Program-made: the position numbers and the translations under genes
Notes under the pieces: model-generated
Databases searched by the model: none
What the model was told of the DNA's origin: nothing
Seen by the model: only the letters and a program-made list of their open reading frames with translations
Source: Parvibaculaceae bacterium Mf 1.05b.01
GTDB taxonomy: Bacteria; Pseudomonadota; Alphaproteobacteria; Parvibaculales; Parvibaculaceae
Assembly: GCA_000509225.1 (NCBI GenBank)
Contig: BAOK01000002.1
Span: 314,496-378,495, forward strand
Length of the DNA stretch: 64,000 nucleotides
Reading direction: 5' to 3'
In this document: piece after piece, positions 1-64,000 of the stretch
How the letters are laid out: each line of letters starts with the position of its first letter
Position numbering within the stretch: position 1 is the stretch's first letter

Positions 1-120
1 CCTGCAGCTGACGTGGCGGCGGCATGGGTTGCAGATGTTGACACCCGGCAGCGCACCGACCTCCTTGTCCGCGACTTGTCGGCTCGTGTCTTGGCGCATG
101 TCGCCGCAGGCGAGGAGTAA
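1..120 (+). CDS. C-terminal end of a mitofilin/HemX-like (COG4223-type) protein, partial
   Basis: An open frame runs from the window edge to a TAA at 118-120 and gives the last 39 residues of a protein. The tail has a tryptophan followed by an Arg/Asp/Leu-rich amphipathic helix (around DTRQRTDLLVRDL). It lies 6 bp upstream of hemY on the same strand. In alphaproteobacteria the gene before hemY commonly encodes a mitofilin-like membrane protein behind hemC/hemD, and a Trp-Arg-Leu-rich helical end fits that family. The identity rests mostly on position next to hemY. The start and the membrane segment lie outside the window. Confidence 0.5.
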   Translation, partial: PAADVAAAWVADVDTRQRTDLLVRDLSARVLAHVAAGEE

Positions 121-126
121 GCCCCC

Positions 127-1671
127 ATGTGGCGTGTCCTCGTTCCATTCTCGATCATTGCCGTTTTGTGTGCTGCCGCTGTCTGGCTGGCGGATCATCC
201 TGGTGTCGTAACGGTCACGTGGCAAGGTTATGAAATCCGCACCAGTTTTGTGATGGGTCTGCTTGTCATTTCCTTGTCGACGATCATTGGCGTGCTTGGC
301 TATCGTTTGTTTGCGACGTTTATGAAAAGCCCTGCGGGCTTCACCTCCTTCCTTGCGACGCGAAAACGCAAGAAGGGATATGACGCACTTTCCAAAGGCA
401 TGGTTGCAATTGCGGCGGGTGACAGCCGCGAGGCGGACCATTATGCAGGGCAGGCGCACAAGCTGCTCGATGAACCCGCGATGACTCTCCTGCTTGCAGC
501 CCAGGCGGCGCAGATGAAAGGCGACAGTGCAGGCGCCACCCGTTTTTTTGAAGAGATGCGGGGACATTCAGAAACAGAATTTCTGGGTCTGCGCGGTCTT
601 TATGTTCAGGCTGGGCGCGTCGGCAACAAAGTGGCGGAACGAACCTATGCGGAAAAAGCCTTCGCGCTCCGTCCTCATACACCCTGGGCGGCAGAGGCGG
701 CATTCACTGCACAGGTAGCTGCAGGCGAGTTTGACATTGCGGCGACAACGCTGGACAGAATATTGCAGGTGAAACTTCTCACGCGTGATGTGGCGAGGCG
801 CCGGCGCGCCGTCCTCCTGACGGCTCAAGCGATGAGCCTTGCCGATGGTGCGGCGAGCGACAAAGCGCTTCAGCTTGCGAGCGACGCAGTGGAAATGGAG
901 CCGACTTTTGCGCCGCCGGTTGCGCTTGCTGCGCGTCTTCTGGGTGAGGCCGGGCAGACACGCAAAGCCGGGCGTCTCGTTGAGCGGGCCTGGGCAACAC
1001 ATCCCCATCCGGATCTGGCAGACGTCTACCTGACACTGGTTGAGGACGAAAAACCTTTTGACCGGTTGCGCCGGGTCAAGGGGCTGGCGGCACGGAACCC
1101 GCAAGCGGGGGAAAGTCAGATGGTGTTGGCGCGTGCCGCTCTTGCTGCGCGAGATTTTGAAACGGCCCGAGAGGCGCTGGAACCTCTTCTGGTGGGCGAT
1201 CCCACTCAACGTGTGTGCGAGCTGATGGGCGCGCTGGAGGGAGCAGAAGATCATGCCGCGGCGGCTCAGGTCTGGCTCACCCGTGCCATTCATGCTCCTG
1301 CCGATGCCTGTTGGGTGGCTGAAGGCTATCAGTCTCATATCTGGGTTCCAGTGGTGCCTGAAACAGGCGCGTTCGATGTGCTCAACTGGCAGGTGCCTGC
1401 CAAACGGGACGGGGCGCGGGCGGCCCTGGTGCCCCCGGCCCCGACCATGTCGGAACCGCATGGGGATGAAGACCGGCAACAAATCCTGTCTGATCAGGCT
1501 AAGGGGGAAGAAGAAACCTCTGCCGAGGCGCCGAGAAATGCCCCTGAAGTGGACGAGACAGAACCCCGTGATAGGCTTCCAGAGCATGTGGTAATCGCGC
1601 CAGATGATCCGGGGCCGGAAGGTTCGGGGATTGAGGAAAATGGCGCAAAAGGGGAGTCGGCAAAATGGTAG
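127..1671 (+). CDS. hemY: HemY, TPR-containing inner-membrane protein of the haem biosynthesis locus
   Basis: The 514-residue protein starts with two membrane segments (about residues 4-24 and 41-62). A short positively charged stretch (RKRKKGYDAL, near residue 79) follows, typical of the HemY N-terminal domain (PF07219). The middle consists of Ala/Leu-rich helical pairs that look like TPRs (about 85-400). The last 110 residues are acidic, proline-rich and probably disordered. HemY of this type is associated with late protoporphyrin synthesis in proteobacteria, but its biochemical role is unsettled; it is not the protoporphyrinogen oxidase also called HemY in Gram-positives. The gene is 6 bp from the upstream mitofilin-like gene and overlaps the next gene by 7 bp, so the three are probably cotranscribed. 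Confidence 0.88.
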   Translation: MWRVLVPFSIIAVLCAAAVWLADHPGVVTVTWQGYEIRTSFVMGLLVISLSTIIGVLGYRLFATFMKSPAGFTSFLATRKRKKGYDALSKGMVAIAAGDSREADHYAGQAHKLLDEPAMTLLLAAQAAQMKGDSAGATRFFEEMRGHSETEFLGLRGLYVQAGRVGNKVAERTYAEKAFALRPHTPWAAEAAFTAQVAAGEFDIAATTLDRILQVKLLTRDVARRRRAVLLTAQAMSLADGAASDKALQLASDAVEMEPTFAPPVALAARLLGEAGQTRKAGRLVERAWATHPHPDLADVYLTLVEDEKPFDRLRRVKGLAARNPQAGESQMVLARAALAARDFETAREALEPLLVGDPTQRVCELMGALEGAEDHAAAAQVWLTRAIHAPADACWVAEGYQSHIWVPVVPETGAFDVLNWQVPAKRDGARAALVPPAPTMSEPHGDEDRQQILSDQAKGEEETSAEAPRNAPEVDETEPRDRLPEHVVIAPDDPGPEGSGIEENGAKGESAKW

Positions 1672-2732
1672 GCAAAATTCTGGGCGGACTTGTCGCGCTT
1701 GTGGTGGTGGCGTTTGTTGCGCTGTTCGCGATGTGGGGCGCGCTTGATAAATCCACCGAAGAGTTGCTGCCGAAATATGCGAACGAGGCGTCGACATTTT
1801 TGACGCTTCCCTCTGGCGCCACGGTCCACTATCGCGATGAAGGCAACAAAGACGGTCCTGTGCTTCTTCTGGTGCACGGGTCCAACGCCTCCCTTCATAC
1901 GTGGGAGCCCTGGGTCAAACTTCTTGGCGACGACTACCGGGTGATCACACTCGATCTGCCGGGCCATGGGCTGACGGGAACGCATGAGAGTGATGATTAT
2001 AGCCGTGCGGGTCAGGTCGCCTTTGTGAAGGAACTTGTGGCTGCTCTTGAGCTCGACACGTTTGTTATGGGCGGCAATTCCATGGGCGGTGGTGTGACAC
2101 TGCAATATGCGGTGACCCATGGCGACGACCTCCTCGGCATTATCCCCGTGTCTTCGTCCGGCATGCCGCGCAATGTGGAAAACGCCTCTCCTCCGCTGGC
2201 GTTTCGATTGGCGGCGACACCTGTGGTCAATCAGCTGATGCTTGTCATCACGCCACGCTCTATTGTGGAAAATGGGCTCAAACATTCGATTGAGGATGAC
2301 GGGTTGGTCACCGAAGCGATGATTGATCGCTATTTTGATATGACGCTTCATGACGGCAATCGCGGGGCGACGCGGGCGCGGTTCCAGGGTTATGCCAATC
2401 GCGGCGTCGCGGATGCGGCACTCGCGGAGCAAATCCCGTCAATCGAGCTGCCTGCGCTCATTATCTGGGGAGAGAATGATCCTCTTATTCCTGTTGAGAG
2501 TGCGCACAAGATGAAAGAGGCGCTGCCTCAGGCGAAGCTCGTGATTTATGAAAATGTGGGGCACATCGCCATGGAAGAGGTGCCGGAAGAAAGTGCTGCC
2601 GAAGTCCACGCCTTTATGGCGCAGGTGACGGCCGTGCCTCAGGCGGCGGTGCCGCCCATGGTCCTCTGCGGCGAGGTTGCAGCCATTGCAGAAGGCGCTG
2701 TGATTCCAGAACCCTTCAGTTGTGGCGGCTAG
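1665..2732 (+). CDS. membrane-anchored alpha/beta hydrolase
   Basis: A 355-residue alpha/beta-hydrolase. Residues 2-26 form a single membrane anchor or uncleaved signal. The oxyanion-hole segment is LLVHGSNAS, the nucleophile elbow is GGNSMGGG (Ser), the acid is in WGENDPLIP (Asp) and the catalytic His is in VGHIAMEEVP, in the normal order and spacing. A 40-residue C-terminal tail after the fold is not part of the usual domain. Substrate cannot be told from sequence; similar proteins are esterases or C-C hydrolases. The ATG overlaps the end of hemY by 7 bp, suggesting translational coupling. Confidence 0.85.
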   Translation: MVGKILGGLVALVVVAFVALFAMWGALDKSTEELLPKYANEASTFLTLPSGATVHYRDEGNKDGPVLLLVHGSNASLHTWEPWVKLLGDDYRVITLDLPGHGLTGTHESDDYSRAGQVAFVKELVAALELDTFVMGGNSMGGGVTLQYAVTHGDDLLGIIPVSSSGMPRNVENASPPLAFRLAATPVVNQLMLVITPRSIVENGLKHSIEDDGLVTEAMIDRYFDMTLHDGNRGATRARFQGYANRGVADAALAEQIPSIELPALIIWGENDPLIPVESAHKMKEALPQAKLVIYENVGHIAMEEVPEESAAEVHAFMAQVTAVPQAAVPPMVLCGEVAAIAEGAVIPEPFSCGG

Positions 2733-2876
2733 ACCCCGTTCAGCATTTGTCAGGCTTTGCGCGCTAGACATAAGTAGCGGATCGGTTTAAGGAATTGCCG
2801 ACTTGTTTTGACGCGTTTTTGGACGGTGACTTACCCGGTGAGTTCCGGTAGGACGTCACCTGGAAATGCTTTTTGG

Positions 2877-2952
2877 GCCGCTTTAGCTCAGTTGGTAGAG
2901 CACATCATTCGTAATGATGGGGTCGGGTGTTCAAATCACCCAAGCGGCACCA
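2877..2952 (+). tRNA. tRNA-Thr, anticodon CGT
   Basis: The 76-nt sequence folds as a full cloverleaf. The 7-bp acceptor stem pairs GCCGCTT with AAGCGGC. The D stem is GCTC/GAGC. The anticodon stem CATCA/TGATG holds the loop TTCGTAA, giving anticodon CGT (decodes ACG, Thr). The T stem is GGGTG/CACCC with loop TTCAAAT. The 3' CCA is encoded. A T-run starts directly after the gene and coincides with the first copy of a 62-bp direct repeat. Confidence 0.97.
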
Positions 2953-2953
2953 T

Positions 2954-3015
2954 TTTTTTGTTTCACGGTCATTTCGCTTCGCTACAGACCTCCAACGGGG
3001 CGGGCTTCCGCCCGG
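2954..3015 (+). repeat. 62-bp direct repeat, copy 1 (abuts tRNA-Thr)
   Basis: This 62-bp stretch is identical to 3080-3141. It begins with a T-run, continues with a segment containing TTTCGCTTCGCTACAG, and ends in a small hairpin CGGGC-TTCC-GCCCG. It begins 2 bp after the tRNA CCA end. The T-rich start and GC hairpin could act in termination or processing of the tRNA transcript; this is inferred. Confidence 0.85.
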
Positions 3016-3079
3016 CCTCCAGTCGGACGCTTGGGGTCCGATGTCTAAGCAAACTCCTTCAGACTGGTCCTCATCACCC

Positions 3080-3141
3080 TTTTTTGTTTCACGGTCATTT
3101 CGCTTCGCTACAGACCTCCAACGGGGCGGGCTTCCGCCCGG
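3080..3141 (+). repeat. 62-bp direct repeat, copy 2
   Basis: This is an exact second copy of 2954-3015, offset by 126 bp. The 64 bp between the copies contains a separate small hairpin (CGGAC...GTCCG) and no gene. The bases just before the two copies differ (tRNA CACCA end versus CATCACCC), so the repeat unit itself does not include the tRNA. Confidence 0.85.
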
Positions 3142-3322
3142 GCACCCTCGTTGCCGCCGCTGTTCAGGTGACAGGCGTCTTTTCGTGAGAAAAGCGCCGA
3201 GAACCGTATTTCCATTTCGCCCCTCCCCTCCCAATGACTTTGAACCTGTGCGATGCGATCTATATCGCTTAACTGGGCGCCGTATGATGGTCCCGGTTTG
3301 CCGCCACAGGAGGTCTCTCACT

Positions 3323-3778
3323 ATGAATAAAGCCGTTTCTTTTGCATTGTTCCTGCTTGTGGTTATGGGCGGCGGCATTGCGATTGGTACGCTCACCGTT
3401 CCAGGTGAGTGGTATGGGGCGCTCGAGAAGCCGTTCTTCAATCCACCAAGCTGGGTGTTCGGGCCGGTGTGGACCGTCCTGTACCTCATGATTGCCTTTG
3501 TGGGATGGCGGATCTGGCACCGGGAAGACACAGGTGCCTTGATGGGGTTTTGGATTTTGCAGATGGGTTTGAACTTCCTGTGGTCGCCCATTTTCTTTGG
3601 CGCTCAGGAACCCCTCTGGGCCCTTGGCGTGATCGTGTTCCTGTTCTTCACCCTTCTTCTGTTCATGAGGCTGGCCTGGCGCACGGACCGCCTGTCGGCC
3701 GTGCTGTTTGTTCCCTATGCGGCGTGGGTCGGGTTTGCGACAATGCTCAATGGGGCGATTGTCTTGCTGAACATGTGA
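3323..3778 (+). CDS. tspO: TspO/MBR family tryptophan-rich sensory protein
   Basis: A 151-residue, five-helix membrane protein with TspO hallmarks: W-Y-G-A-L-E-K-PFFNPPSWVF followed by GPVWTVLYLMI, a Trp-rich W-R-I-W, QMGLNFLWSPIFF, and the C-terminal NGAIVLLN. TspO proteins bind porphyrins/haem and cholesterol-like ligands and affect tetrapyrrole metabolism; the hemY locus lies just upstream, though not in the same operon. The ATG has a clear AGGAGG at 3308-3313, 9 nt upstream. The frame stays open further upstream through the direct repeats, but that extension is not protein-like. Confidence 0.93.
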   Translation: MNKAVSFALFLLVVMGGGIAIGTLTVPGEWYGALEKPFFNPPSWVFGPVWTVLYLMIAFVGWRIWHREDTGALMGFWILQMGLNFLWSPIFFGAQEPLWALGVIVFLFFTLLLFMRLAWRTDRLSAVLFVPYAAWVGFATMLNGAIVLLNM

Positions 3779-3880
3779 GGATCAAAAGCGCCAGACGGCT
3801 GCTCAGCTCCTCAGTTTGCCTATGCTGTCACGGGCGCATAAGCTCGGTCGTCAAATAGTGTGTCTTCCCTAACGTAGAGT

Positions 3881-4423
3881 ATGCTCATGCCCCGTTCTGT
3901 CCTTGCTACCGCCCTGACTGTTGCTTTGCTCTCTGCGACACCAACATTGGCTGAGGAGGCGGCCCCGCCCGAGATGGCCAAAGCCACGCTGATCAATACG
4001 GACGGTGAGGAAGCAGGCATGGCCACGCTCACCCAGGGCCCGAGCGGTGTGCTTATTCATGTGAAGGTGGAAGGCCTCACGCCGGGCAAGCATGGGCTGC
4101 ATCTCCATGCCCATGGTGTGTGCGAGCCCCATGAAGGCTTCAAAACAGCCAAGGGCCATGTGGGCAAGGTTCCTGGTGGTCATGGGCTGTTGAACCCTGA
4201 AGGACCGGAGCCCGGCGATATTCCAAATATTTTTGTGGGTGCGGACGGCGTGGGCGAGATGGAGGCCTTTACCTCTCTCGTATCGCTTGTGGAGGGACCG
4301 AACAATCTGCTGGATGAAGACGGCTCCACTTTCATCCTTCACGAAGATGCCGACGATCATCTGACGCAACCGATTGGCGGTGCGGGCGCGCGGGTTGCCT
4401 GCGGTGTGATCGAGGCGGACTGA
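3881..4423 (+). CDS. periplasmic Cu/Zn superoxide dismutase family protein
   Basis: A 180-residue precursor with a signal peptide (about 1-24, cleavage near TLA-EEA). Copper ligands are visible as LHLHAHG (His74, His76), the bridging His as His93 and the late copper His as His154 (FILHEDADDH). The disulfide cysteines are C81 and C174 and the active-site Arg is R171 (GAGARVACGVI). In the zinc loop His101 and Asp113 align with the usual ligands, but the third zinc His is Glu110. It probably dismutates superoxide in the periplasm, but metal content is uncertain. ATG 3881 and ATG 3887 are both possible starts; neither has a strong ribosome site. Confidence 0.85.
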   Translation: MLMPRSVLATALTVALLSATPTLAEEAAPPEMAKATLINTDGEEAGMATLTQGPSGVLIHVKVEGLTPGKHGLHLHAHGVCEPHEGFKTAKGHVGKVPGGHGLLNPEGPEPGDIPNIFVGADGVGEMEAFTSLVSLVEGPNNLLDEDGSTFILHEDADDHLTQPIGGAGARVACGVIEAD

Positions 4424-4428
4424 CGCTC

Positions 4429-4451
4429 CTCTATTACAATTTGTAACAGAG
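4429..4451. promoter_or_regulatory. palindrome TTACAA-T-TTGTAA, possible operator
   Basis: A near-perfect inverted repeat with core arms TTACAA (4434-4439) and TTGTAA (4441-4446) around one base; three to four further pairs extend each arm after one mismatch. It lies 6 bp after the SOD-like gene and about 100 bp upstream of the ferric-reductase-like gene. A size and symmetry of this kind suit a dimeric regulator. No T-run follows, so it is not an obvious terminator. Function is inferred. Confidence 0.35.
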
Positions 4452-4481
4452 TTTTGCTGGAAGAGACGCGCGGGCGTTCTT

Positions 4482-4534
4482 ATCCTTGAGGGTAAGCAGG
4501 CTTGGCACCGCCTGCTGTGTTTTGCCTCAAGGAT
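4482..4534 (+). promoter_or_regulatory. two-tier hairpin in the leader of the ferric-reductase-like gene
   Basis: The outer arms ATCCTTGAGG (4482-4491) and CCTCAAGGAT (4525-4534) are perfect 10-bp complements. Inside them a second stem pairs AGCAGGC (4495-4501) with GCCTGCT (4510-4516) around an 8-nt loop. The likely Shine-Dalgarno AAGGA (4529-4533) lies in the outer right arm, about 13 nt before the ATG at 4547, so it would be paired when the structure forms. This could be a translational switch, or a terminator-like element with a T-run (4520-4523) in its arm. Confidence 0.5.
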
Positions 4535-4546
4535 TAAGCCCTGCCC

Positions 4547-5155
4547 ATGACCTCTCTCAAAGCCTTCCTCAACTCTCCCATTTTTTTCTGGGCGCTCATC
4601 GCCCTGCCGTCTGTGGGCATGATCAATGGGGCGTTGAGCGGGCGTGACCTTGAAAGCCTGTTGCACCCGACGGGGGAGTTTGCCGCGCGTTTCATGATCA
4701 TCGCGATGATGCTGACACCTTTGCGGATGATGTTTCCGAGTGCGCGTCCGATCCGCTGGCTCCTGGCACGGCGGCGCTATCTCGGTGTGGCGGCGTTCGG
4801 CTATGCGGCGCTTCACACGCTTTATTATGTGATTGATCTTGGCACGCTCGATGCGGTGATGGTGGATGTGGTGAAGCTCGGCATCTGGACGGGCTGGGTC
4901 GCGTTTCTGATTTTCGTGCCCTTGGTGCTGACCTCAAACGCAGCCTCGGTCCGGGCGATGGGGCCGGGATGGCAGACGCTTCAGCGGCTCGTCTATCTCG
5001 CGGCGATCATGACACTGCTGCACTGGATCACCATCCACAACACATTTGGCGGCGCGCTTGCCCACTTTCTGCCGCTCGCGGTGCTGGAGGCGTATCGTGT
5101 GTGGAAAGTGCGGTCTGGTAGGCGCGGGGATGAGCGAAGTGAACGCATAGCATAA
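4547..5155 (+). CDS. ferric-reductase-like (MsrQ-type) transmembrane protein
   Basis: A 202-residue membrane protein with about six helices. The pattern HPTGEFAARFMIIAMMLTPLR, then RRRYLGVAAFGYAALHTLYY and later LVYLAAIMTLLHWITIHNT, places histidines on paired helices as in the ferric-reductase-like haem b domain (PF01794). This family includes MsrQ, which passes electrons to periplasmic methionine sulfoxide reductase MsrP. No msrP is next to it here, so the partner is unknown. The leader holds a strong nested hairpin that includes the ribosome-binding region. The last 12 residues are charged and may be a non-conserved extension. Confidence 0.75.
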   Translation: MTSLKAFLNSPIFFWALIALPSVGMINGALSGRDLESLLHPTGEFAARFMIIAMMLTPLRMMFPSARPIRWLLARRRYLGVAAFGYAALHTLYYVIDLGTLDAVMVDVVKLGIWTGWVAFLIFVPLVLTSNAASVRAMGPGWQTLQRLVYLAAIMTLLHWITIHNTFGGALAHFLPLAVLEAYRVWKVRSGRRGDERSERIA

Positions 5156-5403
5156 CTACCTACGACGACCTTCCAAAGCTGTGTGGTTCGAGCCAGCAAT
5201 CGCTGTTTGAATGTTGGGGAGTTATTGCCTGTTTCGATTCGCAACCCTGCATGTCGGTGCGCTATCCGTGTGAAGCTATGACATGGGAGGCCACGTTGTC
5301 TGACAAACCTACCCCTTTACTGATGTTTTCTGCAATTATCATTTTGCCTAGCTAGTTGAACTATGTCTATTACTATGGACTAGTAAGAAAAATAGGGGAT
5401 GGG

Positions 5404-7752
5404 ATGACTGCGAACAAGGAGGAGGTAAGGCTCCAGGAAAAGAGTAAGAATTTTTTATCTTCCCTGTTGGTAACTCGGGAGGACATCGCGAAGGAGTTTA
5501 GGAAACGCAAGAGCCATTTTGAATACCAGAGTGTTCATCCTGCCGACGTTTCAGAAAATGAAAGCGAAGGATGGGAGATCCAGCGGGAAGGAAAAAGGAG
5601 TACTAGACTCAAGAAAGCAAAGCGCCATGACCGAATGCTTGAAGACCGTGTTTGGTGCTTGCTAAAGAATATGGGCTACCCAGTTCTCAATGACGATCAT
5701 TTTAAGATTGCCTATGAGAGAGTTACTGGAACAGTAAGTAAGAAACAAATTGATGTATACGCTGAAGATAGCGAGACAGTTTTGGTCGTAGAGTGTAAGG
5801 CAAAAAAATCACGCGGCAGACGCTCCCTTCAGAAAGACTTACAAGAAACAATTTCTCTGCAAAAACATATTCGTAGGTCGATATACAGCCGTCTTAATAG
5901 GGGAACTAAACGCCCTAAGATAATTTGGATTTATGTTACCGAGAACATTCTTTGGTCTGAGAATGATATTCAGCGTGCTGAAGAAGGCAACATACAGATC
6001 ATCACTGAGAATGAACTTCAGTACTTTGAAACATTCATTCGGCATATGGGTCCCGCAGGCAGATACCAGGTACTTGGCGAGTTTCTGAAGGGTCAAAAAG
6101 TATCCGGTCTTGAGGATGTGAAGCTGCCGGCCATAAAGGGAAAAATCGGCGGGGAAACATACTATAGTTTTGTTACGACCCCACGTGACCTTCTAAAGAT
6201 TGCATTTATAAACCATCAGGCTCTCAATCATCCTGACGGGCGCCCCGCTTATCAAAGAATGGTTTCTGCAAACAGAGTAAAAGACATTGGCTCGTTTATA
6301 GAAAAGGGTGGGTTCTTTCCTACCAATATTCTGATTAACTTCTCCGACAGTCCTCGATGGGACCTGCTTTCAAATAAGGAGAACACTGATCCAAATGTGA
6401 AGTTTGGATGGATCACCCTTCCGTCCAAATACCGTTCAGCGTGGGTTATCGATGGCCAACATCGTTTGTTTGGGTTTTCCCACCTAGAAGATAAACTCTT
6501 GGACCAAAGTATCTTCGTACTTGCGTTTGAAAAGATGGCGGTGCAAAAAGAAGCCGATCTTTTCATTACGATCAATCACAAACAGAAGAGCGTTCCTAAA
6601 AGCCTTCTTGTGAGCCTGCTTGCTGACATTCGTATGGGCGACGCTGATCTGTCTACAGCCCTTACAGCGTTGGCCTCTGGAGTTGTCCGGTCGCTCAATA
6701 CGGACAAAAGTAGCCCATTGTTGCGCCGTTTTTCGATCCACGGAGTGCCGCCGGAGCCAACGCAGAATCTCACGATTTCGGAAGTCGTGAATGGGCTGCG
6801 GCGCTCTGGTTTGATCGGTCGTTTGTCAAAGAAAGCGTTGATCCCTGGGCCATTGTGCGGTCCCACAGATGAGCACACAATTCGCAGAGCTTCCGAAGTG
6901 CTCGCCATATATTTTGAAACTATAAGAAGGGCTCATCCTGAGAGATGGGAACTCGGCAAGAGTGCATACATTGCTACAAACCCCGGGATCCGCGCCCACC
7001 TCTTACTCATATCCGAAGTGGTTGCCTATTTGTCGCATAAGAAGTTACTGGACTTTGCACTCTTAAAGCCTACCGAGTTTGCAAATCACATCACGGGTTT
7101 TTGTCGACCAGTTACTTCCTTTATCCGTAAGGCCAGCGACGAAGAAGTAGAACAGCTGTTCTCGAGAAAATTCGGGGAAGGCGGCGTCCGGGAATATGCA
7201 TACAACCTAATGAACATACTTGCTGAAACGCATGAGGAATTTGGTACTGAGGAGTTTCGACGTTGGATTGACCAGAGTAAATCTCAAAAAATTGATCAAA
7301 TAAATCAGTTTCTTATGAAGCTAGCTGAGCGCTTAACAGACTATGTAATAGACACTCTCAAGAAAATTCATGGCACACATAGGCTTGCTTCGGATGAGCA
7401 GGCGTTTTGGGAGTTAGGCGTGGAGAGTGAACGCATTCGACGAAACGCATTCGAAAAACAGCAAAAAGACAAAGCGCGCAGAAAACCGAAAGAGGCGTAT
7501 CTCGACATTGTCGACCTGGCTGAAATAGTTAAACAGTCAAACAATTGGGATCACTTTGAACATGTCTTCAAGAATCCGCAAGCCCAAGAAAGAAAGGGGC
7601 AAAAATATTACCTTGGTTGGATACACTCTTTTAACGAGCTGCGTAACATTGCTGCCCACAAAAACCAGATGAAGACGTATACAGATGAAGACCTTGAGTT
7701 TGTCGAGTGGCTGCGGACTGATGTCTCTCCAAAACTGCCGGGATCCGCATGA
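5404..7752 (+). CDS. PD-(D/E)XK nuclease-like + DGQHR (DndB-like) + HEPN-like C-terminus
   Basis: A 782-residue protein from ATG 5404 (AGGGGA just upstream); a TTG at 5356 would add 16 residues. Three parts are visible. (1) About residues 75-230: a restriction-endonuclease-like core with KKQIDVYAEDSETVLVVECK, i.e. Asp117, Glu130-x-Lys132 of a PD-(D/E)XK site. (2) About 250-560: the DGQHR domain, with AWVIDGQHRLFGFS at about 347-360 and the companion FITINHKQKSVP at about 387-398, as in DndB-like proteins. (3) The C-terminus, with FNELRNIAAHKN (Arg747, His752), the R-x4-H pattern of HEPN-type domains. Base composition is clearly AT-richer than the flanks. It overlaps the following methylase gene by 4 bp (ATGA), so the two are translationally coupled. 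A role in DNA modification or restriction is inferred. Confidence 0.75.
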   Translation: MTANKEEVRLQEKSKNFLSSLLVTREDIAKEFRKRKSHFEYQSVHPADVSENESEGWEIQREGKRSTRLKKAKRHDRMLEDRVWCLLKNMGYPVLNDDHFKIAYERVTGTVSKKQIDVYAEDSETVLVVECKAKKSRGRRSLQKDLQETISLQKHIRRSIYSRLNRGTKRPKIIWIYVTENILWSENDIQRAEEGNIQIITENELQYFETFIRHMGPAGRYQVLGEFLKGQKVSGLEDVKLPAIKGKIGGETYYSFVTTPRDLLKIAFINHQALNHPDGRPAYQRMVSANRVKDIGSFIEKGGFFPTNILINFSDSPRWDLLSNKENTDPNVKFGWITLPSKYRSAWVIDGQHRLFGFSHLEDKLLDQSIFVLAFEKMAVQKEADLFITINHKQKSVPKSLLVSLLADIRMGDADLSTALTALASGVVRSLNTDKSSPLLRRFSIHGVPPEPTQNLTISEVVNGLRRSGLIGRLSKKALIPGPLCGPTDEHTIRRASEVLAIYFETIRRAHPERWELGKSAYIATNPGIRAHLLLISEVVAYLSHKKLLDFALLKPTEFANHITGFCRPVTSFIRKASDEEVEQLFSRKFGEGGVREYAYNLMNILAETHEEFGTEEFRRWIDQSKSQKIDQINQFLMKLAERLTDYVIDTLKKIHGTHRLASDEQAFWELGVESERIRRNAFEKQQKDKARRKPKEAYLDIVDLAEIVKQSNNWDHFEHVFKNPQAQERKGQKYYLGWIHSFNELRNIAAHKNQMKTYTDEDLEFVEWLRTDVSPKLPGSA

Positions 7753-8558
7753 GCCAAATTGAACCGATGCTGAAATGGGCGGGCGGTAAACGATGGCTGG
7801 TCGCCTCGAAGCGTAGTGCTTTTCCCAAAGTTGATGGCGCACATATCGAACCGTTTGTTGGATCAGGAGCGGCATTCTTTGCCCTCGAGCCTCGTCGCGC
7901 GATTCTGTCAGATTTGAATCATCGACTTATGGAAACCTACTTAGTGGTAAAAGAAGATGTGGGATTGTTTGAGCGGTATTTTCGTGGGTTTGCAGCTCAA
8001 CACAGCCCCGAGTTTTACTACGAACTTCGGAAGAAGAAGTTTCGTAGTGCAGTCAAGAGAGCTGCGCAGTTTGTCTATTTGAACCGCGTCTGCTTCAACG
8101 GCATATACAGAGAGAATCTGAAGGGCGAATTCAATGTACCGATTGGTTCAAAGACCTCAGCCCTCTTGGAAACCGACAACTTTCCAGCAGTTTCAGAGCT
8201 GCTGTCGGGCGCTCAACTCATGACGGGAGACTTCGAGGCTGCTGTCGATCTGGCTGGTCGCAATGACTTCCTCTACATTGATCCTCCTTATACGACAAAA
8301 CACAATCTAAACGGATTCATCAAATACAATCAGAAGATCTTTTCATGGGACGACCAGGTGCGACTTGCAGAAGCCTTGTTGCGCGCGTCAGGCCGGGGCG
8401 TGAAAATCTTGGTGTCGAACGCTGACCATGTGGACGTGCGGTCCCTCTACGAAGATGCATTCTATCTGAGTTCGGTTCCTCGGAACAATGTTATCGCTGC
8501 ACAAAGCAGTTTTCGCGGGCGAACCAGCGAATTGTTAGCGGCGAATTTTGTTGTCTAA
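7749..8558 (+). CDS. Dam-type DNA adenine-N6 methyltransferase
   Basis: A 269-residue D12-class adenine methylase (MethyltransfD12, PF02086). Motif X is PMLKWAGGKRWLV (6-18), the SAM-binding motif I is EPFVGSGAAFFAL (34-46) with acidic SDLN following, and catalytic motif IV is DFLYIDPPYT (173-182, DPPY at 178-181). Length suits Dam/DpnM-type enzymes that methylate adenine in short palindromes. The ATG lies inside the end of the nuclease/DGQHR gene (ATGA overlap). The pair is therefore likely a self-contained modification plus effector unit. The N-terminal part is AT-rich like its partner. The recognition site cannot be read from sequence. Confidence 0.9.
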   Translation: MSQIEPMLKWAGGKRWLVASKRSAFPKVDGAHIEPFVGSGAAFFALEPRRAILSDLNHRLMETYLVVKEDVGLFERYFRGFAAQHSPEFYYELRKKKFRSAVKRAAQFVYLNRVCFNGIYRENLKGEFNVPIGSKTSALLETDNFPAVSELLSGAQLMTGDFEAAVDLAGRNDFLYIDPPYTTKHNLNGFIKYNQKIFSWDDQVRLAEALLRASGRGVKILVSNADHVDVRSLYEDAFYLSSVPRNNVIAAQSSFRGRTSELLAANFVV

Positions 8559-8757
8559 AGTGTAGGGGTTTTAGACGAAAGACGAAAAAGAATTAAACAA
8601 GGTGTGGATACATTTCAGGTGGGGCCCCACAATTTGATGTCTTGCAGGCGCCCTGAATGTTCTATGCTCTCTTCCAAGAAACTAAAGACATTTTATTGAT
8701 GCATCATCTTATCGATCCTCGTTTCACTCCGGTCGGATGATGCTTGGGGGAGGCGTT

Positions 8758-10032
8758 ATGAGTCTGTGGCCACTAAATAATCTGCTGAACACGTTTGTTC
8801 AGAAGGGGCGGCTCACCGTTTATGATGTGGATGGGTCACAACATGAGTTCGGCCAGAATCAAGAAGGGGCCGGTGAGGGCGAGGAGGCGGTGCATGTCAC
8901 CATGCGGCTTCACAGCAATGCGCTCAAATGGAAGCTCTTCCTCAATCCGGAACTCATCGCCGCTGAAGCGTACATGGATGGGGACCTGACTTTTGAAAAC
9001 GGGTCGGGCTGTTACGATCTGCTCTTTCTCTTTTCCATCAATCGCGGGCCGCTTGCGAGCCACAAGGTGCAGGGCGGCTTGCGTCGTTTCTGGCGCTCCA
9101 TGCGGCGGCGCCAGCAGGCGAATGATGTGGACAATGCGAAGAAACAGGCCCGCTCTCACTACGACCTTTCAACAGAAATGTATCAGCTCTTCCTGGATGA
9201 AGAGCTGAACTATACCTGCGCCTTTTATGAGACGCCGGAGACGTCGCTTGAAGATGCGCAGGCCGCGAAGCTCACCCGCGCCACGGCGAAGCTCGGCCTG
9301 AAGCCTGGCATGACCGTGCTGGAGATTGGCGGCGGCTGGGGTGCCTTTGCCATTCGCATGGCAAAAGAGGGCGCGCATGTGACTTCGCTTAATGTCTCGC
9401 CGGAGCAAATCGCCATTGCCGAGCAGAAAGCAGAAGAGGCCGGTGTTTCCGACCGGGTTGATTTTGTGCTGAAGGACTACCGGGAATATGAAGGCCAGTT
9501 CGATCGCGTCGTTTCCGTCGGCATGATGGAACATGTGGGCATCGGGCATTTTGACGACTATTTCGGCACGGTGCGCGATCTTCTGAAACCGGACGGCTAT
9601 GCTTTCATCCATTCCATTGGGCGCAGCACCCAGCCCGGCACGACCGGGCCCTTCTTCCGGAAATATATTTTTCCGGGTGGCTATGTGCCTGCCTTGTCAG
9701 AGACGTTTGAAGCGCTGGAGCGTCAGGGTCTCTGGGTCGATGATATGGAAGTGCTGCGTCTCCATTATTACTACACGCTCCGGGACTGGCGGACGCGTTT
9801 CACAGCAAACCGCGCCAAGGCGGCCGAGCTTTATGACGAACGCTTCTGCCGCATGTGGGAGTTTTATCTGGGCGCTGCGGAGCTTGGCTTCCTCCACGGC
9901 TCCAACATGGTGTTCCAGCTTCTGCTCTCGCCTGAGCGCGACGCGGTGCCGCTCAACCGGAACTTTATTGTGGATGCGGAGCGCGCCATGATCGCCAGAG
10001 ACACGACTGGTCAGGATGGTGCGGGCGCTTGA
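8758..10032 (+). CDS. cfa: cyclopropane-fatty-acyl-phospholipid synthase family methyltransferase
   Basis: A 424-residue protein. The N-terminal lipid-binding part (1-120) is followed by SHYDLSTEMYQLFLDEELNYTCA, the typical CFA-synthase block. The SAM-binding site is VLEIGGGWGAFAIRMA, and MMEHVGIGHFDDYF and YIFPGGYVPALSE follow in family order. The enzyme transfers a methylene group from SAM to unsaturated acyl chains of membrane lipids. ATG 8758 was chosen because GGGGGAGG ends 4 nt upstream; two in-frame ATGs at 8737 and 8740 lack a ribosome site. It marks the return to normal base composition after the methylase insert. Confidence 0.9.
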   Translation: MSLWPLNNLLNTFVQKGRLTVYDVDGSQHEFGQNQEGAGEGEEAVHVTMRLHSNALKWKLFLNPELIAAEAYMDGDLTFENGSGCYDLLFLFSINRGPLASHKVQGGLRRFWRSMRRRQQANDVDNAKKQARSHYDLSTEMYQLFLDEELNYTCAFYETPETSLEDAQAAKLTRATAKLGLKPGMTVLEIGGGWGAFAIRMAKEGAHVTSLNVSPEQIAIAEQKAEEAGVSDRVDFVLKDYREYEGQFDRVVSVGMMEHVGIGHFDDYFGTVRDLLKPDGYAFIHSIGRSTQPGTTGPFFRKYIFPGGYVPALSETFEALERQGLWVDDMEVLRLHYYYTLRDWRTRFTANRAKAAELYDERFCRMWEFYLGAAELGFLHGSNMVFQLLLSPERDAVPLNRNFIVDAERAMIARDTTGQDGAGA

Positions 10033-10041
10033 GGCTTTCCC

Positions 10042-10422
10042 ATGACCTATGAGCAATATAACAAGTTCTGCGGCAGCCTTCCGGCGACGACTCATGTGGT
10101 GCAGTGGGGTGGGTCTCATGTCTGGAAGGTGGGCGGCAAGGTCTTTGCCATTGGCGGCTGGGACGATGCCTCGTCAGGCAAGCCCAGGGCTGCAGTGACG
10201 TTCAAGGTCTCCAAAATAGCCTTTGAGATGTTGAAAGAAGAGCCGGGCTTGCGGCCCGCGCCCTATCTTGCGTCGCGGGGTATGAGCTGGATCCAGAACT
10301 ATGACAAGCCCGGCCTCTCCGACAGGGATCTCAAGGCCTATATCAAAGAATCGCACCGGATCGTGTCGCTCGGCCTTTCAAAGAAGAAGCAGAAAGAGTT
10401 GGGACTGAACCAAGACTCCTGA
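10042..10422 (+). CDS. MmcQ/YjbR family protein
   Basis: A 126-residue protein of the MmcQ/YjbR family (PF04237): the start MTYEQYNKFCGSLPAT, WKVGGKVFAIGGW, an LRPAPYLASRGMSWI block and the C-terminal IKESHRIVSLGLSKKKQKEL match the usual order and length. The fold resembles small DNA-binding CyaY-like proteins; the function is not established. It starts 10 bp after the cfa stop codon and is probably cotranscribed with it. Confidence 0.88.
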   Translation: MTYEQYNKFCGSLPATTHVVQWGGSHVWKVGGKVFAIGGWDDASSGKPRAAVTFKVSKIAFEMLKEEPGLRPAPYLASRGMSWIQNYDKPGLSDRDLKAYIKESHRIVSLGLSKKKQKELGLNQDS

Positions 10423-10442
10423 TTGGCCATGAGCGTCGGCAC

Positions 10443-10478
10443 AAAAAAGCCGCTCTCGAGATATCCCGAAAGCGGCTT
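10443..10478 (-). terminator. intrinsic terminator of the first cold-shock gene
   Basis: Stem arms AAGCCGCT (10447-10454) and AGCGGCTT (10471-10478). Read on the minus strand the hairpin runs into TTTTTTGT. It sits 22 bp downstream of the cold-shock gene stop. Confidence 0.9.
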
Positions 10479-10499
10479 AAACTTGGTAACTCGAATGAG

Positions 10500-10709
10500 T
10501 TACTCAACAACCGAGAGGTTCTCAGCAGACTCTTTGCCATTGCGGCCGGTTTCCAGCTCGAAAGAAACCTTCTGGCCTTCGTTCAGCGTGGAGAGACCCG
10601 CACGCTCAACAGCAGAAATGTGCACGAATGCATCTTTGCTGCCATCTTCCGGCTCGATGAAGCCGTAGCCTTTGGTTGCGTTGAAAAATTTGACTGTGCC
10701 TGTAGGCAT
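10500..10709 (-). CDS. cold-shock domain protein (CspA family), copy 1
   Basis: A 69-residue single cold-shock domain. RNP1 is [10 protein letters not shown] and RNP2 is DAFVHIS, with the start [16 protein letters not shown]. These proteins bind single-stranded RNA/DNA and melt RNA structure. The gene has its own terminator and a roughly 150-nt leader. A near-identical paralogue lies about 300 bp away (11003-11212, most residues the same). The two leaders share sequence blocks, so the genes arose by duplication that included the upstream region. Confidence 0.95.
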
Positions 10710-10859
10710 ATTGGTAGTTCCTCTAACACGTATTTAGTCCGCTCTCACGCACCGCGCGCAAGAACGGGTCTTCAACGATCACATTGTCAGGGGATAGATA
10801 AGCTCGCCGGCGAACCGGAAATTCATTTAGCGCGCATCGAATGTAGAACGTATTTGAGG

Positions 10860-10888
10860 ATTTACGCCGATTTTTGCGTGCAAGTCAA
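10860..10888 (-). promoter_or_regulatory. sigma70-like promoter of cold-shock gene copy 1
   Basis: On the minus strand TTGACT (complement of 10883-10888) is followed after 17 bp by GTAAAT (complement of 10860-10865). The transcript would have a leader of about 140 nt, typical of regulated csp genes. The -35 hexamer is shared with the promoter of copy 2. Confidence 0.5.
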
Positions 10889-10930
10889 TAAAAGGGGAAC
10901 GGACATTTCACCGTGTCAGGCAGCGCGCAC

Positions 10931-10966
10931 AAAAAAACCGCCCCCAACAATAGCTGGAGGCGGTTT
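10931..10966 (-). terminator. intrinsic terminator of the second cold-shock gene
   Basis: Arms AAACCGCC (10935-10942) and GGCGGTTT (10959-10966), followed on the minus strand by a run of T (complement of the A-run at 10931-10937). It lies 36 bp after the stop of copy 2. Confidence 0.88.
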
Positions 10967-11002
10967 CGTCACCGGTCGTTTCCGACCGAATGCACGTCGC
11001 TA

Positions 11003-11212
11003 TTAGTCGACGACTGAGATGTTCTCAGCAGAAGACTTGCCGTCGCGGCCTGGCTCAAGCTCATAAGAGACCTTCTGGCCTTCGTTGAGTGTTGAGAGAC
11101 CTGCGCGTTCAACAGCAGAAATGTGCACGAATGCGTCTTTGCCGCCATCTTCTGGCTCAATGAAGCCGAAGCCTTTAGAAGCGTTGAAGAATTTAACTGT
11201 TCCGGTTGTCAT
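11003..11212 (-). CDS. cold-shock domain protein (CspA family), copy 2
   Basis: A 69-residue single cold-shock domain with RNP1 [10 protein letters not shown] and RNP2 DAFVHIS. It differs from copy 1 at only a few positions (for instance ATKGYG versus ASKGFG near the start, and VVD instead of VVE at the end). It has its own promoter, long leader and terminator, so the two genes are separate transcription units in the same direction. Confidence 0.95.
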
Positions 11213-11358
11213 GGATTTTTCCTCTGACGTAAGTGATTAAGTCCACACGGGCCTTGTGCACGTATGGGTCGCAATTGGTCACATTTTCAGGGGATAAATA
11301 AGCTGATCGGCAAGCCGGTCGGTCACGTAGCGCACATCGAATGTAATCAGTAGGTGCA

Positions 11359-11386
11359 CATATAGGGGTTTTGACCGGTAAGTCAA
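11359..11386 (-). promoter_or_regulatory. sigma70-like promoter of cold-shock gene copy 2
   Basis: On the minus strand TTGACT (complement of 11381-11386) is followed after 16 bp by TATATG (complement of 11359-11364). The leader down to the ATG at 11212 is about 140 nt. It contains blocks also found in the leader of copy 1, including TCAGGGGATA (plus-strand sense, 11288-11297 and 10789-10798) and CATCGAATGTA. Confidence 0.6.
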
Positions 11387-11468
11387 TGAAAACGCCGTAG
11401 GGGCAACCATTTGGTGTGCTTTCACACCAATTCCTTCCTTCCTAAAAAAGGAGGGCGGACTTTTCGTC

Positions 11469-12941
11469 TCAACTCGGCCGGCCACCGGCGGGCCCTGAAA
11501 CCCGCCAGAAATCGCGGCGTGTTTTCGGTCCGTAAGTCTGGAAGCTGGGGTTTGTGCACGCGGCATAGTCGCGGCGCAGCTCCTCTACGCGGTCGTTCGC
11601 CGCTTCTTTCAGGAAGGGCTCGGGATCGACGCCATAAACTTCTGCAGAGTTGAGGCCGAAGATGCGGGCCTTGACGTCTTTCGTCAGGGCTGGATAGCCA
11701 AAGCGTTCCTGGAACTCCTCTGTAATCTCAAAGGTGCGGAAGGTTTCGATCTGGTCTTGGGGGCTGCCCCACCAGATGCTGTCTGTGCCCCAGCAGATGC
11801 GTTCCGGTCCGAAGGTTTTTAGGAGCTTGCCCATGGCGTGCGCCGCGGCTTCGGGCTGGGTCATATGTTCACGCCAAAGGCCGCCCATTTCCGCATAGAG
11901 GTTTCCTTCATTTGGCCGGAACCCGTTTTCCTCATGCGCGCGTATCAGCCGATCAATGCCTTGACTATTGTCCGGGTTGTAGGCGCCTTCCGGGTAGTCA
12001 GGTTCAAAGCCCGAGTGATAGCAGATGAAGGTAAGGTCCGGATTGGCGGCGGCGGCGCGGGCAATGTCGCTTGGGTGCGAATAGGCAGGGTCGAGCATGG
12101 GTAGTGGCAGGCCGCGATGGGAGCAGATGGTGGTGATGTTGAGCTGCCGTGCCTTCTCATAAAAAGGTGCTGCCTGATCGGGATCATCCATGTGATAGCC
12201 CACACCATCCGGTCCCCATTGCGGATAGAGTTTCCAGGCCGCAACTTTATGCTCTTCAGCAAGTTCGTCCATAAAGTCTTCCCAGCCGGGTTCGTTGGGA
12301 AAAACACCTCCATGAATGAGGCCGCGTTCCCGATTGTCTACTTCATTGACAAGGGTGCGGGTCTCGGCGGCATAGTCGATGGGGGTCGGGTTGTTTTCGC
12401 GTCCGCCCCACAGCGCTGAGAGCACAGCGACGTCTGTGTCGCTATCAAGGAAAACTTCCTTGATCATGTTCTGGGCGTCAAAACAATCAAAGTCGAACCA
12501 GCCGCATTGGCGGGCTCCTTCCTCAAAGACAAAGTTGATGGCGATGGTCCACAGGATCCCGTCCATGCCGGAGCGCCATGCGCCGGACGGGTCCACGCAA
12601 TGGGTCTGAATATCGAAAATAAATTCATCGCCTTTGACGTTCGCATTGGCGAGGGCTTCATCCTCTGCCGCATCAAGAGCGACGTTGAAGGTGCCGCCTT
12701 TCGCGCCGGTGGCTGTCGCGGTTTCATTGAGAGCCAGCAGAGTGGCAGCGGTGCCCATGGTGCTTTTCAGAAAGGTGCGTCGGTCTGTGCCCAGACGCTT
12801 TACGGCGTCCGCCACCTTATCAAAGGCAAGGGCTTTCGCGTGTTTTTCGGCTTGGGTCAGAGGTTGAGGCAGGTACTCACCGTTTGAGGTGGTATCGATT
12901 TTTACGGGCAGTCGCGTGCCGTCCGGGTCAAAATCACGCAT
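11469..12941 (-). CDS. amidohydrolase-2 family metal-dependent hydrolase with an internal twin-arginine segment
   Basis: A 490-residue amidohydrolase of the PF04909 type. The first metal-ligand region is FIFDIQTHCVD; further blocks are AAWKLYPQWG, TICSHRGLPLPM, FICYHSGFEPDYP and ICWGTDSIWWG, the last giving the conserved Asp. Relatives hydrolyse or decarboxylate small cyclic substrates; the substrate here is unknown. Residues 53-75 read DRRTFLKSTMGTAATLLAL and look like a Tat signal, but they follow about 50 cytoplasmic-looking residues. A GGGAGGAG sits just before the chosen ATG. Either Tat export uses a long n-region or the true start is internal. Confidence 0.85.
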   Translation of the reverse strand: MRDFDPDGTRLPVKIDTTSNGEYLPQPLTQAEKHAKALAFDKVADAVKRLGTDRRTFLKSTMGTAATLLALNETATATGAKGGTFNVALDAAEDEALANANVKGDEFIFDIQTHCVDPSGAWRSGMDGILWTIAINFVFEEGARQCGWFDFDCFDAQNMIKEVFLDSDTDVAVLSALWGGRENNPTPIDYAAETRTLVNEVDNRERGLIHGGVFPNEPGWEDFMDELAEEHKVAAWKLYPQWGPDGVGYHMDDPDQAAPFYEKARQLNITTICSHRGLPLPMLDPAYSHPSDIARAAAANPDLTFICYHSGFEPDYPEGAYNPDNSQGIDRLIRAHEENGFRPNEGNLYAEMGGLWREHMTQPEAAAHAMGKLLKTFGPERICWGTDSIWWGSPQDQIETFRTFEITEEFQERFGYPALTKDVKARIFGLNSAEVYGVDPEPFLKEAANDRVEELRRDYAACTNPSFQTYGPKTRRDFWRVSGPAGGRPS

Positions 12942-13090
12942 GGTGTCTCCTCCCTTTCCTCAGGCTTGCTAGCTAACCTAATCATTGTTCTCACCGAAAT
13001 TAGTTAGTGCCTTTCGGATACAGCTTAGCCGCTGAACCTTTTATTCGACAGGCCTATAGTGTATTAAAATTGGCATTTTGAGGCGAGTTC

Positions 13091-14719
13091 ATGGCCACAT
13101 TGAAGGCAGGAGAGCCATTTGGACTCGACAACGATTTCGTGGAAGAAATTGATTGGGACATTGCGCTTAAGCGGATACTGCATGACCTGCGATCAGATTT
13201 CATCTTCGCCCCTCATCTTGCATTTGTGTACGAAAAGGCTGGCCAGCAGCTAGTTGAATTGCTTAAAAGCGAGTTGAAGTCAGGAAAGTTTAGTCCCGGC
13301 GTGCCTTTGACTATTGAAGTGCCAAAGTCGTTTCGGATTCGAGTTGCTGCCGGACAGTCGTCTAGGCTTGGACCGAGCTACTCCCGACCAGGCAGCATAC
13401 TGATGCCGCGTGATAGGTTGCTCTATCAAGCTCTGGCCGACCAGGCGGCACCGTTTATTTCTAAAAAGTCAGATCTGACACGTTCGTTCAGCCACAAACT
13501 GGAAGACAGCAAAAGCGCGTCAATGTTCGTGCCGACCAGGATTTGTTGGAACGAGCTTCAATCGGCTCTTGCGAGCCACGCTGAGAGCAACGGCACGTCA
13601 TACATATTGAAACTAGACATCGCAAATTTCTTTGGATCTCTGAATCAACACAAACTGATAAACGTTTTATCGGATGCGGGTTACCCCCAATCACTTGCGT
13701 CTCGATTAGAAGCGATACTCACGAGCTACACAGGCGAACGTAGTTCGCGAGGCATTTTGCAGGGAATGTACCCGTCTGATTTGCTGGGCAACTACTACAT
13801 GGCACCTATTGACCAATTTTTCGGTGATCATGAGGTACCATCGGCACGTTACGTTGATGACATCTACATTTTCGTAGAGAGCGTTGATGCAGCTGAAAAA
13901 CTACTCCGAGAACTCATTCCTACGCTGAGAAGCTATGACCTCGGACTAAACGAAGCGAAGTCTGTAATTATGCCCAAGTCCTCATTGGTTTCTGAGGAAC
14001 CGGATTTGGAGGCGTTGTTCAAGAATGCCGTCAGTGAAATTTCTACCCAGATTGATGAAGCAGATTTTGATGCAGATTATGGGTTCCAATCAGATTGGGA
14101 TGACGGAGAGTCGGGCGCAGGCGATGACGATGAGAACGAGCTTGAACTAATTGCTACAACAATCCTCTTCGATTCAGCATCAGACTACCCAGGACACGAG
14201 GAGAGCATTGAACGTTTCTGCTTGCCTCTCTTTGCAAAGGCAAACTCGGACTATGCTGTTGACTATGTGCTAGAGGCTTTTTCGAAAAGGCCCGCAATGT
14301 CTCAGATTTATGCAGCATATTTGGCAAGGTTTCTGGACAGCAATGAAGTTATGAGTGTTTTGGTCAAGTTGTTGGAGAAGCCCTTAATCGCCGATTGGCA
14401 GAAGGTTTGGCTTCTTGCAGCTATCTCGCAAGCAGGAAAACCAAATGACTTAGGTGTTAAAGTGGCACTTAGTTTGTTGAAGGATGCAAACAAACACGAA
14501 GCGCTGAGGGCTGTGGCGGCGACATATGTTGGACTGTTCGGTGACCACTCCAGGAGGATGACTCTGCGACTTCTCTATCCATCTCTCACGGAATACATCC
14601 AAGCGGCTGTCTACTATTCATCCAAGAGTTGGCCTGGCGTTGAGAAGAACAATGCAAAGGCACAATGGTCTTCGCTTGGTTCGCTAAATAAGTTGTTATC
14701 TGCAGCTATGGGAAACTAG
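13091..14719 (+). CDS. reverse transcriptase of the UG/Abi (DRT-like) kind
   Basis: A 542-residue protein with RT motifs in order: a leader block with MPRDRLLYQALADQ (105-118), motif A LKLDIANFF (173-181, Asp176), motif B RGILQGMYPSDLLGN (220-234), motif C RYVDDIYIF (253-261, catalytic YVDD) and GLNEAKS (285-291). After an acidic linker (about 320-360, rich in Asp/Glu) comes about 180 residues of helical repeats. There is no group II intron maturase, integrase or retron-type partner beside it. Architecture and isolation fit the antiphage-associated UG/Abi reverse transcriptases; assignment to a numbered group needs a tree. GAGGCGA precedes the ATG. The gene is AT-richer than its neighbours and lies alone between two leftward genes, as expected for an inserted cargo gene. 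Confidence 0.85.
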   Translation: MATLKAGEPFGLDNDFVEEIDWDIALKRILHDLRSDFIFAPHLAFVYEKAGQQLVELLKSELKSGKFSPGVPLTIEVPKSFRIRVAAGQSSRLGPSYSRPGSILMPRDRLLYQALADQAAPFISKKSDLTRSFSHKLEDSKSASMFVPTRICWNELQSALASHAESNGTSYILKLDIANFFGSLNQHKLINVLSDAGYPQSLASRLEAILTSYTGERSSRGILQGMYPSDLLGNYYMAPIDQFFGDHEVPSARYVDDIYIFVESVDAAEKLLRELIPTLRSYDLGLNEAKSVIMPKSSLVSEEPDLEALFKNAVSEISTQIDEADFDADYGFQSDWDDGESGAGDDDENELELIATTILFDSASDYPGHEESIERFCLPLFAKANSDYAVDYVLEAFSKRPAMSQIYAAYLARFLDSNEVMSVLVKLLEKPLIADWQKVWLLAAISQAGKPNDLGVKVALSLLKDANKHEALRAVAATYVGLFGDHSRRMTLRLLYPSLTEYIQAAVYYSSKSWPGVEKNNAKAQWSSLGSLNKLLSAAMGN

Positions 14720-14756
14720 GACGTTTGGCAGCTTGGTGACTTTTTTGAGCTGCCTC

Positions 14757-15176
14757 TCATTTCGCCTCACAAAATTCCTTGAGGCCTTTGTTTTCAGTCT
14801 CAAGCGTCTTGAGGGCCTGGCGTTTGGCGATGGGCCAGAGCAGGAAGGCAAGCACGCTTTTCAGTTCCAGGCCCAGCGTGTTGGTGCAGCCGGTCTCTGT
14901 TGGCACGGTGTGATGGGTGGCGGTGAAGTGGATGCCGCGCATATGCGTTTCCCAGACGAAGCTCTTTCCTTCTTCCATTTCGATGACGGTCCAGATCGCT
15001 TCGGGCATGCCGGGCTGTTGCATGCGGGCATGACTGCCGATGCGAAAGGGCCCATCGTCCTGGCGGGTTGCCTTTTCCACGGTTGGAGTCCAGTCCGGCC
15101 AATTGTTGATGTCGGCTGTCACAGCCCAAACAGTTTCAGCCGGCGCGTTGATCTCGATTGTATGTTCAACCCTCAT
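14757..15176 (-). CDS. SRPBCC family (polyketide cyclase/START-like) protein
   Basis: A 139-residue START-like domain: the start MRVEHTIEINAPAETVWAV and DINNWPDWTPTVEKA are the classic first strand and loop of SRPBCC proteins. The C-terminal helix (LLWPIAKRQALKTLETENKGLKEFCEAK) closes the ligand cavity. Such proteins bind hydrophobic ligands; the role here is unknown. The start was set at 15176 because AGGAG precedes that ATG and the homologous pattern begins there; the frame is open 60 codons further upstream without family resemblance. Confidence 0.85.
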   Translation of the reverse strand: MRVEHTIEINAPAETVWAVTADINNWPDWTPTVEKATRQDDGPFRIGSHARMQQPGMPEAIWTVIEMEEGKSFVWETHMRGIHFTATHHTVPTETGCTNTLGLELKSVLAFLLWPIAKRQALKTLETENKGLKEFCEAK

Positions 15177-15354
15177 GGAGCCACTCCTGGCACAGAATAA
15201 TTTTTCTTCCATATGGGCACGGGACCTTAGGACCGCAATCTCCCTCGGGTGAACGCTTTTTTTGTATCGTGACGGCGGGCCGCACTGCTCAATGCCTGAT
15301 TTCTGTGCTTTATAGGTGCATAGGTCGAAGGCACGTGAAGTCGGTTTGGGGTGC

Positions 15355-16590
15355 ATGAAAAAATTTCATATCGGAATTGCAGGATGCGGCCCGGCGGGAC
15401 TGTCGGTTGCGCTCTTTCTCAGTGCGCAAGGCCACCGCGTCACCCTGGTTGATCAGCTGGAAGAACCGCAGCCCATTGGGTCCGGCCTTGTGTTGCAGCC
15501 CACCGGCGTAGCGGTTCTGGCGTCCCTTGGACTTGAGGGGGACATTCGCACGCTTGGCGTTCAGATCGACCGCATGCTTGGACATGCGCACCCGTCCGGG
15601 CGGCGGGTGTTGGATGTGCGGTACGACTGGGCGCGGCCCGGGCGCCACGGGCTCGCGGTACATCGCGCAGCCATTTTCAATGTTCTGTTTGATGCCGTCG
15701 TGCGCTCGGGGATTGATGTTGAGACCGGCGCGACGGTGACAGGCGTGCAAGAAGGGGCTGACCTGCGCCCTTCCTTTGACACTGAGGCTGGCCGTCTTCT
15801 CGGTCCGTTTGATTTTGTGATTGATGCGCTGGGCTCGCGTTCGTCCCTCCGGCAGCAGATCTGGCCGCGCCACCACATACGGGAACTGCCGTTTGGCGCG
15901 CTCTGGGCGAGCCTTGAAACAAATGGGGGGTCGTCTGTGTCGGCTTTTTCGTCGTCGACCCTGGAACAGGTTTACTCCCGGTCGAGCAAAATGGTGGGCG
16001 TCCTGCCGATTGGACGCATCACTTCTTCAGGCAGCAGCTACACGGCGTTCTTCTGGAGTTTGAAACAGGACGGGTTTGCTGCCTGGAAGGCAGGCGGTCT
16101 TGATGCCTGGAAGGACCAGGTGTGCGCCTTGTGGCCGGAGACAGAGGGGCTGCTTTCCCTCATCACCGACGGGCGTGATCTTACTTTTGCGCGCTATGGG
16201 CATCACACGCTGATGGTCCCGCATAAGGGGCGGGTGGTCTCTATCGGCGATGCTGCGCACGCCACCAGCCCGCAATTGGGGCAGGGGGTGAATATGGCCC
16301 TGCTCGATGCCTATGCGCTGGCTCAAGCGTTTGCGGGGGCAGAAAATCCTGAGCAAGCGTTTAAGGCTTATGCACGGGCGCGACGGTTTCATCTGCGTTT
16401 CTATCAGGCCGCCAGTCATGTCTTTACACCGGTCTATCAATCAGACAGTCGGGTTTTGCCGTGGCTGAGAGATCGGTTTTTCGTCCCCGCAACCAAACTT
16501 CCGTTCGTGCCGACATTGCTCGGGCATACAGTTGGCGGGACGCTGATGCCGCCGGGCATTGAGATTGAGCAGAGTGGTTCAGGAGAATAG
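15355..16590 (+). CDS. FAD-dependent monooxygenase (UbiH/PHBH-like)
   Basis: A 411-residue flavin monooxygenase. The Rossmann FAD motif is IGIAGCGPAGLSVALFL (Gly10, Gly12, Gly15) with VDQ at the end of the second strand. The NAD(P)H/FAD motif reads DALGSRSSLR in place of the usual DG-x-x-S-x-x-R. The second FAD motif is SIGDAAHATSPQLGQGVNMAL. Relatives hydroxylate aromatic rings or quinone precursors. The ATG at 15355 was preferred to one at 15316 because the FAD motif normally lies within the first 10-15 residues. It starts divergently from the SRPBCC gene, about 180 bp away. Confidence 0.88.
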   Translation: MKKFHIGIAGCGPAGLSVALFLSAQGHRVTLVDQLEEPQPIGSGLVLQPTGVAVLASLGLEGDIRTLGVQIDRMLGHAHPSGRRVLDVRYDWARPGRHGLAVHRAAIFNVLFDAVVRSGIDVETGATVTGVQEGADLRPSFDTEAGRLLGPFDFVIDALGSRSSLRQQIWPRHHIRELPFGALWASLETNGGSSVSAFSSSTLEQVYSRSSKMVGVLPIGRITSSGSSYTAFFWSLKQDGFAAWKAGGLDAWKDQVCALWPETEGLLSLITDGRDLTFARYGHHTLMVPHKGRVVSIGDAAHATSPQLGQGVNMALLDAYALAQAFAGAENPEQAFKAYARARRFHLRFYQAASHVFTPVYQSDSRVLPWLRDRFFVPATKLPFVPTLLGHTVGGTLMPPGIEIEQSGSGE

Positions 16591-16601
16591 TTGGCTCTGC
16601 T

Positions 16602-16817
16602 TTAAGCGTCTTGCGGCGCTTTGCCTTCGGCCATGTCCTCGATCAGCTCGATGACGGAGTCCCAAAAGAACAAGCCATCCACATTTCCGGTGGCAGCAAG
16701 TTCTGCGGCGCGCAGGGTGGCGATCACGGCGGCATCGTCGCCATACTGACCGATCAGCGTTCGGGCTGTTTGGGCGACGTCGGGATTTGTCTGAGTAGTA
16801 TCTTCACATATAGCCAT
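16602..16817 (-). CDS. small hypothetical protein (71 aa)
   Basis: A 71-residue acidic protein with a helical pattern (ARTLIGQYGDDAAVIATLRA followed by GNVDGLFFWDSVIELIEDM). Short proteins of this look, with a conserved Gly-Asp-Asp-Ala block, are common in alphaproteobacteria and uncharacterised. It ends 11 bp from the convergent FAD monooxygenase and begins 32 bp downstream of the MFS gene on the same strand, so it may be cotranscribed with that gene. Confidence 0.65.
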   Translation of the reverse strand: MAICEDTTQTNPDVAQTARTLIGQYGDDAAVIATLRAAELAATGNVDGLFFWDSVIELIEDMAEGKAPQDA

Positions 16818-16848
16818 TCAACCAGACTTAGCGTGGCGGGTCCGCCTA

Positions 16849-18114
16849 TCAAGGGCCTGATCCTGTTGCTGTCTGGTTCTGATATTTTTCCCGCCAAAGG
16901 AAGAAAATCACGAGCGCCACCGCCAGCACGCTATAGCCGAGTGAAATATGGGCGATCATGTTGGCGCCGAGACCGGCATCTATCAGCCAACCAAAGGTGA
17001 CCGGGGCCAGCGCCGTTGCGAAAACCATGAGCGACACGCTGAGCGAGCGAATGGCACCGAGATGTTTCGTGCCATAGAGCTCCGGCCACAGGAGGCCACC
17101 GACTGCCATGGCGCCGCCGGTGGAAATGCCCGCCAGCGTGAAATAGAGAAAGATGCCGTAGGTCGCCTCCACTGTGCCCAGAGCCACCATGGAGAAGGCA
17201 AGCGGCACCATATAGAGGGCGATGAGCGGTCGAAAGCCAAACCGATCGGCAATGGGGCCAGCGAGAAGTGAGGCCACCAGCTTCACGATCGCAAAGACGG
17301 AGAAGCCGGCGGCCACAAGCTCAATGGGCCAGCCTTTTGACTGGGCGAGATAGCCTTGATGCACAAAGAAGCCCGTCAGAATAAAAGCAGGGGCCATCAT
17401 GGCGGGGATCAGAATGTAAAAGCGGGGATCACGCATAACCTCCGCCCGCGTCCAGTCACGCTTGGCGGTGCGGTCCATGGGTCCGGTCGTGTTGTCGGTG
17501 TTTGCAACGGTTTCTGGTGTTGGGTCATTGCGCACCAGGCCATAGGTGAGCGGCAGTAAAACCAGCAAGAGAACGGCGGCGTAGATGGCCCAGCTTTCGC
17601 GCCAACCGACGAGTGCGATCAGGGCGACTGCGATGGCGGGGAAGATGGCTTCGCCAAAACTATAGCCCGCCGCGGAGATGGTGACGGCCTTGCCGCGATT
17701 GAAGGAGAAGTAGCGTCCCATGGCGGTGGACGATGTATGGGACATAAGCCCCTGCCCGAAATGGCGCAGGAAGAAGAGAGCAACAACAAACATCCAGAAA
17801 GACGGGGCCAATGCAATCGCAAGCGTGGCAGTGCTGAGCACAAGGATGACGGTGGTCGAAAAGGTTCTGAGTTTCACCTGGTCAATCACGCGTCCGGTCC
17901 AAGGCAGGGCTGCTGCACTTAAGAGGGTGACGAATGAAAAGGCACCACCAAAGGCAGAGGCTGACAGGTCATACATTTCGCGCAGCGGCATTTGGTAAAG
18001 ACCGACAAAGAAGGACTGACCGAAGCTCGACCCGAAGGTCATGAGTAGCCCAAAGGTCAGCAGGGATTTATGGCCACGTATGAAACGCAGATAGGACAGG
18101 AGCGGCGCGAACAT
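16849..18114 (-). CDS. MFS transporter (oxalate/monocarboxylate-type)
   Basis: A 421-residue, 12-helix major facilitator. The first half carries GVSF-like FGSSFGQSFFVGLYQMPLR and PWTGRVIDQV (motif-A region), and a soluble charged loop splits the two halves around residue 210 (RTAKRDWTRAEVMRDPRFY). The short sequence WTRAEVMRDPRFYILIPAM after the loop is typical of the OFA/monocarboxylate branch. The substrate is unknown. The transcription direction and 32-bp gap suggest an operon with the 71-residue gene downstream. Confidence 0.88.
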   Translation of the reverse strand: MFAPLLSYLRFIRGHKSLLTFGLLMTFGSSFGQSFFVGLYQMPLREMYDLSASAFGGAFSFVTLLSAAALPWTGRVIDQVKLRTFSTTVILVLSTATLAIALAPSFWMFVVALFFLRHFGQGLMSHTSSTAMGRYFSFNRGKAVTISAAGYSFGEAIFPAIAVALIALVGWRESWAIYAAVLLLVLLPLTYGLVRNDPTPETVANTDNTTGPMDRTAKRDWTRAEVMRDPRFYILIPAMMAPAFILTGFFVHQGYLAQSKGWPIELVAAGFSVFAIVKLVASLLAGPIADRFGFRPLIALYMVPLAFSMVALGTVEATYGIFLYFTLAGISTGGAMAVGGLLWPELYGTKHLGAIRSLSVSLMVFATALAPVTFGWLIDAGLGANMIAHISLGYSVLAVALVIFFLWREKYQNQTATGSGP

Positions 18115-18250
18115 GCGCCCCTGCTACGCCTAGTTTCCATATCATGCAAGCGTCCGCACGGGGTCGACGTCTGAAACACTGTGGTTACAAACATGACTTC
18201 AGATGTGGGCATTGATTGACCTGCGTTTCGCGGCATTGGTCCGGAGCCAA

Positions 18251-19306
18251 ATGATGATGTGCAAAATCTCGCCCATTAAATGCTTTCACCTGTTGCTGTT
18301 GTGTCTGCTTGGCGCTCCTGGGTTTGCGGGGTCCGCAGTAGCTGAGCCCCCAGGTGTCGGCGAAGAGCAGGAGGTGCTGCCAAAGCGCGTCTGGATTGAT
18401 GCAGATGCGGCCTGTGGCGTTTCGGGTCGTGTTGATCCCGATGATTGCTTTGCGCTGGTCTATCTCCAGTCGCGCCCGGAGATGGAGATTGTGGGGGTCT
18501 CAACGGTGTTTGGGAACGCGCCGCTGGAACAGACTGATAGGGTTGCTCGCGAGATTGTCGCTGGTGTAGTGCCGGTCTATCGCGGCGCAGCGTCACCTGG
18601 CGCGGTTGCGCGGACGCCTGCCAGTAAAGCGTTGGCCCAAGCCTTAGAAGATGGGCCGCTCACCCTTCTTGCTCTGGGTCCTTTGACGAATCTTGATGCC
18701 GCGTTTGCCTTGCACCCGGCTCTTGTCGGCAGGGTAGAGGAACTCATTGCCGTTATGGGAAAGCGTGAAGGGCATCTCTTTCACCCCTCGGAAGGTTCTG
18801 CGGGGGCTGCTTTCTTTGGCCACGGTCCGATCTTCACAGATTTCAATTTCGTGCAGGACCCGGATGCCGCGCGAGCTGTGATGGCCTTGCCTCTGTCGGT
18901 GACACTTGTACCCTACGAGGCGGCGCGCCAGGTGACGCTCACGGGAGAAGATATGCGGGCTCTGGCTCAGAGGGGCGGCATTGCTGGTGAGCTTGCTTTC
19001 TTGTCGGAGGGTTGGCTGGCCTTCTGGCGGGACATGGCCGGCATTGATGGCTTCTATCCGTTTGACCTTGTCGCCGCCGCCTATGTCAGTAATCCCGAAG
19101 CGTTGACCTGTCGGCGGACGGGTGTGCGGATTGGCGCAGACCGCCGCGCTTATGGCCCGCTGCCTGGGCCGCAGGCCCTTATGGTCGGCGGGCTCGCCGG
19201 CACGCGCGGCGGGGTGCTGGGCGAGGTTCATTATTGCGATCAGGTAGCGGCGGGTCTTGCCAGCCAGCTTGTGCAGACCCTGCTGACAGTTGGTGAAGGT
19301 GACTGA
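18251..19306 (+). CDS. secreted nucleoside hydrolase family protein (IUNH-like)
   Basis: A 351-residue precursor with an N-terminal signal (KCFHLLLLCLLGAPGFAGSAVA). The nucleoside hydrolase fold is recognised from VWIDADAA...DPDDCFALVYL, the strand IVGVSTVFGNAPLEQT, the short VPVYRGA and the loop LLALGPLTNLDAAF. The usual DTDPG-x-DDA is expanded: six residues separate the first Asp pair from DPDD. Metal-binding Asp side chains are still available. Probably cleaves N-glycosidic bonds of nucleosides in the periplasm, but the substrate is not certain. The ATG 18251 follows CCGGAGCC; three ATGs in a row make the exact start ambiguous. Confidence 0.8.
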   Translation: MMMCKISPIKCFHLLLLCLLGAPGFAGSAVAEPPGVGEEQEVLPKRVWIDADAACGVSGRVDPDDCFALVYLQSRPEMEIVGVSTVFGNAPLEQTDRVAREIVAGVVPVYRGAASPGAVARTPASKALAQALEDGPLTLLALGPLTNLDAAFALHPALVGRVEELIAVMGKREGHLFHPSEGSAGAAFFGHGPIFTDFNFVQDPDAARAVMALPLSVTLVPYEAARQVTLTGEDMRALAQRGGIAGELAFLSEGWLAFWRDMAGIDGFYPFDLVAAAYVSNPEALTCRRTGVRIGADRRAYGPLPGPQALMVGGLAGTRGGVLGEVHYCDQVAAGLASQLVQTLLTVGEGD

Positions 19307-19399
19307 GAACCAACCGTCACTGTTTTGTGATTGGTGATTGCTTGGGGGCCGCCTAGATATGGTTCAGCAGACATTAGCGTGACCAAAGGGGAGATTATT

Positions 19400-20056
19400 A
19401 TGTCACTTGCAGAACAACTTGAGGCGATGAGCGCTGGATCTGCGAAGCGGATCCCAGAAGAAGCGCGGGCCGTGATGCTGAAGGCCGCTCAGGAGCTTGA
19501 TGCCCAGGGCATCGGAGATAAGGCGCTCTCTGTTGGTGATCTGTTCCCGGAGGTTGGGCTTCAAGGGCCAGATGGTGGGGATGTCGATCTTTCATCACTG
19601 CTGTCAAAAGGACCGATGCTGATCAATTTCTATCGGGGCGGCTGGTGTCCCTATTGCAATTTGGAGCTCAAAGCCTATCAAGATGAATTAGAGACAATTC
19701 GGTCTCTTGGAGCTGAGTTGGTGGCGATTTCGCCGGAAACCCCTGATCGGGCGGAGGCGACCGCGGCCAAGAATGAGATTTCCTATCCGGTTCTGACCGA
19801 CCCGCAAAACAGGCTCGCTGAAGCTTTGGGCATTGTCTTCACCCTGCCGCCTGAGCTCGAAAAGCTTTATGAGATGTTTGGCAACAACCTGCCGGAAGCC
19901 CATGGTGAGGCCGGGTGGCGGTTACCCATTCCCGCCACCTATGTGGTGGGCAAGGACGGGGTGATCCTTTATGCCCATGTTGCGCGGGACTATCGGACCC
20001 GGGGAGAACCTGAGGATGCCATTGCTGCCCTCGGGGCCCCTCAAGCCGCTGCATAA
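19400..20056 (+). CDS. peroxiredoxin-like (AhpC/TSA family) protein
   Basis: A 218-residue thioredoxin-fold protein. The active-site loop is YRGGWCPYCNLELKAYQ, a CxxC variant of the peroxiredoxin Cys, preceded by SKGPMLINF. The C-terminal half has LAEALGIVFTLP and PATYVVGKDGVILYAHV. It probably reduces peroxides using thiols. The family is the WCPYC peroxiredoxin-like group rather than AhpC itself. ATG 19400 has AAAGGGGAGA upstream; the frame extends 23 codons 5' without a good ribosome site. Confidence 0.88.
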   Translation: MSLAEQLEAMSAGSAKRIPEEARAVMLKAAQELDAQGIGDKALSVGDLFPEVGLQGPDGGDVDLSSLLSKGPMLINFYRGGWCPYCNLELKAYQDELETIRSLGAELVAISPETPDRAEATAAKNEISYPVLTDPQNRLAEALGIVFTLPPELEKLYEMFGNNLPEAHGEAGWRLPIPATYVVGKDGVILYAHVARDYRTRGEPEDAIAALGAPQAAA

Positions 20057-20602
20057 TTGCATTCTGTTGACCGTTACGGATCCGGATTGACTCTGTGTCG
20101 GGACCGTCATCTGGCGTGATCCTCCGACATTTGTCGGGATGGTTGAGCGCCTTTTGGAGGCCCTCTTCTGCGTCCAGGATAGGCAGTGCGTCCAACATTT
20201 CAGCTGCCTGGCTGGGCGTCATTTTGTGGTTTTCAGATGCCCAATCCGACCATTGAGAACCACAAAATCGACCCAAAATCTCTCATATTAACAATGTGTT
20301 AACGGTGATTCTGTCGGCTCGCGGCGATGATGCTTTTAGGGTCCTGTCGAGCTGCGAATGTTTCTCAAAAGGCGCTTTGGTGCTCAATTGCGTGGCATAA
20401 TTGCCATACCCGTCACGCAACCGTTACTTGGCGTGCGACAATTTTGTCCAAATGCCTTGACTCACTTGGCCTTTCGCTGCGGGATGTAGGGGAGGGATGC
20501 TGACTGGCCAGGGGGGACTAGTTTGCCTATGAGGGGACAAACAACCGCCTCCCGATCCAGCTGCAATGTGTAAACGCATCGAGGATCGAGGAGGATCGTT
20601 CC
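20057..20602. other. 546-bp intergenic region with inverted repeats before the DUF1302 gene
   Basis: No convincing gene. A strong hairpin pairs ATTTTGTGGTT (20221-20231) with AACCACAAAAT (20258-20268), extended by several weaker pairs. Closer to the next gene, TTGCGTG (20388-20394) and CACGCAA (20414-20420) enclose a smaller palindrome TGGCATAATTGCCA (20393-20406), a candidate operator. A TTGACT at about 20457 could be a -35 element, but its -10 is unclear. GAGGAGGA precedes the DUF1302 ATG. A minus-strand open frame reaches into the peroxiredoxin gene and does not look coding. Confidence 0.5.
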
Positions 20603-23182
20603 ATGATAACTAGCAGAGTACGCTCTGCACTATTTGGTAGCGCCGTTGGCGTTGGCCTGATAGCTGCAACGACTACTGCGAACGCGCTGGAGTATAATTT
20701 CGGCGGCGTTCAAGTCTTTTTAGACACGACAGTTTCGGCTGGTGTGTCCATGCGTGTTGCGGAACGCAACATGAGTTTTGTGGCCTCTGGGAACGGAGGT
20801 CCAACGTCCAATCCAACCATCCTGCGGGTGGCTGGTCCCGATGGGACAGTTGTGACACCATTGAGTGCCACGAATAATCTCACGTTGGGTGTTGGCGCGG
20901 ATGCAGGGGACGCAGGCGCAGCACCAGGAAGTTCCAGGTTTAGCTACGCTGGGTCGATCAATGCAGATGATAGTCGTCTGAACTTTGACCGTGGAGATTT
21001 GACATCGGGTGTGGTCAAGATGACCAACGACATTCAGGCGAATTATGAGAATTATAAGTTCTTTGCCCGTGTGAGTTCGTTCTACGACGCTGTGCTCGAC
21101 GATGACAGTTCATATGAACGATCAAACCTTATTGACGGCGGCAAGGTTGATGCCGCACGTGACATTGATCTTCTCGACTTTTATGTGTCCGGTGACTTCA
21201 ATGTCGGCGACCTGCCGTTGAACGTGCGTTTGGGTAAACAGGTGGTGAACTGGGGAGAAGCAACTTTCATCCTCAATGGCATCAGCTCCTGGAACCCGTT
21301 TGACGTGAGTGCATTTCGGCGTCCAGGCTCAGAAGTCAAAGAAGGTCTGGTGCCGATCTGGGGTGCATACGCGTCTCTTGGTCTGCCCTACGACCTGTCA
21401 CTCGAAGCTTTCTACCAGCTTGAGTGGGACCATGTGCAGCTTGACCGGCCGGGAACACCTTTCTCAGGCGCAGATACTATCCCAACAGGGTCTGATGGTA
21501 ATGGTAATCTGGGCGGACGTGCGTGGGTAACCGGTGGGCGGTCCGGTGGTGGTTTCCTCAACCGGAACTGTTCAACACCAAATGCGTTGTCTACAGGATT
21601 TGATGCGGCTTATCTGGCTGCAGGTCAGACAAACTATGTTTGTGGTGCTGGTGGGACCTATGCTCAAATCGACTATGCGATAGACCTTCCTGTCGGCCAG
21701 TCTGAGTTCAACCGCCTGCTTCTACGTGGCGGAACCGCAGATGTTGGTCGCCTGGAAGACAGGGACGCGAAGGATAGTGGCCAGTATGGTGTGGCGCTTC
21801 GGTGGTATGCCGAAGACCTGAACTCCACTGAATTCGGCTTCTACTTCATGAACTACCATTCGCGTCTTCCGTTTGCGAGCCAGCGTCTTATACTTGGATC
21901 TGGTGCAGCCAACTCTGAAGTGCGGTCTTATCTGGCGTCGGAAGACAACAACTCTGGAACCGGTCGTGGCACGAACGCTGCGGGTTGTTTTGCGCCGGGT
22001 ACTTTAAGCCCTGCATTGGCTGCGATTCCTGCCGGTCAGCCAGGTGCCATCACGGCGGCCCTTGATCCAACCAAACTCGTGACTCTTAATAGCCGGACCT
22101 ACAACGATACGTTGGGCCTGAACGCGGTTGGTGAAGCCGTTGCGAATGGTGGTGGCAGTACGCACGCGTCTGCTGCTGCTTTGGGGCTTAACGCTCTTGT
22201 GGGTGGCGGCTTTACTGTTGCTGATGGGAGCCTGTTGGAACTTGCAATTACCAATTGTCTTCTCGTGGGCGCGCAAACCAACGCGGCAACGGGCCTGTTG
22301 GTTGATGGTGCCGAGCTTCTGATCCCCACCAATCCAAACGGTAGTACTGAATCGTTAAATCTCTTCTTTGAGTATCCAGAGGATATCAAGCTGTTCGGTG
22401 TATCGTTTAATACAACTCTTGGCGATTGGGGTGTTCAGGGCGAAGTGGCTTTCCGTCATGACCAGCCTCTGCAACTCGATACAGACCAAATTACGATCGC
22501 CACATTGGGTGCATCGTGTACGCTGGACTTCCTTTTGGGTCCGGATGCGATGACCGCTCTTCAGGGTCGGCAGACTTTCTCGCAAACGTCTAGTTCATGT
22601 ACGGATGCAGGGGCTAACTCCTCTACAGAGTTTAACGGGTTTACCCGTGAAGAGGTTGTGACCTTCGACATTGGGACAACGGCGACCTACACAAACTCCA
22701 ATCCGTTGGTTGGAGCTCTGGGTGCCGACATTGGTATCCTTCTCACAGAACTGGGTGCAATGTATGTGCCGGATGCAGCAAGTGAAGGTGACTTCAGCCA
22801 ATCAGTGCTGCAGAATGTTTGTACTTCTGGTACGGACCTGCCGCTGGGTTCCTTCCTGGGCCTCAGCCCACGTACTGGCTGTCGTCCTACAGAATTCGCC
22901 TACGGTTATGTTCTCGTGGGTGTTCTGCAGTACAACAATGCGTTCGGTACGCCGATCACAGTGAGCCCACGCATCGCGTGGCAGCATGATGTGAAGGGTA
23001 ATTCTCCTGCACCACTCTCAAACTATCGTGAGGGTACGAAGTCTGTCAGCCTTGCGATTGACGGTTCTTACCAGAACACATGGCGCGGTGGCATCTCCTA
23101 CACCAACATCTTTGGCAATGAGAAGTACACGAAAGATGGCGACAAAGACTTTGTTTCCATCAATCTGAGCTACTCGTTCTAA
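20603..23182 (+). CDS. DUF1302 family outer-membrane protein
   Basis: An 859-residue precursor. A signal peptide (to about residue 28, TTTANA-LEY) is followed by FGGVQVFLDTTVSAGVSMRV and by VRLGKQVVNWGEATFILNGISSWNPFDVSAFRRPGSE, the conserved core of DUF1302. The end SLAIDGSYQNTWRGGISYTN...SINLSYSF has the alternating pattern and terminal Phe of an outer-membrane barrel. DUF1302 genes occur with DUF1329, Ycf48-like and MMPL/RND genes in clusters linked to hydrophobic compound transport. Here it leads three DUF1329 genes and a Ycf48-like gene. Hairpins directly follow the stop. Confidence 0.88.
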   Translation: MITSRVRSALFGSAVGVGLIAATTTANALEYNFGGVQVFLDTTVSAGVSMRVAERNMSFVASGNGGPTSNPTILRVAGPDGTVVTPLSATNNLTLGVGADAGDAGAAPGSSRFSYAGSINADDSRLNFDRGDLTSGVVKMTNDIQANYENYKFFARVSSFYDAVLDDDSSYERSNLIDGGKVDAARDIDLLDFYVSGDFNVGDLPLNVRLGKQVVNWGEATFILNGISSWNPFDVSAFRRPGSEVKEGLVPIWGAYASLGLPYDLSLEAFYQLEWDHVQLDRPGTPFSGADTIPTGSDGNGNLGGRAWVTGGRSGGGFLNRNCSTPNALSTGFDAAYLAAGQTNYVCGAGGTYAQIDYAIDLPVGQSEFNRLLLRGGTADVGRLEDRDAKDSGQYGVALRWYAEDLNSTEFGFYFMNYHSRLPFASQRLILGSGAANSEVRSYLASEDNNSGTGRGTNAAGCFAPGTLSPALAAIPAGQPGAITAALDPTKLVTLNSRTYNDTLGLNAVGEAVANGGGSTHASAAALGLNALVGGGFTVADGSLLELAITNCLLVGAQTNAATGLLVDGAELLIPTNPNGSTESLNLFFEYPEDIKLFGVSFNTTLGDWGVQGEVAFRHDQPLQLDTDQITIATLGASCTLDFLLGPDAMTALQGRQTFSQTSSSCTDAGANSSTEFNGFTREEVVTFDIGTTATYTNSNPLVGALGADIGILLTELGAMYVPDAASEGDFSQSVLQNVCTSGTDLPLGSFLGLSPRTGCRPTEFAYGYVLVGVLQYNNAFGTPITVSPRIAWQHDVKGNSPAPLSNYREGTKSVSLAIDGSYQNTWRGGISYTNIFGNEKYTKDGDKDFVSINLSYSF

Positions 23183-23231
23183 GAACAAAGTCGGAGCAAC
23201 ATTGCTCCGGACATTACGAAAAATTAAGGGT

Positions 23232-23256
23232 CCGACAGTCAAATGTCGGGCTCTTT
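23232..23256 (+). terminator. terminator after the DUF1302 gene
   Basis: Arms CCGACA (23232-23237) and TGTCGG (23244-23249) with a T-rich tail (CTCTTTTCTTT). An additional hairpin CGGAGC...GCTCCG lies upstream at 23192-23209, and a GTCATG-CGA-CATGAC palindrome follows at 23264-23278. Confidence 0.7.
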
Positions 23257-23350
23257 TCTTTGCGTCATGCGACATGACATTCTACAAGTATGTCAGCTGA
23301 GGTGAGCGCCGGAAGAGCGAAGCCTCCATGTAACTAGAGAGGGATTTTTT

Positions 23351-24706
23351 ATGAAAAAGACGACCGCAATGGTCTCGCTTTTTGCAGCCAGCGCAATTGC
23401 GACGGGTGCAATGGCAGCAGTACCAGACGCACAAATAAGCCGACTGGGTGCTGACCTAACGCCTGTTGGCGCTGAGAAAGCCGGTAGTGGTGATATTCCA
23501 GCCTGGACAGGTGGATTGCCAGCTGTGCCAAGCAGCGTTTCTTATACGCCAGGCGACAAGCTGCCAAACCCGTTTGCGAGTGACAGTGTTAAGTTCACCA
23601 TCACTGGCGCGAACATGGCTCAGTACGACCAGTATCTGACAGACGGTTATCGTTCGCTCTTGAGCACCTACCCTTCCTACAAGATGGATGTATATCCAAC
23701 GCGTCGCTCTTGTGCTTTTCCTGACAGTGTTTACGCAGCAACGCGCTCAAACGCAGGTATTGGTACGCTTGTGGGTGGTGGTAACGGTGTGGGAAAAGCG
23801 ATCATGGGCTTCCCGTTCCCAATTCCGAATAACGCGCTCGAGATTATCTGGAACCACACGCTGCGTTTTCGCTCCTTCAAGCTCACTCGACAGTTTGCAG
23901 CGGCTGCTGTAACGCGTTCGGGCGACTACACGATTCAGACGGTGCAAGACGAAGCTATTCTGCGGTGGTCGGACCCATCAAAAACCGCCGCTGAGGAACT
24001 CAACAATATCTCGCTTTACTATATCGCGAATACTGTTGCTCCGGCGCGGTCTGCGGGTAACGTGATCCTTGTTCATGAAACTCTGGACCGTTCGATTGAT
24101 CCGCGCAAAGCCTGGTCCTACAGCCCTGGTACACGTCGGGTTCGTCGTGCGCCAAACATTGCTTATGATAATCCAGGTACCAACTCAGATGGTTTGAGCA
24201 CGTCCGACTCCTTTGATGGATATAATGGTGCGCCTGACCGTTATAACTGGACCGTGATCGGTAAAGAAGTAAAGGCCATTGCTTTTAATAATTATGACGC
24301 TGAATCAACGTCTTACGCTAATTTCATTACGCCGTTGCACATCAATCAGGACGTCGTTCGCTACGAACTTGCCCGGACATGGCGGGTTGAAGCAACGCTG
24401 AAAGCTGGCAATCGCCATGTTTATGGCCGCCGTGTGAAAACGATCAATGAAGACAATTGGTCGATCTCATCATCTGACATGTATGATGCACGTGGTGAGT
24501 TGTGGCGTGTGCAGGAGCTGCAACAGTTGCAGCGCTACCAGGTTCCACTTTGCGGAACGGCTGCTGAAGTCGTTTATGACCTTCAGGCGGGTCGGTATCT
24601 CGCACTGGCAATGACGAATGAAGAACCGCAGAACAATTATTTTGCGGACGAACTAAATGAGGATCGTTACACACCGGCCTCTATTCGTCAGATGGGTACG
24701 CGGTAA
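23351..24706 (+). CDS. DUF1329 family protein, copy 1
   Basis: A 451-residue precursor with a signal peptide (MKKTTAMVSLFAASAIATGAMA). The mature start RLGADLTPVGAEKAGSG and the blocks IPAWTGG, NPFASD, GYRSLLSTYPSYKMDVYPTRRSC, the middle GFPFPIPNNALEIIWNH and YSPGTRRVRRAPNIAYDNPG are the family signature. DUF1329 proteins are exported proteins with a LolB/LolA-like fold (family knowledge) that accompany DUF1302 and RND exporters. A lipid- or sterol-carrying role is inferred. It has its own leader and a strong terminator, so it may be transcribed independently of its neighbours. Confidence 0.9.
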   Translation: MKKTTAMVSLFAASAIATGAMAAVPDAQISRLGADLTPVGAEKAGSGDIPAWTGGLPAVPSSVSYTPGDKLPNPFASDSVKFTITGANMAQYDQYLTDGYRSLLSTYPSYKMDVYPTRRSCAFPDSVYAATRSNAGIGTLVGGGNGVGKAIMGFPFPIPNNALEIIWNHTLRFRSFKLTRQFAAAAVTRSGDYTIQTVQDEAILRWSDPSKTAAEELNNISLYYIANTVAPARSAGNVILVHETLDRSIDPRKAWSYSPGTRRVRRAPNIAYDNPGTNSDGLSTSDSFDGYNGAPDRYNWTVIGKEVKAIAFNNYDAESTSYANFITPLHINQDVVRYELARTWRVEATLKAGNRHVYGRRVKTINEDNWSISSSDMYDARGELWRVQELQQLQRYQVPLCGTAAEVVYDLQAGRYLALAMTNEEPQNNYFADELNEDRYTPASIRQMGTR

Positions 24707-24747
24707 AGCGCACCGGTCTTGAGGCTTTCGGGTCTCTTACAAGAATT

Positions 24748-24779
24748 AACCCCGGAGCAAATTTGCTTCGGGGTTTTTT
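24748..24779 (+). terminator. terminator after DUF1329 copy 1
   Basis: Hairpin with outer arms AACCCCG (24748-24754) and CGGGGTT (24769-24775), inner pairs AGCAA/TTGCT, and a run of six T. Confidence 0.93.
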
Positions 24780-24990
24780 GTTACGAAGATTTAATAAACC
24801 CTCTCACGGAATGCCCAGTTTTCTGGGATTTTCTGCACCAATTGTGACCAATCCGTAGGAACTATTCGTCGGCGGACTATGCTACCGTCCTCTGGTTGGC
24901 GCCAGGCGTAGCCCCACCAGACGGGTCAAATCCCACAAATGGATCGATCGGTGTCAAAAAGAATGCGGGGGCATTTTGAGGAGGGAACTA

Positions 24991-26349
24991 ATGAAAAACC
25001 TAACACTAGGGTTGGCATCGTGCCTGACCGCTGGCGTCCTTGCGACCAGCGTCATGGCGGCGGTTCCAGCATCCCAGGCCAACCGGCTTGGACAAGATCT
25101 GACACCGATGGGTTCAGAGAAAGCAGGGAGCGGCGATATTCCGGCATGGTCCGGCGGATTGTCGAGCATCCCATCTGGCGTGAGCGTTCAGGCCGGAGAG
25201 CATATTCCGAACCCATTCTCAGGCGATTCTGTTAAATTCAGCATCACTGGCGCCAATATGGGCCAGTATGCAGATCAGCTGACTGATGGTTACAAGCTGC
25301 TGCTTTCTACATACCCATCTTACAAGATGAATGTGTATCAAGGCCGTCGTACGTGCGCGTATCCAGATTCTGTTTACGCAGCAACACGCAACAATGCCGA
25401 AGTCGGTGAGCTTGTTGGCGGTGGTAACGGTGTCGGAAAAGCCATTAATGGTTTCCCGTTCCCGATCCCAAACAATGCACTTGAGATCATTTGGAACCAC
25501 ACACTGCGCTATCGCGACTTTAAGATCACGCGTCAAACAGCGAATGCTGCTGTCACACGCTCTGGTGACTATACCAATGTGATCTCGCAGCAGGATGTGA
25601 TCCTTCGCTGGTCTGACCCAAGCAAGTCCGCTGCGGAAGAGCTCGACAATATTTCGATCTACTTCATCGCGAACACGGTTGCGCCAGCACGTTCTGCTGG
25701 TTCAGTTATCCTCGTGCATGAAACCCTGGACCGATCAATCGATCCACGGAAAGCATGGCAGTATAGCCCTGGTACACGTCGTGTGCGTCGTGCGCCAAAC
25801 ATCTCCTATGACAACCCAGGCACAAACTCTGACGGCTTGAGCACATCGGATTCATTCGATGGCTATAATGGCGCGCCGGACCGTTATGACTGGACTGTTG
25901 TTGGTAAGACTGCGAAATACATTGCAGAGAATTCATATGATTCTTTCAATGTTCCGTACTCAGAGTTTATCAATCCGCTTCACCTCAACCAGGATGTGCT
26001 TCGCTATGAGCTACGTCGTGTTTGGACGATCGAAGCAAACCTCAAGCCCGGCAATCGGCATGTGTATGCGCGTCGCGTGATGCATATGAACGAAGACAGC
26101 TGGACCCTTGCGGCTTCTGAAAACTATGACGGTCGTGGTGAATTGTGGCGTGTTCAGGAAGAGCACGGCGTGCAGCGCTATCATGTGCCGCTCTGCAACA
26201 AGGCTGCTGAAATTGTCTATGACTTGCAGGCCGGACGTTACCTGGCCCTGACCATGGAAAACGAAGAGCCACCAACGAACTACACAGCTGATGAGCTGGA
26301 TGCAAACCACTTTACACCTGCATCGATCCGTCAGCTCGGCGTTCGCTGA
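24991..26349 (+). CDS. DUF1329 family protein, copy 2
   Basis: A 452-residue precursor, signal peptide to about residue 24 (GVLATSVMA). It keeps all DUF1329 blocks of copy 1, including GFPFPIPNNALEIIWNHTLR, YSPGTRRVRRAPNISYDNPG and the end HFTPASIRQLGVR. Differences cluster in surface-looking segments (for example SSIPSGVSVQAGEH in place of PAVPSSVSYTPGDK). GAGGAGGGAAC precedes ATG 24991, which was preferred to an ATG five codons upstream. Tandem with two close paralogues and followed by its own terminator. Confidence 0.9.
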   Translation: MKNLTLGLASCLTAGVLATSVMAAVPASQANRLGQDLTPMGSEKAGSGDIPAWSGGLSSIPSGVSVQAGEHIPNPFSGDSVKFSITGANMGQYADQLTDGYKLLLSTYPSYKMNVYQGRRTCAYPDSVYAATRNNAEVGELVGGGNGVGKAINGFPFPIPNNALEIIWNHTLRYRDFKITRQTANAAVTRSGDYTNVISQQDVILRWSDPSKSAAEELDNISIYFIANTVAPARSAGSVILVHETLDRSIDPRKAWQYSPGTRRVRRAPNISYDNPGTNSDGLSTSDSFDGYNGAPDRYDWTVVGKTAKYIAENSYDSFNVPYSEFINPLHLNQDVLRYELRRVWTIEANLKPGNRHVYARRVMHMNEDSWTLAASENYDGRGELWRVQEEHGVQRYHVPLCNKAAEIVYDLQAGRYLALTMENEEPPTNYTADELDANHFTPASIRQLGVR

Positions 26350-26379
26350 TCTAGCAAAACATACTCTTGTATGTCAGGC

Positions 26380-26412
26380 GGCCAGTTCCTTTGGAACTGG
26401 CCGTTTCTTTTT
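26380..26412 (+). terminator. terminator after DUF1329 copy 2
   Basis: A perfect 10-bp stem GGCCAGTTCC/GGAACTGGCC (26380-26402) with a 3-nt loop, then GTTTCTTTTT. A separate palindrome ACATAC-TCTT-GTATGT lies just upstream (26359-26374). Confidence 0.93.
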
Positions 26413-26647
26413 GAGATTACCAAATATTAATATTTTGGACGCGTTTTTTTCGCACTTTTCCGCCGCTTTTTTACTGACATGACTGTTCGTATGCAGAGCT
26501 TTGAATCGCCGTGTCCGGTTTCAATCGGTATCCTTTTCCTATTGGGTAGGGCGTGTCCTGGTTTAGACAGGCGTGTTGCGTATCCTGACGCTGAACGGAT
26601 GTCTTCCCTGCCTGCAACAACGAGACTGAAACCTCGTGGAGGGAACC

Positions 26648-28003
26648 ATGAAAAAGACAACAGGAATAGTGACGCTTGTTGCCGCAAGTGCCTTGGCGAC
26701 GAGCGCATTTGCAAGTGTGCCGGCGTCTCAGGTGAACCGACTGGGTGCTGACCTGACGCCGGTGGGCGCGGAGAAAGCCGGTAGCGGTGATATCCCAGCT
26801 TGGACTGGCGGCTTGCCTACGGTGCCAAGCAATGTGACCTATACGCCGGGTGACAAATTACAAAACCCGTTTGCCAGTGATGGAATCAAATTTACAATTA
26901 CCGCTGCAAATATGGGTCAATATGCCGACCAACTGTCGGACGGTTACAAGGCGTTGCTGTCCTCCTATCCGTCCTACAAGATGAATGTGTACCAATCGCG
27001 CAGATCTTGCGCTTATCCAGACTCTGTCTATCAGGCCACGCGTCGAAACGCTGAAGTTGGTGAGCTCGCTGAATCAGGAACCGGGGTCAGTCAGGCGATT
27101 ATGGGTTTCCCGTTCCCGATCCCAAACAATGCGATCGAGATCATCTGGAACCATACATTGCGGTTCAGGTCATTTAAGGCGACGCGCCAGTTTACTGCGG
27201 CAGCGGTAACGCGGTCTGGTGAGTATACATTGCAGACCGTCCAGGATGAAGCGATCCTGCAATGGTCGGACCCAACCAAAGGGTCGGCTGAAGAGCTGGA
27301 TAATATTTCAATCTACTATATTGCGAACACCGTGGCGCCAGCCCGTGCTGCCGGTAGCGTGATCCTGGTGCATGAAACACTTAACCGGGCGCTGGACCCA
27401 CGCAAGGCCTGGCAGTACAGCCCAGGTACGCGACGGGTTCGTCGTGCGCCAAATATTGCGTATGACAATCCGGGAACGAACTCGGATGGTTTGAGCACGT
27501 CAGACTCCTTCGATGGCTATAATGGGGCTCCAGATCGCTATGACTGGACTGTGTTGGGCAAGGCTGAGCAGTTTATTGCCTATAACGCCTATGACGCGGA
27601 AGCATCGCCTTACGATGAGTTCATTAACCCGCTCCACCTGAATCAGGACAAAATCCGCTACGAGTTGCAGCGGGTCTGGCGGATCGAGGCCAATCTGCGC
27701 CCGGACACGCGACATGTGTATGCCCGCCGGGTCAAAATGCTGAATGAGGACAATTGGCAGATTGCCGGATCTGAAATGTATGACGGCCGCGGCGAGCTCT
27801 GGCGCTATCAGGAGCTGCATTCGCTCCAGCGCTACAATGTGCCTCTGTGTGGATCTGCTGCTGAGATCGTTTACGACCTTCAGGCCGGTCGCTATCTGGC
27901 TCTGGCCATGCAGAATGAGGAACCACCGGTGAACTATTTCGCCGATGAACTGGACGTTAACCGATATACGCCCTCCTCAATCCGCCAGCTTGGCGTTCGC
28001 TGA
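26648..28003 (+). CDS. DUF1329 family protein, copy 3
   Basis: A 451-residue precursor with signal MKKTTGIVTLVAASALATSAFA. By eye it is closest to copy 1 at the N-terminus (RLGADLTPVGAEKAGSGDIP and PSNVTYTPGDK) and shares MNVYQSRRSCAYPDSVY and ASIRQLGVR-type ends with copy 2. GGAGGGAACC precedes ATG 26648. A terminator follows. The gene set is consistent with repeated local duplication, with the paralogues perhaps serving different lipid ligands. Confidence 0.9.
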   Translation: MKKTTGIVTLVAASALATSAFASVPASQVNRLGADLTPVGAEKAGSGDIPAWTGGLPTVPSNVTYTPGDKLQNPFASDGIKFTITAANMGQYADQLSDGYKALLSSYPSYKMNVYQSRRSCAYPDSVYQATRRNAEVGELAESGTGVSQAIMGFPFPIPNNAIEIIWNHTLRFRSFKATRQFTAAAVTRSGEYTLQTVQDEAILQWSDPTKGSAEELDNISIYYIANTVAPARAAGSVILVHETLNRALDPRKAWQYSPGTRRVRRAPNIAYDNPGTNSDGLSTSDSFDGYNGAPDRYDWTVLGKAEQFIAYNAYDAEASPYDEFINPLHLNQDKIRYELQRVWRIEANLRPDTRHVYARRVKMLNEDNWQIAGSEMYDGRGELWRYQELHSLQRYNVPLCGSAAEIVYDLQAGRYLALAMQNEEPPVNYFADELDVNRYTPSSIRQLGVR

Positions 28004-28022
28004 GATAGCATATAGAATAGTT

Positions 28023-28058
28023 GGGCTGGCTCCCTCGTGGGGCCGGCCCATATTTTTT
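28023..28058 (+). terminator. terminator after DUF1329 copy 3
   Basis: GC-rich hairpin with arms GGGCTGGCTCC (28023-28033) and GGGGCCGGCCC (28039-28049), two G-T pairs, then ATATTTTTT. Confidence 0.92.
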
Positions 28059-28182
28059 GCCGATTTTCGGGCATAAAAGGTCCTATCCCGGGTCAAAAAG
28101 GGTATGGTCAGACATAACAAGGGGCACCAGTCCCGAAGGTCCGAAAAACCGGCTTCTAGCGGGGAAACGCGAGTAACAGGTC

Positions 28183-29247
28183 ATGAACGTAAATAAGATC
28201 ACTTCAACCGTGCGCCAAATTGGGCCGCGGGCATTTCGGTCCGCGTCAGCAACGCTGTTGGGCCTTTCAATGGTTGTTGGAACCGTGGGGGTCGCGCAGG
28301 CTGACGGAGGTGCCGCAGCATGTGAAGCGTCTGAGATTCAGGCAACACCATCAGGCCTTGCTGCCAAGAAATTGCTTCTTGATGTCGCCAAAGCAAATGG
28401 TCGTATGGTGGCTGTCGGTGAATTTGGTCATATCGTCTATTCAGATGATGATGGCAGTACCTGGACCCAAGCCAATTGTGTCGCGACTCAGGTTACGTTG
28501 ACATCTGTCTATTTCCCCTCGGAGGAGGTTGGCTACGCGGTTGGTCATGATGCAGTCATTCTGAAAACAGAAGATGGCGGTGAGAACTGGGCTCAGATCT
28601 ACGAGGATTTTGACGCCGAAACACCACTGATGAATGTTTTCTTCAATACACCGTCTTATGGGTTGGCTATGGGTGCGTTCGGCTTTGTCCTGGAGACCAA
28701 GGATGGCGGTGCTTCTTGGGCACAGCGTCCTATTGTTGAAGGCGGCGAAGACGACTTTCATCTGAACGATTCCTTCCGTGCAAAAGATGGCGCGCTCTGG
28801 GTTGCCGCAGAATTTGGTACCGTTTACCGGTCTGGCGATGAGGGCGCTACATTCGAGCGCCTACAAACCCCTTATGAAGGCTCTTTCTGGGGTGGTATTG
28901 GCCTGAGTGATGGGTCTGTCCTGATTTTTGGTATGCGCGGCAACGTGTTCCGCACAACCGATGCTGGTGCGACCTGGACAAAAATTGAGACTGGGGTGAC
29001 CAAGTCTTTTGGTGGCAGTGTTGAGCTTGCCAACGGTACCGTGGTGCTTGCGGGTCTGAATGGGGCTATTGCCTATTCGGATGACATGGGTAAGTCCTTC
29101 ACCACTATCAGCCGTGCTGACCGTGAAGGTTACAATGCGGTTATTGGCGCTTCTGGAGACCAAATTGCTATCTTCGGTGAGTCTGGCGTGAAAATCATGC
29201 CAAACACTGCAGCAGCAGCACTTGCCGCCGGTGGCAGCAGCAGCTAA
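28183..29247 (+). CDS. Ycf48-like beta-propeller protein (exported)
   Basis: A 354-residue protein with a signal peptide after a longer n-region (about residues 1-40, VGTVGVAQA). The rest consists of repeated blade motifs: SDDDGSTWTQA, TEDGGENWAQI, TKDGGASWAQR, SGDEGATFERL, TTDAGATWTKI, SDDMGKSFTTI. These Asp-Gly-Gly-x-x-Trp repeats are those of Ycf48/BNR-type propellers. Ycf48-like proteins accompany DUF1302, DUF1329 and MMPL transporters in many proteobacteria. Here it is the last gene of the cluster; no MMPL/RND gene follows. Confidence 0.9.
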   Translation: MNVNKITSTVRQIGPRAFRSASATLLGLSMVVGTVGVAQADGGAAACEASEIQATPSGLAAKKLLLDVAKANGRMVAVGEFGHIVYSDDDGSTWTQANCVATQVTLTSVYFPSEEVGYAVGHDAVILKTEDGGENWAQIYEDFDAETPLMNVFFNTPSYGLAMGAFGFVLETKDGGASWAQRPIVEGGEDDFHLNDSFRAKDGALWVAAEFGTVYRSGDEGATFERLQTPYEGSFWGGIGLSDGSVLIFGMRGNVFRTTDAGATWTKIETGVTKSFGGSVELANGTVVLAGLNGAIAYSDDMGKSFTTISRADREGYNAVIGASGDQIAIFGESGVKIMPNTAAAALAAGGSSS

Positions 29248-29272
29248 AGGTGTGCTGCGTACCTTACGAATA

Positions 29273-29299
29273 GGGCTCCGGACTTCCGGGGCCCTTTTT
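29273..29299 (+). terminator. terminator after the Ycf48-like gene
   Basis: Hairpin GGGCTCCGG (29273-29281)/CCGGGGCCC (29286-29294) with a 4-nt loop, followed by five T. Confidence 0.92.
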
Positions 29300-29396
29300 C
29301 GTGCGCGGGCGCCTGGCGGATTGTCTCTGATCTCATCGCCTTGGCTCGAGCCTTGAGGTAAACACTCGTAATCACTTCAATTTCTAGGGTTGGAAA

Positions 29397-30206
29397 ATGT
29401 TGGACAAAGCAGAACCGTTTGGTGATTTCACCTCTGTTGCCCGAGAGGGGCGTGTTGCTGTCGTGACATTTGATCGGGGCGATGGCCTCAACGCGCTCTC
29501 TGTCGCCGCCATGAAGGAGCTGACGGCAGTTGCAGACAGTTTCGAGGATGATCTGGAAACCTCAGCGATTGTTCTTACTGGCACTGCCAGGGCATTTTCC
29601 GCAGGAGCAGATCTCAAGGATCCTGCACTAGCCGAGCGCCCGTCGGGACTGCTTCATCGTCGGCACGCACTCAAGGCCGGCCCAAACATGTGTGCTGCAT
29701 GGGAACGTCTGGAGCAGGTCACGATTGCCGCTGTTGAAGGGTTCTGCATTGGTGGAGGGTCAGCCTTGGTGGCGGCATGTGATATCCGCGTTGCAGGCGC
29801 ATCGGCCAATTTCCGATTGCCTGAAATTCCGTTGGGCATGAATATGAGTTGGCACTCCAACCCTCGGCTGGTGAACCTTATGGGTCCGGCCAAAGCGAAA
29901 CTCTTCACCATCCTTGGTGAAAGCCTCCCGGCCGCTGACGCCTTGGACTGGGGCCTGATTGAAAAAGTCGTTGAGGCGGGGTCAGCGCGTGGCGCGGCGA
30001 TTGATCTTGCGGTACGTTTTGGCGCATTGCCTCCCGTCGCTGTGCGGATGTCAAAACAGTCAATCGATATGGCTGCGAAAGCTCTTAATCACGCCACGAC
30101 CTATATGGATCGCGATCAGTTTGCGCTGGCGGCGACCTCTAAAGATCAAACTGAAGCGATAGCGGCCTTTTTAGAAAAACGCGCGCCGCACTTTACGGGC
30201 GAGTAG
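29397..30206 (+). CDS. enoyl-CoA hydratase/isomerase family protein (crotonase fold)
   Basis: A 269-residue crotonase. The oxyanion-hole parts are ARAFSAGADLKD and GFCIGGGSALVAACDIRVA. FRLPEIPLGM places the conserved Glu, and LVNLMGPAKAKLFTILGESLPAADALDWGLIEKV is the typical following block. It probably hydrates or isomerises an acyl-CoA; the substrate is not evident. It stands alone downstream of the DUF1302/DUF1329 cluster, separated by a strong terminator, so a functional link is possible but unproven. Confidence 0.9.
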   Translation: MLDKAEPFGDFTSVAREGRVAVVTFDRGDGLNALSVAAMKELTAVADSFEDDLETSAIVLTGTARAFSAGADLKDPALAERPSGLLHRRHALKAGPNMCAAWERLEQVTIAAVEGFCIGGGSALVAACDIRVAGASANFRLPEIPLGMNMSWHSNPRLVNLMGPAKAKLFTILGESLPAADALDWGLIEKVVEAGSARGAAIDLAVRFGALPPVAVRMSKQSIDMAAKALNHATTYMDRDQFALAATSKDQTEAIAAFLEKRAPHFTGE

Positions 30207-30339
30207 AGAGGCATGTCATGCGTACCAGGTGCCGACCAGCGACCGGCTTTTTTCCGCCCAGGAATGTGGTGGAGCCTGGCTGGTGTTGCGTCGCTTCGAC
30301 ATCTGTGTGCAAGCTGCGGCCTATCGTGGTTGTTGAGGA

Positions 30340-31671
30340 ATGGGAGTGGTTCTATCTGTGATGCAATTGCAGTTTGATCGACATGGACGGGTAATATCTC
30401 TTGGGGTTCAGCGCACGAGTATTGTCGCTGCGCTAACCGGGCTCCTTTTTTTTCCTGCTCTGGCGACGGAGGAGGGTCCTGCCACGTCGATCGGGGCGGA
30501 TGAAGCGATCGGTACGCACTACCACATAAGCGTAGATGATCTGCCAGCTCCCTATGCGACGCAATCCGTTGGCAATCGCCCTGTCGTCATCGACCGTCCT
30601 GCAGGCGCTCAATTGCGCGTTCCGCAAGGCTTTGAGGTTTCTCTTTTTGCAGATGGGCTGCAACATCCGCGAGGAATGGTGGTGGCGCCGGATGGCGCAG
30701 TCTTTCTCACCGAAGCGAATGTGGGGCAAGTAACGCGTCTCATTGACCAGGATGGTGATGGTCAGGTCGACACGAAGACAGTTTTTGCTCGTGACTTCCG
30801 TTTGCCTTCGGGCATTGCAATCCATGAGGGTGATCTCTACATCGCGGATGAACGGGCTGTCTGGTGGCTTGGCGCCATCGAGGGGCGGGAGGTCGCAGAG
30901 GGAAGGCGACCAATCACACGGGCCGGTGCGCTTGGTGATGCAGGCGGACATTGGACACGCATGCTGAAATTCTCTCCTGACGGGAAGAGTTTCTTTGTCT
31001 CTGTCGGCAGCGAAAGCAATGTGAGCGAGGAACCGAAACCGCGGGCGACCATTCAACGATTTGATCTAGAGAGCGGCGCCCAAACGGTTTATGCGTCAGG
31101 TCTTAGAAATCCGATTGGCCTTGCCTTTTATCCAGGGACCGATCGCCTTTTTACTGTTGTGAATGAACGCGACGGGTTGGGCGACAAACTGGTTCCGGAT
31201 TTTTTGACTGAGGTCACGGAGAGCGGCTTCTATGGTTGGCCCTATGCCTATCTTGGGCAGAACCCAGATCCCAAATTTGGTGATATTCGACCTGATCTTG
31301 TTGCGGCAACTTTAGAGCCTGACGTTCTTCTTGCGGCCCATTCCGCTGCGCTGGACCTTGTTTTCTATGACGGCGGTCAGTTCCCGGAAGCCTATGAGGG
31401 GGACGCTTTCGTGGCGTTTCACGGGTCTTGGAACGCATCTGTACCCACAGGATACAAAGTGGTCCGCGTACATTTTGAAAATGGCAGCCCCATTGGATCC
31501 TATGAAACTTTTATGGCTGGATTTTGGACCGAAGGGGACACGCCTGCGCGCGTCTGGGGGCGCCCAGCGGGTCTTGCTCTGACACATGACGGCCATTTGC
31601 TCATTGCAGATGATGAAGGTGGAACCATCTGGCGTGTCAGCTGGGCAGGGGATCAGGCGGCTGCCGACTAA
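30340..31671 (+). CDS. PQQ-dependent sugar/sorbosone dehydrogenase-like protein (exported)
   Basis: A 443-residue protein. A hydrophobic stretch at about residues 24-42 serves as signal (LTGLLFFPALA). The propeller begins with RVPQGFEVSLFADGLQHPRGMVVAPDG, continues with VTRLIDQDGDGQVD and SGIAIHEGDLYIAD, and contains ASGLRNPIGLAFYPGTDRLF and VAFHGSWNASVPTGYKVVR. These match the soluble glucose/sorbosone dehydrogenase family (PF07995-like). It probably oxidises a sugar or alcohol in the periplasm with PQQ. ATG 30340 and 30361 are both plausible starts. Its stop overlaps the stop of the convergent next gene. Confidence 0.82.
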   Translation: MGVVLSVMQLQFDRHGRVISLGVQRTSIVAALTGLLFFPALATEEGPATSIGADEAIGTHYHISVDDLPAPYATQSVGNRPVVIDRPAGAQLRVPQGFEVSLFADGLQHPRGMVVAPDGAVFLTEANVGQVTRLIDQDGDGQVDTKTVFARDFRLPSGIAIHEGDLYIADERAVWWLGAIEGREVAEGRRPITRAGALGDAGGHWTRMLKFSPDGKSFFVSVGSESNVSEEPKPRATIQRFDLESGAQTVYASGLRNPIGLAFYPGTDRLFTVVNERDGLGDKLVPDFLTEVTESGFYGWPYAYLGQNPDPKFGDIRPDLVAATLEPDVLLAAHSAALDLVFYDGGQFPEAYEGDAFVAFHGSWNASVPTGYKVVRVHFENGSPIGSYETFMAGFWTEGDTPARVWGRPAGLALTHDGHLLIADDEGGTIWRVSWAGDQAAAD

Positions 31672-32849
31672 GCAGCCTGCGAACGATCCTGTAAATCCTT
31701 GACGGTAAGTTGCTTCATGTTTCCTGGGGTCTGTTCAATACCGCCCAGACAAGTTCCCGTAATGAAGACCCCACCCAGTTTCTTAAGTGCCACCGCCAGG
31801 TTGAGGTCGCTGACCTCTTCGAAAACTGTCAGAAGCTTTGCCGACTTTGCAGCACCGATAATCTTCCGGGCTTCGGCCACTATGGCGGCATTGGAGAGGT
31901 CAGCAGGAATTCGGTAGGACACAGATGTGGCGCCCATTGCTGCGCAGGGTGCAATCGGAAAGTCTGAGCTGGGTATGGAAATTGAGACTGCTCGGAAATA
32001 TTCCGACAGGCCTGACATCCGTTGTGCCAGGGTTGATGAGGGGGTGCTTGAGGGTATGTCGACGATTGACGCCATCAGGTTTCCCTTCATATAGGGAGGG
32101 ATCTTCTTGGCGATCTCCAGAATGGTTTTGCGGCTTGTTGAAGAGGACAATGTGTCGAAATGAATCTGCGATACCAGGAGCGACGTGAAATTCTTGGGCA
32201 ACAACGTTTCTGCTGTCTCAATTTGAGTTTTGAGCATCTGAGTATCCAGCGCGTCGAGCTGTTCGGGATGGTTTGACGCTCCCAAAACTTGCCGGCCATA
32301 CAGATCGCCTTCCTGTGTGTTTCGTATGACAGGAAGAACGGCGTAGCCCATGAGCACTTCGTTGCGGATGTTCCACATGGGCGCATACCCAACCTCATAG
32401 TCGGTATTGCCATCTGCGCAGATGGTGCTCTTCACGCTGATTTCATTTTCTGTTTCAGCAGATTGACCATGTGCCGTAGCAGCACTCTCCCCTATGACCG
32501 TCCGTACAAGCTTGCCCCCTCGCGGGCGAATGTCGACGAGTTGGGACTGAAACGGTCCAATGTCTGCCGCTTCAATTCTCTGCGTTAGTATTTTGTGTTT
32601 GCTTGCTGCCGTATCGACGTCATCTCTATCGAAGAGGATCAGGAAGCGGTCGCTCCCAACGGGCAGTATCAGGTCCCATGGTGTCAAATCGGCAGCGACG
32701 ATGTGCTCCAGATCCGATGCAGAGCTTTGCATCTCCTGATCAAATACGATGGAGAGAACCTGTCCCGGCAGTTTCTGGGGTTCAGAAGCGCGCGTATTCG
32801 TGCTGTCTTTGAACCTAGTGTCATCCGCGGCGTTGTCTATGTCTGACAT
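31668..32849 (-). CDS. degenerate GGDEF–EAL-like protein
   Basis: A 393-residue protein from ATG 32849 (GGGAAG 8 nt upstream); ATG 32867 and GTG 32903 are in-frame alternatives. The first 110 residues show a cyclase-like strand pattern (LTPWDLILPVGSDRFLILFDRDD) without GGDEF. After a linker, YAPMWNIRNEVLMGYAVLPVIR sits where EAL domains carry their first strand and EAL motif. The end has LLTVFEEVSDLNLAVALKKLGGVFITGTCLGGIEQ, like the last EAL strands. The E-x-L and other metal ligands are missing, so catalysis on c-di-GMP is unlikely. A receptor-like role is inferred. Ends against the convergent PQQ-type gene. Confidence 0.5.
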   Translation of the reverse strand: MSDIDNAADDTRFKDSTNTRASEPQKLPGQVLSIVFDQEMQSSASDLEHIVAADLTPWDLILPVGSDRFLILFDRDDVDTAASKHKILTQRIEAADIGPFQSQLVDIRPRGGKLVRTVIGESAATAHGQSAETENEISVKSTICADGNTDYEVGYAPMWNIRNEVLMGYAVLPVIRNTQEGDLYGRQVLGASNHPEQLDALDTQMLKTQIETAETLLPKNFTSLLVSQIHFDTLSSSTSRKTILEIAKKIPPYMKGNLMASIVDIPSSTPSSTLAQRMSGLSEYFRAVSISIPSSDFPIAPCAAMGATSVSYRIPADLSNAAIVAEARKIIGAAKSAKLLTVFEEVSDLNLAVALKKLGGVFITGTCLGGIEQTPGNMKQLTVKDLQDRSQAA

Positions 32850-33081
32850 CAGTATGTCTTCCCGCATGGTCGTTTCGACGTCGTTTTCCGTCTCGAAATG
32901 CACTCCCTATGGTCTATGCGTCTTTTGAAAAAATGGTTAAATGAACAATATATTTTACCAAGCATGCATGTTGGCTTCTAACCTCTTGTTTTTGCGCAAT
33001 TAATCGTAGGTGTGCGGACGGCGTTCGGAGCGCGTGTTAACTCTCAAAGCGATCTTGCGTGCCGACAGTTTGAGCGGAACC

Positions 33082-33112
33082 AAAAAAACGCCACAGCTTT
33101 TGCCGCGGCGTT
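33082..33112 (-). terminator. terminator of the GST gene
   Basis: Arms AACGCC (33087-33092) and GGCGTT (33107-33112), extended inside by CAGC/GCCG-type pairs with a TTTT loop. On the minus strand the hairpin is followed by a run of seven T. Confidence 0.88.
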
Positions 33113-33151
33113 TCTCTTTGTTAGGTGTTCTGGGCTGGCTGTTCTGGGCAT

Positions 33152-33922
33152 CTATCCTTTAAGAGCTGCCTCGCGGGCCGCCCGAACGGACTCATTGGTT
33201 TGGTTGAACAGGAGTTTGCGTCGTGCCTCTTCCTGTTCTTTTGTAAGTTCCTGTTTGCCAAGGTCGCTACCGGCAGCTTGGCCGCGTTTGACAGCGTCGC
33301 GCGAGCCAACTGCGTCCACCCATCGTTTGACGTTTGGATAGGCGTCCCAGCCGCTGTCGCTTCCTTCTGGTGCGGCGAGACGGTTGAGGAACATGGCCCA
33401 GGGCCAGGTGATCATGTCCGCGATGGAATAGTCGGTGCCTGCGAGATAGGGATGGATAGAGAGCTGCGTGTCCATGACGCCTGCCAAGCGGTCGACTTCT
33501 CCGATGAACCGCCGCTGTCCATATTCCAGTTTGCTCTCGTCATCGACGATGGTTTTTGCGTAATTTTTGAAATGGTTGGCATTGCCCATCATCGGACCCA
33601 GGTTTGCCATCTGCCAGTGTACCCATTGCAGCACGGCATATTTTCCGGCGGGATCTTTGGGTAGGAACTTGCCTGACTTCTCGGCTAGATATTCCATGAT
33701 GGCGCCGGATTCGAAAATGGAAATGGGTTCTCCGCCGCCCAGGGGCTCATTGTCTATGATCGCTGGCATGCGGTTGTTTGGGCAGATACGCAGAAATTCC
33801 GGTTTGAACTGATCACCGCCGCCAATATCCACCGGCACGATGGTGTATGGCATGTCACACTCTTCGAGCATGATGGTGATCTTGCGGCCGTTTGGTGTTG
33901 GCCAGAAATATACATCAATCAT
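33152..33922 (-). CDS. glutathione S-transferase, nu-class (YfcG/YghU-like)
   Basis: A 256-residue GST. The start MIDVYFWPTPNGRKITIMLEE has the Thr-Pro-Asn-Gly motif of the nu class, followed by ICPNNRMPAIID and SIFESGAIMEYLAEK of the thioredoxin-fold domain. The C-terminal helical domain has YLAGTDYSIADMITWPW (the N-capping motif). Relatives show disulfide-bond reductase activity with glutathione. GGGGAG precedes ATG 33922; the frame is open 71 codons further upstream but without GST resemblance. A 40-residue charged tail follows the fold. Confidence 0.9.
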   Translation of the reverse strand: MIDVYFWPTPNGRKITIMLEECDMPYTIVPVDIGGGDQFKPEFLRICPNNRMPAIIDNEPLGGGEPISIFESGAIMEYLAEKSGKFLPKDPAGKYAVLQWVHWQMANLGPMMGNANHFKNYAKTIVDDESKLEYGQRRFIGEVDRLAGVMDTQLSIHPYLAGTDYSIADMITWPWAMFLNRLAAPEGSDSGWDAYPNVKRWVDAVGSRDAVKRGQAAGSDLGKQELTKEQEEARRKLLFNQTNESVRAAREAALKG

Positions 33923-34264
33923 CTGTTGAACTCCCCGTTGGTTTGTTGGGTCCAAGATAGGATTTCCGCGACTGTTTCGCCACTTTCTCGAATGTGAAAC
34001 CGCAGTGATACTATCTGGTCCTGTTTTGCGCACCTTCGCGGTACAGCGATGGTCGGCTTGCATTTCGATCTGCTGCAGGCATGCCGGTTCCTTGATCTCG
34101 CGGTGCAACATGAACTGAGCCTGAACGAGGAGCAAAAATATCTGCTCTGACGGACATCTGGGTGACTGTCTTTATACGAATGAAGTCGCTATAAAAGCGG
34201 TCTACGTAGCGACCGCAAAGCTTGCTCGCGGTCGTTCAATTGACAAGAACTGGGAGGCAAATTA
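33923..34264. other. intergenic region with a hairpin before a small secreted protein
   Basis: No coding sequence is supported in this 342-bp stretch. A 7-bp stem CGACCGC (34210-34216)/GCGGTCG (34228-34234) with an 11-nt loop lies about 30 bp upstream of the next ATG and would form in its leader. A GGGAGG ribosome site follows at 34252-34257. Confidence 0.5.
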
Positions 34265-34600
34265 ATGCCCAAACTTATTGTAGCGCTTAGCGCTGCTCTT
34301 CTCTTCGCGACTAGCGCATTTGCAAACGTGATCACGATCAAGTTTGAACCTGCTGGTGGTGAAGCTGTGTCATTCGCTTTTGACACAGAAGCAAATACAT
34401 CAACAAACCTGGCAACCGGCGACGCAGCCCCATACACGTTTGATGAAGCATCAAACACAATCTGTGGTGCTGGCCCAGATGGTGCAGAACTCTGCGCGAC
34501 GTTCGAAGGCCCTTCGGCTGAACCCACTGTTGGTCAGTCCGGCCCCTACACAACAAACACCGGTACTGCTGGTACCGCCACAATCGTTTCGATTGAGTAG
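34265..34600 (+). CDS. small secreted protein of unknown function (111 aa)
   Basis: I do not recognise this protein. It has a clear signal peptide (MPKLIVALSAALLFATSAFA). The mature part, about 90 residues, is acidic and Thr/Ala/Gly-rich with two cysteines (NTICGAG and AELCATF) that could form one disulfide. There is no membrane segment or lipobox. The Thr/Gly-rich strands suggest a beta-rich extracellular or periplasmic protein. GGGAGG 8 nt before the ATG supports expression. It has a hairpin in its leader. Confidence 0.7.
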   Translation: MPKLIVALSAALLFATSAFANVITIKFEPAGGEAVSFAFDTEANTSTNLATGDAAPYTFDEASNTICGAGPDGAELCATFEGPSAEPTVGQSGPYTTNTGTAGTATIVSIE

Positions 34601-34948
34601 TTTGAGCGTGTAGCTCCTGCCGGTGTCTCACGCTCCGGCATTTAGTCCCACAAAAAAGTTGGGGCGGTTGCGTAACTGCAGCCCCAATACCCACCTAAAG
34701 GCAATCCATAAAAGGCAGCAACTCCCTTAAAGGTGAGAATGATCTGCCTTCGCCAGAGAGTGAAACCTAGTTTGATCTAGGTAAAAGTCCTGGAACCAGC
34801 CCCATCAAGTTTCTTTCCCAAATTGATCTCCGACAATGCAGTTTGTGGGCCACGGCTGCGATGCTTACAATCGTAATTAGTCGATCGTGCAGCGGCCGGT
34901 ATGGTTTGACAGCGACGACGCGGCACTCAATAAACTGGGGAGGTGGAT
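34601..34948. other. 348-bp intergenic region, possible minus-strand small RNA
   Basis: No protein-coding frame is convincing. It contains a minus-strand terminator (34652-34687) with no minus-strand gene upstream of it, a small palindrome CCTAG...CTAGG (34767-34782), and a perfect TTGACA at 34906-34911. That hexamer is too close to the DUF2189 start to give a transcript with the ribosome site. GGGGAGG at 34937-34943 belongs to the next gene. Confidence 0.4.
34652..34687 (-). terminator. minus-strand intrinsic terminator without an assigned gene
   Basis: Arms TTGGGGC (34659-34665) and GCCCCAA (34681-34687). Read on the minus strand the stem is followed by a T-run (complement of AAAAAA at 34652-34657). 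Nothing annotated on the minus strand lies between here and the rightward gene at 34949. Confidence 0.7.
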
Positions 34949-35740
34949 ATGAGTGAAGCACCAACGCAAAAATCAGGCTCTAGCTTGCCACGGGTCAATG
35001 CCCTGACGGCGCAGGAAGTTCGTGAGTGTTTGCAGCTCGGGCTTTCAGATTTTGCGCGTGCTCCTCTTATCGGCATTGTGCTGGGTGCCATCTTCGCGGC
35101 GATTGGGATTGTAATCGTTTTGAGCTTGTTTGCCTCTGACGCGCCATGGCTTGCCTATCCGTTCGCTATTGGGTTTCCGTTGGTTGGCCCTTTTGCGGCT
35201 GCCGGAATCTACGAAGTCAGCCGCATGCTGGAGCGCGATGAAACGCCAAGCCTTGCGTCAGTGTTTTCGGCTATGTGGGCGCAGAGGCGGAGAGAGCTCG
35301 GCTGGATGGCGTTTGTGATGCTGTTTGTGTTTTGGATTTGGATGTACCAGGTGCGGTTGCTGATCGCGCTTTGTCTTGGACTTGTGTCCTTTGCCAGCTT
35401 GCAGGAGTTCTTGACAGTCATTTTGACGACCCAGGAGGGCCTGATTTTCCTAGGGGTCGGTCACGTGGTTGGTGCCGCCCTTGCGCTGATCTTGTTTTCT
35501 ATCACTGTCTTTTCCATGCCGCTTCTGATGGACCGTAGTCTTGATATTGTGACGGCTATGATCACCAGCGTCAGATGTGTCGTGGCCAGCCCCCGGGTGA
35601 TGTTGATTTGGGGGGTGATTGTTACCCTAACCGTATTGATCGCCTGCGTTCCGTTCTTCCTGGGGCTGTTGGTGGTTTTGCCGGTTCTTGGACACACTAC
35701 CTGGCATCTCTATCGCCGGGCTATCGATCCAGCGAGCTGA
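34949..35740 (+). CDS. DUF2189 family membrane protein
   Basis: A 263-residue protein with about six membrane helices. The start SSLPRVNALTAQEVRECLQLGLSDFARAPLIG and AYPFAIGFPLVGPFAAAGIYEVSRMLERDE are the DUF2189 signature. The end VVLPVLGHTTWHLYRRAI is also typical. Function is unknown; members often sit near respiratory genes. ATG 34949 has GGGGAGG 5 nt upstream. The next gene starts 5 bp after the stop, so they are cotranscribed. Confidence 0.9.
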   Translation: MSEAPTQKSGSSLPRVNALTAQEVRECLQLGLSDFARAPLIGIVLGAIFAAIGIVIVLSLFASDAPWLAYPFAIGFPLVGPFAAAGIYEVSRMLERDETPSLASVFSAMWAQRRRELGWMAFVMLFVFWIWMYQVRLLIALCLGLVSFASLQEFLTVILTTQEGLIFLGVGHVVGAALALILFSITVFSMPLLMDRSLDIVTAMITSVRCVVASPRVMLIWGVIVTLTVLIACVPFFLGLLVVLPVLGHTTWHLYRRAIDPAS

Positions 35741-35745
35741 CGCTC

Positions 35746-36240
35746 ATGAAAACGCTTGTGGTTTATTATTCTCGAACAGGCGCCACTCGCAGCATCGCTG
35801 AAGAGTTGGCGCAGTCTTTAGATGCCGAAATTGCAGAGATTACCAGTCCCCGGTTCCACTTGGGTCCGTTTGGCTATTTTCGGGCCGGGTTTGATAGCGT
35901 GCGAGGAAAGCTGCCGCCGATTGATGCGCCAGCCCTCGACTTTGGGGTTTACGATCTGGTGCTTGTTGGGGCGCCGATTTGGACCAGCTATCCGGCCTTA
36001 CCGGTTCGCAGCTTCTTTGCGGGTGCGCAGTCGCTTGGACGCGAGACCGCTCTCTTCTTTACGTGTGAGGGGCATTCACCAGTTCAAGCTGCCGTTGACG
36101 AAGTGCGCCGTCTTTGGCCCCATACCGTTAAGGATGCAATCGCAGTAAATATGAAGGAGCAGGATGAGGTCGCCAGAGCCAATGCGCTTCTTGATTTTAC
36201 TGTGCGCTTAGGCGTAGAGGGCCCCGCCGGCATTGTATAG
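35746..36240 (+). CDS. flavodoxin-like protein
   Basis: A 164-residue flavodoxin fold. The FMN phosphate loop is VVYYSRTGATRSIAEELA at the very start. DLVLVGAPIWTSYPALPVRSFF and TALFFTCEGHS supply the other two FMN-binding loops. Proteins of this short flavodoxin type carry electrons or act as NAD(P)H quinone reductases. It follows the DUF2189 gene by 5 bp. A weak hairpin (GGCTC...GAGCC, 36273-36290) lies between it and the convergent dehydrogenase. Confidence 0.85.
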   Translation: MKTLVVYYSRTGATRSIAEELAQSLDAEIAEITSPRFHLGPFGYFRAGFDSVRGKLPPIDAPALDFGVYDLVLVGAPIWTSYPALPVRSFFAGAQSLGRETALFFTCEGHSPVQAAVDEVRRLWPHTVKDAIAVNMKEQDEVARANALLDFTVRLGVEGPAGIV

Positions 36241-36282
36241 CCATTGCCGACGGGAAGTTTCGTGTGGTCTTAGGCTCTTCTT

Positions 36283-37413
36283 CTAGAGCCCTTTGTTTGG
36301 CAGGATGATGTATTTCTCGCCGGTTCTTTTTGCGACATAATCCTGTACTGCGCTCGCAGACAGAGCTTCTTCCAGTGACAGTTCGCTGGTATAGGCACTT
36401 GCGAAGGTTGTCTTGATTTCGTCCGCGACACGTTTTTGCAACTCGGCTGCTTTTTCCATACCCACGCGACCCAGGAAGAGAGGCAGCAACCATCCTCCAA
36501 CGCTCCAGGACATGCCATAGCCACGGTTCAGCACTGTTGGCGAGAGATCCAGGCCGCCATAGAGGTAGACCTGCTTCATGGTCGACGACCCATATGTGTT
36601 AAGACCACTTGCGTCGCGACTGGCCGCCCGTTCCATGCAGGTCAGGATGGTGTCTGCAAGCTTTCCGCCGCCTGTTGCATCAAACGCGATGGTTGCGCCG
36701 GTCGCTTCGAGCGCATCCGTCAGATCATTGAAAAAACTGTCTTTTGAAGAGTCACAGACATATTTAGCGCCGAGCGATTTTAGAAGGTCGACCTGTTCTT
36801 GTTTGCGCACGATGTTTACGAGATCGACGCCATCAGCCAGACAGATCTTGTTCAACATCTGACCAAGGTTTGAGGCCGCGGCTGTGTGAACAAGCGCCTT
36901 GTGTCCCTCAAGCTTCATGGTTTCGACCATGCCTAGTGCGGTCAGCGGGTTGACGAAGCTGGACGCGGCTTCGATGGCCGTTGTGCCGTCATTATGGACC
37001 AGACAAGCTGCGGCCGGCACGCAGACATATTGCGCATAAGAGGCGCCCGACGTAGCGGAGACCACTTTCCCCATAAGTGCCTGTGCGGCGGGGTCGTCGC
37101 CAGCGGCGATGACTGTTCCTGCTCCTTCGTTGCCCACGGGAACGGGCATGTCCAACCGCGAGCGCACCATGCCCAGGCGCTTTTCTGGCACGGGCGCCAT
37201 GAAGGCTGGCTTGCCGCCAACGGAGGTTTCCTTACCGTCGGTGATCGCGGCCGGTCCAAACATGGGGCCCATGTCTGACGGGTTGATGGGGGCGGCTTCC
37301 ATGCGGATAACTACCTGGTCTTTCGCGGGGGTCGGGACATCAACGTCGGTGAGGTAGAGCTCCAGCTCTCCCGCCTTGCTGATCTTCGACAGCATTTGCA
37401 GTCCTTTGGACAT
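36283..37413 (-). CDS. zinc-binding-dehydrogenase family (MDR) oxidoreductase
   Basis: A 376-residue medium-chain dehydrogenase/reductase. The N-terminal GroES-like domain has VVIRMEAAPINPSDM and PVGNEGAGTVIAAGDD. The nucleotide-binding domain has ALVHTAAASNLGQML and VNIVRKQEQVDLLKSLGAKYVCDSS. The zinc-ligand cysteines of alcohol dehydrogenases are not seen, so it is nearer to quinone oxidoreductases. GGGAG precedes the ATG at 37413. The substrate is unknown. Confidence 0.85.
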   Translation of the reverse strand: MSKGLQMLSKISKAGELELYLTDVDVPTPAKDQVVIRMEAAPINPSDMGPMFGPAAITDGKETSVGGKPAFMAPVPEKRLGMVRSRLDMPVPVGNEGAGTVIAAGDDPAAQALMGKVVSATSGASYAQYVCVPAAACLVHNDGTTAIEAASSFVNPLTALGMVETMKLEGHKALVHTAAASNLGQMLNKICLADGVDLVNIVRKQEQVDLLKSLGAKYVCDSSKDSFFNDLTDALEATGATIAFDATGGGKLADTILTCMERAASRDASGLNTYGSSTMKQVYLYGGLDLSPTVLNRGYGMSWSVGGWLLPLFLGRVGMEKAAELQKRVADEIKTTFASAYTSELSLEEALSASAVQDYVAKRTGEKYIILPNKGL

Positions 37414-37598
37414 TATTCACTCCCATGCGTAGGTGCCGCCGAATTGATTATTGCAGGGGCGGCTTGATTAGAATTGGGAGAACCATAGCACGGTAAATGC
37501 GTGATTGGGCCAACGCAGGTTGCACCTGCTTTTCTGCACTTAGGGGATATTTACAAATTTCTCTGTTGTTTCGCGCTAAGCCTGATGACCTTCCAGGC

Positions 37599-38384
37599 TT
37601 AGGAAACACGCAGGACAGCGAGACGCGTGCCTTTGATGTGCTTGATGGGGTGGGCCTTGCCGAGTTCGTTCAGATATTGCCAGACACCAACGCAGGGGGG
37701 CGAATAATCGTGCCAGAAAACCAAGCCGCCTGGCTTGGTCATCTTTATCGCTTTTTCGGTGTCACTCTTCACGTAGGAATAGGCGTGACTGCCGTCAATA
37801 AAGACGAGGTCACATGAATTGGCCCAAGGCGTTTCGTCGAACTCTTTGCTGTCACCAAAGAACTGTTCGACCTTTCCTTCGACCGGCGTTCCTGAATAGT
37901 GGAAGTTCGTGAACGTGCTTTCTTCTTTTGCAATCTGGGTCCAGCGCGCATTGTCAGGATCGTCGCTGTCGGCGCGATATGTGTCCAGCGTATCGGGTGT
38001 CAGCGTGATGGTTCCCACGCGGGCCCCCTCAGGTGCGTTGCGTGCGAGAAGGTAGGTAGTGCGCCCGGTACAGGTGCCAAACTCAAAAATCGTCTTGGAC
38101 TTTTTTGCCAGAGCTGCCAGGACCCAGACTTCGTCAATCGTGGTTGAAGCCTGTGACCCTTGTTCGCCGAGGACGACGGCTTCTGCGGTGAGAGCCGTTC
38201 CTGTCTCGCTTTCAGCAAAAATCTCGTCCACATCCTGCGGATTGACTTCCGGCAATGCGTCACCGTCAAAGAGTGGGCGTCCTTTACGGCGGCGTCGCTC
38301 TTTCAATCCATATTTTAATGCCCAGCCAGCCAATCCGAGGCTCACCACCACCAACCCCAGAAGGGTGATTTCAAAGTTGGACAT
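37599..38384 (-). CDS. class I SAM-dependent methyltransferase with membrane anchor
   Basis: A 261-residue protein. Residues 3-25 form one membrane helix followed by a positively charged patch (KERRRRKGR). The methyltransferase domain resembles the Methyltransf_24/CmcI-type: TIFEFGTCTGRTTYLLARN (SAM loop), DLVFIDGSHAYSYVKSDTEKA and GLVFWHDYSPPCVGVWQYL. The methylated substrate is unknown. The start at 38384 was preferred because the frame 5' of it is not protein-like and AAACAGGA precedes it. Confidence 0.82.
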   Translation of the reverse strand: MSNFEITLLGLVVVSLGLAGWALKYGLKERRRRKGRPLFDGDALPEVNPQDVDEIFAESETGTALTAEAVVLGEQGSQASTTIDEVWVLAALAKKSKTIFEFGTCTGRTTYLLARNAPEGARVGTITLTPDTLDTYRADSDDPDNARWTQIAKEESTFTNFHYSGTPVEGKVEQFFGDSKEFDETPWANSCDLVFIDGSHAYSYVKSDTEKAIKMTKPGGLVFWHDYSPPCVGVWQYLNELGKAHPIKHIKGTRLAVLRVS

Positions 38385-38574
38385 TCCTGTTTCCCCAGTC
38401 CCTGGCCCCAGGCCAGTCGCAAGCATTTCCCTGGTCGCATCTTCTTACATGCGCGGGTGAGCGACAAGGTTAGACGCGAATAATGAGATGGTATCAAGGG
38501 GTATGCGAACTGGAAAACCGTGGTAGAAAGCGGTTATCTTATCGGCGCAAGCGAAATTGAAAGCGGCGGATCTC

Positions 38575-38871
38575 ATGCAATCACTACTTATCCTGATTTA
38601 CCAGGTCATCAATCTCTACATTTATGTGGTCGTCGCCAGCGCCATCTTTAGCTGGCTGGTCGCTTTCAATGTCATAAACCCGCAAAATCGCTTTGTTTAC
38701 ACGGTGGTCGACATTCTCTACCGGCTGACGGAACCCGCTCTTCGGCCAATCCGACGGATTATGCCGGATTTAGGGGGCGTGGATATCTCGCCGGTCGTCC
38801 TCATTCTTGGCCTGATATTCCTTCAGAACTTGATTATCGAGCTGTTTGGATCGGTTCGAGCTGGCATCTGA
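38575..38871 (+). CDS. YggT family membrane protein
   Basis: A 98-residue protein with two membrane helices. NLYIYVVVASAIFSWLVAFNVINPQN, ILYRLTEPALRPIRRIMPDLGGVDISPVVLIL and FLQNLI are the YggT (PF02325) signature. The family is linked to osmotic tolerance and cell division/membrane organisation, mechanism unknown. ATG 38575 chosen; a TTG 18 bp upstream is the only alternative. folD follows 109 bp downstream. Confidence 0.92.
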   Translation: MQSLLILIYQVINLYIYVVVASAIFSWLVAFNVINPQNRFVYTVVDILYRLTEPALRPIRRIMPDLGGVDISPVVLILGLIFLQNLIIELFGSVRAGI

Positions 38872-38980
38872 ACGACCCTGCCTCTTTGGCTCCTATTGAT
38901 GATCCGTAGGAGCGCGGGGCCTGGCGCAAGGTTTGGTTCGGTGAACTTGTTGGTGACATAGGCATGGATAGCTGTTGACG

Positions 38981-39883
38981 ATGACTGAGGCGACACGGAT
39001 AGAAGGCAAGGTCTTCTCCTCTCAATTGAGGGAGAAAGTGGCGGGGCATGTGGCCTGGCTGCAGCAAAAGCACGGCATCACGCCAGGGCTCGCGGTTGTC
39101 CTGGTCGGGGACGATCCAGCGTCTGAGGTTTATGTGCGCAACAAGGGCATTGCCACCCGGGAAGCGGGCATGCATTCCATCGAGTATAGGTTGCCGGCTG
39201 ATGCCACCGAGGAAGAAGTCCTCGACCGGGTACGCGCTCTTAATGCTGATGAGGATGTGCATGGCGTGCTCGTTCAGTTCCCTGTGCCCGATCAGATATC
39301 CCAACAGACAGTGATTGATACGATTGATCCTGCGAAGGACGTTGATGGGCTCCATCCATTGAACGCGGGGCGTTTGTCGTCCGGTCTTCCTGGTCTTGTT
39401 TCCTGCACGCCGCTTGGGTGCCTTATCATGGCGCGTGCAAGCGTCGAGGGTGGGCTTTCGGGCAAGCACGCTGTGGTTCTTGGCAGGTCCAACTTGGTCG
39501 GCAAGCCGGTGGCTCAGCTGTTGCTCAATGAAAACTGTACGGTAACCATCGCTCATTCACGGACGCAAAACCTGCCTGAGATTATTGGTCAGGCAGACAT
39601 TCTTGTGGCAGCCGTGGGGCGCCCGAAAATGGTTGAAGGCAGTTGGATTAAAGAAGGAGCAGTGGTTATCGACGTCGGCATCAACCGTGTCCCCGCTCCA
39701 GAAAAGGGTGAAGGCAAAACGCGTCTTGTTGGTGATGTTGACTATCAGGCTGCCTTGTCCAGAGCTTCGGCGATTACACCGGTGCCAGGTGGGGTTGGTC
39801 TCATGACCGTCGCCTGCCTTATTCGCAATACTGTTGTTGCTGCCTTCATGCAAAACGGCATTGCACCGCCTGTTGATCTTTAA
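38981..39883 (+). CDS. folD: FolD, methylenetetrahydrofolate dehydrogenase/cyclohydrolase
   Basis: A 300-residue bifunctional enzyme: it oxidises 5,10-methylene-THF to methenyl-THF and hydrolyses that to 10-formyl-THF. Visible signatures are [20 protein letters not shown]-like segments ([19 protein letters not shown]), [44 protein letters not shown] (NADP loop) and [18 protein letters not shown]. Length and order are normal. The ATG at 38981 overlaps no neighbour; the aldo/keto reductase starts 11 bp after its stop, so they may be cotranscribed. Confidence 0.96.
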
Positions 39884-39894
39884 AAGGATTTTCC

Positions 39895-40890
39895 ATGGAA
39901 ACCCGCACTCTTGGATCCCTCTGGCCTGTCAGCCTGCTTACACTCGGCGGCGGTGGCCTTGGTCAGATCTGGGGGGAGACCTCTCGGGAGGAGGCCGTCG
40001 CAACGGTACGTGCTGCGGCAGATGCGGGGATCAATCTATTCGATGCTGCGCCCATGTATGGGCGGGGTGAAGCTGAGATGGTTTTCGGGGAGGCCTTTGA
40101 TGGCTCCCCTCCAGAGGGTGCGCGGTTTACAACGAAATGCCAGGTCGGATCGCCGCCAGCTGGTGACGTCTATGAGAAGCTCGAAAAATCTGTCGTGCGG
40201 TCGTTGAAGACCATGAAGATTGATCGTGTGGACCTCTTCTTTCTACATTCGAACATCTGCCCTGATGATTACATCTACGCTCAAAACGCAGATGTGCAGC
40301 ATGTTTTTGCGACGAAATGGTCGCTCTACGAAAACACGCTCATTCCGGCTTTCGAGAAGTTGAAAGAAAAAGGCCTCATTGCGGATTGGGGCATCACCGG
40401 CACAGGCCTACCAAAGACAATTATGGATGCTTTGCGGGCAGATAAGCGACCTGCGGCCGCGCAAGTGGTGACCAACTTTTTGGACAGCGCTGGCAGCATG
40501 AAACGGTATGAGGAGCCGCCGGAGCCGCGCAATATTGCGCGTACGGCGGCAAATAATGGTGTTGGTGTTTTAGGCATTCGTGCTGTTCAGGCTGGGGCTC
40601 TGACTGCGGCGTTAGACCGGGAAGCGGCGCCGGAAGAACATGCGGACTATGACAAGGCGGCACCCTACCGGGCATTGGCGCTTGAGTTGGGTGAAGACCC
40701 TGCCGTCTTGGCGCATCGCTATGCATTGGCCATGGCCGGTGTTGATACGGTCATTCTCGGTGTGAAGAACCGTCAAGAGCTCAATGACCTGGTTGAGGGC
40801 GCCAATAAGGGCCCGCTCGATCCTGAGATTATCGCGCGTATTGATGCGCTCCGCCTGAACTTCCAAATACCTCGCATGCCCCTGGACTAG
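39895..40890 (+). CDS. aldo/keto reductase
   Basis: A 331-residue AKR-family TIM barrel. The catalytic tetrad is visible: Asp in INLFDAAPMYGRGE with the Tyr, Lys in FTTKCQVG and His in VDLFFLHSNI. The C-terminal cofactor region has LAHRYALAMAGVDTVILGVKNRQELNDLVEG. It probably reduces an aldehyde or ketone with NADPH. It starts 11 bp after folD; AAGGATTTTCC precedes the ATG. Confidence 0.9.
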   Translation: METRTLGSLWPVSLLTLGGGGLGQIWGETSREEAVATVRAAADAGINLFDAAPMYGRGEAEMVFGEAFDGSPPEGARFTTKCQVGSPPAGDVYEKLEKSVVRSLKTMKIDRVDLFFLHSNICPDDYIYAQNADVQHVFATKWSLYENTLIPAFEKLKEKGLIADWGITGTGLPKTIMDALRADKRPAAAQVVTNFLDSAGSMKRYEEPPEPRNIARTAANNGVGVLGIRAVQAGALTAALDREAAPEEHADYDKAAPYRALALELGEDPAVLAHRYALAMAGVDTVILGVKNRQELNDLVEGANKGPLDPEIIARIDALRLNFQIPRMPLD

Positions 40891-40929
40891 GGCTTTGGCC
40901 TTGGGGCGAGGCAAAAAGTGGAGGCGTCC

Positions 40930-42396
40930 GTGCATCACCTGAAACTGCTTCTCACGGTCGCCCTGCTTATCCTGGCATGGGTCGCTCCGGCACAGTCGGC
41001 GCTTCCGGGCACGCCGGAAGGTGGCATGTTAAGCTGGCCGCGCGCAGAAATGGCACGGGCTCTTTCGCTCTATATACCTAGACGCATGGCAGAGGAGGAT
41101 GTGCGCGCTCTTTCTGTTGTGGTTGTCGCAGACGGGCAAATTGTCTTTGAGCAAGGCTATGGCAGGGCAGACACTTTTGGGTCTGAACCCGTCACGGCCA
41201 ATACTCTGTTTGAGGCAGCCTCGCTCGGAAAGCCGGTCGCTGCTGTTGGGGCGCTGTCCATGGTGCGGGAGGGAACGCTCGACCTGGATAAGCCGCTTGG
41301 TGCTAAACTGACGGCGCCCTGGCTCGGCGATGATGACGATCATCGATTGATTACTCTGCGCCATGTTCTCACCCATACATCGGGGCTCACCAATTTTATC
41401 AGGTGCTGCAGCGATGAAAGCTGGACGACACCGGGCGAAACCTTCGCCTATTCCGGCGTGGGCTATATGTATATGGGCCATGTCATGGCTCAGCTTGACG
41501 AGAAGCCTTTCGAAAGTGTCATGCGGGCCCGTGTGTTGGGACCGCTTGGTATGGCATCATCGGGATATGGTTTGGCGGAGCCCCTGGTGGCTACTGTCGC
41601 CCGCGGTTTTGTCCCCTTCTATCAGGTGCTGCTCTCATTTTTTGTGCCGCTTCTTCTACTCTCGATCGTCTCCGTTTTGCTCACTTTCCTCGTTGTGCGG
41701 TTTGGTCTTAATCGCTTGAAGCTGGAGCCGGTGGATTTTGCGCCCGCAATTTTTGTGTCGCTGGTGGGCACCCTTGGGATCATCTGGCTACTTCTCGGCG
41801 GCTGGGGCTTGCTCTTCGTTCTTGGCAGTGTGGTCGTCTACGTCCTTCTGTTTTTTCTCGGTGTATTGGTGCTCGGCACTGCATTTGCCTTTCTGGGACT
41901 CTTGGGCCCTGCGGACGGCACGCTGTCGCGTGGCGGGCAGCAGACCAACCCGGTTGCCATCGCTGTTGCTGTTGGGCTTGTGTTCGTGGTCAGCCTTCTG
42001 ATCATGGACCGCAACACACCTGTGCCGGCAATGGCGGGGGACGCGATCAATCCTGCCTCATCGTTTCGGGCCAGCGCCCATGACCTCGGTCTCTTTGTTG
42101 AAGGGGTGCTTCGAGGTGAGGTGATTGGATCTGAGCTTCGCGATCGTGTGTTGGTGGAGAATGCCCCGATCGAGGCGGGTATAGGCTGGGGGCTGGGCTT
42201 TGGAACACGTGAGGGCAGGAGTGGCCTTACAGGCTGGCAATGGGGCTCAAATCCCGGATTTCAATCGCTTATGGTCGTTGATCCGGAACGGGGCGCGGGT
42301 ATTGTTGTGCTCACGAATTCGTCGACGGCGGGGCCTCTGGTGCAAGAGATTGCTGGTCACGTGATGGGAGAAACGCCAGGCTGGTCGCTGCCTTAA
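40930..42396 (+). CDS. serine beta-lactamase-fold hydrolase interrupted by a transmembrane block
   Basis: A 488-residue protein from GTG 40930 (GGAGG 5 nt upstream); GTG 40918 is in frame. A signal peptide (about 1-22) leads into a beta-lactamase/penicillin-binding domain: FEAASLGKP gives the S-x-x-K (Ser98, Lys101) and FAYSGVGYMYMG the Y-x-x motif (Tyr174). About 130 residues (231-359) then form four or so membrane helices. After them the domain resumes with SSFRASAHDLGLFVEGVL, GIGWGLGFG and WQWGSNPGFQSLMVV (the third catalytic block, Trp-Gly in place of His/Lys-Thr-Gly). Substrate unknown. Confidence 0.82.
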   Translation: MHHLKLLLTVALLILAWVAPAQSALPGTPEGGMLSWPRAEMARALSLYIPRRMAEEDVRALSVVVVADGQIVFEQGYGRADTFGSEPVTANTLFEAASLGKPVAAVGALSMVREGTLDLDKPLGAKLTAPWLGDDDDHRLITLRHVLTHTSGLTNFIRCCSDESWTTPGETFAYSGVGYMYMGHVMAQLDEKPFESVMRARVLGPLGMASSGYGLAEPLVATVARGFVPFYQVLLSFFVPLLLLSIVSVLLTFLVVRFGLNRLKLEPVDFAPAIFVSLVGTLGIIWLLLGGWGLLFVLGSVVVYVLLFFLGVLVLGTAFAFLGLLGPADGTLSRGGQQTNPVAIAVAVGLVFVVSLLIMDRNTPVPAMAGDAINPASSFRASAHDLGLFVEGVLRGEVIGSELRDRVLVENAPIEAGIGWGLGFGTREGRSGLTGWQWGSNPGFQSLMVVDPERGAGIVVLTNSSTAGPLVQEIAGHVMGETPGWSLP

Positions 42397-42423
42397 GATA
42401 AGGCCTGGTCGGAGGAGATTGGG

Positions 42424-43095
42424 ATGCAGTCTTTCGATGTGATTTTCAAGCGGGCATGCAAACGCCATGGAGGCGAGAAAGAAGTCGCGGCGCAGCTATC
42501 CAAGCCCAAGTCGAAAGCTGCGCTTAAGAAGATAGCCGATGACCGCTGGCTGGCCGGGATGACACGGGCTGTCTTTCAGGCCGGGTTCTCGTGGAAGGTG
42601 ATCGACGCTAAGTGGCCTGGCTTTGAAGAAGCATTTGAAGGCTTTGATGCGCCCCGTGTTGCCTTTTATGCCGATGAAGATTTGGAGCGCCTCGTCTCCG
42701 ACAAACGCATTGTGCGTAACGGCGCGAAGATCAAAGCCACGATTACAAATGCGCGGTTGGTGGCAGAGTTGGCGGCGGAGCACGGCAGCGCCGGTGCGTT
42801 CTTTGCCAATTCCAACCCCGAAAACTACGTTGATCTGCTGGACATTCTGAAGACGCGCGGCAGCTATCTCTCTGGCGGTTCTGCTCAATATTTTCTCAGA
42901 TCTTCAGGTGTTGATAGTTGGATCATGTCGTCCTCCGTCGTTGCCGCCTTGAAACAGGCGGGTGTTGTTGACAAAGCGCCGACGTCGAAGAAGGCGTTAG
43001 TGGCAACCCAGGATGCGTTCAACCAATGGCGTGAAGAGAGTGGCCGGTCTCTCACAGAAATCAGCCGGATCTTGGCGCTCTCTGCGGATGGCTAA
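42424..43095 (+). CDS. DNA-3-methyladenine glycosylase I family protein (Tag-like)
   Basis: A 223-residue protein of the HhH-GPD-related Tag family: MTRAVFQAGFSWKVIDAKWPGFEEAFEGFD is the signature, followed by IVRNGAKIKATITNARLV. Tag-type enzymes excise alkylated adenine. The zinc-ligand cysteines and histidines of E. coli Tag are not obvious, which is common in the longer alphaproteobacterial relatives. GGAGGAGATTGGG precedes the ATG; the upstream serine hydrolase ends 27 bp before, so the two may be cotranscribed. Confidence 0.82.
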   Translation: MQSFDVIFKRACKRHGGEKEVAAQLSKPKSKAALKKIADDRWLAGMTRAVFQAGFSWKVIDAKWPGFEEAFEGFDAPRVAFYADEDLERLVSDKRIVRNGAKIKATITNARLVAELAAEHGSAGAFFANSNPENYVDLLDILKTRGSYLSGGSAQYFLRSSGVDSWIMSSSVVAALKQAGVVDKAPTSKKALVATQDAFNQWREESGRSLTEISRILALSADG

Positions 43096-43251
43096 ATTGG
43101 TTCTGTGGGTTTGGTCAGATTGGTCTGGCTGTTCCAATTGGAGGGTATTATGGTCTGGGCTTCGGGGTAATACGGTCCCCCGGAGTTTTAGGCATCACGC
43201 CCAAGTACCGTTCGATCACGCCTGATTGCAGGCGCGACGAACGAGGTATTT

Positions 43252-44058
43252 GTGGTGATCCAGTCGGCTTCTTCCTTCCTCATTGATTTTGTCTCTAGCT
43301 CTCTTCCTTTGATAGGCGTCATGGTGCTTGTCTCTGCGGTTGAGTTTGCGGTCCCCCTGCACAGGCGTAACTCAAGCGGGCGTCGTGCCCGTATCAATCT
43401 GGCGCTCGTCGCCGTTACGCTCGGTCTCTATTTTGTTCTTGGAACAGCGCTGGTGGCACTTCTTGTTTATGCACATTCACAAGGGTGGGGCCTTGTGTCT
43501 CTACCTGCTGGTTGGATCGGTGTGTTGATCACTGTTCTGGTGCTCGATTTTGCAACCTGGCTTGCACATTGGAGCATGCACAAGGTACCGTTTCTTTGGA
43601 GACTGCATCTGGTCCACCACTCAGACGTGCTGGTAGATGTGACAACGAGCTTTCGTCAGCACCCCGGCGAGGGTTTGTGGCGCGTTTTGATGATTGCAGG
43701 CTTTGCTCTTGCAATCGGTGCGACGCCGGCGGCCTACCTCGCGTATCGTGCGCTTTCTGCTTTTAATGCGGTGCTTGAGCATGGCAATTTTCGAACCCCC
43801 TGCTGGGTCGATCGTTGGTTCTCTCCTATCTGGGTGACGCCTAATTATCACAAGCTCCACCACTCGATCCGGCAAACGGAAACCGATACAAATTACGGCA
43901 ACCTCTTTTCCTTCTTTGATCGCCTTTTCCGAACGCATTCATCACCCCTGCGCGCAGCTGAGGTGACTTATGGCATTGAGGAATATGAAAACGCGGGCGA
44001 GTTCGGGTTTCTGAAAACACTCGGAATTCCGGTAAGGCATAAAAAAAGCCGGCCTTAG
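43252..44058 (+). CDS. sterol desaturase / fatty acid hydroxylase family protein
   Basis: A 268-residue di-iron membrane enzyme. Histidine clusters are HWSMH, HLVHHSD, HKLHHS (in NYHKLHHSIRQTETDTNYG) and a final FRTH, in the usual order for the superfamily. Several membrane helices precede the first cluster. It probably hydroxylates or desaturates a lipid. A GTG start with GAGG upstream is the best start. The stop codon TAG (44056-44058) lies in the loop of the downstream terminator hairpin. Confidence 0.9.
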   Translation: MVIQSASSFLIDFVSSSLPLIGVMVLVSAVEFAVPLHRRNSSGRRARINLALVAVTLGLYFVLGTALVALLVYAHSQGWGLVSLPAGWIGVLITVLVLDFATWLAHWSMHKVPFLWRLHLVHHSDVLVDVTTSFRQHPGEGLWRVLMIAGFALAIGATPAAYLAYRALSAFNAVLEHGNFRTPCWVDRWFSPIWVTPNYHKLHHSIRQTETDTNYGNLFSFFDRLFRTHSSPLRAAEVTYGIEEYENAGEFGFLKTLGIPVRHKKSRP

Positions 44059-44071
44059 GAGGCCGGCTTTT
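44041..44071. terminator. bidirectional terminator between convergent genes
   Basis: A perfect 12-bp stem AAAAGCCGGCCT (44044-44055)/AGGCCGGCTTTT (44060-44071) with a 4-nt loop, A-run on the left and T-run on the right. It can serve the sterol-desaturase-family gene and the argG–ppa unit. The stop codon of the former overlaps its loop. Confidence 0.92.
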
Positions 44072-44090
44072 AGGTTTCGTGAAGGCGTGC

Positions 44091-44618
44091 CTATTTCTTC
44101 GCGGCGTCTATGCCTTTGCGGATGAGATCCATGGCTTCTTCGGCGGAGCCCCAACGTTCGACCTTCACCCATTTTCCTTCTTCCAGATCCTTATAGTGAT
44201 CGAAGAAGTGAGCGATGCGGTCGAGCAGGATTTTTGGCATGTCCCGGTAAGATGAGACTTCCTTGTAATAAGGGTTCAGCGCATCGACGGGCACAGCGAG
44301 GATTTTTTCATCCTGACCGGCCTCGTCTTCCATTAGCAGAACACCGATAGGGCGGGAGCGGATGACGGCGCCAGGCACAACCGGGATGCGGCTCACCACG
44401 AGCACGTCCACCGGATCACCATCGTCTGACAATGTATGCGGCACGAACCCATAATTGCACGGATAGTTCATGGCGGTATGCATGAAGCGATCTACGAAGA
44501 GCGTGCCGGACGCTTTGTCGAGTTCATACTTTACTGGATGGCCACCGTGAGGAACCTCGATGATGACATTGAGGTCGTAAGGGGGGTTGGCGCCAATGGG
44601 GATTTCGTCGATACGCAT
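44091..44618 (-). CDS. ppa: inorganic pyrophosphatase
   Basis: A 175-residue family I soluble pyrophosphatase. [45 protein letters not shown] (the D-G-D-P-V-D metal site), and [14 protein letters not shown] with [16 protein letters not shown] are the expected blocks. It drives biosynthesis by removing pyrophosphate. Its ATG shares one base with the argG stop (TAATG), so it is translated from an argG–ppa transcript; argininosuccinate synthase releases pyrophosphate, which fits. Confidence 0.97.
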
Positions 44619-45832
44619 TATTTAATCCGGTTGTTACGGGCTTGGAGGAGACGCAGGCGTAATGCGTTCAGCTTAATAAAGCCTTGCGCGTCGCGCTGGT
44701 CGTAGACCGTGTCCTCTTCAAACGTCACATGTTCTTCGGAGTACAGGGAATAGGGGGAAGACCGGCCAACCACGGTTGCCGATCCTTTGTAGAGTTTCAT
44801 GCGAACAGAGCCGGTGACGCATTCCTGGCTGTTGTCGATGAGTGCCTGCAGCATTTCCCGCTCAGGGCTCCACCAGAAGCCATTATAAAGGAGCTCTGCA
44901 TAGCGCGGCATCAGCTCGTCTTTGAGATGCGCAGCGCCCCGGTCAAGGGTGAGCGATTCAATACCCCGGTGGGCAGAGAGCAGGATAGTACCGCCGGGTG
45001 TTTCATAAACACCGCGGGACTTCATGCCGACAAAGCGGTTTTCAACAAGGTCGAGACGCCCAATGCCGTTGGCCCCACCATACTCATTGAGTTTGGTGAG
45101 AAGCGTTGCAGGGCTCATGGTCACACCGTCGATGGAGACCGGGTCGCCTTTTTCAAAACCGATTTCGATATAGGTCGGTTTGTCAGGCGCATCCTCAGGT
45201 GCAACTGAGCGGCTGTAGATATATTCCGGTGCTTCTACAGCTGGGTCTTCGAGCACTTTGCCTTCGGCAGAAATGTGCAAGAGGTTTGCGTCCACAGAGA
45301 AGGGTGCTTCGCCGCGTTTGTCTTTTGCGATAGGGATTTGGTGCTTCTCGGCATAGTCGATCAGCTTCGTCCGGGAGTTCAGATCCCACTCCCGCCATGG
45401 CGAGATGACCTTGATCTCTGGGTTGAGCGCATAATAGCCAAGTTCGTACCGCACCTGGTCGTTACCCTTGCCGGTTGACCCGTGGGAGACAGCATCGGCG
45501 CCTGTTTCGGCTGCAATTTCGATCTGACGTTTGGCGATGAGCGGCCGGGCGATGGAGGTACCGAGCAGGTAGACACCTTCGTAGAGTGCATTGGCGCGGA
45601 ACATGGGAAAGACATAATCGCGGACAAATTCTTCGCGCAGGTCCTCAATATAGATGTCTTTGATGCCCAGCATTTCTGCCTTTTTGCGGGCGGGCTCTAA
45701 CTCTTCGCCCTGCCCGAGGTCGGCTGTGAATGTCACAACTTCGCACTGATAGACGTCTTGCAGCCATTTCAGAATGATCGAGGTGTCGAGGCCGCCTGAA
45801 TAGGCGAGTACGACCTTTTTGATGTCGCTCAT
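44618..45832 (-). CDS. argG: argininosuccinate synthase
   Basis: A 404-residue enzyme. The ATP-binding P-loop is [17 protein letters not shown]. Substrate-binding blocks include [43 protein letters not shown] and [20 protein letters not shown]. It condenses citrulline and aspartate in arginine synthesis. Length and order are normal. A promoter is visible just upstream and ppa follows with a one-base overlap. Confidence 0.98.
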
Positions 45833-45881
45833 GATTAATCCCGCTTTTGGGTTCCAGCCTTAAGGGTGGTGATTTTCGCGC

Positions 45882-45909
45882 ACTATAGGCAATTCAAGGC
45901 CTATCGCAA
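45882..45909 (-). promoter_or_regulatory. candidate promoter of argG
   Basis: On the minus strand TTGCGA (complement of 45904-45909) and TATAGT (complement of 45882-45887) are 16 bp apart, about 50 bp before the argG ATG. The rest of the gap up to 46124 shows no gene. Confidence 0.55.
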
Positions 45910-46124
45910 GGGAAGCCGCGCCACCCCTAAAAATGGTGAATAATCGGCAGATATCAGCGCCTTTCTGAATGGTGGAGCTCTGATGGACGGGGCGGGCGCT
46001 GTCGGTCAGGTCCGCCGTGGCGCGGGTTGCTGATCGTTTGGTCCAATTTTGGCCTCTTCAGCACGAATTAACCCGTACCGACCACACTCCTCTAGATCTA
46101 TCAACTAGGTTTTAAGGGCGAGTG

Positions 46125-47021
46125 ATGGTTTGGAGAGTGAGGGCTGCAAACATATCTCTTTTGGGGATTCTGACGGTGTTTTCTGCGACCGAAGGCCGAA
46201 CAGCGGAGTTGGGCGAGCTGGTAGACAGCGCCCGGCTGCTCGCGACGGGTGGTGTCAGCCAAATTGAGGGTGCAGGCGGCGGTGGATTGTCGACCTGGGC
46301 CCTGATCACGGGATATGGCTCGCGGGATGCAGTTGGCGGAAATGTACATGCCACGATTGCTGACTTTGATGATTTTCGTCTTTCCAGCTATGGCACTGCG
46401 GTCGGAATTTTCGACCGGGTTGAGCTGTCGTATGCGCGGCAGAGATTTGATACGGAGCAAGCCGGTGCCGCGCTTGGCCTTGGTGCTGGTTTTACGTTTG
46501 AACAGGATGTTTTTGGCGCCAAAGCCAGGTTGATTGGTGATGCGGTATATGATCAGGACCGCTGGCTGCCGCAAATTTCCGCCGGTGTGCAATATAAGCG
46601 CGCCAACCACGGGAATATCATTCGGGCGATCGGCGGCGCGTCGGACCATGGTGTCGATTATTACCTCGCGGCCTCGAAACTTATCCTTGAGCACGGCGTT
46701 TTGCTTAATGCGACCGTTCGCGCGACTAGGGCCAATCAATTCGGTCTCCTGGGCTTTGGCGGGCCAAGGAACGATGATCACACGATCCAATTTGAGGGGT
46801 CAGGCGTTTGGCTGATTGACCGGCACGTTGCGCTTGGTTTCGATTATCGCACCAAGCCAGACAATCTGGCGTTTGCCGAGGAAGATGACGCCTACGATGT
46901 CTTTATCGCGCTCTTCCCCAGCAAACATTTCTCCCTCACTGCCGCTTATGTTGACCTTGGCGACGTGGCGTTGCAGGGCGAACAAAATGGCGCCTACTTC
47001 TCCATCCAGACGGGTTTCTAA
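46125..47021 (+). CDS. DUF3034 family exported protein
   Basis: A 298-residue precursor with signal to about residue 28 (SATEGRTA). LLATGGVSQIEGAGGGGLSTWALITGYG is the DUF3034 signature, followed by alternating strands (ELSYARQRFD, LIGDAVYDQDRWLPQISAGVQYK, FSLTAAYVDLGDVA) that suggest an outer-membrane barrel. Function unknown. It leads a tight cluster: the haemoglobin gene starts 1 bp after its stop. AAGGGCGA precedes ATG 46125. Confidence 0.85.
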   Translation: MVWRVRAANISLLGILTVFSATEGRTAELGELVDSARLLATGGVSQIEGAGGGGLSTWALITGYGSRDAVGGNVHATIADFDDFRLSSYGTAVGIFDRVELSYARQRFDTEQAGAALGLGAGFTFEQDVFGAKARLIGDAVYDQDRWLPQISAGVQYKRANHGNIIRAIGGASDHGVDYYLAASKLILEHGVLLNATVRATRANQFGLLGFGGPRNDDHTIQFEGSGVWLIDRHVALGFDYRTKPDNLAFAEEDDAYDVFIALFPSKHFSLTAAYVDLGDVALQGEQNGAYFSIQTGF

Positions 47022-47022
47022 A

Positions 47023-47481
47023 ATGTTTGAACGGTCTCATGTTGCAGCAGGAGTGTTTAGTGGCGCGCTCATTGTGTGTATCGTTTTTGGCGGGTTGGTT
47101 TTGCTGTCACCACGTGCCCTCGCTGACAGCTCTATCTATGACGGGCTCGGTGGCGCTGATGGGGTTTCTAAGATCGTCGCTACGGCCACGCAGAATTTTC
47201 TCAAAGACCCACGCATAGGGCACACATTCTCTGAAACAAATATGGCTCGTTTCGAGGAACATCTTGGTGAGCAGCTTTGCAAGTTAAGTGGCGGACCGTG
47301 CGACTATACCGGCCTTGGCATGTATGACGCGCATCGCGGTTTGCATCTAAAACGGCGTGATTTTTCCGCACTTGTTGAAGACCTGCAGGATGCAATGGAC
47401 ACACATGGGGTTCCATTTGCGGTTCAAAATAGGCTGCTTGCTATTCTTGCTCCTATGCACAGAGAGATTGTGACGGATTGA
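47023..47481 (+). CDS. exported group 1 truncated haemoglobin
   Basis: A 152-residue protein. The first 35 residues hold a signal/anchor helix (VAAGVFSGALIVCIVFGGLVLL). The globin has SIYDGLGGADGVSKIVA, FEEHLGEQLCKLSGGPCDYTGLGMYDAHRGLHL and DFSALVEDLQDAMDTHG, the group 1 signature, with the proximal-His block at DAHRGL. An exported truncated globin probably handles oxygen or NO in the periplasm. It sits between DUF3034 and a cupredoxin with gaps of one base each. Confidence 0.9.
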   Translation: MFERSHVAAGVFSGALIVCIVFGGLVLLSPRALADSSIYDGLGGADGVSKIVATATQNFLKDPRIGHTFSETNMARFEEHLGEQLCKLSGGPCDYTGLGMYDAHRGLHLKRRDFSALVEDLQDAMDTHGVPFAVQNRLLAILAPMHREIVTD

Positions 47482-47482
47482 T

Positions 47483-47869
47483 ATGAAACGAATTCCTGAG
47501 CTCCAAATGGTTCGCCTTCTTATTCTCTCGATTCTTGCAAGTCTGCCTTTTTTAGGCGCTGTACTTGCCGATGAGGCTCCGATTGTTGTGGAGCAGAACC
47601 GCCGGTTTGTTCCGGCTGCGATTGAGGTCCAAAAGGGGGATGTTCTGGAAGTGCATAATGAGGATGAGTTTTTCCATCAGATATTCAGCCGGTCACCTGG
47701 CATGAGCTTGGATACTGATGAGCGCGCACCTGGTTCGATCACCCTCGTCGATTTTCCAGGTCCCGGTACCTTCAAAGTACAGTGCCATATCCATCCAAAG
47801 ATGCAGCTGGAAGTGACGGTTGTCGATCCTGATGCAGCGCCTCTCGCTTCCTCATCCCCTGTTCAATAG
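47483..47869 (+). CDS. cupredoxin-like (plastocyanin/azurin family) protein
   Basis: A 128-residue exported protein with signal (about 1-29, LGAVLA). It has copper ligands His in EDEFFHQIF and Cys-x-His-x-x-x-Met in VQCHIHPKMQLEVTV, a type-1 copper site. Such proteins are often annotated as methylamine utilisation or plastocyanin-like. It probably carries electrons in the periplasm. It starts 1 bp after the haemoglobin stop, and a histidine kinase follows after 23 bp. Confidence 0.88.
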   Translation: MKRIPELQMVRLLILSILASLPFLGAVLADEAPIVVEQNRRFVPAAIEVQKGDVLEVHNEDEFFHQIFSRSPGMSLDTDERAPGSITLVDFPGPGTFKVQCHIHPKMQLEVTVVDPDAAPLASSSPVQ

Positions 47870-47892
47870 TCAGACTGAAAACGTACACACCC

Positions 47893-49791
47893 ATGTCTTT
47901 CCGGTTTACCATAGGCACCAAGCTCCTCGCGGCATTTCTGGGAATGTGCCTCATCATTGGATCTATGGGCCTCTACAGCTATTTTCTGCTGCAGCGGACC
48001 GGGCAGATCGTTGTGCAGACATATGATGGTCCGCTGATGGCCATCAATTATGGCCGTGCGGCAGGGCTTCATTTTGAGCGAATGGAGAAGTTGCTTCTAC
48101 AACGTCGTACGAGCCCAGCGCAGATGCGGGCGCGCTTTGATAATGAATTGAATCGGCTCTACGAAACCTTCTTGTCAGACTTGGACGTTGCCGCGGACCG
48201 TTCTCTTGCACCCAACGAGCAAGATCAAATCCGCTCGCTTGGAATCTTAGCCGCTGAATGGAACGAGCGACGAGTGTCGCTGGGTGCAGAAGGTTCATAT
48301 ACGGATCTGGAGCGTCTGGGTGCAGAGATCAGTGATGGTCTGGACCTTTTGGTGGAATTCAACGCTGGGAACAGCTTTGTGGAGCGGCGTAAAGCCCAAG
48401 ATGCGATTGACCGATTTCTTACACAAAACATTTGGATTTCTTTTCTGGCGCTTGTGACTTCAATTGTGGTGGCGCTGGTGCTGCGCCGCAAGATTGTTCG
48501 TCCGTTGAGGCAGGCTGCAAGAGTTGCTGACCATCTATCTCGCGGAGAGTTTGAAACGCCGGTCCCCTCGTCCAATTCAGGCGATGAGACTGCCGCTCTA
48601 TTGCAGTCCATGCAGTTTATGCGGGACGAAATTGCCCGGATGATGGAGCGTGAAAAGACACGCCGCCATTCTGCGGAAAACAGATTGTTTGATGCGCTTG
48701 AAAGCTCCGATGAAGGGGTCGTCTTGCTGGATGAGGGGGACAATGTGCTGCTCGCAAACAGCCAGATGTCGGGTTTTTTTCCATCCGCGTCGGCAGAGTT
48801 TGTTCGTGGTGCTCCCTTCAACAAAGTGCTGGATGCTATGTTTCTCATGTTTGAGGAACCTCCGGGTGCCGATGGCAGTACCGCCCTGTCATGGTCTTCC
48901 TTGAGGTCCGGGGGCAATGAGCATGCGCTTAACGACGGGCGCTGGATCAACGTTGTCGCAAATGAGACGCGGGAAGGTGGCGTCATACTGCTCTTTGTGG
49001 ATATCACGCATATTAAGCAGCGAGAAGAAGAGCTGCGGGAAGCAAAGCTGGATGCTGAGTCTGCGAGTGCTGCTAAATCAAGCTTTCTTGCGAATATGAG
49101 CCATGAGCTTCGAACGCCTCTCAATGCCATTATCGGGTTTTCCGAGCTGATCACAGCGGAGGTGTTTGGGAAGCTGGAGAATGAACAATATGCGGAATAT
49201 GTATCGGACATCGAAGCGAGTGGGAAACGTCTTCTGTCCGTGGTCAACAATGTTCTGGATATCGCGCAGTCCGATTCTGGCGGATCAGAGTTTGTCGGCA
49301 GGCCGGTTGATCTGGATGACTTGGTGCTTCGATGTGCTGATGTGGGTGAAGAAAGGTGTTCCTCCCACGGTCTCTCATTTGAGGCGCCTACAAAGCTGCC
49401 GGAGCTCATCGTCCAGGGGGATGCAGACAAGCTGAAACGCGTTTTTGAAAACCTACTAGACAATGCAGTCAAGTTTACTGAACCGGGCGGGGCTGTTCGC
49501 CTTCACGTCGAGACCAACGAAGATAGTGCGAAGATCACTGTTGCCGACACTGGAATTGGCATGACAGCCAAAGACATAGAAATGGCGCTCACGCCATTTG
49601 GTCAGGTGGATGGACGCCTTGAGCGAAAATATGAAGGTGCTGGCCTTGGACTGCCTCTGGTCCAGAGCTTCGTCAAGCTGCATGGTGGTTCAATTGAGAT
49701 CAAAAGTGTTCCCGGCAAAGGCACAGGTGTTTCTGTCGCTCTACCTCTTCAGCAGAACACATCCACCGCGAAAAACGGGCACGCTGCCTGA
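47893..49791 (+). CDS. sensor histidine kinase (HAMP–PAS–HisKA–HATPase)
   Basis: A 632-residue membrane kinase. An N-terminal helix (9-32), a periplasmic sensor region (about 35-175, two helical arms), a second helix (about 177-195) and a HAMP domain follow. A PAS domain (about 265-380), HisKA with NMSHELRTPLNAIIGFSEL (phospho-acceptor His404) and the ATPase domain with NLLDNAVKF, DTGIGM and GAGLGLPLVQ complete it. It belongs to the DUF3034–globin–cupredoxin cluster, suggesting it senses a signal that these proteins handle. No response regulator is adjacent. Confidence 0.93.
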   Translation: MSFRFTIGTKLLAAFLGMCLIIGSMGLYSYFLLQRTGQIVVQTYDGPLMAINYGRAAGLHFERMEKLLLQRRTSPAQMRARFDNELNRLYETFLSDLDVAADRSLAPNEQDQIRSLGILAAEWNERRVSLGAEGSYTDLERLGAEISDGLDLLVEFNAGNSFVERRKAQDAIDRFLTQNIWISFLALVTSIVVALVLRRKIVRPLRQAARVADHLSRGEFETPVPSSNSGDETAALLQSMQFMRDEIARMMEREKTRRHSAENRLFDALESSDEGVVLLDEGDNVLLANSQMSGFFPSASAEFVRGAPFNKVLDAMFLMFEEPPGADGSTALSWSSLRSGGNEHALNDGRWINVVANETREGGVILLFVDITHIKQREEELREAKLDAESASAAKSSFLANMSHELRTPLNAIIGFSELITAEVFGKLENEQYAEYVSDIEASGKRLLSVVNNVLDIAQSDSGGSEFVGRPVDLDDLVLRCADVGEERCSSHGLSFEAPTKLPELIVQGDADKLKRVFENLLDNAVKFTEPGGAVRLHVETNEDSAKITVADTGIGMTAKDIEMALTPFGQVDGRLERKYEGAGLGLPLVQSFVKLHGGSIEIKSVPGKGTGVSVALPLQQNTSTAKNGHAA

Positions 49792-49878
49792 CGCTTACGA
49801 TCACGCTGAGCAATGGCTGCGCCTTTTCGGTTTCGCAAAGTAGGGTGGTCTGCCGCTCGTGAGCGCGTAGAATGGGCT

Positions 49879-51066
49879 ATGAATCACTCGCCTCTCAGCA
49901 ATCCGACATTTCGGCGGCTTTTTGCCGCGCAGTCACTTGCCTTGATTGGCATGGGGCTCACGACGGTGGCGCTCGCGCTTCTGGTCTATGAGCTGGACCC
50001 AGCGGCGGCCGGTCTCGTGCTCGGCGGGGCGCTTGGCCTCAAAATGGTTGTGAAGATGATTGTGGCGCCGATTGCAGGCGCCTATGCGGACCGGTTTTCC
50101 CGTAGAGCCTTGTTGGCTTTCATCGATGTTTTTCGAGCCACCCTCGTCGCTCTCTACCCATTTATCGACGCCTCCTGGCAGGTATACGTTCTTGTCGCTG
50201 TCATCGCAGCGGCGGAGGGAGCATTCAACCCGATCTTTCAGGCAACGATCCCGGATGTTCTGCCAGACGAGGCACAATATACGAAGGCGCTTTCCTACAA
50301 TCGGATCGCATTTGATTTGGAAAATATTGTGAGTCCTCTGCTGGCTGCGTTCTTTCTCGGGTTTGCCGCATTTGATCTTCTGTTTGAGCTCAATGCGGTC
50401 GCGTTTCTGGTCTCAGCGCTGCTCTTGTGCCTTGGACGACTGCCGCAGCCCGACCGTGGGACGGGAAAGGAGGAGCCCAGACCGTTTGCCAAAATTACAC
50501 GCGGTCTCCGCCTCTACTTCGCTAGCAGGGAACTCACAGGCGTCTTCGTGCTCTATTTTGCGATTGCGGCAGGGAGCGCGACTGCGATCGTGGCGACCGT
50601 TCTCTATGTTAAAGACGGGCTCGGTCTGGCAGATGTTGAGGTCGCATATGCGATGGCGGGGTTTGGTGCCGGGTCAATCCTTGCGGCTTTGTTGCTTCCG
50701 AAACTGCTCAGCACTCTTAGTGACCTGAACGCCATGTTGATGGGCGGCGCGATGGTTGTGCTTGCATTGACGGTCGCTGTCGGCACCCCCGGGTTTGAAT
50801 GGTTTGTTCTTACCTGGGCTTTGCTTGGATTTGGCACCGCGCTTTCCATGACACCCGTAGGCCGGGTTATTACGCGGGCCGCCGAAAGCGCCCATAGAGC
50901 CGAACTCTTTGCCGCACAATATGCGCTCTCGCATAGTTCCTGGCTCGTTCTCTATCCGCTTGTTGGCTTTCTGATGGGGGCTTTTGCGTTCGCCAGTGCC
51001 TTTGTCTTGCTCGCCATGTTGGCCCTGATCGCGACGGCAATCACCTATTTCATTTGGCGCGGGTAA
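49879..51066 (+). CDS. MFS transporter (enterobactin-exporter/DHA-like)
   Basis: A 395-residue transporter with 12 helices. NPTFRRLFAAQSLALIGMGLTTVALALLVYEL and AGAYADRFSRRALL are the motif-A region of EntS/DHA-type members. Its substrate is unknown. The start at 49879 fits the helix 1 pattern; the frame opens 22 codons earlier. Its last 17 bp overlap the end of the convergent DUF3422 gene. Confidence 0.88.
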   Translation: MNHSPLSNPTFRRLFAAQSLALIGMGLTTVALALLVYELDPAAAGLVLGGALGLKMVVKMIVAPIAGAYADRFSRRALLAFIDVFRATLVALYPFIDASWQVYVLVAVIAAAEGAFNPIFQATIPDVLPDEAQYTKALSYNRIAFDLENIVSPLLAAFFLGFAAFDLLFELNAVAFLVSALLLCLGRLPQPDRGTGKEEPRPFAKITRGLRLYFASRELTGVFVLYFAIAAGSATAIVATVLYVKDGLGLADVEVAYAMAGFGAGSILAALLLPKLLSTLSDLNAMLMGGAMVVLALTVAVGTPGFEWFVLTWALLGFGTALSMTPVGRVITRAAESAHRAELFAAQYALSHSSWLVLYPLVGFLMGAFAFASAFVLLAMLALIATAITYFIWRG

Positions 51067-52351
51067 GACGTCTTCTTACCTGGCGCACGCCGTAATAGAC
51101 TGCTCCGATGACAAATGGGGCGGCAATGCCTGTGGCAAGTGTTGGGTCGACAGGACTTCCCACTTTGGCCGCCGCCTTCAGCATGTAGTTCACGATGCCG
51201 AGCAGATAGTAGGAAATGGCGACAGCAGAGAGGCCTTCAACCGTTTCCTGGAGGCGCGTTTGCATGCGCACGCGGGATTCCATAGAGGCGAGCAGGCTCT
51301 GGTTCTGTTCCTGCACAGCGATTTCCACGCGGGTGTGCAGCAAGCCTGATGCACGGGAAATGTGCTCTGAAAGCTTGTCCAGGCGACTTGCAACAGATGC
51401 GCAGGTGCGCATGGCGGGGCTCAGGCGGCGGTCCATGAAAGTTGCAAGCTGCTGAATGCCGGACAGTTTCGTTTCGTCCAGGTCAGCGATGCGTTCTTCG
51501 ACTAGGGCGTGATAGGCGCGAGAGGCAGAGAAGCGAAAATCCGTTCGTGCGGTCATTGTTTCGATGCGCGCGGCCAGAGCTGTCAGCTGGCTAAGTTGGT
51601 GCTGTTCGTCTGCCAGGGTCGTGATGCTGGTGGTTTCACCGGCGATGGTCGCAAGTTCCTGCTCCATGTCAGAAATTTCCGGGGCGATTGCGCGGGCGAG
51701 TGGGAAGGCCATCAGCGCCATCATGCGATAGGTTTCGATTTCAAGGAGTCGTTGGACGAGCCGTCCTGTGCGTCCGGGCTTGAGGCTGTCGTTGGCGACC
51801 AGAATGCGCGAGCAGCCTTGTGCGTCGAGTGTCAGGTCTGTCCAGGCTGCGGCGCCGCCGCCTGCGAGGGACCCGCCGACGAGGGTGTTGTCGCCAAACA
51901 CAGTGTCGAGCAGTTCAGAGGCTTGATCCACAGGTTGTGGGGTCACCACCAGGTTGATGGCAACCAGCAGCTCACCCTTGATCTGCTCACGCCATCTGTC
52001 GGGGATACGTGACACAGGGGCATGGGCAAACCGATCGCCGATTTTTTCCGCGCTCTGCAAATGTTCAAAGAAGGTGTAGGTGGAAAATTCTGTGTGTCGC
52101 TCCCAGGTGAGCTGGAAGGGACCCAGGTCGAGCGTTAGGTGGTTGCCGAAGCTGTCCGGGATGGCGGCGCCAAACAGGCTCGCCAGAGATTTGAGTGATA
52201 CCTTCTCCTCTGTATGGCCGTTTTCGCCTGTTACAAATGCCAGATGCGAACAGATGAGCGCACCTGGCACGTCTGCTGGCGGGCGCGAGTGGACTTCATC
52301 ATTCAGCTTCTGGCGCTGCGGGTGCTCGGCAAATTGGCGGAGGGGCGGCAT
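51050..52351 (-). CDS. DUF3422 family membrane protein
   Basis: A 433-residue protein. It starts PPLRQFAEHPQRQKLNDEVHSRPPADVPGALICSHLAF, the DUF3422 signature, followed by FQLTWERHTEFSTYTFFE and a long helical coiled region (about 215-370). It ends with two membrane helices (TVEGLSAVAISYYLLGIVNYML and ATGIAAPFVIGAVYYG). Function unknown. It overlaps the convergent MFS gene by 17 bp at the 3' end. Confidence 0.92.
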   Translation of the reverse strand: MPPLRQFAEHPQRQKLNDEVHSRPPADVPGALICSHLAFVTGENGHTEEKVSLKSLASLFGAAIPDSFGNHLTLDLGPFQLTWERHTEFSTYTFFEHLQSAEKIGDRFAHAPVSRIPDRWREQIKGELLVAINLVVTPQPVDQASELLDTVFGDNTLVGGSLAGGGAAAWTDLTLDAQGCSRILVANDSLKPGRTGRLVQRLLEIETYRMMALMAFPLARAIAPEISDMEQELATIAGETTSITTLADEQHQLSQLTALAARIETMTARTDFRFSASRAYHALVEERIADLDETKLSGIQQLATFMDRRLSPAMRTCASVASRLDKLSEHISRASGLLHTRVEIAVQEQNQSLLASMESRVRMQTRLQETVEGLSAVAISYYLLGIVNYMLKAAAKVGSPVDPTLATGIAAPFVIGAVYYGVRQVRRRLTRAK

Positions 52352-52450
52352 AGGGGTCCTGGTCTAGTTTCACGAACCGCATTTGATAGAGTGGCGGGCG
52401 ATAAGACACAAGCGTTTGCATGAGCGCGACAGAAAACGGGTGAATAACAG

Positions 52451-53044
52451 ATGGCTGCTGTTGAATTTTGGTTCGAGTTTGCAAGTACTTATTCCTATCC
52501 CGCTTCCATGCGGGTGGAGAAAGTGGCGGCGGCGTCGGGTGTTGATGTGATCTGGCGTCCGTTTTTGCTGGGGCCGGTGTTTGGTAAACAAGGTCTCACC
52601 GATTCTCCCTTCAACGTGTTTGAGCAAAAGGGCCGCTATATGTGGCGCGACATGGCGCGCATTTGCAAGGCAGACGGTCTGGAGTTCAAGAAGCCCGAGC
52701 TCTTTCCGCAGAACGGTTTGAAAGCGGCGCGTGTTGCGCTGCTTGGTATGGACGAAGGGTGGGGCGCTGACTTCGTGCGTTCGGTTTACCGCGCCAATTT
52801 TGTTGATGGGCTGATCATCTCAGATGCTGCTGTCATTGCAGGCCTGCTAGATGCACTCGGTCAGGACCCTGGTGCGGTGACGGAGAAGGCCTATGCACCG
52901 GACAATAAGGATCGCCTCAAAGCGCAGACGGACCGTGCCTGGGACATGGGTCTTTTTGGCGCGCCGAGTTTCACCGTCGGCGACGAGCTCTTCTGGGGCA
53001 ATGACCGGATGGAAACCGCGATTGAGTGGGCGGCCAATCACTAA
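52451..53044 (+). CDS. 2-hydroxychromene-2-carboxylate isomerase (DsbA-fold)
   Basis: A 197-residue kappa-class GST/HCCA isomerase. FEFASTYSYPASMRVE carries the glutathione-binding Ser, WRPFLLGPVFGKQGL follows, and GLFGAPSFTVGDELFWGNDRME is the typical end. It isomerises cis/trans hydroxychromene intermediates of aromatic degradation; the actual substrate here is unknown. The DUF3422 gene diverges from it. Confidence 0.92.
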   Translation: MAAVEFWFEFASTYSYPASMRVEKVAAASGVDVIWRPFLLGPVFGKQGLTDSPFNVFEQKGRYMWRDMARICKADGLEFKKPELFPQNGLKAARVALLGMDEGWGADFVRSVYRANFVDGLIISDAAVIAGLLDALGQDPGAVTEKAYAPDNKDRLKAQTDRAWDMGLFGAPSFTVGDELFWGNDRMETAIEWAANH

Positions 53045-53046
53045 AC

Positions 53047-53922
53047 TCAGCCAAGTGTGATGGCGTCGCCTTCAGTGACCCGACCGGGCTTTGAGATATT
53101 GCAATAGATGGAGAGGTTTTGCGCAGTGTGGGCGACCATAGCCCGCATGATGGAAGCGTCGCGCGGCAGATCGCCTTGCGCGCGGGTGGTCATGATGCAG
53201 CGCGGGCATTCCATCACGGCGTCGATTTTGGCGTTGCCGATAGTGACAGGACGTCCCACCCATTTTGCCTCCTCCAGCCCAACTGTGTCGCCGCTATCGC
53301 CAACTACGATGTTTGGGCGGAAGCGACGAATGTCCAGATTGGAGTCGGGTGTCAGTGTTTGCAGATGCCGCAGCGAAGCTTCTGTCAGAATGTCGAGAGG
53401 GAAGGCATCAAAATAGGTGCCAACGGGTGTGGCGAACTCCATCAGCTCGCCAAGGACATCGGGTGGAAAGGCACTGAAATCCGGTAGCGGCTCGCCTGGC
53501 TCCAGGGCGAAGATGGCGCGCATCTCTGCTTCCATGTCCTCAGGCGCATGCTTCGTTCTGTAATGCTCTTTGTTGTCGGCGGGCTGAAGGGGCCAAAGGG
53601 TCACGTCCTGTCCAAGTGCATCTGACAGTGCTGCATGAACTTTGTCATCATCTGACCGGACGGTGTGTCCGTCGGGCAGCGTGATTTCCACATGGGGCAC
53701 GGCGCCTGCATTGCTGCCCTCAATATAGCGGGCTGCGCAGTTGAGCAGGTCACCGATCTTTTTTGCCCCGACAATCGTTTGTGTTGCTTCGTCGCGCACC
53801 GCCCAGCCACGGTCCAGTGGCACGCCGCCCGCTGTGAGAACGGTCTGGGAGAGTCGTTCGCCCTGCATGGATTTCACAGGGTAGCGCCAGATTTCTTTGA
53901 CAGTGAAGTGCTGGCTCGACAT
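53047..53922 (-). CDS. MOSC domain protein (YcbX-like)
   Basis: A 291-residue protein. The N-terminal beta-barrel domain has VKEIWRYPVKSMQGERL, the MOSC_N signature, and the C-terminal MOSC domain has LDIRRFRPNIVVGDS and AVMECPRCIMTTRAQGD, with the conserved Cys. Members bind molybdopterin cofactor and reduce N-hydroxylated compounds. AAGGA before ATG 53922 sets the start. The stop is 2 bp from the convergent isomerase. Confidence 0.9.
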   Translation of the reverse strand: MSSQHFTVKEIWRYPVKSMQGERLSQTVLTAGGVPLDRGWAVRDEATQTIVGAKKIGDLLNCAARYIEGSNAGAVPHVEITLPDGHTVRSDDDKVHAALSDALGQDVTLWPLQPADNKEHYRTKHAPEDMEAEMRAIFALEPGEPLPDFSAFPPDVLGELMEFATPVGTYFDAFPLDILTEASLRHLQTLTPDSNLDIRRFRPNIVVGDSGDTVGLEEAKWVGRPVTIGNAKIDAVMECPRCIMTTRAQGDLPRDASIMRAMVAHTAQNLSIYCNISKPGRVTEGDAITLG

Positions 53923-54073
53923 GTGACATCCTTTGGTTCTTCGGAACAGGCGGGCGCAGCTTAGCTTACCCTCATTTTTCATACAATTTGTATGAATGGG
54001 ACGTGAGGAAAGAGCCAATCGAGACTTTGCACCAGACCACCCTTGATTGTTGTCCGCGCTGGCTTGAAATGTC

Positions 54074-55249
54074 TTAGGCGGAAATCTGACTTGCTTTGAT
54101 TTTTTCGCTGGCGGATTTCAGCTGGCCGCAGGCGGCCATGATATCGCGCCCGCGTGGCGTGCGAATGGGACTCGCATAGCCTGCCTTGTTCACAATCTCT
54201 GCGAACTTCTCAATCTGTTCCCAGTCGGAGCACTCATAAGGCGCGCCGGGCCAGGCATTGAAGGGAATAAGGTTGATCTTTGCGGGAATGCCTTTGAGCA
54301 GGCGCACAAGTTCCTTGGCATCTGTCAGACTGTCATTCACGCCCTTCAACATCACATATTCAAACGTGATCCGGCGCGCGTTGGAGACGCCGGGAAACTC
54401 CCGGCATGCCTTCAGCAGCTCGTTTAAGGAGTATTTCTTATTGATCGGTACGAGTTCGTCCCGGGTGGGATTGTTCACCGCATGGAGTGAGATGGCGAGC
54501 ATGACACCCATCTCATTCCCGACACGTTCGATCTCTGGAACGATGCCTGACGTGGACAGGGTGATGCGGCGTTTGGAGATGGAAAGACCTTCGCCATCAG
54601 AGACGATATCCATTGCCTGCTTCACATTGTCGAAATTATAAAGCGGCTCGCCCATGCCCATGAGCACGACGTTTGTGATCTTGCGCCCTTCCTGGGGGGT
54701 CGGCCATTCTTCCAGCGCGTCGCGGGCGATCAGCACTTGAGCGACGATTTCGCCAGCTGTCAGGTTGCGCACGAGCTTCTGCGTGCCCGTGTGGCAGAAG
54801 GTGCAATTCAGCGTGCAGCCTACCTGGCTTGAGATGCAGAGTGTGCCCCGGGTCTCTTCAGGTATGTAGACGGCTTCCACTTCCGGCGCAGGTGCGCGCG
54901 GATCTGTTGAGGGCAGCCGAATCAACCATTTGCGGGTGCCATCCGTCGAAATCTGTTCAGTGACGATTTCTGGACGGGTGAGTGTGAAATGCTCCGCAAA
55001 GCTTGTGCGCAGGTCTTTTGAGAGAGTTGTGACGTTTGCAAAATCCTGGTGCCCATGATGGTAGAGGGCGTTCCAGAGCTGGCCCACCCGCATGCGGATC
55101 TGTTTCTCGGCAACCCCAGCGGCGCGCAGAGCATCGCCCAGCTCCTCACGGGTCAGGCCAATGAGCGAGACGGGGCCGTCGGGCATCGCGGCCTGGCGGG
55201 GACGCTTTTTGGAGCGTGCCTTGTTTGCGGTGTCGAGGATGGTCGCCAT
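54074..55249 (-). CDS. rlmN: 23S rRNA (adenine2503-C2)/tRNA methyltransferase RlmN
   Basis: A 391-residue radical SAM enzyme that methylates A2503 of 23S rRNA and A37 of some tRNAs. The cluster motif is [11 protein letters not shown] (Cys145, Cys149, Cys152), preceded by [14 protein letters not shown] and followed by [17 protein letters not shown] and [16 protein letters not shown]. The C-terminal block [12 protein letters not shown] and [17 protein letters not shown] is also standard. Length is normal. Confidence 0.97.
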
Positions 55250-55387
55250 TTGGCCCTCTTAGCGTCGCCCTTTTGGGCGCTTCCGGGGTATCACAGAGGC
55301 GCGTCATAGCACGGGCCGAGGCCCGTGCGCCATCCAATGTGGCAGTCTGCCTTAACCAAGCCCGGAAATCGCTGAGTTCAGCCGTTT

Positions 55388-55930
55388 TTAGCGGCAGGTG
55401 CCGTCGATTTTGTTCAGCGCAGCCGTGATGCCGGACAAGGAATAGCGATCGGTGGTAAGCGTGCCGCGCTCTGATGTGCCTTTGACTGTCATTGAGCTGC
55501 CGCGGCGCATTGCGGTTGCCATCCGGTCTTCGTCGCTGGTGTCCTTCAGCCATGCCCAATAGCGATTTTCGCCGCCCTCTGAAACGCCGCTGAACATCTG
55601 GAACTTGTCAGAGCCGATCTGGGCGAAAGGCCGGGAGCGATCAGAAAATGGATAGCCCGCCCGCATGGACACTTCATTGGTCACGTTTTGACCTGGACGG
55701 TGCGTAATCATCAGGAACACATCGCCTCTGTTGGCGCCGCGCGGCCGCATTTCTTTTGGCTCAGACATGACATAGCAAATCCGGCTAGAGCCTGACCCAT
55801 AGCTGTAGGCAGCCCAGTCCGTATATTTGCCCAGAAGTTTGGGCTCTTCAGCTGCAGCAGCGGAGATGCCAAACCAGATGGCTGTCATTGTGGTGAGGAA
55901 GAGTTTTGTAAGCTTTGAAAACCGCATCAT
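55388..55930 (-). CDS. invasion-associated locus B (IalB) family protein
   Basis: A 180-residue exported protein with signal to about residue 27 (WFGISAAAA). LLGKYTDWAAYSYGSGSSRICYVMSEPKE and SMTVKGTSERGTLTTDRYSLSGITAALNKIDGTC are the IalB signature, with two cysteines (RICYV and DGTCR) likely disulfide-linked. Function outside Bartonella is unknown; the family is common in alphaproteobacteria. It lies 139 bp downstream of the rlmN start on the same strand. Confidence 0.88.
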   Translation of the reverse strand: MMRFSKLTKLFLTTMTAIWFGISAAAAEEPKLLGKYTDWAAYSYGSGSSRICYVMSEPKEMRPRGANRGDVFLMITHRPGQNVTNEVSMRAGYPFSDRSRPFAQIGSDKFQMFSGVSEGGENRYWAWLKDTSDEDRMATAMRRGSSMTVKGTSERGTLTTDRYSLSGITAALNKIDGTCR

Positions 55931-55951
55931 TTTTCCATCTGTCTTGCCTAG

Positions 55952-56038
55952 AGCGTGTTGCGCCTAATCGGAGCCAAAAATCGCGCCAAGCTTGCGCGTT
56001 TTTTGCCCCCTGATGAATCTGGTAAGGCGCAATACGCT
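55952..56038. repeat. nested inverted repeat, 87 bp
   Basis: Outer arms AGCGTGTTGCGCCT (55952-55965) and AGGCGCAATACGCT (56025-56038) match at 13 of 14 positions. Inside is a GC hairpin CGCG...CGCG around CCAAGCTTG (about 55982-55999), with T-runs on both sides. The inner hairpin could be the terminator of the MscS gene on the minus strand. Confidence 0.6.
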
Positions 56039-56126
56039 TTTGAGACCCCCTAGCCATAAGGCTGAGGAGAATCATACCGGTCTCGGCGGCGCATTGCCAG
56101 TCGCTTGAGCAGCGTTGTTTGCCGGT

Positions 56127-58532
56127 TTATGTCGCTTTGTTCTCGTCGGAGGCCATATGAACGACCCGTTGCGGGAACGGAATTTCGATTCCAGCTTCTC
56201 TGAACAGTCGATCAATTTCAAAGCGCAGGCTGGATGAGGTGGTAATTCGAGAAGATACATCGCTCGTGAAACACCGGAGCTGGAAGTTGAGACTTGAGTC
56301 TCCGAAATCCAAAAAGAGCACATCAGGACTTGGCCAGGAGACAATTTTGTCCACGTTCTTAGCTGCCGCAATCAGAGTTTCCCGCACAAGTTCGGTGTCT
56401 GAGCCATAAGCGACGCCGACATTGACCTCAATCCGAGCCTTGCGGTCGGAGTGAGTCCAGTTGATCACTGATGTCGCCACCAGCTCCGAATTTGGGATCA
56501 TCACTTCCGCACGCTGGAAGGTCTCCACTTCTGTTCGCCTTACATTGATATGGGTGATGTGTCCGAGCGTATCGCCAATTTCAATCAGATCGCCGACTTT
56601 GATGGGTCTTTCAAAGAGGAGGATCAGGCCAGAAATGAAATTGTTTGCAATGTTCTGCAGGCCAAAGCCAATGCCGACGGATAAGGCGCCAGCGATGATG
56701 AGAAGACTTTGAAACTCGACACCCAGGGTGGTTGCGGTGAGCAGCACTGCCGTGATGATCCCGACATACCCAAAGACTGTGGCGATTGAGTATTGTGCAC
56801 CAGCATCGAGGCGCGTTTGAGGCAAAACGGTTTCGCGTAAAAGCTTTTTGATCAGCCGGAAGATGATGATCGTCGCGATGAAGACGAACAGGGCTTCGAG
56901 AATGTCGGCAAAGGAGATGGTGACACCACCTATGCTGATGCCGGTTAGCAAGTTATATGTGATGGTCCAGATGTCGTTGAGCGGCATGCCCCAGACGGCA
57001 CCGATGAGTGCTGCGCCGGCGATATAGACTGCTACCTGCATGAAGCTGATCAGCCAGAAGGCAACCGTGCTGCTGCCATCTTCAGACAGGGCAAGCCAGT
57101 CTGCGGTTTCCTTGCGGCGCATGAGGATGCCGATCCATTCAGCAAAAAGAGCGCGGGCGAGAAAAAGCGCACCAACAGTAAGAGCGCTGCCGATCAGACT
57201 GCCGATTAGGTAGATAGACAGCGCCGTATAGCCGACCCAGGCTGCCATAGCGCCGGTAAGGGCGATAAGGGCGATTGCAATGCGAAGGCCCTGCCAGGCG
57301 AACTTCCGACGGGGATCTGTTTTCTGTGAGGCTACCTGCGCCTGTTCATCCTCTGGGTGCCCGGCGCGCCAGTCTGGGTCTGCGCGCCACAATGCCGGAC
57401 GCAACAGGTCAATGATAAGAATGGCTTCCAAAGTCGCCGTGAGGGCGCTGTAAAGTGCCAGGAAACTGGCGTCTGCGGGATTGGTCGTGAAACTCACGAA
57501 AATGTCTGAGCTAAAAAGAATACCCAATGCGCCGATACGGCGTGTCAGATGGCGGGCATATTTTGGCTTGATCGGGGCCACACGCCAGTTTGGCAGTGAG
57601 GGAGAGAGTGCGGCACGCGGCAGGGACAGTGCAGCAATTGTAACAAGAAGCGCTGTCACAAATCCGTTGACGAGATTGAGAAATGGCCCCTCGTTGAGGG
57701 TGAATGCGTAATTGAATGTCATCCATAACAGTCCGGCAAAAAGGGCCGGCAGCAGGCCATTTGCCAGGGCTTCGATGCTCGCTCCGACTAACCGGCGGGT
57801 GTAGCTTGGTTCCGGATTCCTTTCGTCGCGTCCAAGCCAGTCAACCAGGAGACGACGTCCGAAGAGGGCGATGCCCAGAATGATGATCAGCACGCCAATA
57901 GGTGTGAGGCGTTTCAGCGCGCTTTGGTCTTCTTCTGCGGTAACTCGCCACCATTTCAAAGGCGCTACACTGAGGCGGCTTAGGTACGCCAATGTCGCGT
58001 CCGGACTCGCCTTTAGTGTTGTCCACCCAAGAGGACTAGGCGTGCGCGTCAGGAGTGTTGCAACAGCCTGACCTTGCTCAATTCCAGACAGGCGTACCGA
58101 TAGGCTGTCAACGCGGCGGATGATGAGCTGAGCCTGTGCGGCGCGCCCGCGAAAGTCAGCAACTTCCGCTTCATATTGGCGTCGTTTTTCTTGTACGTCG
58201 CGGGCTTCTTCGGGTTCTCCTTCAGTAGGACGCTGGCCCAAGGCCGCCAGCAGGTCTTGTGAATTTGTGGCAAAATCAGCGGCCGCGTCGCGGGCTGTCA
58301 CCGCATCTGCTCTGATCTGCGTCAGGGTTTCCCGAAACCCCTCGTCCTCTTCTGCCGCATGTTCTGGTTTCGCGAGTTCTGTCTCTATGGCATCGAGTGA
58401 CTGGGTCCAGGCATTGAAGGCTCGGTTGAATTTCCATGCCGGTTCAGCGGCGTTTGCAGTAGTGGGCGTTGCCATCGCGAACGCGGAAAACAGAAGGCCG
58501 AAGACCAACAGAGATTTCACGACAGTGCTCAT
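56127..58532 (-). CDS. large MscS-type mechanosensitive channel with DUF3772 region
   Basis: An 801-residue protein. Signal (about 1-28), then a helical periplasmic part (about 30-205) with coiled-coil character and LARTPSPLGWTTL-type loops as in DUF3772 proteins, then some ten membrane helices (about 205-620). The MscS core has SVGIGFGLQNIANNFISGLILLFERPIKVGDLIEIGDTLGHI and ends near 790 with the cytoplasmic beta and alpha-beta domains. It releases solutes on osmotic downshock. It overlaps the downstream RNA methyltransferase gene's end by 4 bp. Confidence 0.92.
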   Translation of the reverse strand: MSTVVKSLLVFGLLFSAFAMATPTTANAAEPAWKFNRAFNAWTQSLDAIETELAKPEHAAEEDEGFRETLTQIRADAVTARDAAADFATNSQDLLAALGQRPTEGEPEEARDVQEKRRQYEAEVADFRGRAAQAQLIIRRVDSLSVRLSGIEQGQAVATLLTRTPSPLGWTTLKASPDATLAYLSRLSVAPLKWWRVTAEEDQSALKRLTPIGVLIIILGIALFGRRLLVDWLGRDERNPEPSYTRRLVGASIEALANGLLPALFAGLLWMTFNYAFTLNEGPFLNLVNGFVTALLVTIAALSLPRAALSPSLPNWRVAPIKPKYARHLTRRIGALGILFSSDIFVSFTTNPADASFLALYSALTATLEAILIIDLLRPALWRADPDWRAGHPEDEQAQVASQKTDPRRKFAWQGLRIAIALIALTGAMAAWVGYTALSIYLIGSLIGSALTVGALFLARALFAEWIGILMRRKETADWLALSEDGSSTVAFWLISFMQVAVYIAGAALIGAVWGMPLNDIWTITYNLLTGISIGGVTISFADILEALFVFIATIIIFRLIKKLLRETVLPQTRLDAGAQYSIATVFGYVGIITAVLLTATTLGVEFQSLLIIAGALSVGIGFGLQNIANNFISGLILLFERPIKVGDLIEIGDTLGHITHINVRRTEVETFQRAEVMIPNSELVATSVINWTHSDRKARIEVNVGVAYGSDTELVRETLIAAAKNVDKIVSWPSPDVLFLDFGDSSLNFQLRCFTSDVSSRITTSSSLRFEIDRLFREAGIEIPFPQRVVHMASDENKAT

Positions 58533-59083
58533 GTTTGTTCGCTCTTATTGTCGCGGGGCTTGGTCGAGCGTAGGAACCGTCCCCCATGCTGATGGGGTTT
58601 CTTCTCTTCCTGCGGCGCCCCTGGCATCAAGGCTCGGTCAGCAAAATTTCCCAAAGATTTAACACGGTCATACATGACGATCGCCCCGGCGATTTGCACG
58701 TTGAGGCAAAAGGCAGTCGGGATCTTGATCACATGATCGCACGCGGCGACCATTTCACCGGACAGACTGCCACGTTCCGGCCCCAATACATAAGCCGCGT
58801 TCAGTGGATGGCGAAAGCTTGGAAGCTCGATGGCGTCTTCGGTCAGTTCTATGCCGACCAATTGGCACCCTTTCGGGAAAGCCATGTCGCCGACACTTTC
58901 CCATTCGTAATAGGGCAGGTGATTGGGCGTTTTCGATGTGTCGGACTTGGCCGCTCTCACTGAGTAAAAGGCATTTACTGTGAAAACGAAACTCGCCCCG
59001 AAAGCGTGTCCTGAACGGATGATGTTGCCCATGTTCATGGGCTTTGAAATTTCTTCCGCTCCAATGCCGAAATAGCCGCGCAC
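58529..59083 (-). CDS. RNA methyltransferase, TrmH/SpoU family
   Basis: A 184-residue SPOUT enzyme. The first motif is NMGNIIRSGHAFGASFVFTV, the second AAYVLGPERGSLSGEMVAACDHVIKIP and the third FCLNVQIAGAIVMYDRV, the knot with SAM-binding loops. The target nucleotide is not evident. The GTG at 59083 has AGGTGA before it. The gene overlaps the start of the MscS gene by 4 bp (ATGA), so the two are translationally coupled. Confidence 0.9.
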   Translation of the reverse strand: MRGYFGIGAEEISKPMNMGNIIRSGHAFGASFVFTVNAFYSVRAAKSDTSKTPNHLPYYEWESVGDMAFPKGCQLVGIELTEDAIELPSFRHPLNAAYVLGPERGSLSGEMVAACDHVIKIPTAFCLNVQIAGAIVMYDRVKSLGNFADRALMPGAPQEEKKPHQHGGRFLRSTKPRDNKSEQT

Positions 59084-59507
59084 AGGGTCACCTGATCATC
59101 GTTGAAATTGCCTCAATGGCTTAGTCAATGAAGAGGTGTGGCGCAAGTTTCGACAGGGTGGGGCGCCAAACAAAACGGAGGCTTCCATCTCTGAAAGCCT
59201 CCGTATCCCCTGCTTAGACCCAACGGCTAAGGATCACTGCCGGTTGGATCTGCGCATTCCCAGGTAGGGTTGAGCGGGTGCTGATCGCTCTAATGTGCCT
59301 GATCCTGTCTTGTCTCAGAGAGTGCGAGGGGCGTGCCAACCTAAAATCGCAGCAAAACAGCCGATTTTCAGTTCTCGCTATTGGCAGAAGCCCCCGTTTC
59401 GAGACGCTTTGTGTTGTTTTAGGACGGAGCATCTGCCTGGTGGCGCTTTGGCGGGCGATGGGTAAGATGTCGGCAACGCAATCATAAAAACAGGGAGCCG
59501 CGGTCAC
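59084..59507. other. intergenic region with a minus-strand terminator but no assigned gene
   Basis: No convincing protein gene in this 424-bp stretch. A minus-strand frame (59214-59507) is open but has no family look. The terminator at 59168-59203 points to a minus-strand transcript starting somewhere in this gap. Confidence 0.4.
59168..59203 (-). terminator. minus-strand intrinsic terminator
   Basis: A perfect 9-bp stem CGGAGGCTT (59176-59184)/AAGCCTCCG (59195-59203); on the minus strand it is followed by TTTTGTTTGG. It lies upstream of the RNA methyltransferase gene. Confidence 0.85.
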
Positions 59508-60512
59508 ATGAAAGCCGTCCTTTGCAAAGAATATGGTCCACCAGAGAGCCTGGTTATCGAAGATGTGCCCAGTCCAGAGCCTGGTGAGGGGCAGGTCCTC
59601 ATCGAGGTCAATGCTGCCTCGGTCAATTTCCCGGACGTGTTGATCATTGAGAACAAGTACCAGTTCAAGCCGCCGCTTCCCTTCGCCCCTGGTGGTGAAG
59701 TTGCGGGCCGGGTGGCCAAAGTCGGGCCGGGCGTTAAAAACGTCAAAGAGGGCGACCGCGTGATTGGGTCTTGTGGCTGGGGTGGATTTGTTGAAGAGAT
59801 CGTTGTTGACGAAGCTCGCTGCACGCCAATCCCCGATGAGATGGATTACAATACCGGGTCAGCCTTCCTGATGACCTATGGCACGTCCCACTTTGCTCTT
59901 CGCCGCCGCGCGAACATTCAGCCAGGGGAGAGCCTTCTTGTGATGGGTGCAGCTGGTGGCGTTGGCCTTGCTGCGGTTGAGCTTGGCAAGGCGATGGGCG
60001 CACGGGTCATTGCAGCGGCGTCTACCGAAGACAAGCTTCAGGTTTGCCGTGACCATGGTGCTGATGAGACCATTCTTTATCCGTCTGGCGAAATGAGCCG
60101 CGACGAACAAAAAGCGTTCTCAGACAAGATCAAAGAATTGACCGGTGGTCAGGGCGCAGACGTGGTCTATGACCCGGTTGGCGGCTCCTATTCAGAGCCC
60201 GCACTTCGTGCAACCGCCTGGGAAGGACGTTTTCTGGTTATTGGTTTTGCCGCTGGCCCGATCCCGAAGATTCCTCTCAATCTTGCATTGCTTAAGAATT
60301 GTCAGATTGTTGGCGTGTTCTGGGGTGCCTATACGGGCCGTGAACCAGCAGAGCATCAGGAAAACCTCGCGGAACTGATGGACATGTTCAAGAAGGGGCA
60401 GCTAAAGCCGCATATCTCAGCAACCTATCCGCTTGAAAAAGCTGCTGATGCGCTCAACGATATGGGTGGCCGAAAAGTGAAGGGCAAAGTTGTCCTTACT
60501 GTACAGCGCTAA
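59508..60512 (+). CDS. NADPH:quinone oxidoreductase family protein
   Basis: A 334-residue MDR-family reductase without structural zinc. VLIEVNAASVNFPDVLIIENKYQFKPPLPFAPGGEVAGRV, then LLVMGAAGGVGLAAVELGKAMGARVIAAAS (NADPH loop) and ADVVYDPVGGSYSEPALRATAWEGRFLVIGFA give a standard quinone oxidoreductase. It reduces a quinone or enone with NADPH. The substrate is unknown. The next gene follows after 24 bp. Confidence 0.92.
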   Translation: MKAVLCKEYGPPESLVIEDVPSPEPGEGQVLIEVNAASVNFPDVLIIENKYQFKPPLPFAPGGEVAGRVAKVGPGVKNVKEGDRVIGSCGWGGFVEEIVVDEARCTPIPDEMDYNTGSAFLMTYGTSHFALRRRANIQPGESLLVMGAAGGVGLAAVELGKAMGARVIAAASTEDKLQVCRDHGADETILYPSGEMSRDEQKAFSDKIKELTGGQGADVVYDPVGGSYSEPALRATAWEGRFLVIGFAAGPIPKIPLNLALLKNCQIVGVFWGAYTGREPAEHQENLAELMDMFKKGQLKPHISATYPLEKAADALNDMGGRKVKGKVVLTVQR

Positions 60513-60536
60513 CTTAAAGACAGAGAGGCAGCGGTA

Positions 60537-61280
60537 ATGCGGGAGACACTCATTCGTCTCGGTATCGCTGCTGCCGTTTTTGTCGTGCTCCTCTTCGCTT
60601 TTCTGGTTTATGTGCTGCTGGCGTCCAGCAGCCCAGACTATTGGGCTGGCGAAATTTCAGAGTTTGAACGGCTGGACGTGTCCAACCCGCCGCCCAAGGG
60701 TGGGATTGTGTTTGTTGGGGGGCGTGATGTGCGCCTCTGGGAAACGCTTGAAGAGGATATGGCGCCGCTTCCGGTTTTGAACCGGGGGTTTGGCGGGGCT
60801 TATCTGGATCACCTCACCTATTTTGCCGCACGTATCATAAAGCCCTATCAACCGCGTGCGGTCGTGGTGATCGCAGGTGCTGAAGATATGGCAGATGTAC
60901 AAGGCCGCACGCCGGAAGAGCTTCTTGGGGGTTTCAAAGTCTTTCTTTCCGCGCTCCGCGCGCATGAGGTTTCGGCCCCTGTGGTCTTTGTTTCTATTAG
61001 GCCGTCGCCCATGCGGGCGGCCAGGTGGTTCGGGGCTAAAAGGGCCAATGGTCTTATTGAAGCATTTGCCGCAACGCGCGACGGTGTGATCTATCTTGAT
61101 GTCGCGTCTCTCATGTTTACCGATGACGAAGAGATGCGCGATGAGATTTTTCGTTGGGACGGCCTGTCCCTCTCGCCAGAGGGGTACAGCCTACTCACGT
61201 CACGTTTGAGGCCGCTTCTAATGCGGCGTTTTAATGCACCCCAACCAAATCCGCTGGAGGAACCCAATGGCCAATTTTAA
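60537..61280 (+). CDS. SGNH/GDSL-hydrolase-fold protein lacking the catalytic residues
   Basis: A 247-residue protein. Residues 7-30 form one membrane anchor. The fold follows the GDSL-like family: FVGGRDVRLWETL (59-71) lies where the Ser nucleophile sits (canonical FVGSSSIRLW), NRGFGGAYLDHL holds the block II Gly, VIAGAEDMAD lies where GxND sits and DGLSLSPEGY where the D-G-x-H of block V sits. The Ser is Arg63, the Asn is Glu116 and the His is Ser211. All three are replaced, so it is predicted not to be an esterase. It overlaps ridA by 14 bp. Confidence 0.8.
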   Translation: MRETLIRLGIAAAVFVVLLFAFLVYVLLASSSPDYWAGEISEFERLDVSNPPPKGGIVFVGGRDVRLWETLEEDMAPLPVLNRGFGGAYLDHLTYFAARIIKPYQPRAVVVIAGAEDMADVQGRTPEELLGGFKVFLSALRAHEVSAPVVFVSIRPSPMRAARWFGAKRANGLIEAFAATRDGVIYLDVASLMFTDDEEMRDEIFRWDGLSLSPEGYSLLTSRLRPLLMRRFNAPQPNPLEEPNGQF

Positions 61281-61656
61281 AACTGTTGTCCCTGAGGCAA
61301 TGAAAACGAATTATGATGTGTTTCACTTTGCGCCTGCCACGGTGATCGATAATCGTGTCTATGCGTCCGGTCAGATTGGCATTGGCCGCGACGGAAAATC
61401 ACCTGAAAACCTCGATGAGCAATTTACGCTTGCGTTTGAAAGTGTCGGGCTTGTGCTCAAGGAAGCCGGGGCGACTTTCGACGACATTGTGGAGATGACG
61501 ACGTTTCATATCGGTCTTGGTTCGCACATCCAGGAATTTATCGGAGTGAAGGATCGCTATGTGAAAGAACCTTATCCGGCCTGGACAGCAGTGGGAACGA
61601 CTGAGCTTGCGATCCCCGGTGCAGTGGTTGAGATTAAGGTCATTGCACACATCTAA
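61267..61656 (+). CDS. RidA family protein
   Basis: A 129-residue RidA/YjgF/Rid protein. NRVYASGQIGIGRDGK, VGLVLKEAGATFDDIVEMTTFHIGL and PAWTAVGTTELAIPGAVVEIKVIAHI are the family blocks, but the usual arginine (R105-type in IPRVR) near the deaminase site is not visible at the end, so activity on enamines is uncertain. GGAGG 7 nt before ATG 61267 sets the start, inside the end of the SGNH-like gene. Confidence 0.85.
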   Translation: MANFKTVVPEAMKTNYDVFHFAPATVIDNRVYASGQIGIGRDGKSPENLDEQFTLAFESVGLVLKEAGATFDDIVEMTTFHIGLGSHIQEFIGVKDRYVKEPYPAWTAVGTTELAIPGAVVEIKVIAHI

Positions 61657-61693
61657 CGACTAAGAACTCAGAGTAGAAAACGGGAGAAACGAA

Positions 61694-62935
61694 ATGGGCC
61701 TCACTAAAATCAGCGAAAACACGCCTGGCGGTACAGTCAGTGGTGTCTGTGATGAAAAATTCGCCGGTGTGGTGGAAGCCTTTGTCGAAAACCTGACCTC
61801 GCGAGATGAAGTCGGCGCCAATGTGGCCATCACTATTGAGGGCGAGAAAGTCGTCGATCTTTGGGGCGGCAAGAAAGAACGCGATGGTGCCGACTGGGAA
61901 GAAGACAGTGTCTCAATTGTCTTTTCCTGCACCAAGGGGGCGACAGCGCTTTGCGCCAACATGCTGGTTGATCAGGGCAAGCTCGATCTCAATGCGAAGG
62001 TCGCGGACTATTGGCCTGAATATGCCTGCAACGGCAAGGAAGAGACGACCGTTGCCATGATGCTCGATCACTCTGCTGGCGTTCCTCATGTGCGCCCACA
62101 GGTGAAAGAGGGCGGCTACAACGATTATGAGTACATGGTCGACCTGGTTCAGAACGAAGAAGCGTTCTGGGTGCCGGGTACACGCAACGGTTATCATGGT
62201 GTGACGTTCGCCTGGACAGTGGGTGAACTTGTTCACCGTGCCGCCGGAAAGCGTTTGGGGCAGTACTTTGCCGATGAGGTGGCGGGGCCTTTGGGTCTCG
62301 ATTTCTGGATCGGGACGCCGGAGAGCGTTGAGCCGCGCATTGCGAATATGATTCCGACTTTGCCGGATGCAGACGCGCCGCTGAGCAAATTCACACAGGC
62401 CGTCATGACGGACCCGACATCGCCTGCGTCGCTCTTCCTACTCAATGGAGGCGGGTTCAACTTTAACTCCCGCGAAGCTCATGCAGCGGAGATCGGGTCT
62501 GCCAATGGCATCACCAATGGGCGAGGGCTTGCGGGCATGTATGCGCCACTAGCCAATGGTGGTGAGCTTAACGGCGTGAAACTGATGGGGCCGGATACGC
62601 TGGCGCGCATGGGACGTATCTCTATGGGGACCCATGAAGATGCGACGCTCCTTATTGCTTCGCGTTTTGCCCTTGGTTTCATGAAGAGTATGGATAACCG
62701 CGCTCTGCCCAACACACCCGACGCCTCTGCGATTATGTCAGAGTCCGCGTTCGGCCATGTGGGCATGGGTGGCTCAATCGGGTTTGCTGATCCGGAGAAC
62801 GCCATGTCCTTCGGCTATAACATGAACCGCATGGGTGTTGGCATTCTCCTCAATGATCGTGGGCAATCTCTGATCGACGCGACATACAAGTCGCTCGGCT
62901 ATCGCTCCAATGCGAGCGGATGTTGGACGCGGTAG
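61694..62935 (+). CDS. beta-lactamase-fold serine hydrolase (EstB-like)
   Basis: A 413-residue class C beta-lactamase-like esterase. S-x-x-K is VFSCTKGATAL (Ser of SCTK), the tyrosine motif is in GYHGVTFAWTVGELVHRA, and GHVGMGGSIGFADPENAMSFGYNMNRMG forms the last block. The family hydrolyses esters or beta-lactam-like compounds. A 20-kDa-scale N-terminal part with VCDEKFAGVVEAFVENL precedes it. No signal peptide, so it is probably cytoplasmic. It follows ridA by 37 bp. Confidence 0.9.
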   Translation: MGLTKISENTPGGTVSGVCDEKFAGVVEAFVENLTSRDEVGANVAITIEGEKVVDLWGGKKERDGADWEEDSVSIVFSCTKGATALCANMLVDQGKLDLNAKVADYWPEYACNGKEETTVAMMLDHSAGVPHVRPQVKEGGYNDYEYMVDLVQNEEAFWVPGTRNGYHGVTFAWTVGELVHRAAGKRLGQYFADEVAGPLGLDFWIGTPESVEPRIANMIPTLPDADAPLSKFTQAVMTDPTSPASLFLLNGGGFNFNSREAHAAEIGSANGITNGRGLAGMYAPLANGGELNGVKLMGPDTLARMGRISMGTHEDATLLIASRFALGFMKSMDNRALPNTPDASAIMSESAFGHVGMGGSIGFADPENAMSFGYNMNRMGVGILLNDRGQSLIDATYKSLGYRSNASGCWTR

Positions 62936-62996
62936 ACCTTTTTTGTTGCCGCATTTTCGAACCGGAAAAATCTGCAACTTTTGCCTCGAAAATGCT

Positions 62997-63416
62997 CTAC
63001 CGATCCTTCGACAGTTTGTAGGTGACGGTGGCGTGGGCAACAGGTGTGCCCGCTTCATCGGTCACATCCACTGAGCCAACGCAAATAGACCCACCCCGAC
63101 GGATCACGCGCGCGTCTGCCGTGAGCGTTTGGGCGCGACCTGCATCAAGATAGTTGATTGAAAAGCCGATGGTTGTTCCGCGGGGGTTTTTGGGTGGTTC
63201 TTTTAGCGCCCAGAATGCGCCGGTTGCTGCGACGTCAACCAGCGACGCAATCGCGCCGCCATGCACCATGTCTCCGACAGTGGTGATGTCGTTTTTAAAC
63301 GGCATGGCGACAACAACATGATCCTCTTCGAGAGTGACCGGCTCCATGCCAAGCAGCTTGCCATAGGGGGAGAGAACGATACCGTCTCGAAGCATATTTT
63401 TGAGGGCGTCTTGCAT
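62997..63416 (-). CDS. PaaI/hotdog-fold thioesterase
   Basis: A 139-residue hotdog-fold protein. VGDMVHGGAIASLVDVAATGAFWAL is the PaaI active-site signature with Asp, followed by IGFSINYLDAGRAQTLTADARVIRRGGSICVGSVDVTDEAGTPVAHATVTYKL. It hydrolyses acyl-CoA thioesters. It faces the serine hydrolase convergently and diverges from the transporter at the window end. Confidence 0.92.
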   Translation of the reverse strand: MQDALKNMLRDGIVLSPYGKLLGMEPVTLEEDHVVVAMPFKNDITTVGDMVHGGAIASLVDVAATGAFWALKEPPKNPRGTTIGFSINYLDAGRAQTLTADARVIRRGGSICVGSVDVTDEAGTPVAHATVTYKLSKDR

Positions 63417-63599
63417 CTCGAATTCCTTTCACTTGTTCGGATTGAGAATTGGCTCTGACGGGTTCGCTCGCAAGACTAATCGGCAATGTTGTCAGGGAAC
63501 CATTTGGGAGCCAATTTGCGTGTTCGCCCTCGCGCCCCTACATTTGTCCTGCCCCGCGCCTTTGTTCTATTCGCAGCGGGATCATGAGAAAGCCATTAC

Positions 63600-64000
63600 G
63601 TGACAGGTACCCCTCCATCAAAAGCGCAAGCGACCCAGGCGCGCTTCCTCGCGCTGCCGCCTAATGTTCAAGGGGCGTTGTGGTTATTGGCGTCGGCGGC
63701 CCTGTTTACAGTGATGCAGACAATTGCCAAGCATCTGGGACAGCGGTTGGACCCGTTTCAGGTGTCTCTGGCGCGGGCCTTTTTTGGCCTGCTCGCCATC
63801 CTGCCGCTTCTGGTGCGTGCGGGCGTCGGCGTCGGTGGCATCAAGACAAAGGTTTTGCCGTTGCAGTTGTTGCGCGGTGTGGTTGGTACGCTTGCCATGT
63901 TTTGCGGGTTCTATGCGGTTGCCCATATGCCGCTTGCTGATGCGCAGTCTCTCAATTTCGCTCGGGGGCTTTTCCTGGTGCCGCTTGCGATCCTCTTCTT
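63600..64000 (+). CDS. EamA/DMT family transporter, partial (start only)
   Basis: An open frame from GTG 63600 to the window edge. It gives about 133 residues: a polar start (about 30 residues), then GALWLLASAALFTVMQTIAKHLG, DPFQVSLARAFFGLLAILPLL and VVGTLAMFCGFYAVAHMPLADAQSLNFARGLFLVPLAI, which match the first helices of EamA transporters. The 3' part is missing. No strong ribosome site is seen for the GTG, so the start may be off. Confidence 0.8.
   Translation, partial: MTGTPPSKAQATQARFLALPPNVQGALWLLASAALFTVMQTIAKHLGQRLDPFQVSLARAFFGLLAILPLLVRAGVGVGGIKTKVLPLQLLRGVVGTLAMFCGFYAVAHMPLADAQSLNFARGLFLVPLAILF

Follow-up and report, generated by a model that had tools for sequence, protein, structure and literature searches.

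A stand-alone UG20-family reverse transcriptase with an invariant linker tyrosine as a candidate priming residue

Class 1 reverse transcriptases (RTs) combine an RT domain with an alphaRep domain, and those studied to date carry out template-independent synthesis that is sometimes protein-primed (PMC13174585; PMC13275509). AbiK primes from a tyrosine in its N-terminal fingers, and AbiA from Tyr298/Tyr303, which lie in the loop that joins the RT to the helical domain (PMC11077055); in DRT9, tyrosines at the C terminus probably prime (PMC12483538). DRT4 has been described as protein-primed from a conserved tyrosine, with a product of random single-stranded DNA that is protected by a phage protein (PMC13314766; PMC13213688). 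Both DRT4 and DRT6 have been described as single-gene systems (PMC13213688). DRT3b, an RT-like domain with a six-unit alphaRep, needs no nucleic-acid template to synthesize its poly-(dCdA) (PMC13174585), and the ncRNA of DRT10 is 137 nt long (PMC12632851). The mechanism of DRT8 has not been established (PMC13213688), and none is given in the accessible text of PMC13213688 and PMC13314766. In the accessible text of myRT (PMC8934634), classes such as UG21, UG22 and UG7 are named without a function. For UG20, a full-text literature search returned no mechanism, activity, oligomer or phage data, and absence from such a search is not absence in print.

The window analyzed here is a 64,000-nucleotide stretch from Parvibaculaceae bacterium Mf 1.05b.01 (assembly GCA_000509225.1, contig BAOK01000002.1, positions 314,496 to 378,495 of the forward strand). 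It holds a gene that an earlier note, made from the letters alone, had taken for an RT of the UG/Abi kind. Homologous loci are given below by L numbers. The features of the gene, in window coordinates, are as follows.

13091..14719, + strand: UG20-family reverse transcriptase gene, 542 aa, an intact open reading frame (ORF) with PADLOC RT_UG20 and RVT_1 matches
13154..13990, + strand: RT-like domain, residues ~22-300, from profile, conservation and model
13616-13618, + strand: codon of the predicted catalytic Asp176 (motif A), from the alignment
13850-13861, + strand: YVDD, residues 254-257, from the alignment
14066..14134, + strand: low-confidence acidic linker, residues 326-348, pLDDT under 50
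14078..14080, + strand: codon of Tyr330, the proposed priming residue, invariant in 15/15 intact UG20 proteins
14147..14713, + strand: predicted HEAT-like alphaRep domain, 12 helices, residues 353-541, pLDDT 95.3 in the models

The ORF starts with ATG, the preceding in-frame stop codon begins 12 nt upstream, and a protein search of the host's own genome found a single copy at E <= 0.001. The protein matched the PADLOC RT_UG20 profile at 736 bits over its full length (1-511/511), and the runners-up were UG21 (199 bits), UG22 (157) and Drt8 (140). The sole Pfam match at E <= 1 was RVT_1 (64 bits against a cut-off of 29.6). The NCBIfam models of named DRTs all scored below their cut-offs (Drt5, 70.8/550; Drt3a, 55.5/200; Drt4, 41.1/450; Drt3b, 27.9/350; Drt2, 23.4/390), as did the AbiA model (34.3 bits against 250) and group_II_RT_mat (62.8 bits against 300); the retron model was matched far below its cut-off. 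In a maximum-likelihood tree of 43 rows, the window protein and 14 other intact UG20 proteins formed one clade with a support of 100/99, distinct from the DRT8 clade (92/88). The UG/DRT rows were separated with a support of 99/93 from the group II rows, 10/10 of which pass the group II cut-off, and from six other RTs, one of them (L077) labeled simply "RT" by PADLOC. UG21, UG13a and DRT6 were each represented by a single long-branch row, and the order among them was not fixed. By its sequence, the window protein is a UG20-family RT. It is like the UG20 RTs in its full-length profile match and by monophyly, although the nearest intact relative, a plasmid gene of Candidatus Manganitrophus (Nitrospirota), is only 64% identical. 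Full-length profile match, tree and fold agree with the UG/Abi assignment of the earlier note, and placement with the group II intron RTs, one of the grounds that the note had named for giving the assignment up, was not seen in the tree.

The residues D176, D256 and D257 were invariant in 15/15 intact UG20 homologues. YVDD and motif A are intact, as the earlier note had stated; motif B, which it had listed with them, is present but non-canonical (QGxxPSDLxGN), and "intact" was slightly generous here. At the position where UG20 carries Asp230, which is invariant in the family, SP is the usual pair.

We modeled the protein with AlphaFold2 on a 13-sequence alignment (A2, which omits L005 and L006; the 15-row alignment A5 includes both), with a mean pLDDT of 81.5 and a pTM of 0.83. 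The model consists of an RT domain, a low-confidence stretch at 326-348 and helices to the C terminus. Between the strand at 292-295 and the alphaRep it contains only the helices 297-300, 304-318 and 323-326. The linker residues 320-352 are 45% D/E with zero K/R, and the C-terminal 192 residues modeled alone gave 12 helices at a pLDDT of 95.3; the helical C-terminal extension behind an acidic linker, as described earlier from the letters, is thus reproduced in the model.

The C terminus alone was compared with known structures by Foldseek, in which the first 27 rows were mostly artificial HEAT-like alphaReps (best E, 2e-3) and no PDB match reached E <= 0.001. With VIA-align, Z was at most 14.1, and armadillo and other HEAT proteins came close behind. 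These matches are near the level of helical-repeat noise and are only supportive. The matches of the whole model to DRT6, DRT4 and AbiK cover the C terminus and are for this reason a stronger test: DRT6 aligned with Z 20.4 over 446 residues, DRT4 with Z 19.7 over 445 and AbiK with Z 16.5 over 447, which bears out the earlier likening of the C terminus to that of AbiK. Further whole-model matches were the UG15 crystal structure (Z 17.6, 446 residues), AbiA (Z 16.8, 391) and Abi-P2 (Z 15.3, 389). The window protein is therefore like DRT4, DRT6 and AbiK in its RT plus alphaRep composition and in the whole-chain fold of the predicted model, at 12-19% identity over the fold alignments. AbiA, like UG20, has an RT and a helical domain, but it adds a HEPN domain at its C terminus and forms a dimer, whereas UG20 ends after the alphaRep. 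DRT9 (Z 17.6, 250 residues) and DRT2 (Z 17.4, 254) matched over the RT part only. In all, the models support a HEAT-like (alphaRep) solenoid at the C terminus and, with it, a Class 1-type architecture. For group II RTs, Z rose to 21.6 in alignments of ~260 residues that lie mainly in the RT domain; with that domain alone they score as high as the DRTs do along the entire chain. When the PDB was searched by sequence profile, natural RTs matched by the RT domain only, with a CART-CAPP RT first (DRT6, E 1.6e-11; AbiK, 6.1e-11; DRT4, 1.2e-7; DRT9, 7.7e-7), and artificial alphaReps matched the C terminus weakly (E, 0.07-1.1). This search ranks other RTs above DRT6 and AbiK.

Among the 15 intact UG20 proteins, 63 of the 542 columns were invariant, and within the linker (320-352) Tyr330 was the sole invariant residue. 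It begins a YGFQSxW motif, with Gly331 and Trp336 almost invariant as well; in most of the proteins the acidic run comes next. Tyr330 lies 37-40 residues from the conserved lysine of motif D in 15/15. The linker carrying Tyr330 is poorly modeled (pLDDT <50), and its reach to the active site is not visible there. The tyrosines from which AbiA primes, Tyr298 and Tyr303, are linker residues, and Tyr330 sits in the corresponding RT-alphaRep linker of UG20. Judged from this conservation, Tyr330 is, somewhat better than evenly, the residue from which the enzyme primes. The invariant linker tyrosine is new here and gives a single-residue handle on DNA priming.

For the locus as a whole, we lean slightly towards a stand-alone Class 1-type UG/Abi enzyme that would be protein-primed from Tyr330, template-free and used in abortive defense. 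The UG20 RT would work as a homo-oligomer, in which the alphaRep would replace the thumb and build the oligomer. The RT-like palm would add dNTPs, with no RNA template, to a tyrosine hydroxyl of its own protein, most likely that of Tyr330, which lies in the flexible acidic stretch joining RT and alphaRep. The product would be single-stranded DNA covalently tethered to the UG20 protein, and a phage trigger, as for DRT4, would let this DNA accumulate or act, so that the infected cell is stopped. Catalysis without a template is, in our judgment, quite probable, and an abortive antiphage role is probable as well, if a shade less so; the homo-oligomer and the phage trigger are proposed by analogy only.

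The same Class 1 mechanism could also start from another hydroxyl, belonging to an N-terminal fingers residue, to Tyr407, Tyr410 or Tyr496, to a conserved Ser or to the C-terminal tail. The YGFQSxW motif would then be a docking or structural element, and it may indeed serve docking rather than priming, since Gly331 and Trp336 are nearly invariant too. AbiK with its fingers tyrosine (PMC11077055) and DRT9 with its probable C-terminal tyrosines (PMC12483538) are precedents, and Tyr407, Tyr410 and Tyr496, the other invariant tyrosines of UG20, are joined by Ser35, Ser134, Ser219 and Ser229 as likewise invariant residues. However, no tyrosine N-terminal of 330 is invariant in the 15 sequences (Tyr112, Tyr254 and Tyr259 are present in 14/15), and the priming tyrosine of AbiK has no invariant UG20 counterpart. 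The three other invariant tyrosines all lie within the alphaRep, in a confidently predicted helical-repeat domain; Tyr330, by contrast, stands in the flexible linker, which has no further invariant residue. Another priming hydroxyl therefore appears unlikely to us.

The DRT8 proteins are like UG20 in their RT, in a linker tyrosine, in a C-terminal extension and in a full-length profile-profile match (496 columns, probability 99.9), in which Tyr330 is aligned, within a gapped stretch, to Tyr301 of L060; they differ from the window protein by clade and by the profile scores given above (Drt8 against UG20). The linker alignment between families is weak. A linker tyrosine was present in 9/9 DRT8 proteins (rows L059 and L073 are near-identical, which makes the nine rows about eight independent ones), in one alignment column for 8/9. 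Its spacing from the motif-D lysine was 36-37 in 6/9 and +42, +50 and +60 in the others, and 7/9 proteins hold two to five tyrosines in the searched interval. In the UG21 protein three tyrosines lie in the linker, one of them within LPYTDG, and in the UG13a protein there is a single one, at +70; in DRT6 protein L003 the same interval is free of tyrosines. By our estimate, chance alone would frequently place a tyrosine somewhere in a linker of 60 residues, and the weight is therefore on the single invariant column of UG20 and not on the presence of tyrosines in other families. It is possible, at somewhat less than an even chance, that UG20, DRT8 and perhaps UG21 form a Class 1 branch that primes from a linker tyrosine in the way of AbiA, unlike the fingers tyrosine of AbiK. 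If so, the position of this residue would let the priming mode be read from the sequence in many UG families not yet studied, and if the rule holds for Tyr330, it would speak for DRT8 too.

A product different from the tethered single-stranded DNA proposed here would be a protein-directed, sequence-defined repeat, as in DRT3b, whose RT-like domain with six-unit alphaRep makes its poly-(dCdA) untemplated (PMC13174585). The unusual invariant Asp230 in motif B of UG20 could be read in its favor. Yet DRT3b works together with DRT3a and an ncRNA, and an all-vs-all comparison of the ORFs around 19 UG20 loci (>= 60 aa, within 8 kb; 1299 ORFs, mostly spurious; window and L017/L024 excluded) gave no conserved partner gene, no group being common to >3/19 loci. 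We consider a DRT3b-like product very unlikely.

The surroundings of the gene comprise the following features.

12942..13090, + strand: leader of 149 bp, which also lies upstream of the divergent amidohydrolase gene; neither conservation nor structure was found across the family
11469-12941, - strand: amidohydrolase gene, left neighbor of the RT gene
~14757-15179, - strand: polyketide-cyclase/SRPBCC gene, right neighbor of the RT gene
14727..14754, + strand: stem-loop right after the stop codon, weak and terminator-like; one found against 2.1 expected in shuffles, not significant

A single AT-rich gene flanked by two leftward genes, with only about 150 bp of non-coding DNA upstream, had been described in the earlier note, and each of these points was recovered. 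The amidohydrolase and SRPBCC genes are both on the minus strand, the non-coding stretch measures 149 bp, and the GC and GC3 values of the RT ORF (0.478/0.497) are below those of the left gene (0.578/0.646) and of a flavin adenine dinucleotide (FAD) monooxygenase to the right (0.603/0.647). Across the whole window, the tRNA and Rfam matches were just two, a tRNA-Thr (2877) and a cspA element (10444-10835); the scan gave no Rfam match near the RT gene. A search for sigma-70 promoters found none in the leader, with 1.7 expected over the scanned region.

An RNA-templated, Class 2-like system would depend on an ncRNA, short or restricted to a lineage, that lies in the leader, in the ORF or elsewhere. 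A leader of 133-149 nt is about as long as the 137-nt ncRNA of DRT10, so size alone is no argument against an ncRNA. We compared 22 loci (600 nt upstream plus 30 coding nt; the 21 UG20-like loci minus L017, plus the UG21 locus L008) and found no family-wide leader homology. Matches were confined to the close relatives L012/L014/L018, L006/L009 and L019/L026, the last of these almost entirely in the coding part; one inverted 20-mer was shared by L011 and L026 (E 0.024). Between the window and L005, whose proteins are 65% identical, leader identity was 0.45-0.57 against a random baseline of 0.52-0.55; of nine pairs compared, the five more diverged ones all had leaders about as similar as random sequence. 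The final 80 nt of the leader were 72-85% identical in the closer pairs L012-L014 and L012-L018, against 60-63% at fourfold sites, a comparison that leans upward, since gaps are allowed in the leader alignments and random sequence already gives 52%. For L006 and L009, the stretch from -80 to -40 was 70% identical, which exceeds the 95% baseline (60%). Some constraint on the leader is thus likely in the Bradyrhizobium/Rhodopseudomonas and L006-L009 clades, on these sequence comparisons, and a promoter with a ribosome site would suffice for such local conservation.

Folding gave no excess in 15 leaders (z, -1.57 to +1.62; window, -0.65), and RNAalifold found no net covariation in the three conserved leaders (covariation term, +0.57, unfavorable; 2/29 pairs with two-sided change). 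The conserved leader structure that the earlier note had proposed to look for was therefore not found family-wide, and its statement that the gene has no neighbor of the intron or retron type agrees, as far as the leader, fold, Rfam and neighbor comparisons go, with what was found; these comparisons gave no ncRNA-type partner either. A distant DNA search of plasmids matched the Manganitrophus gene alone, with the match starting within the ORF. Downstream, the 80 nt past the stop codon were 0.49-0.57 identical in 6/7 pairs (random mean, 0.54) and 0.68 identical in L012-L014; this comparison omits two pairs with L018, a broken or cut-off copy that lacks a true stop. A downstream blastn search gave a 14-mer (L016/L021) and a 21-mer (L007/L009, 95%). 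Together with the restriction of DRT2 and DRT9 to matches in the RT domain, the leader results make a Class 2-like system highly unlikely, slightly more so than the DRT3b-like product. A conserved upstream ncRNA was not found as a family-wide feature in these comparisons of leader DNA, fold and covariation, and an ncRNA keeps a low but non-zero probability.

UG20 is rare. At E <= 1e-60, it was found in 1/385 sampled genomes of the class (the window's own), in 2/398 of the phylum (the window's own included) and in 0/14 control genomes; 60 relatives, 6 of them congeneric, gave two weak matches only, with the PADLOC labels DRT8 and DRT6. Among 84,980 species genomes, a scan with two short peptide patterns and alignment A1 as the query gave at least 24 loci, of which at least 18 were UG20-like (L009-L026, from 17 genomes). 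These counts are lower bounds and leave L027-L032 uncounted; an earlier scan of genome contigs with a single sequence as the query had given no match. A plasmid search added three UG20-like loci (L005-L007). The total is at least 21 UG20-like loci (the window, L005-L007 and L009-L026, with L017/L024 merged as one gene on two contigs), of which 15 were intact, 4 were disrupted and 2 (L017/L024 and L018) were cut or ambiguous at contig ends. L037, L048 and L062 were taken as the gene of L009, and L002 as that of L057, each counted once. The UG20 label was checked by profile in 9/21 loci (window, L005, L009 as L037, L015, L016 and L020-L023) and is based on tblastn similarity for the remaining 12; the disrupted or cut copies (L007, L017/L024, L018, L019, L025 and L026) are outside the UG20 protein alignments A1-A6 and the tree.

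The hosts of intact copies include Alphaproteobacteria, Nitrospirota, Bacteroidota, a Kaiserbacteria metagenome-assembled genome (MAG) and a Methanomicrobia MAG. The Nitrospirota sequence nests in a 9-row clade (98/95) whose other named hosts are alphaproteobacterial, which would fit horizontal transfer. No phage-borne UG20 was found in 50,697 phage records, which gave two weak RT-domain matches only, nor was a virus-borne one found in two scans of viral contigs with short peptide patterns (four weak RT-domain loci in the first and none in the second); E. coli genomes gave no DNA-level match to the RT gene. In the disrupted copies, the frame is changed (L007 and L019) or an internal deletion has removed catalytic parts (L025 and L026). 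Within its first 310 residues, the Bradyrhizobium copy L019 is 70% identical to the window protein and is its closest relative there; the remainder is 60% identical. The earlier note had held that a frameshift in close homologues would speak against its reading. Such copies exist (4/21, including L019), yet 15/21 are intact, and the disrupted ones are therefore read as the ordinary decay of some copies. Close intact homologues are under purifying selection, as judged from sequence: L012 and L014 are 89% identical in amino acids and 63% at fourfold sites, and L006 and L009 are 89% and 50% identical, respectively. A retroelement RT or a degraded non-defense gene, which the four disrupted loci might suggest, is hardly credible given the low group II score, the position outside the group II clade and the selection on intact copies.

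Genes of defense type were found near at least 4/10 close loci, and also near L007; these counts have no random-locus control, and no enrichment is claimed. GajA and GajB (Gabija) were near L013 and L014, LmuA and LmuB (Lamassu) near L006, a partial IetA match near L010 and a type I restriction-modification (RM) specificity subunit near L014, and annotated SIR2, DarT and macro-domain genes were near L007. Of the 81 neighbor ORFs of the 10 loci, 28 were scanned singly and the others were covered through a tally, with 25/215 families among those listed.

Two congeners, G001 and G004, lack a segment that contains the RT gene.

12958..14759, + strand: segment missing from G001 and G004 in the alignments, the inserted unit

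The alignment of the window to G001 (L045) ends at 12957 and restarts at 14760, and that to G004 (L046) ends at 12952 and restarts at 14761. The amidohydrolase and SRPBCC genes are adjacent in both congeners, and a unit of ~1.8 kb, the leader plus one gene, has therefore been inserted here or lost in the congeners. At the edges, a search for a target-site duplication found only 5-mers, which an informal judgment puts down to chance. The UG20 gene, whose site is empty in two congeners, is a clean one-gene cargo, and the sequences fit a horizontal acquisition of the RT as a one-gene unit. In the Bradyrhizobium/Rhodopseudomonas relatives, the common DNA reaches back to 68-115 nt before the start codon, and in the pair L012-L014 it runs ~35 nt beyond the stop; this short extent of common flanking DNA likewise fits a one-gene cargo.

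Another defence-like insertion was found 4.5 kb to the left of the UG20 reverse transcriptase (RT) gene, at window 5356-8558. The product of one of its genes is 798 aa long and carries a DndB/DpdB-type domain; it also gave a sub-threshold match to a Card1-like nuclease. The end of this protein overlaps the start of a gene for a D12-class adenine methyltransferase. The congener genome G001 lacks the window segment at about 5123-8654, in which both genes lie. The two proteins look like a modification-plus-nuclease pair.

Two neighbouring cold-shock-protein-like ORFs were also present in the window:
10500-10709, minus strand, cold-shock-protein-like ORF 1
11003-11212, minus strand, cold-shock-protein-like ORF 2
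The first is overlapped by a match to the Rfam cspA thermoregulator (10444-10835, minus strand).

The neighbours of two intact UG20 homologues were recorded as well. In Sinorhizobium medicae, a 1281-aa protein with a CHAT domain at its C terminus (L006:3974-7816) ends 182 bp upstream of the RT on the same strand, and Lamassu genes are located downstream. In Bradyrhizobium sp. Ai1a-2, a Tc-toxin gene of the TcA kind (L013:57-4856) lies upstream of the RT, with a Gabija-like pair on the opposite side.

Two UG20-like copies, L026:8001-9187 and L025:8001-8680, have lost the RT catalytic part through internal deletion. Their hosts, Tardiphaga and a Leptospiraceae MAG, are unrelated. This loss may reflect either chance decay or selection against activity.

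Within DRT8, a separate RT clade, the protein encoded at L058:1471-3045 carries WMDD instead of YxDD as its catalytic motif. On an Aminobacter plasmid, a second reverse transcriptase family gene (L059:3845-5575) was found directly behind a DRT8 RT gene.
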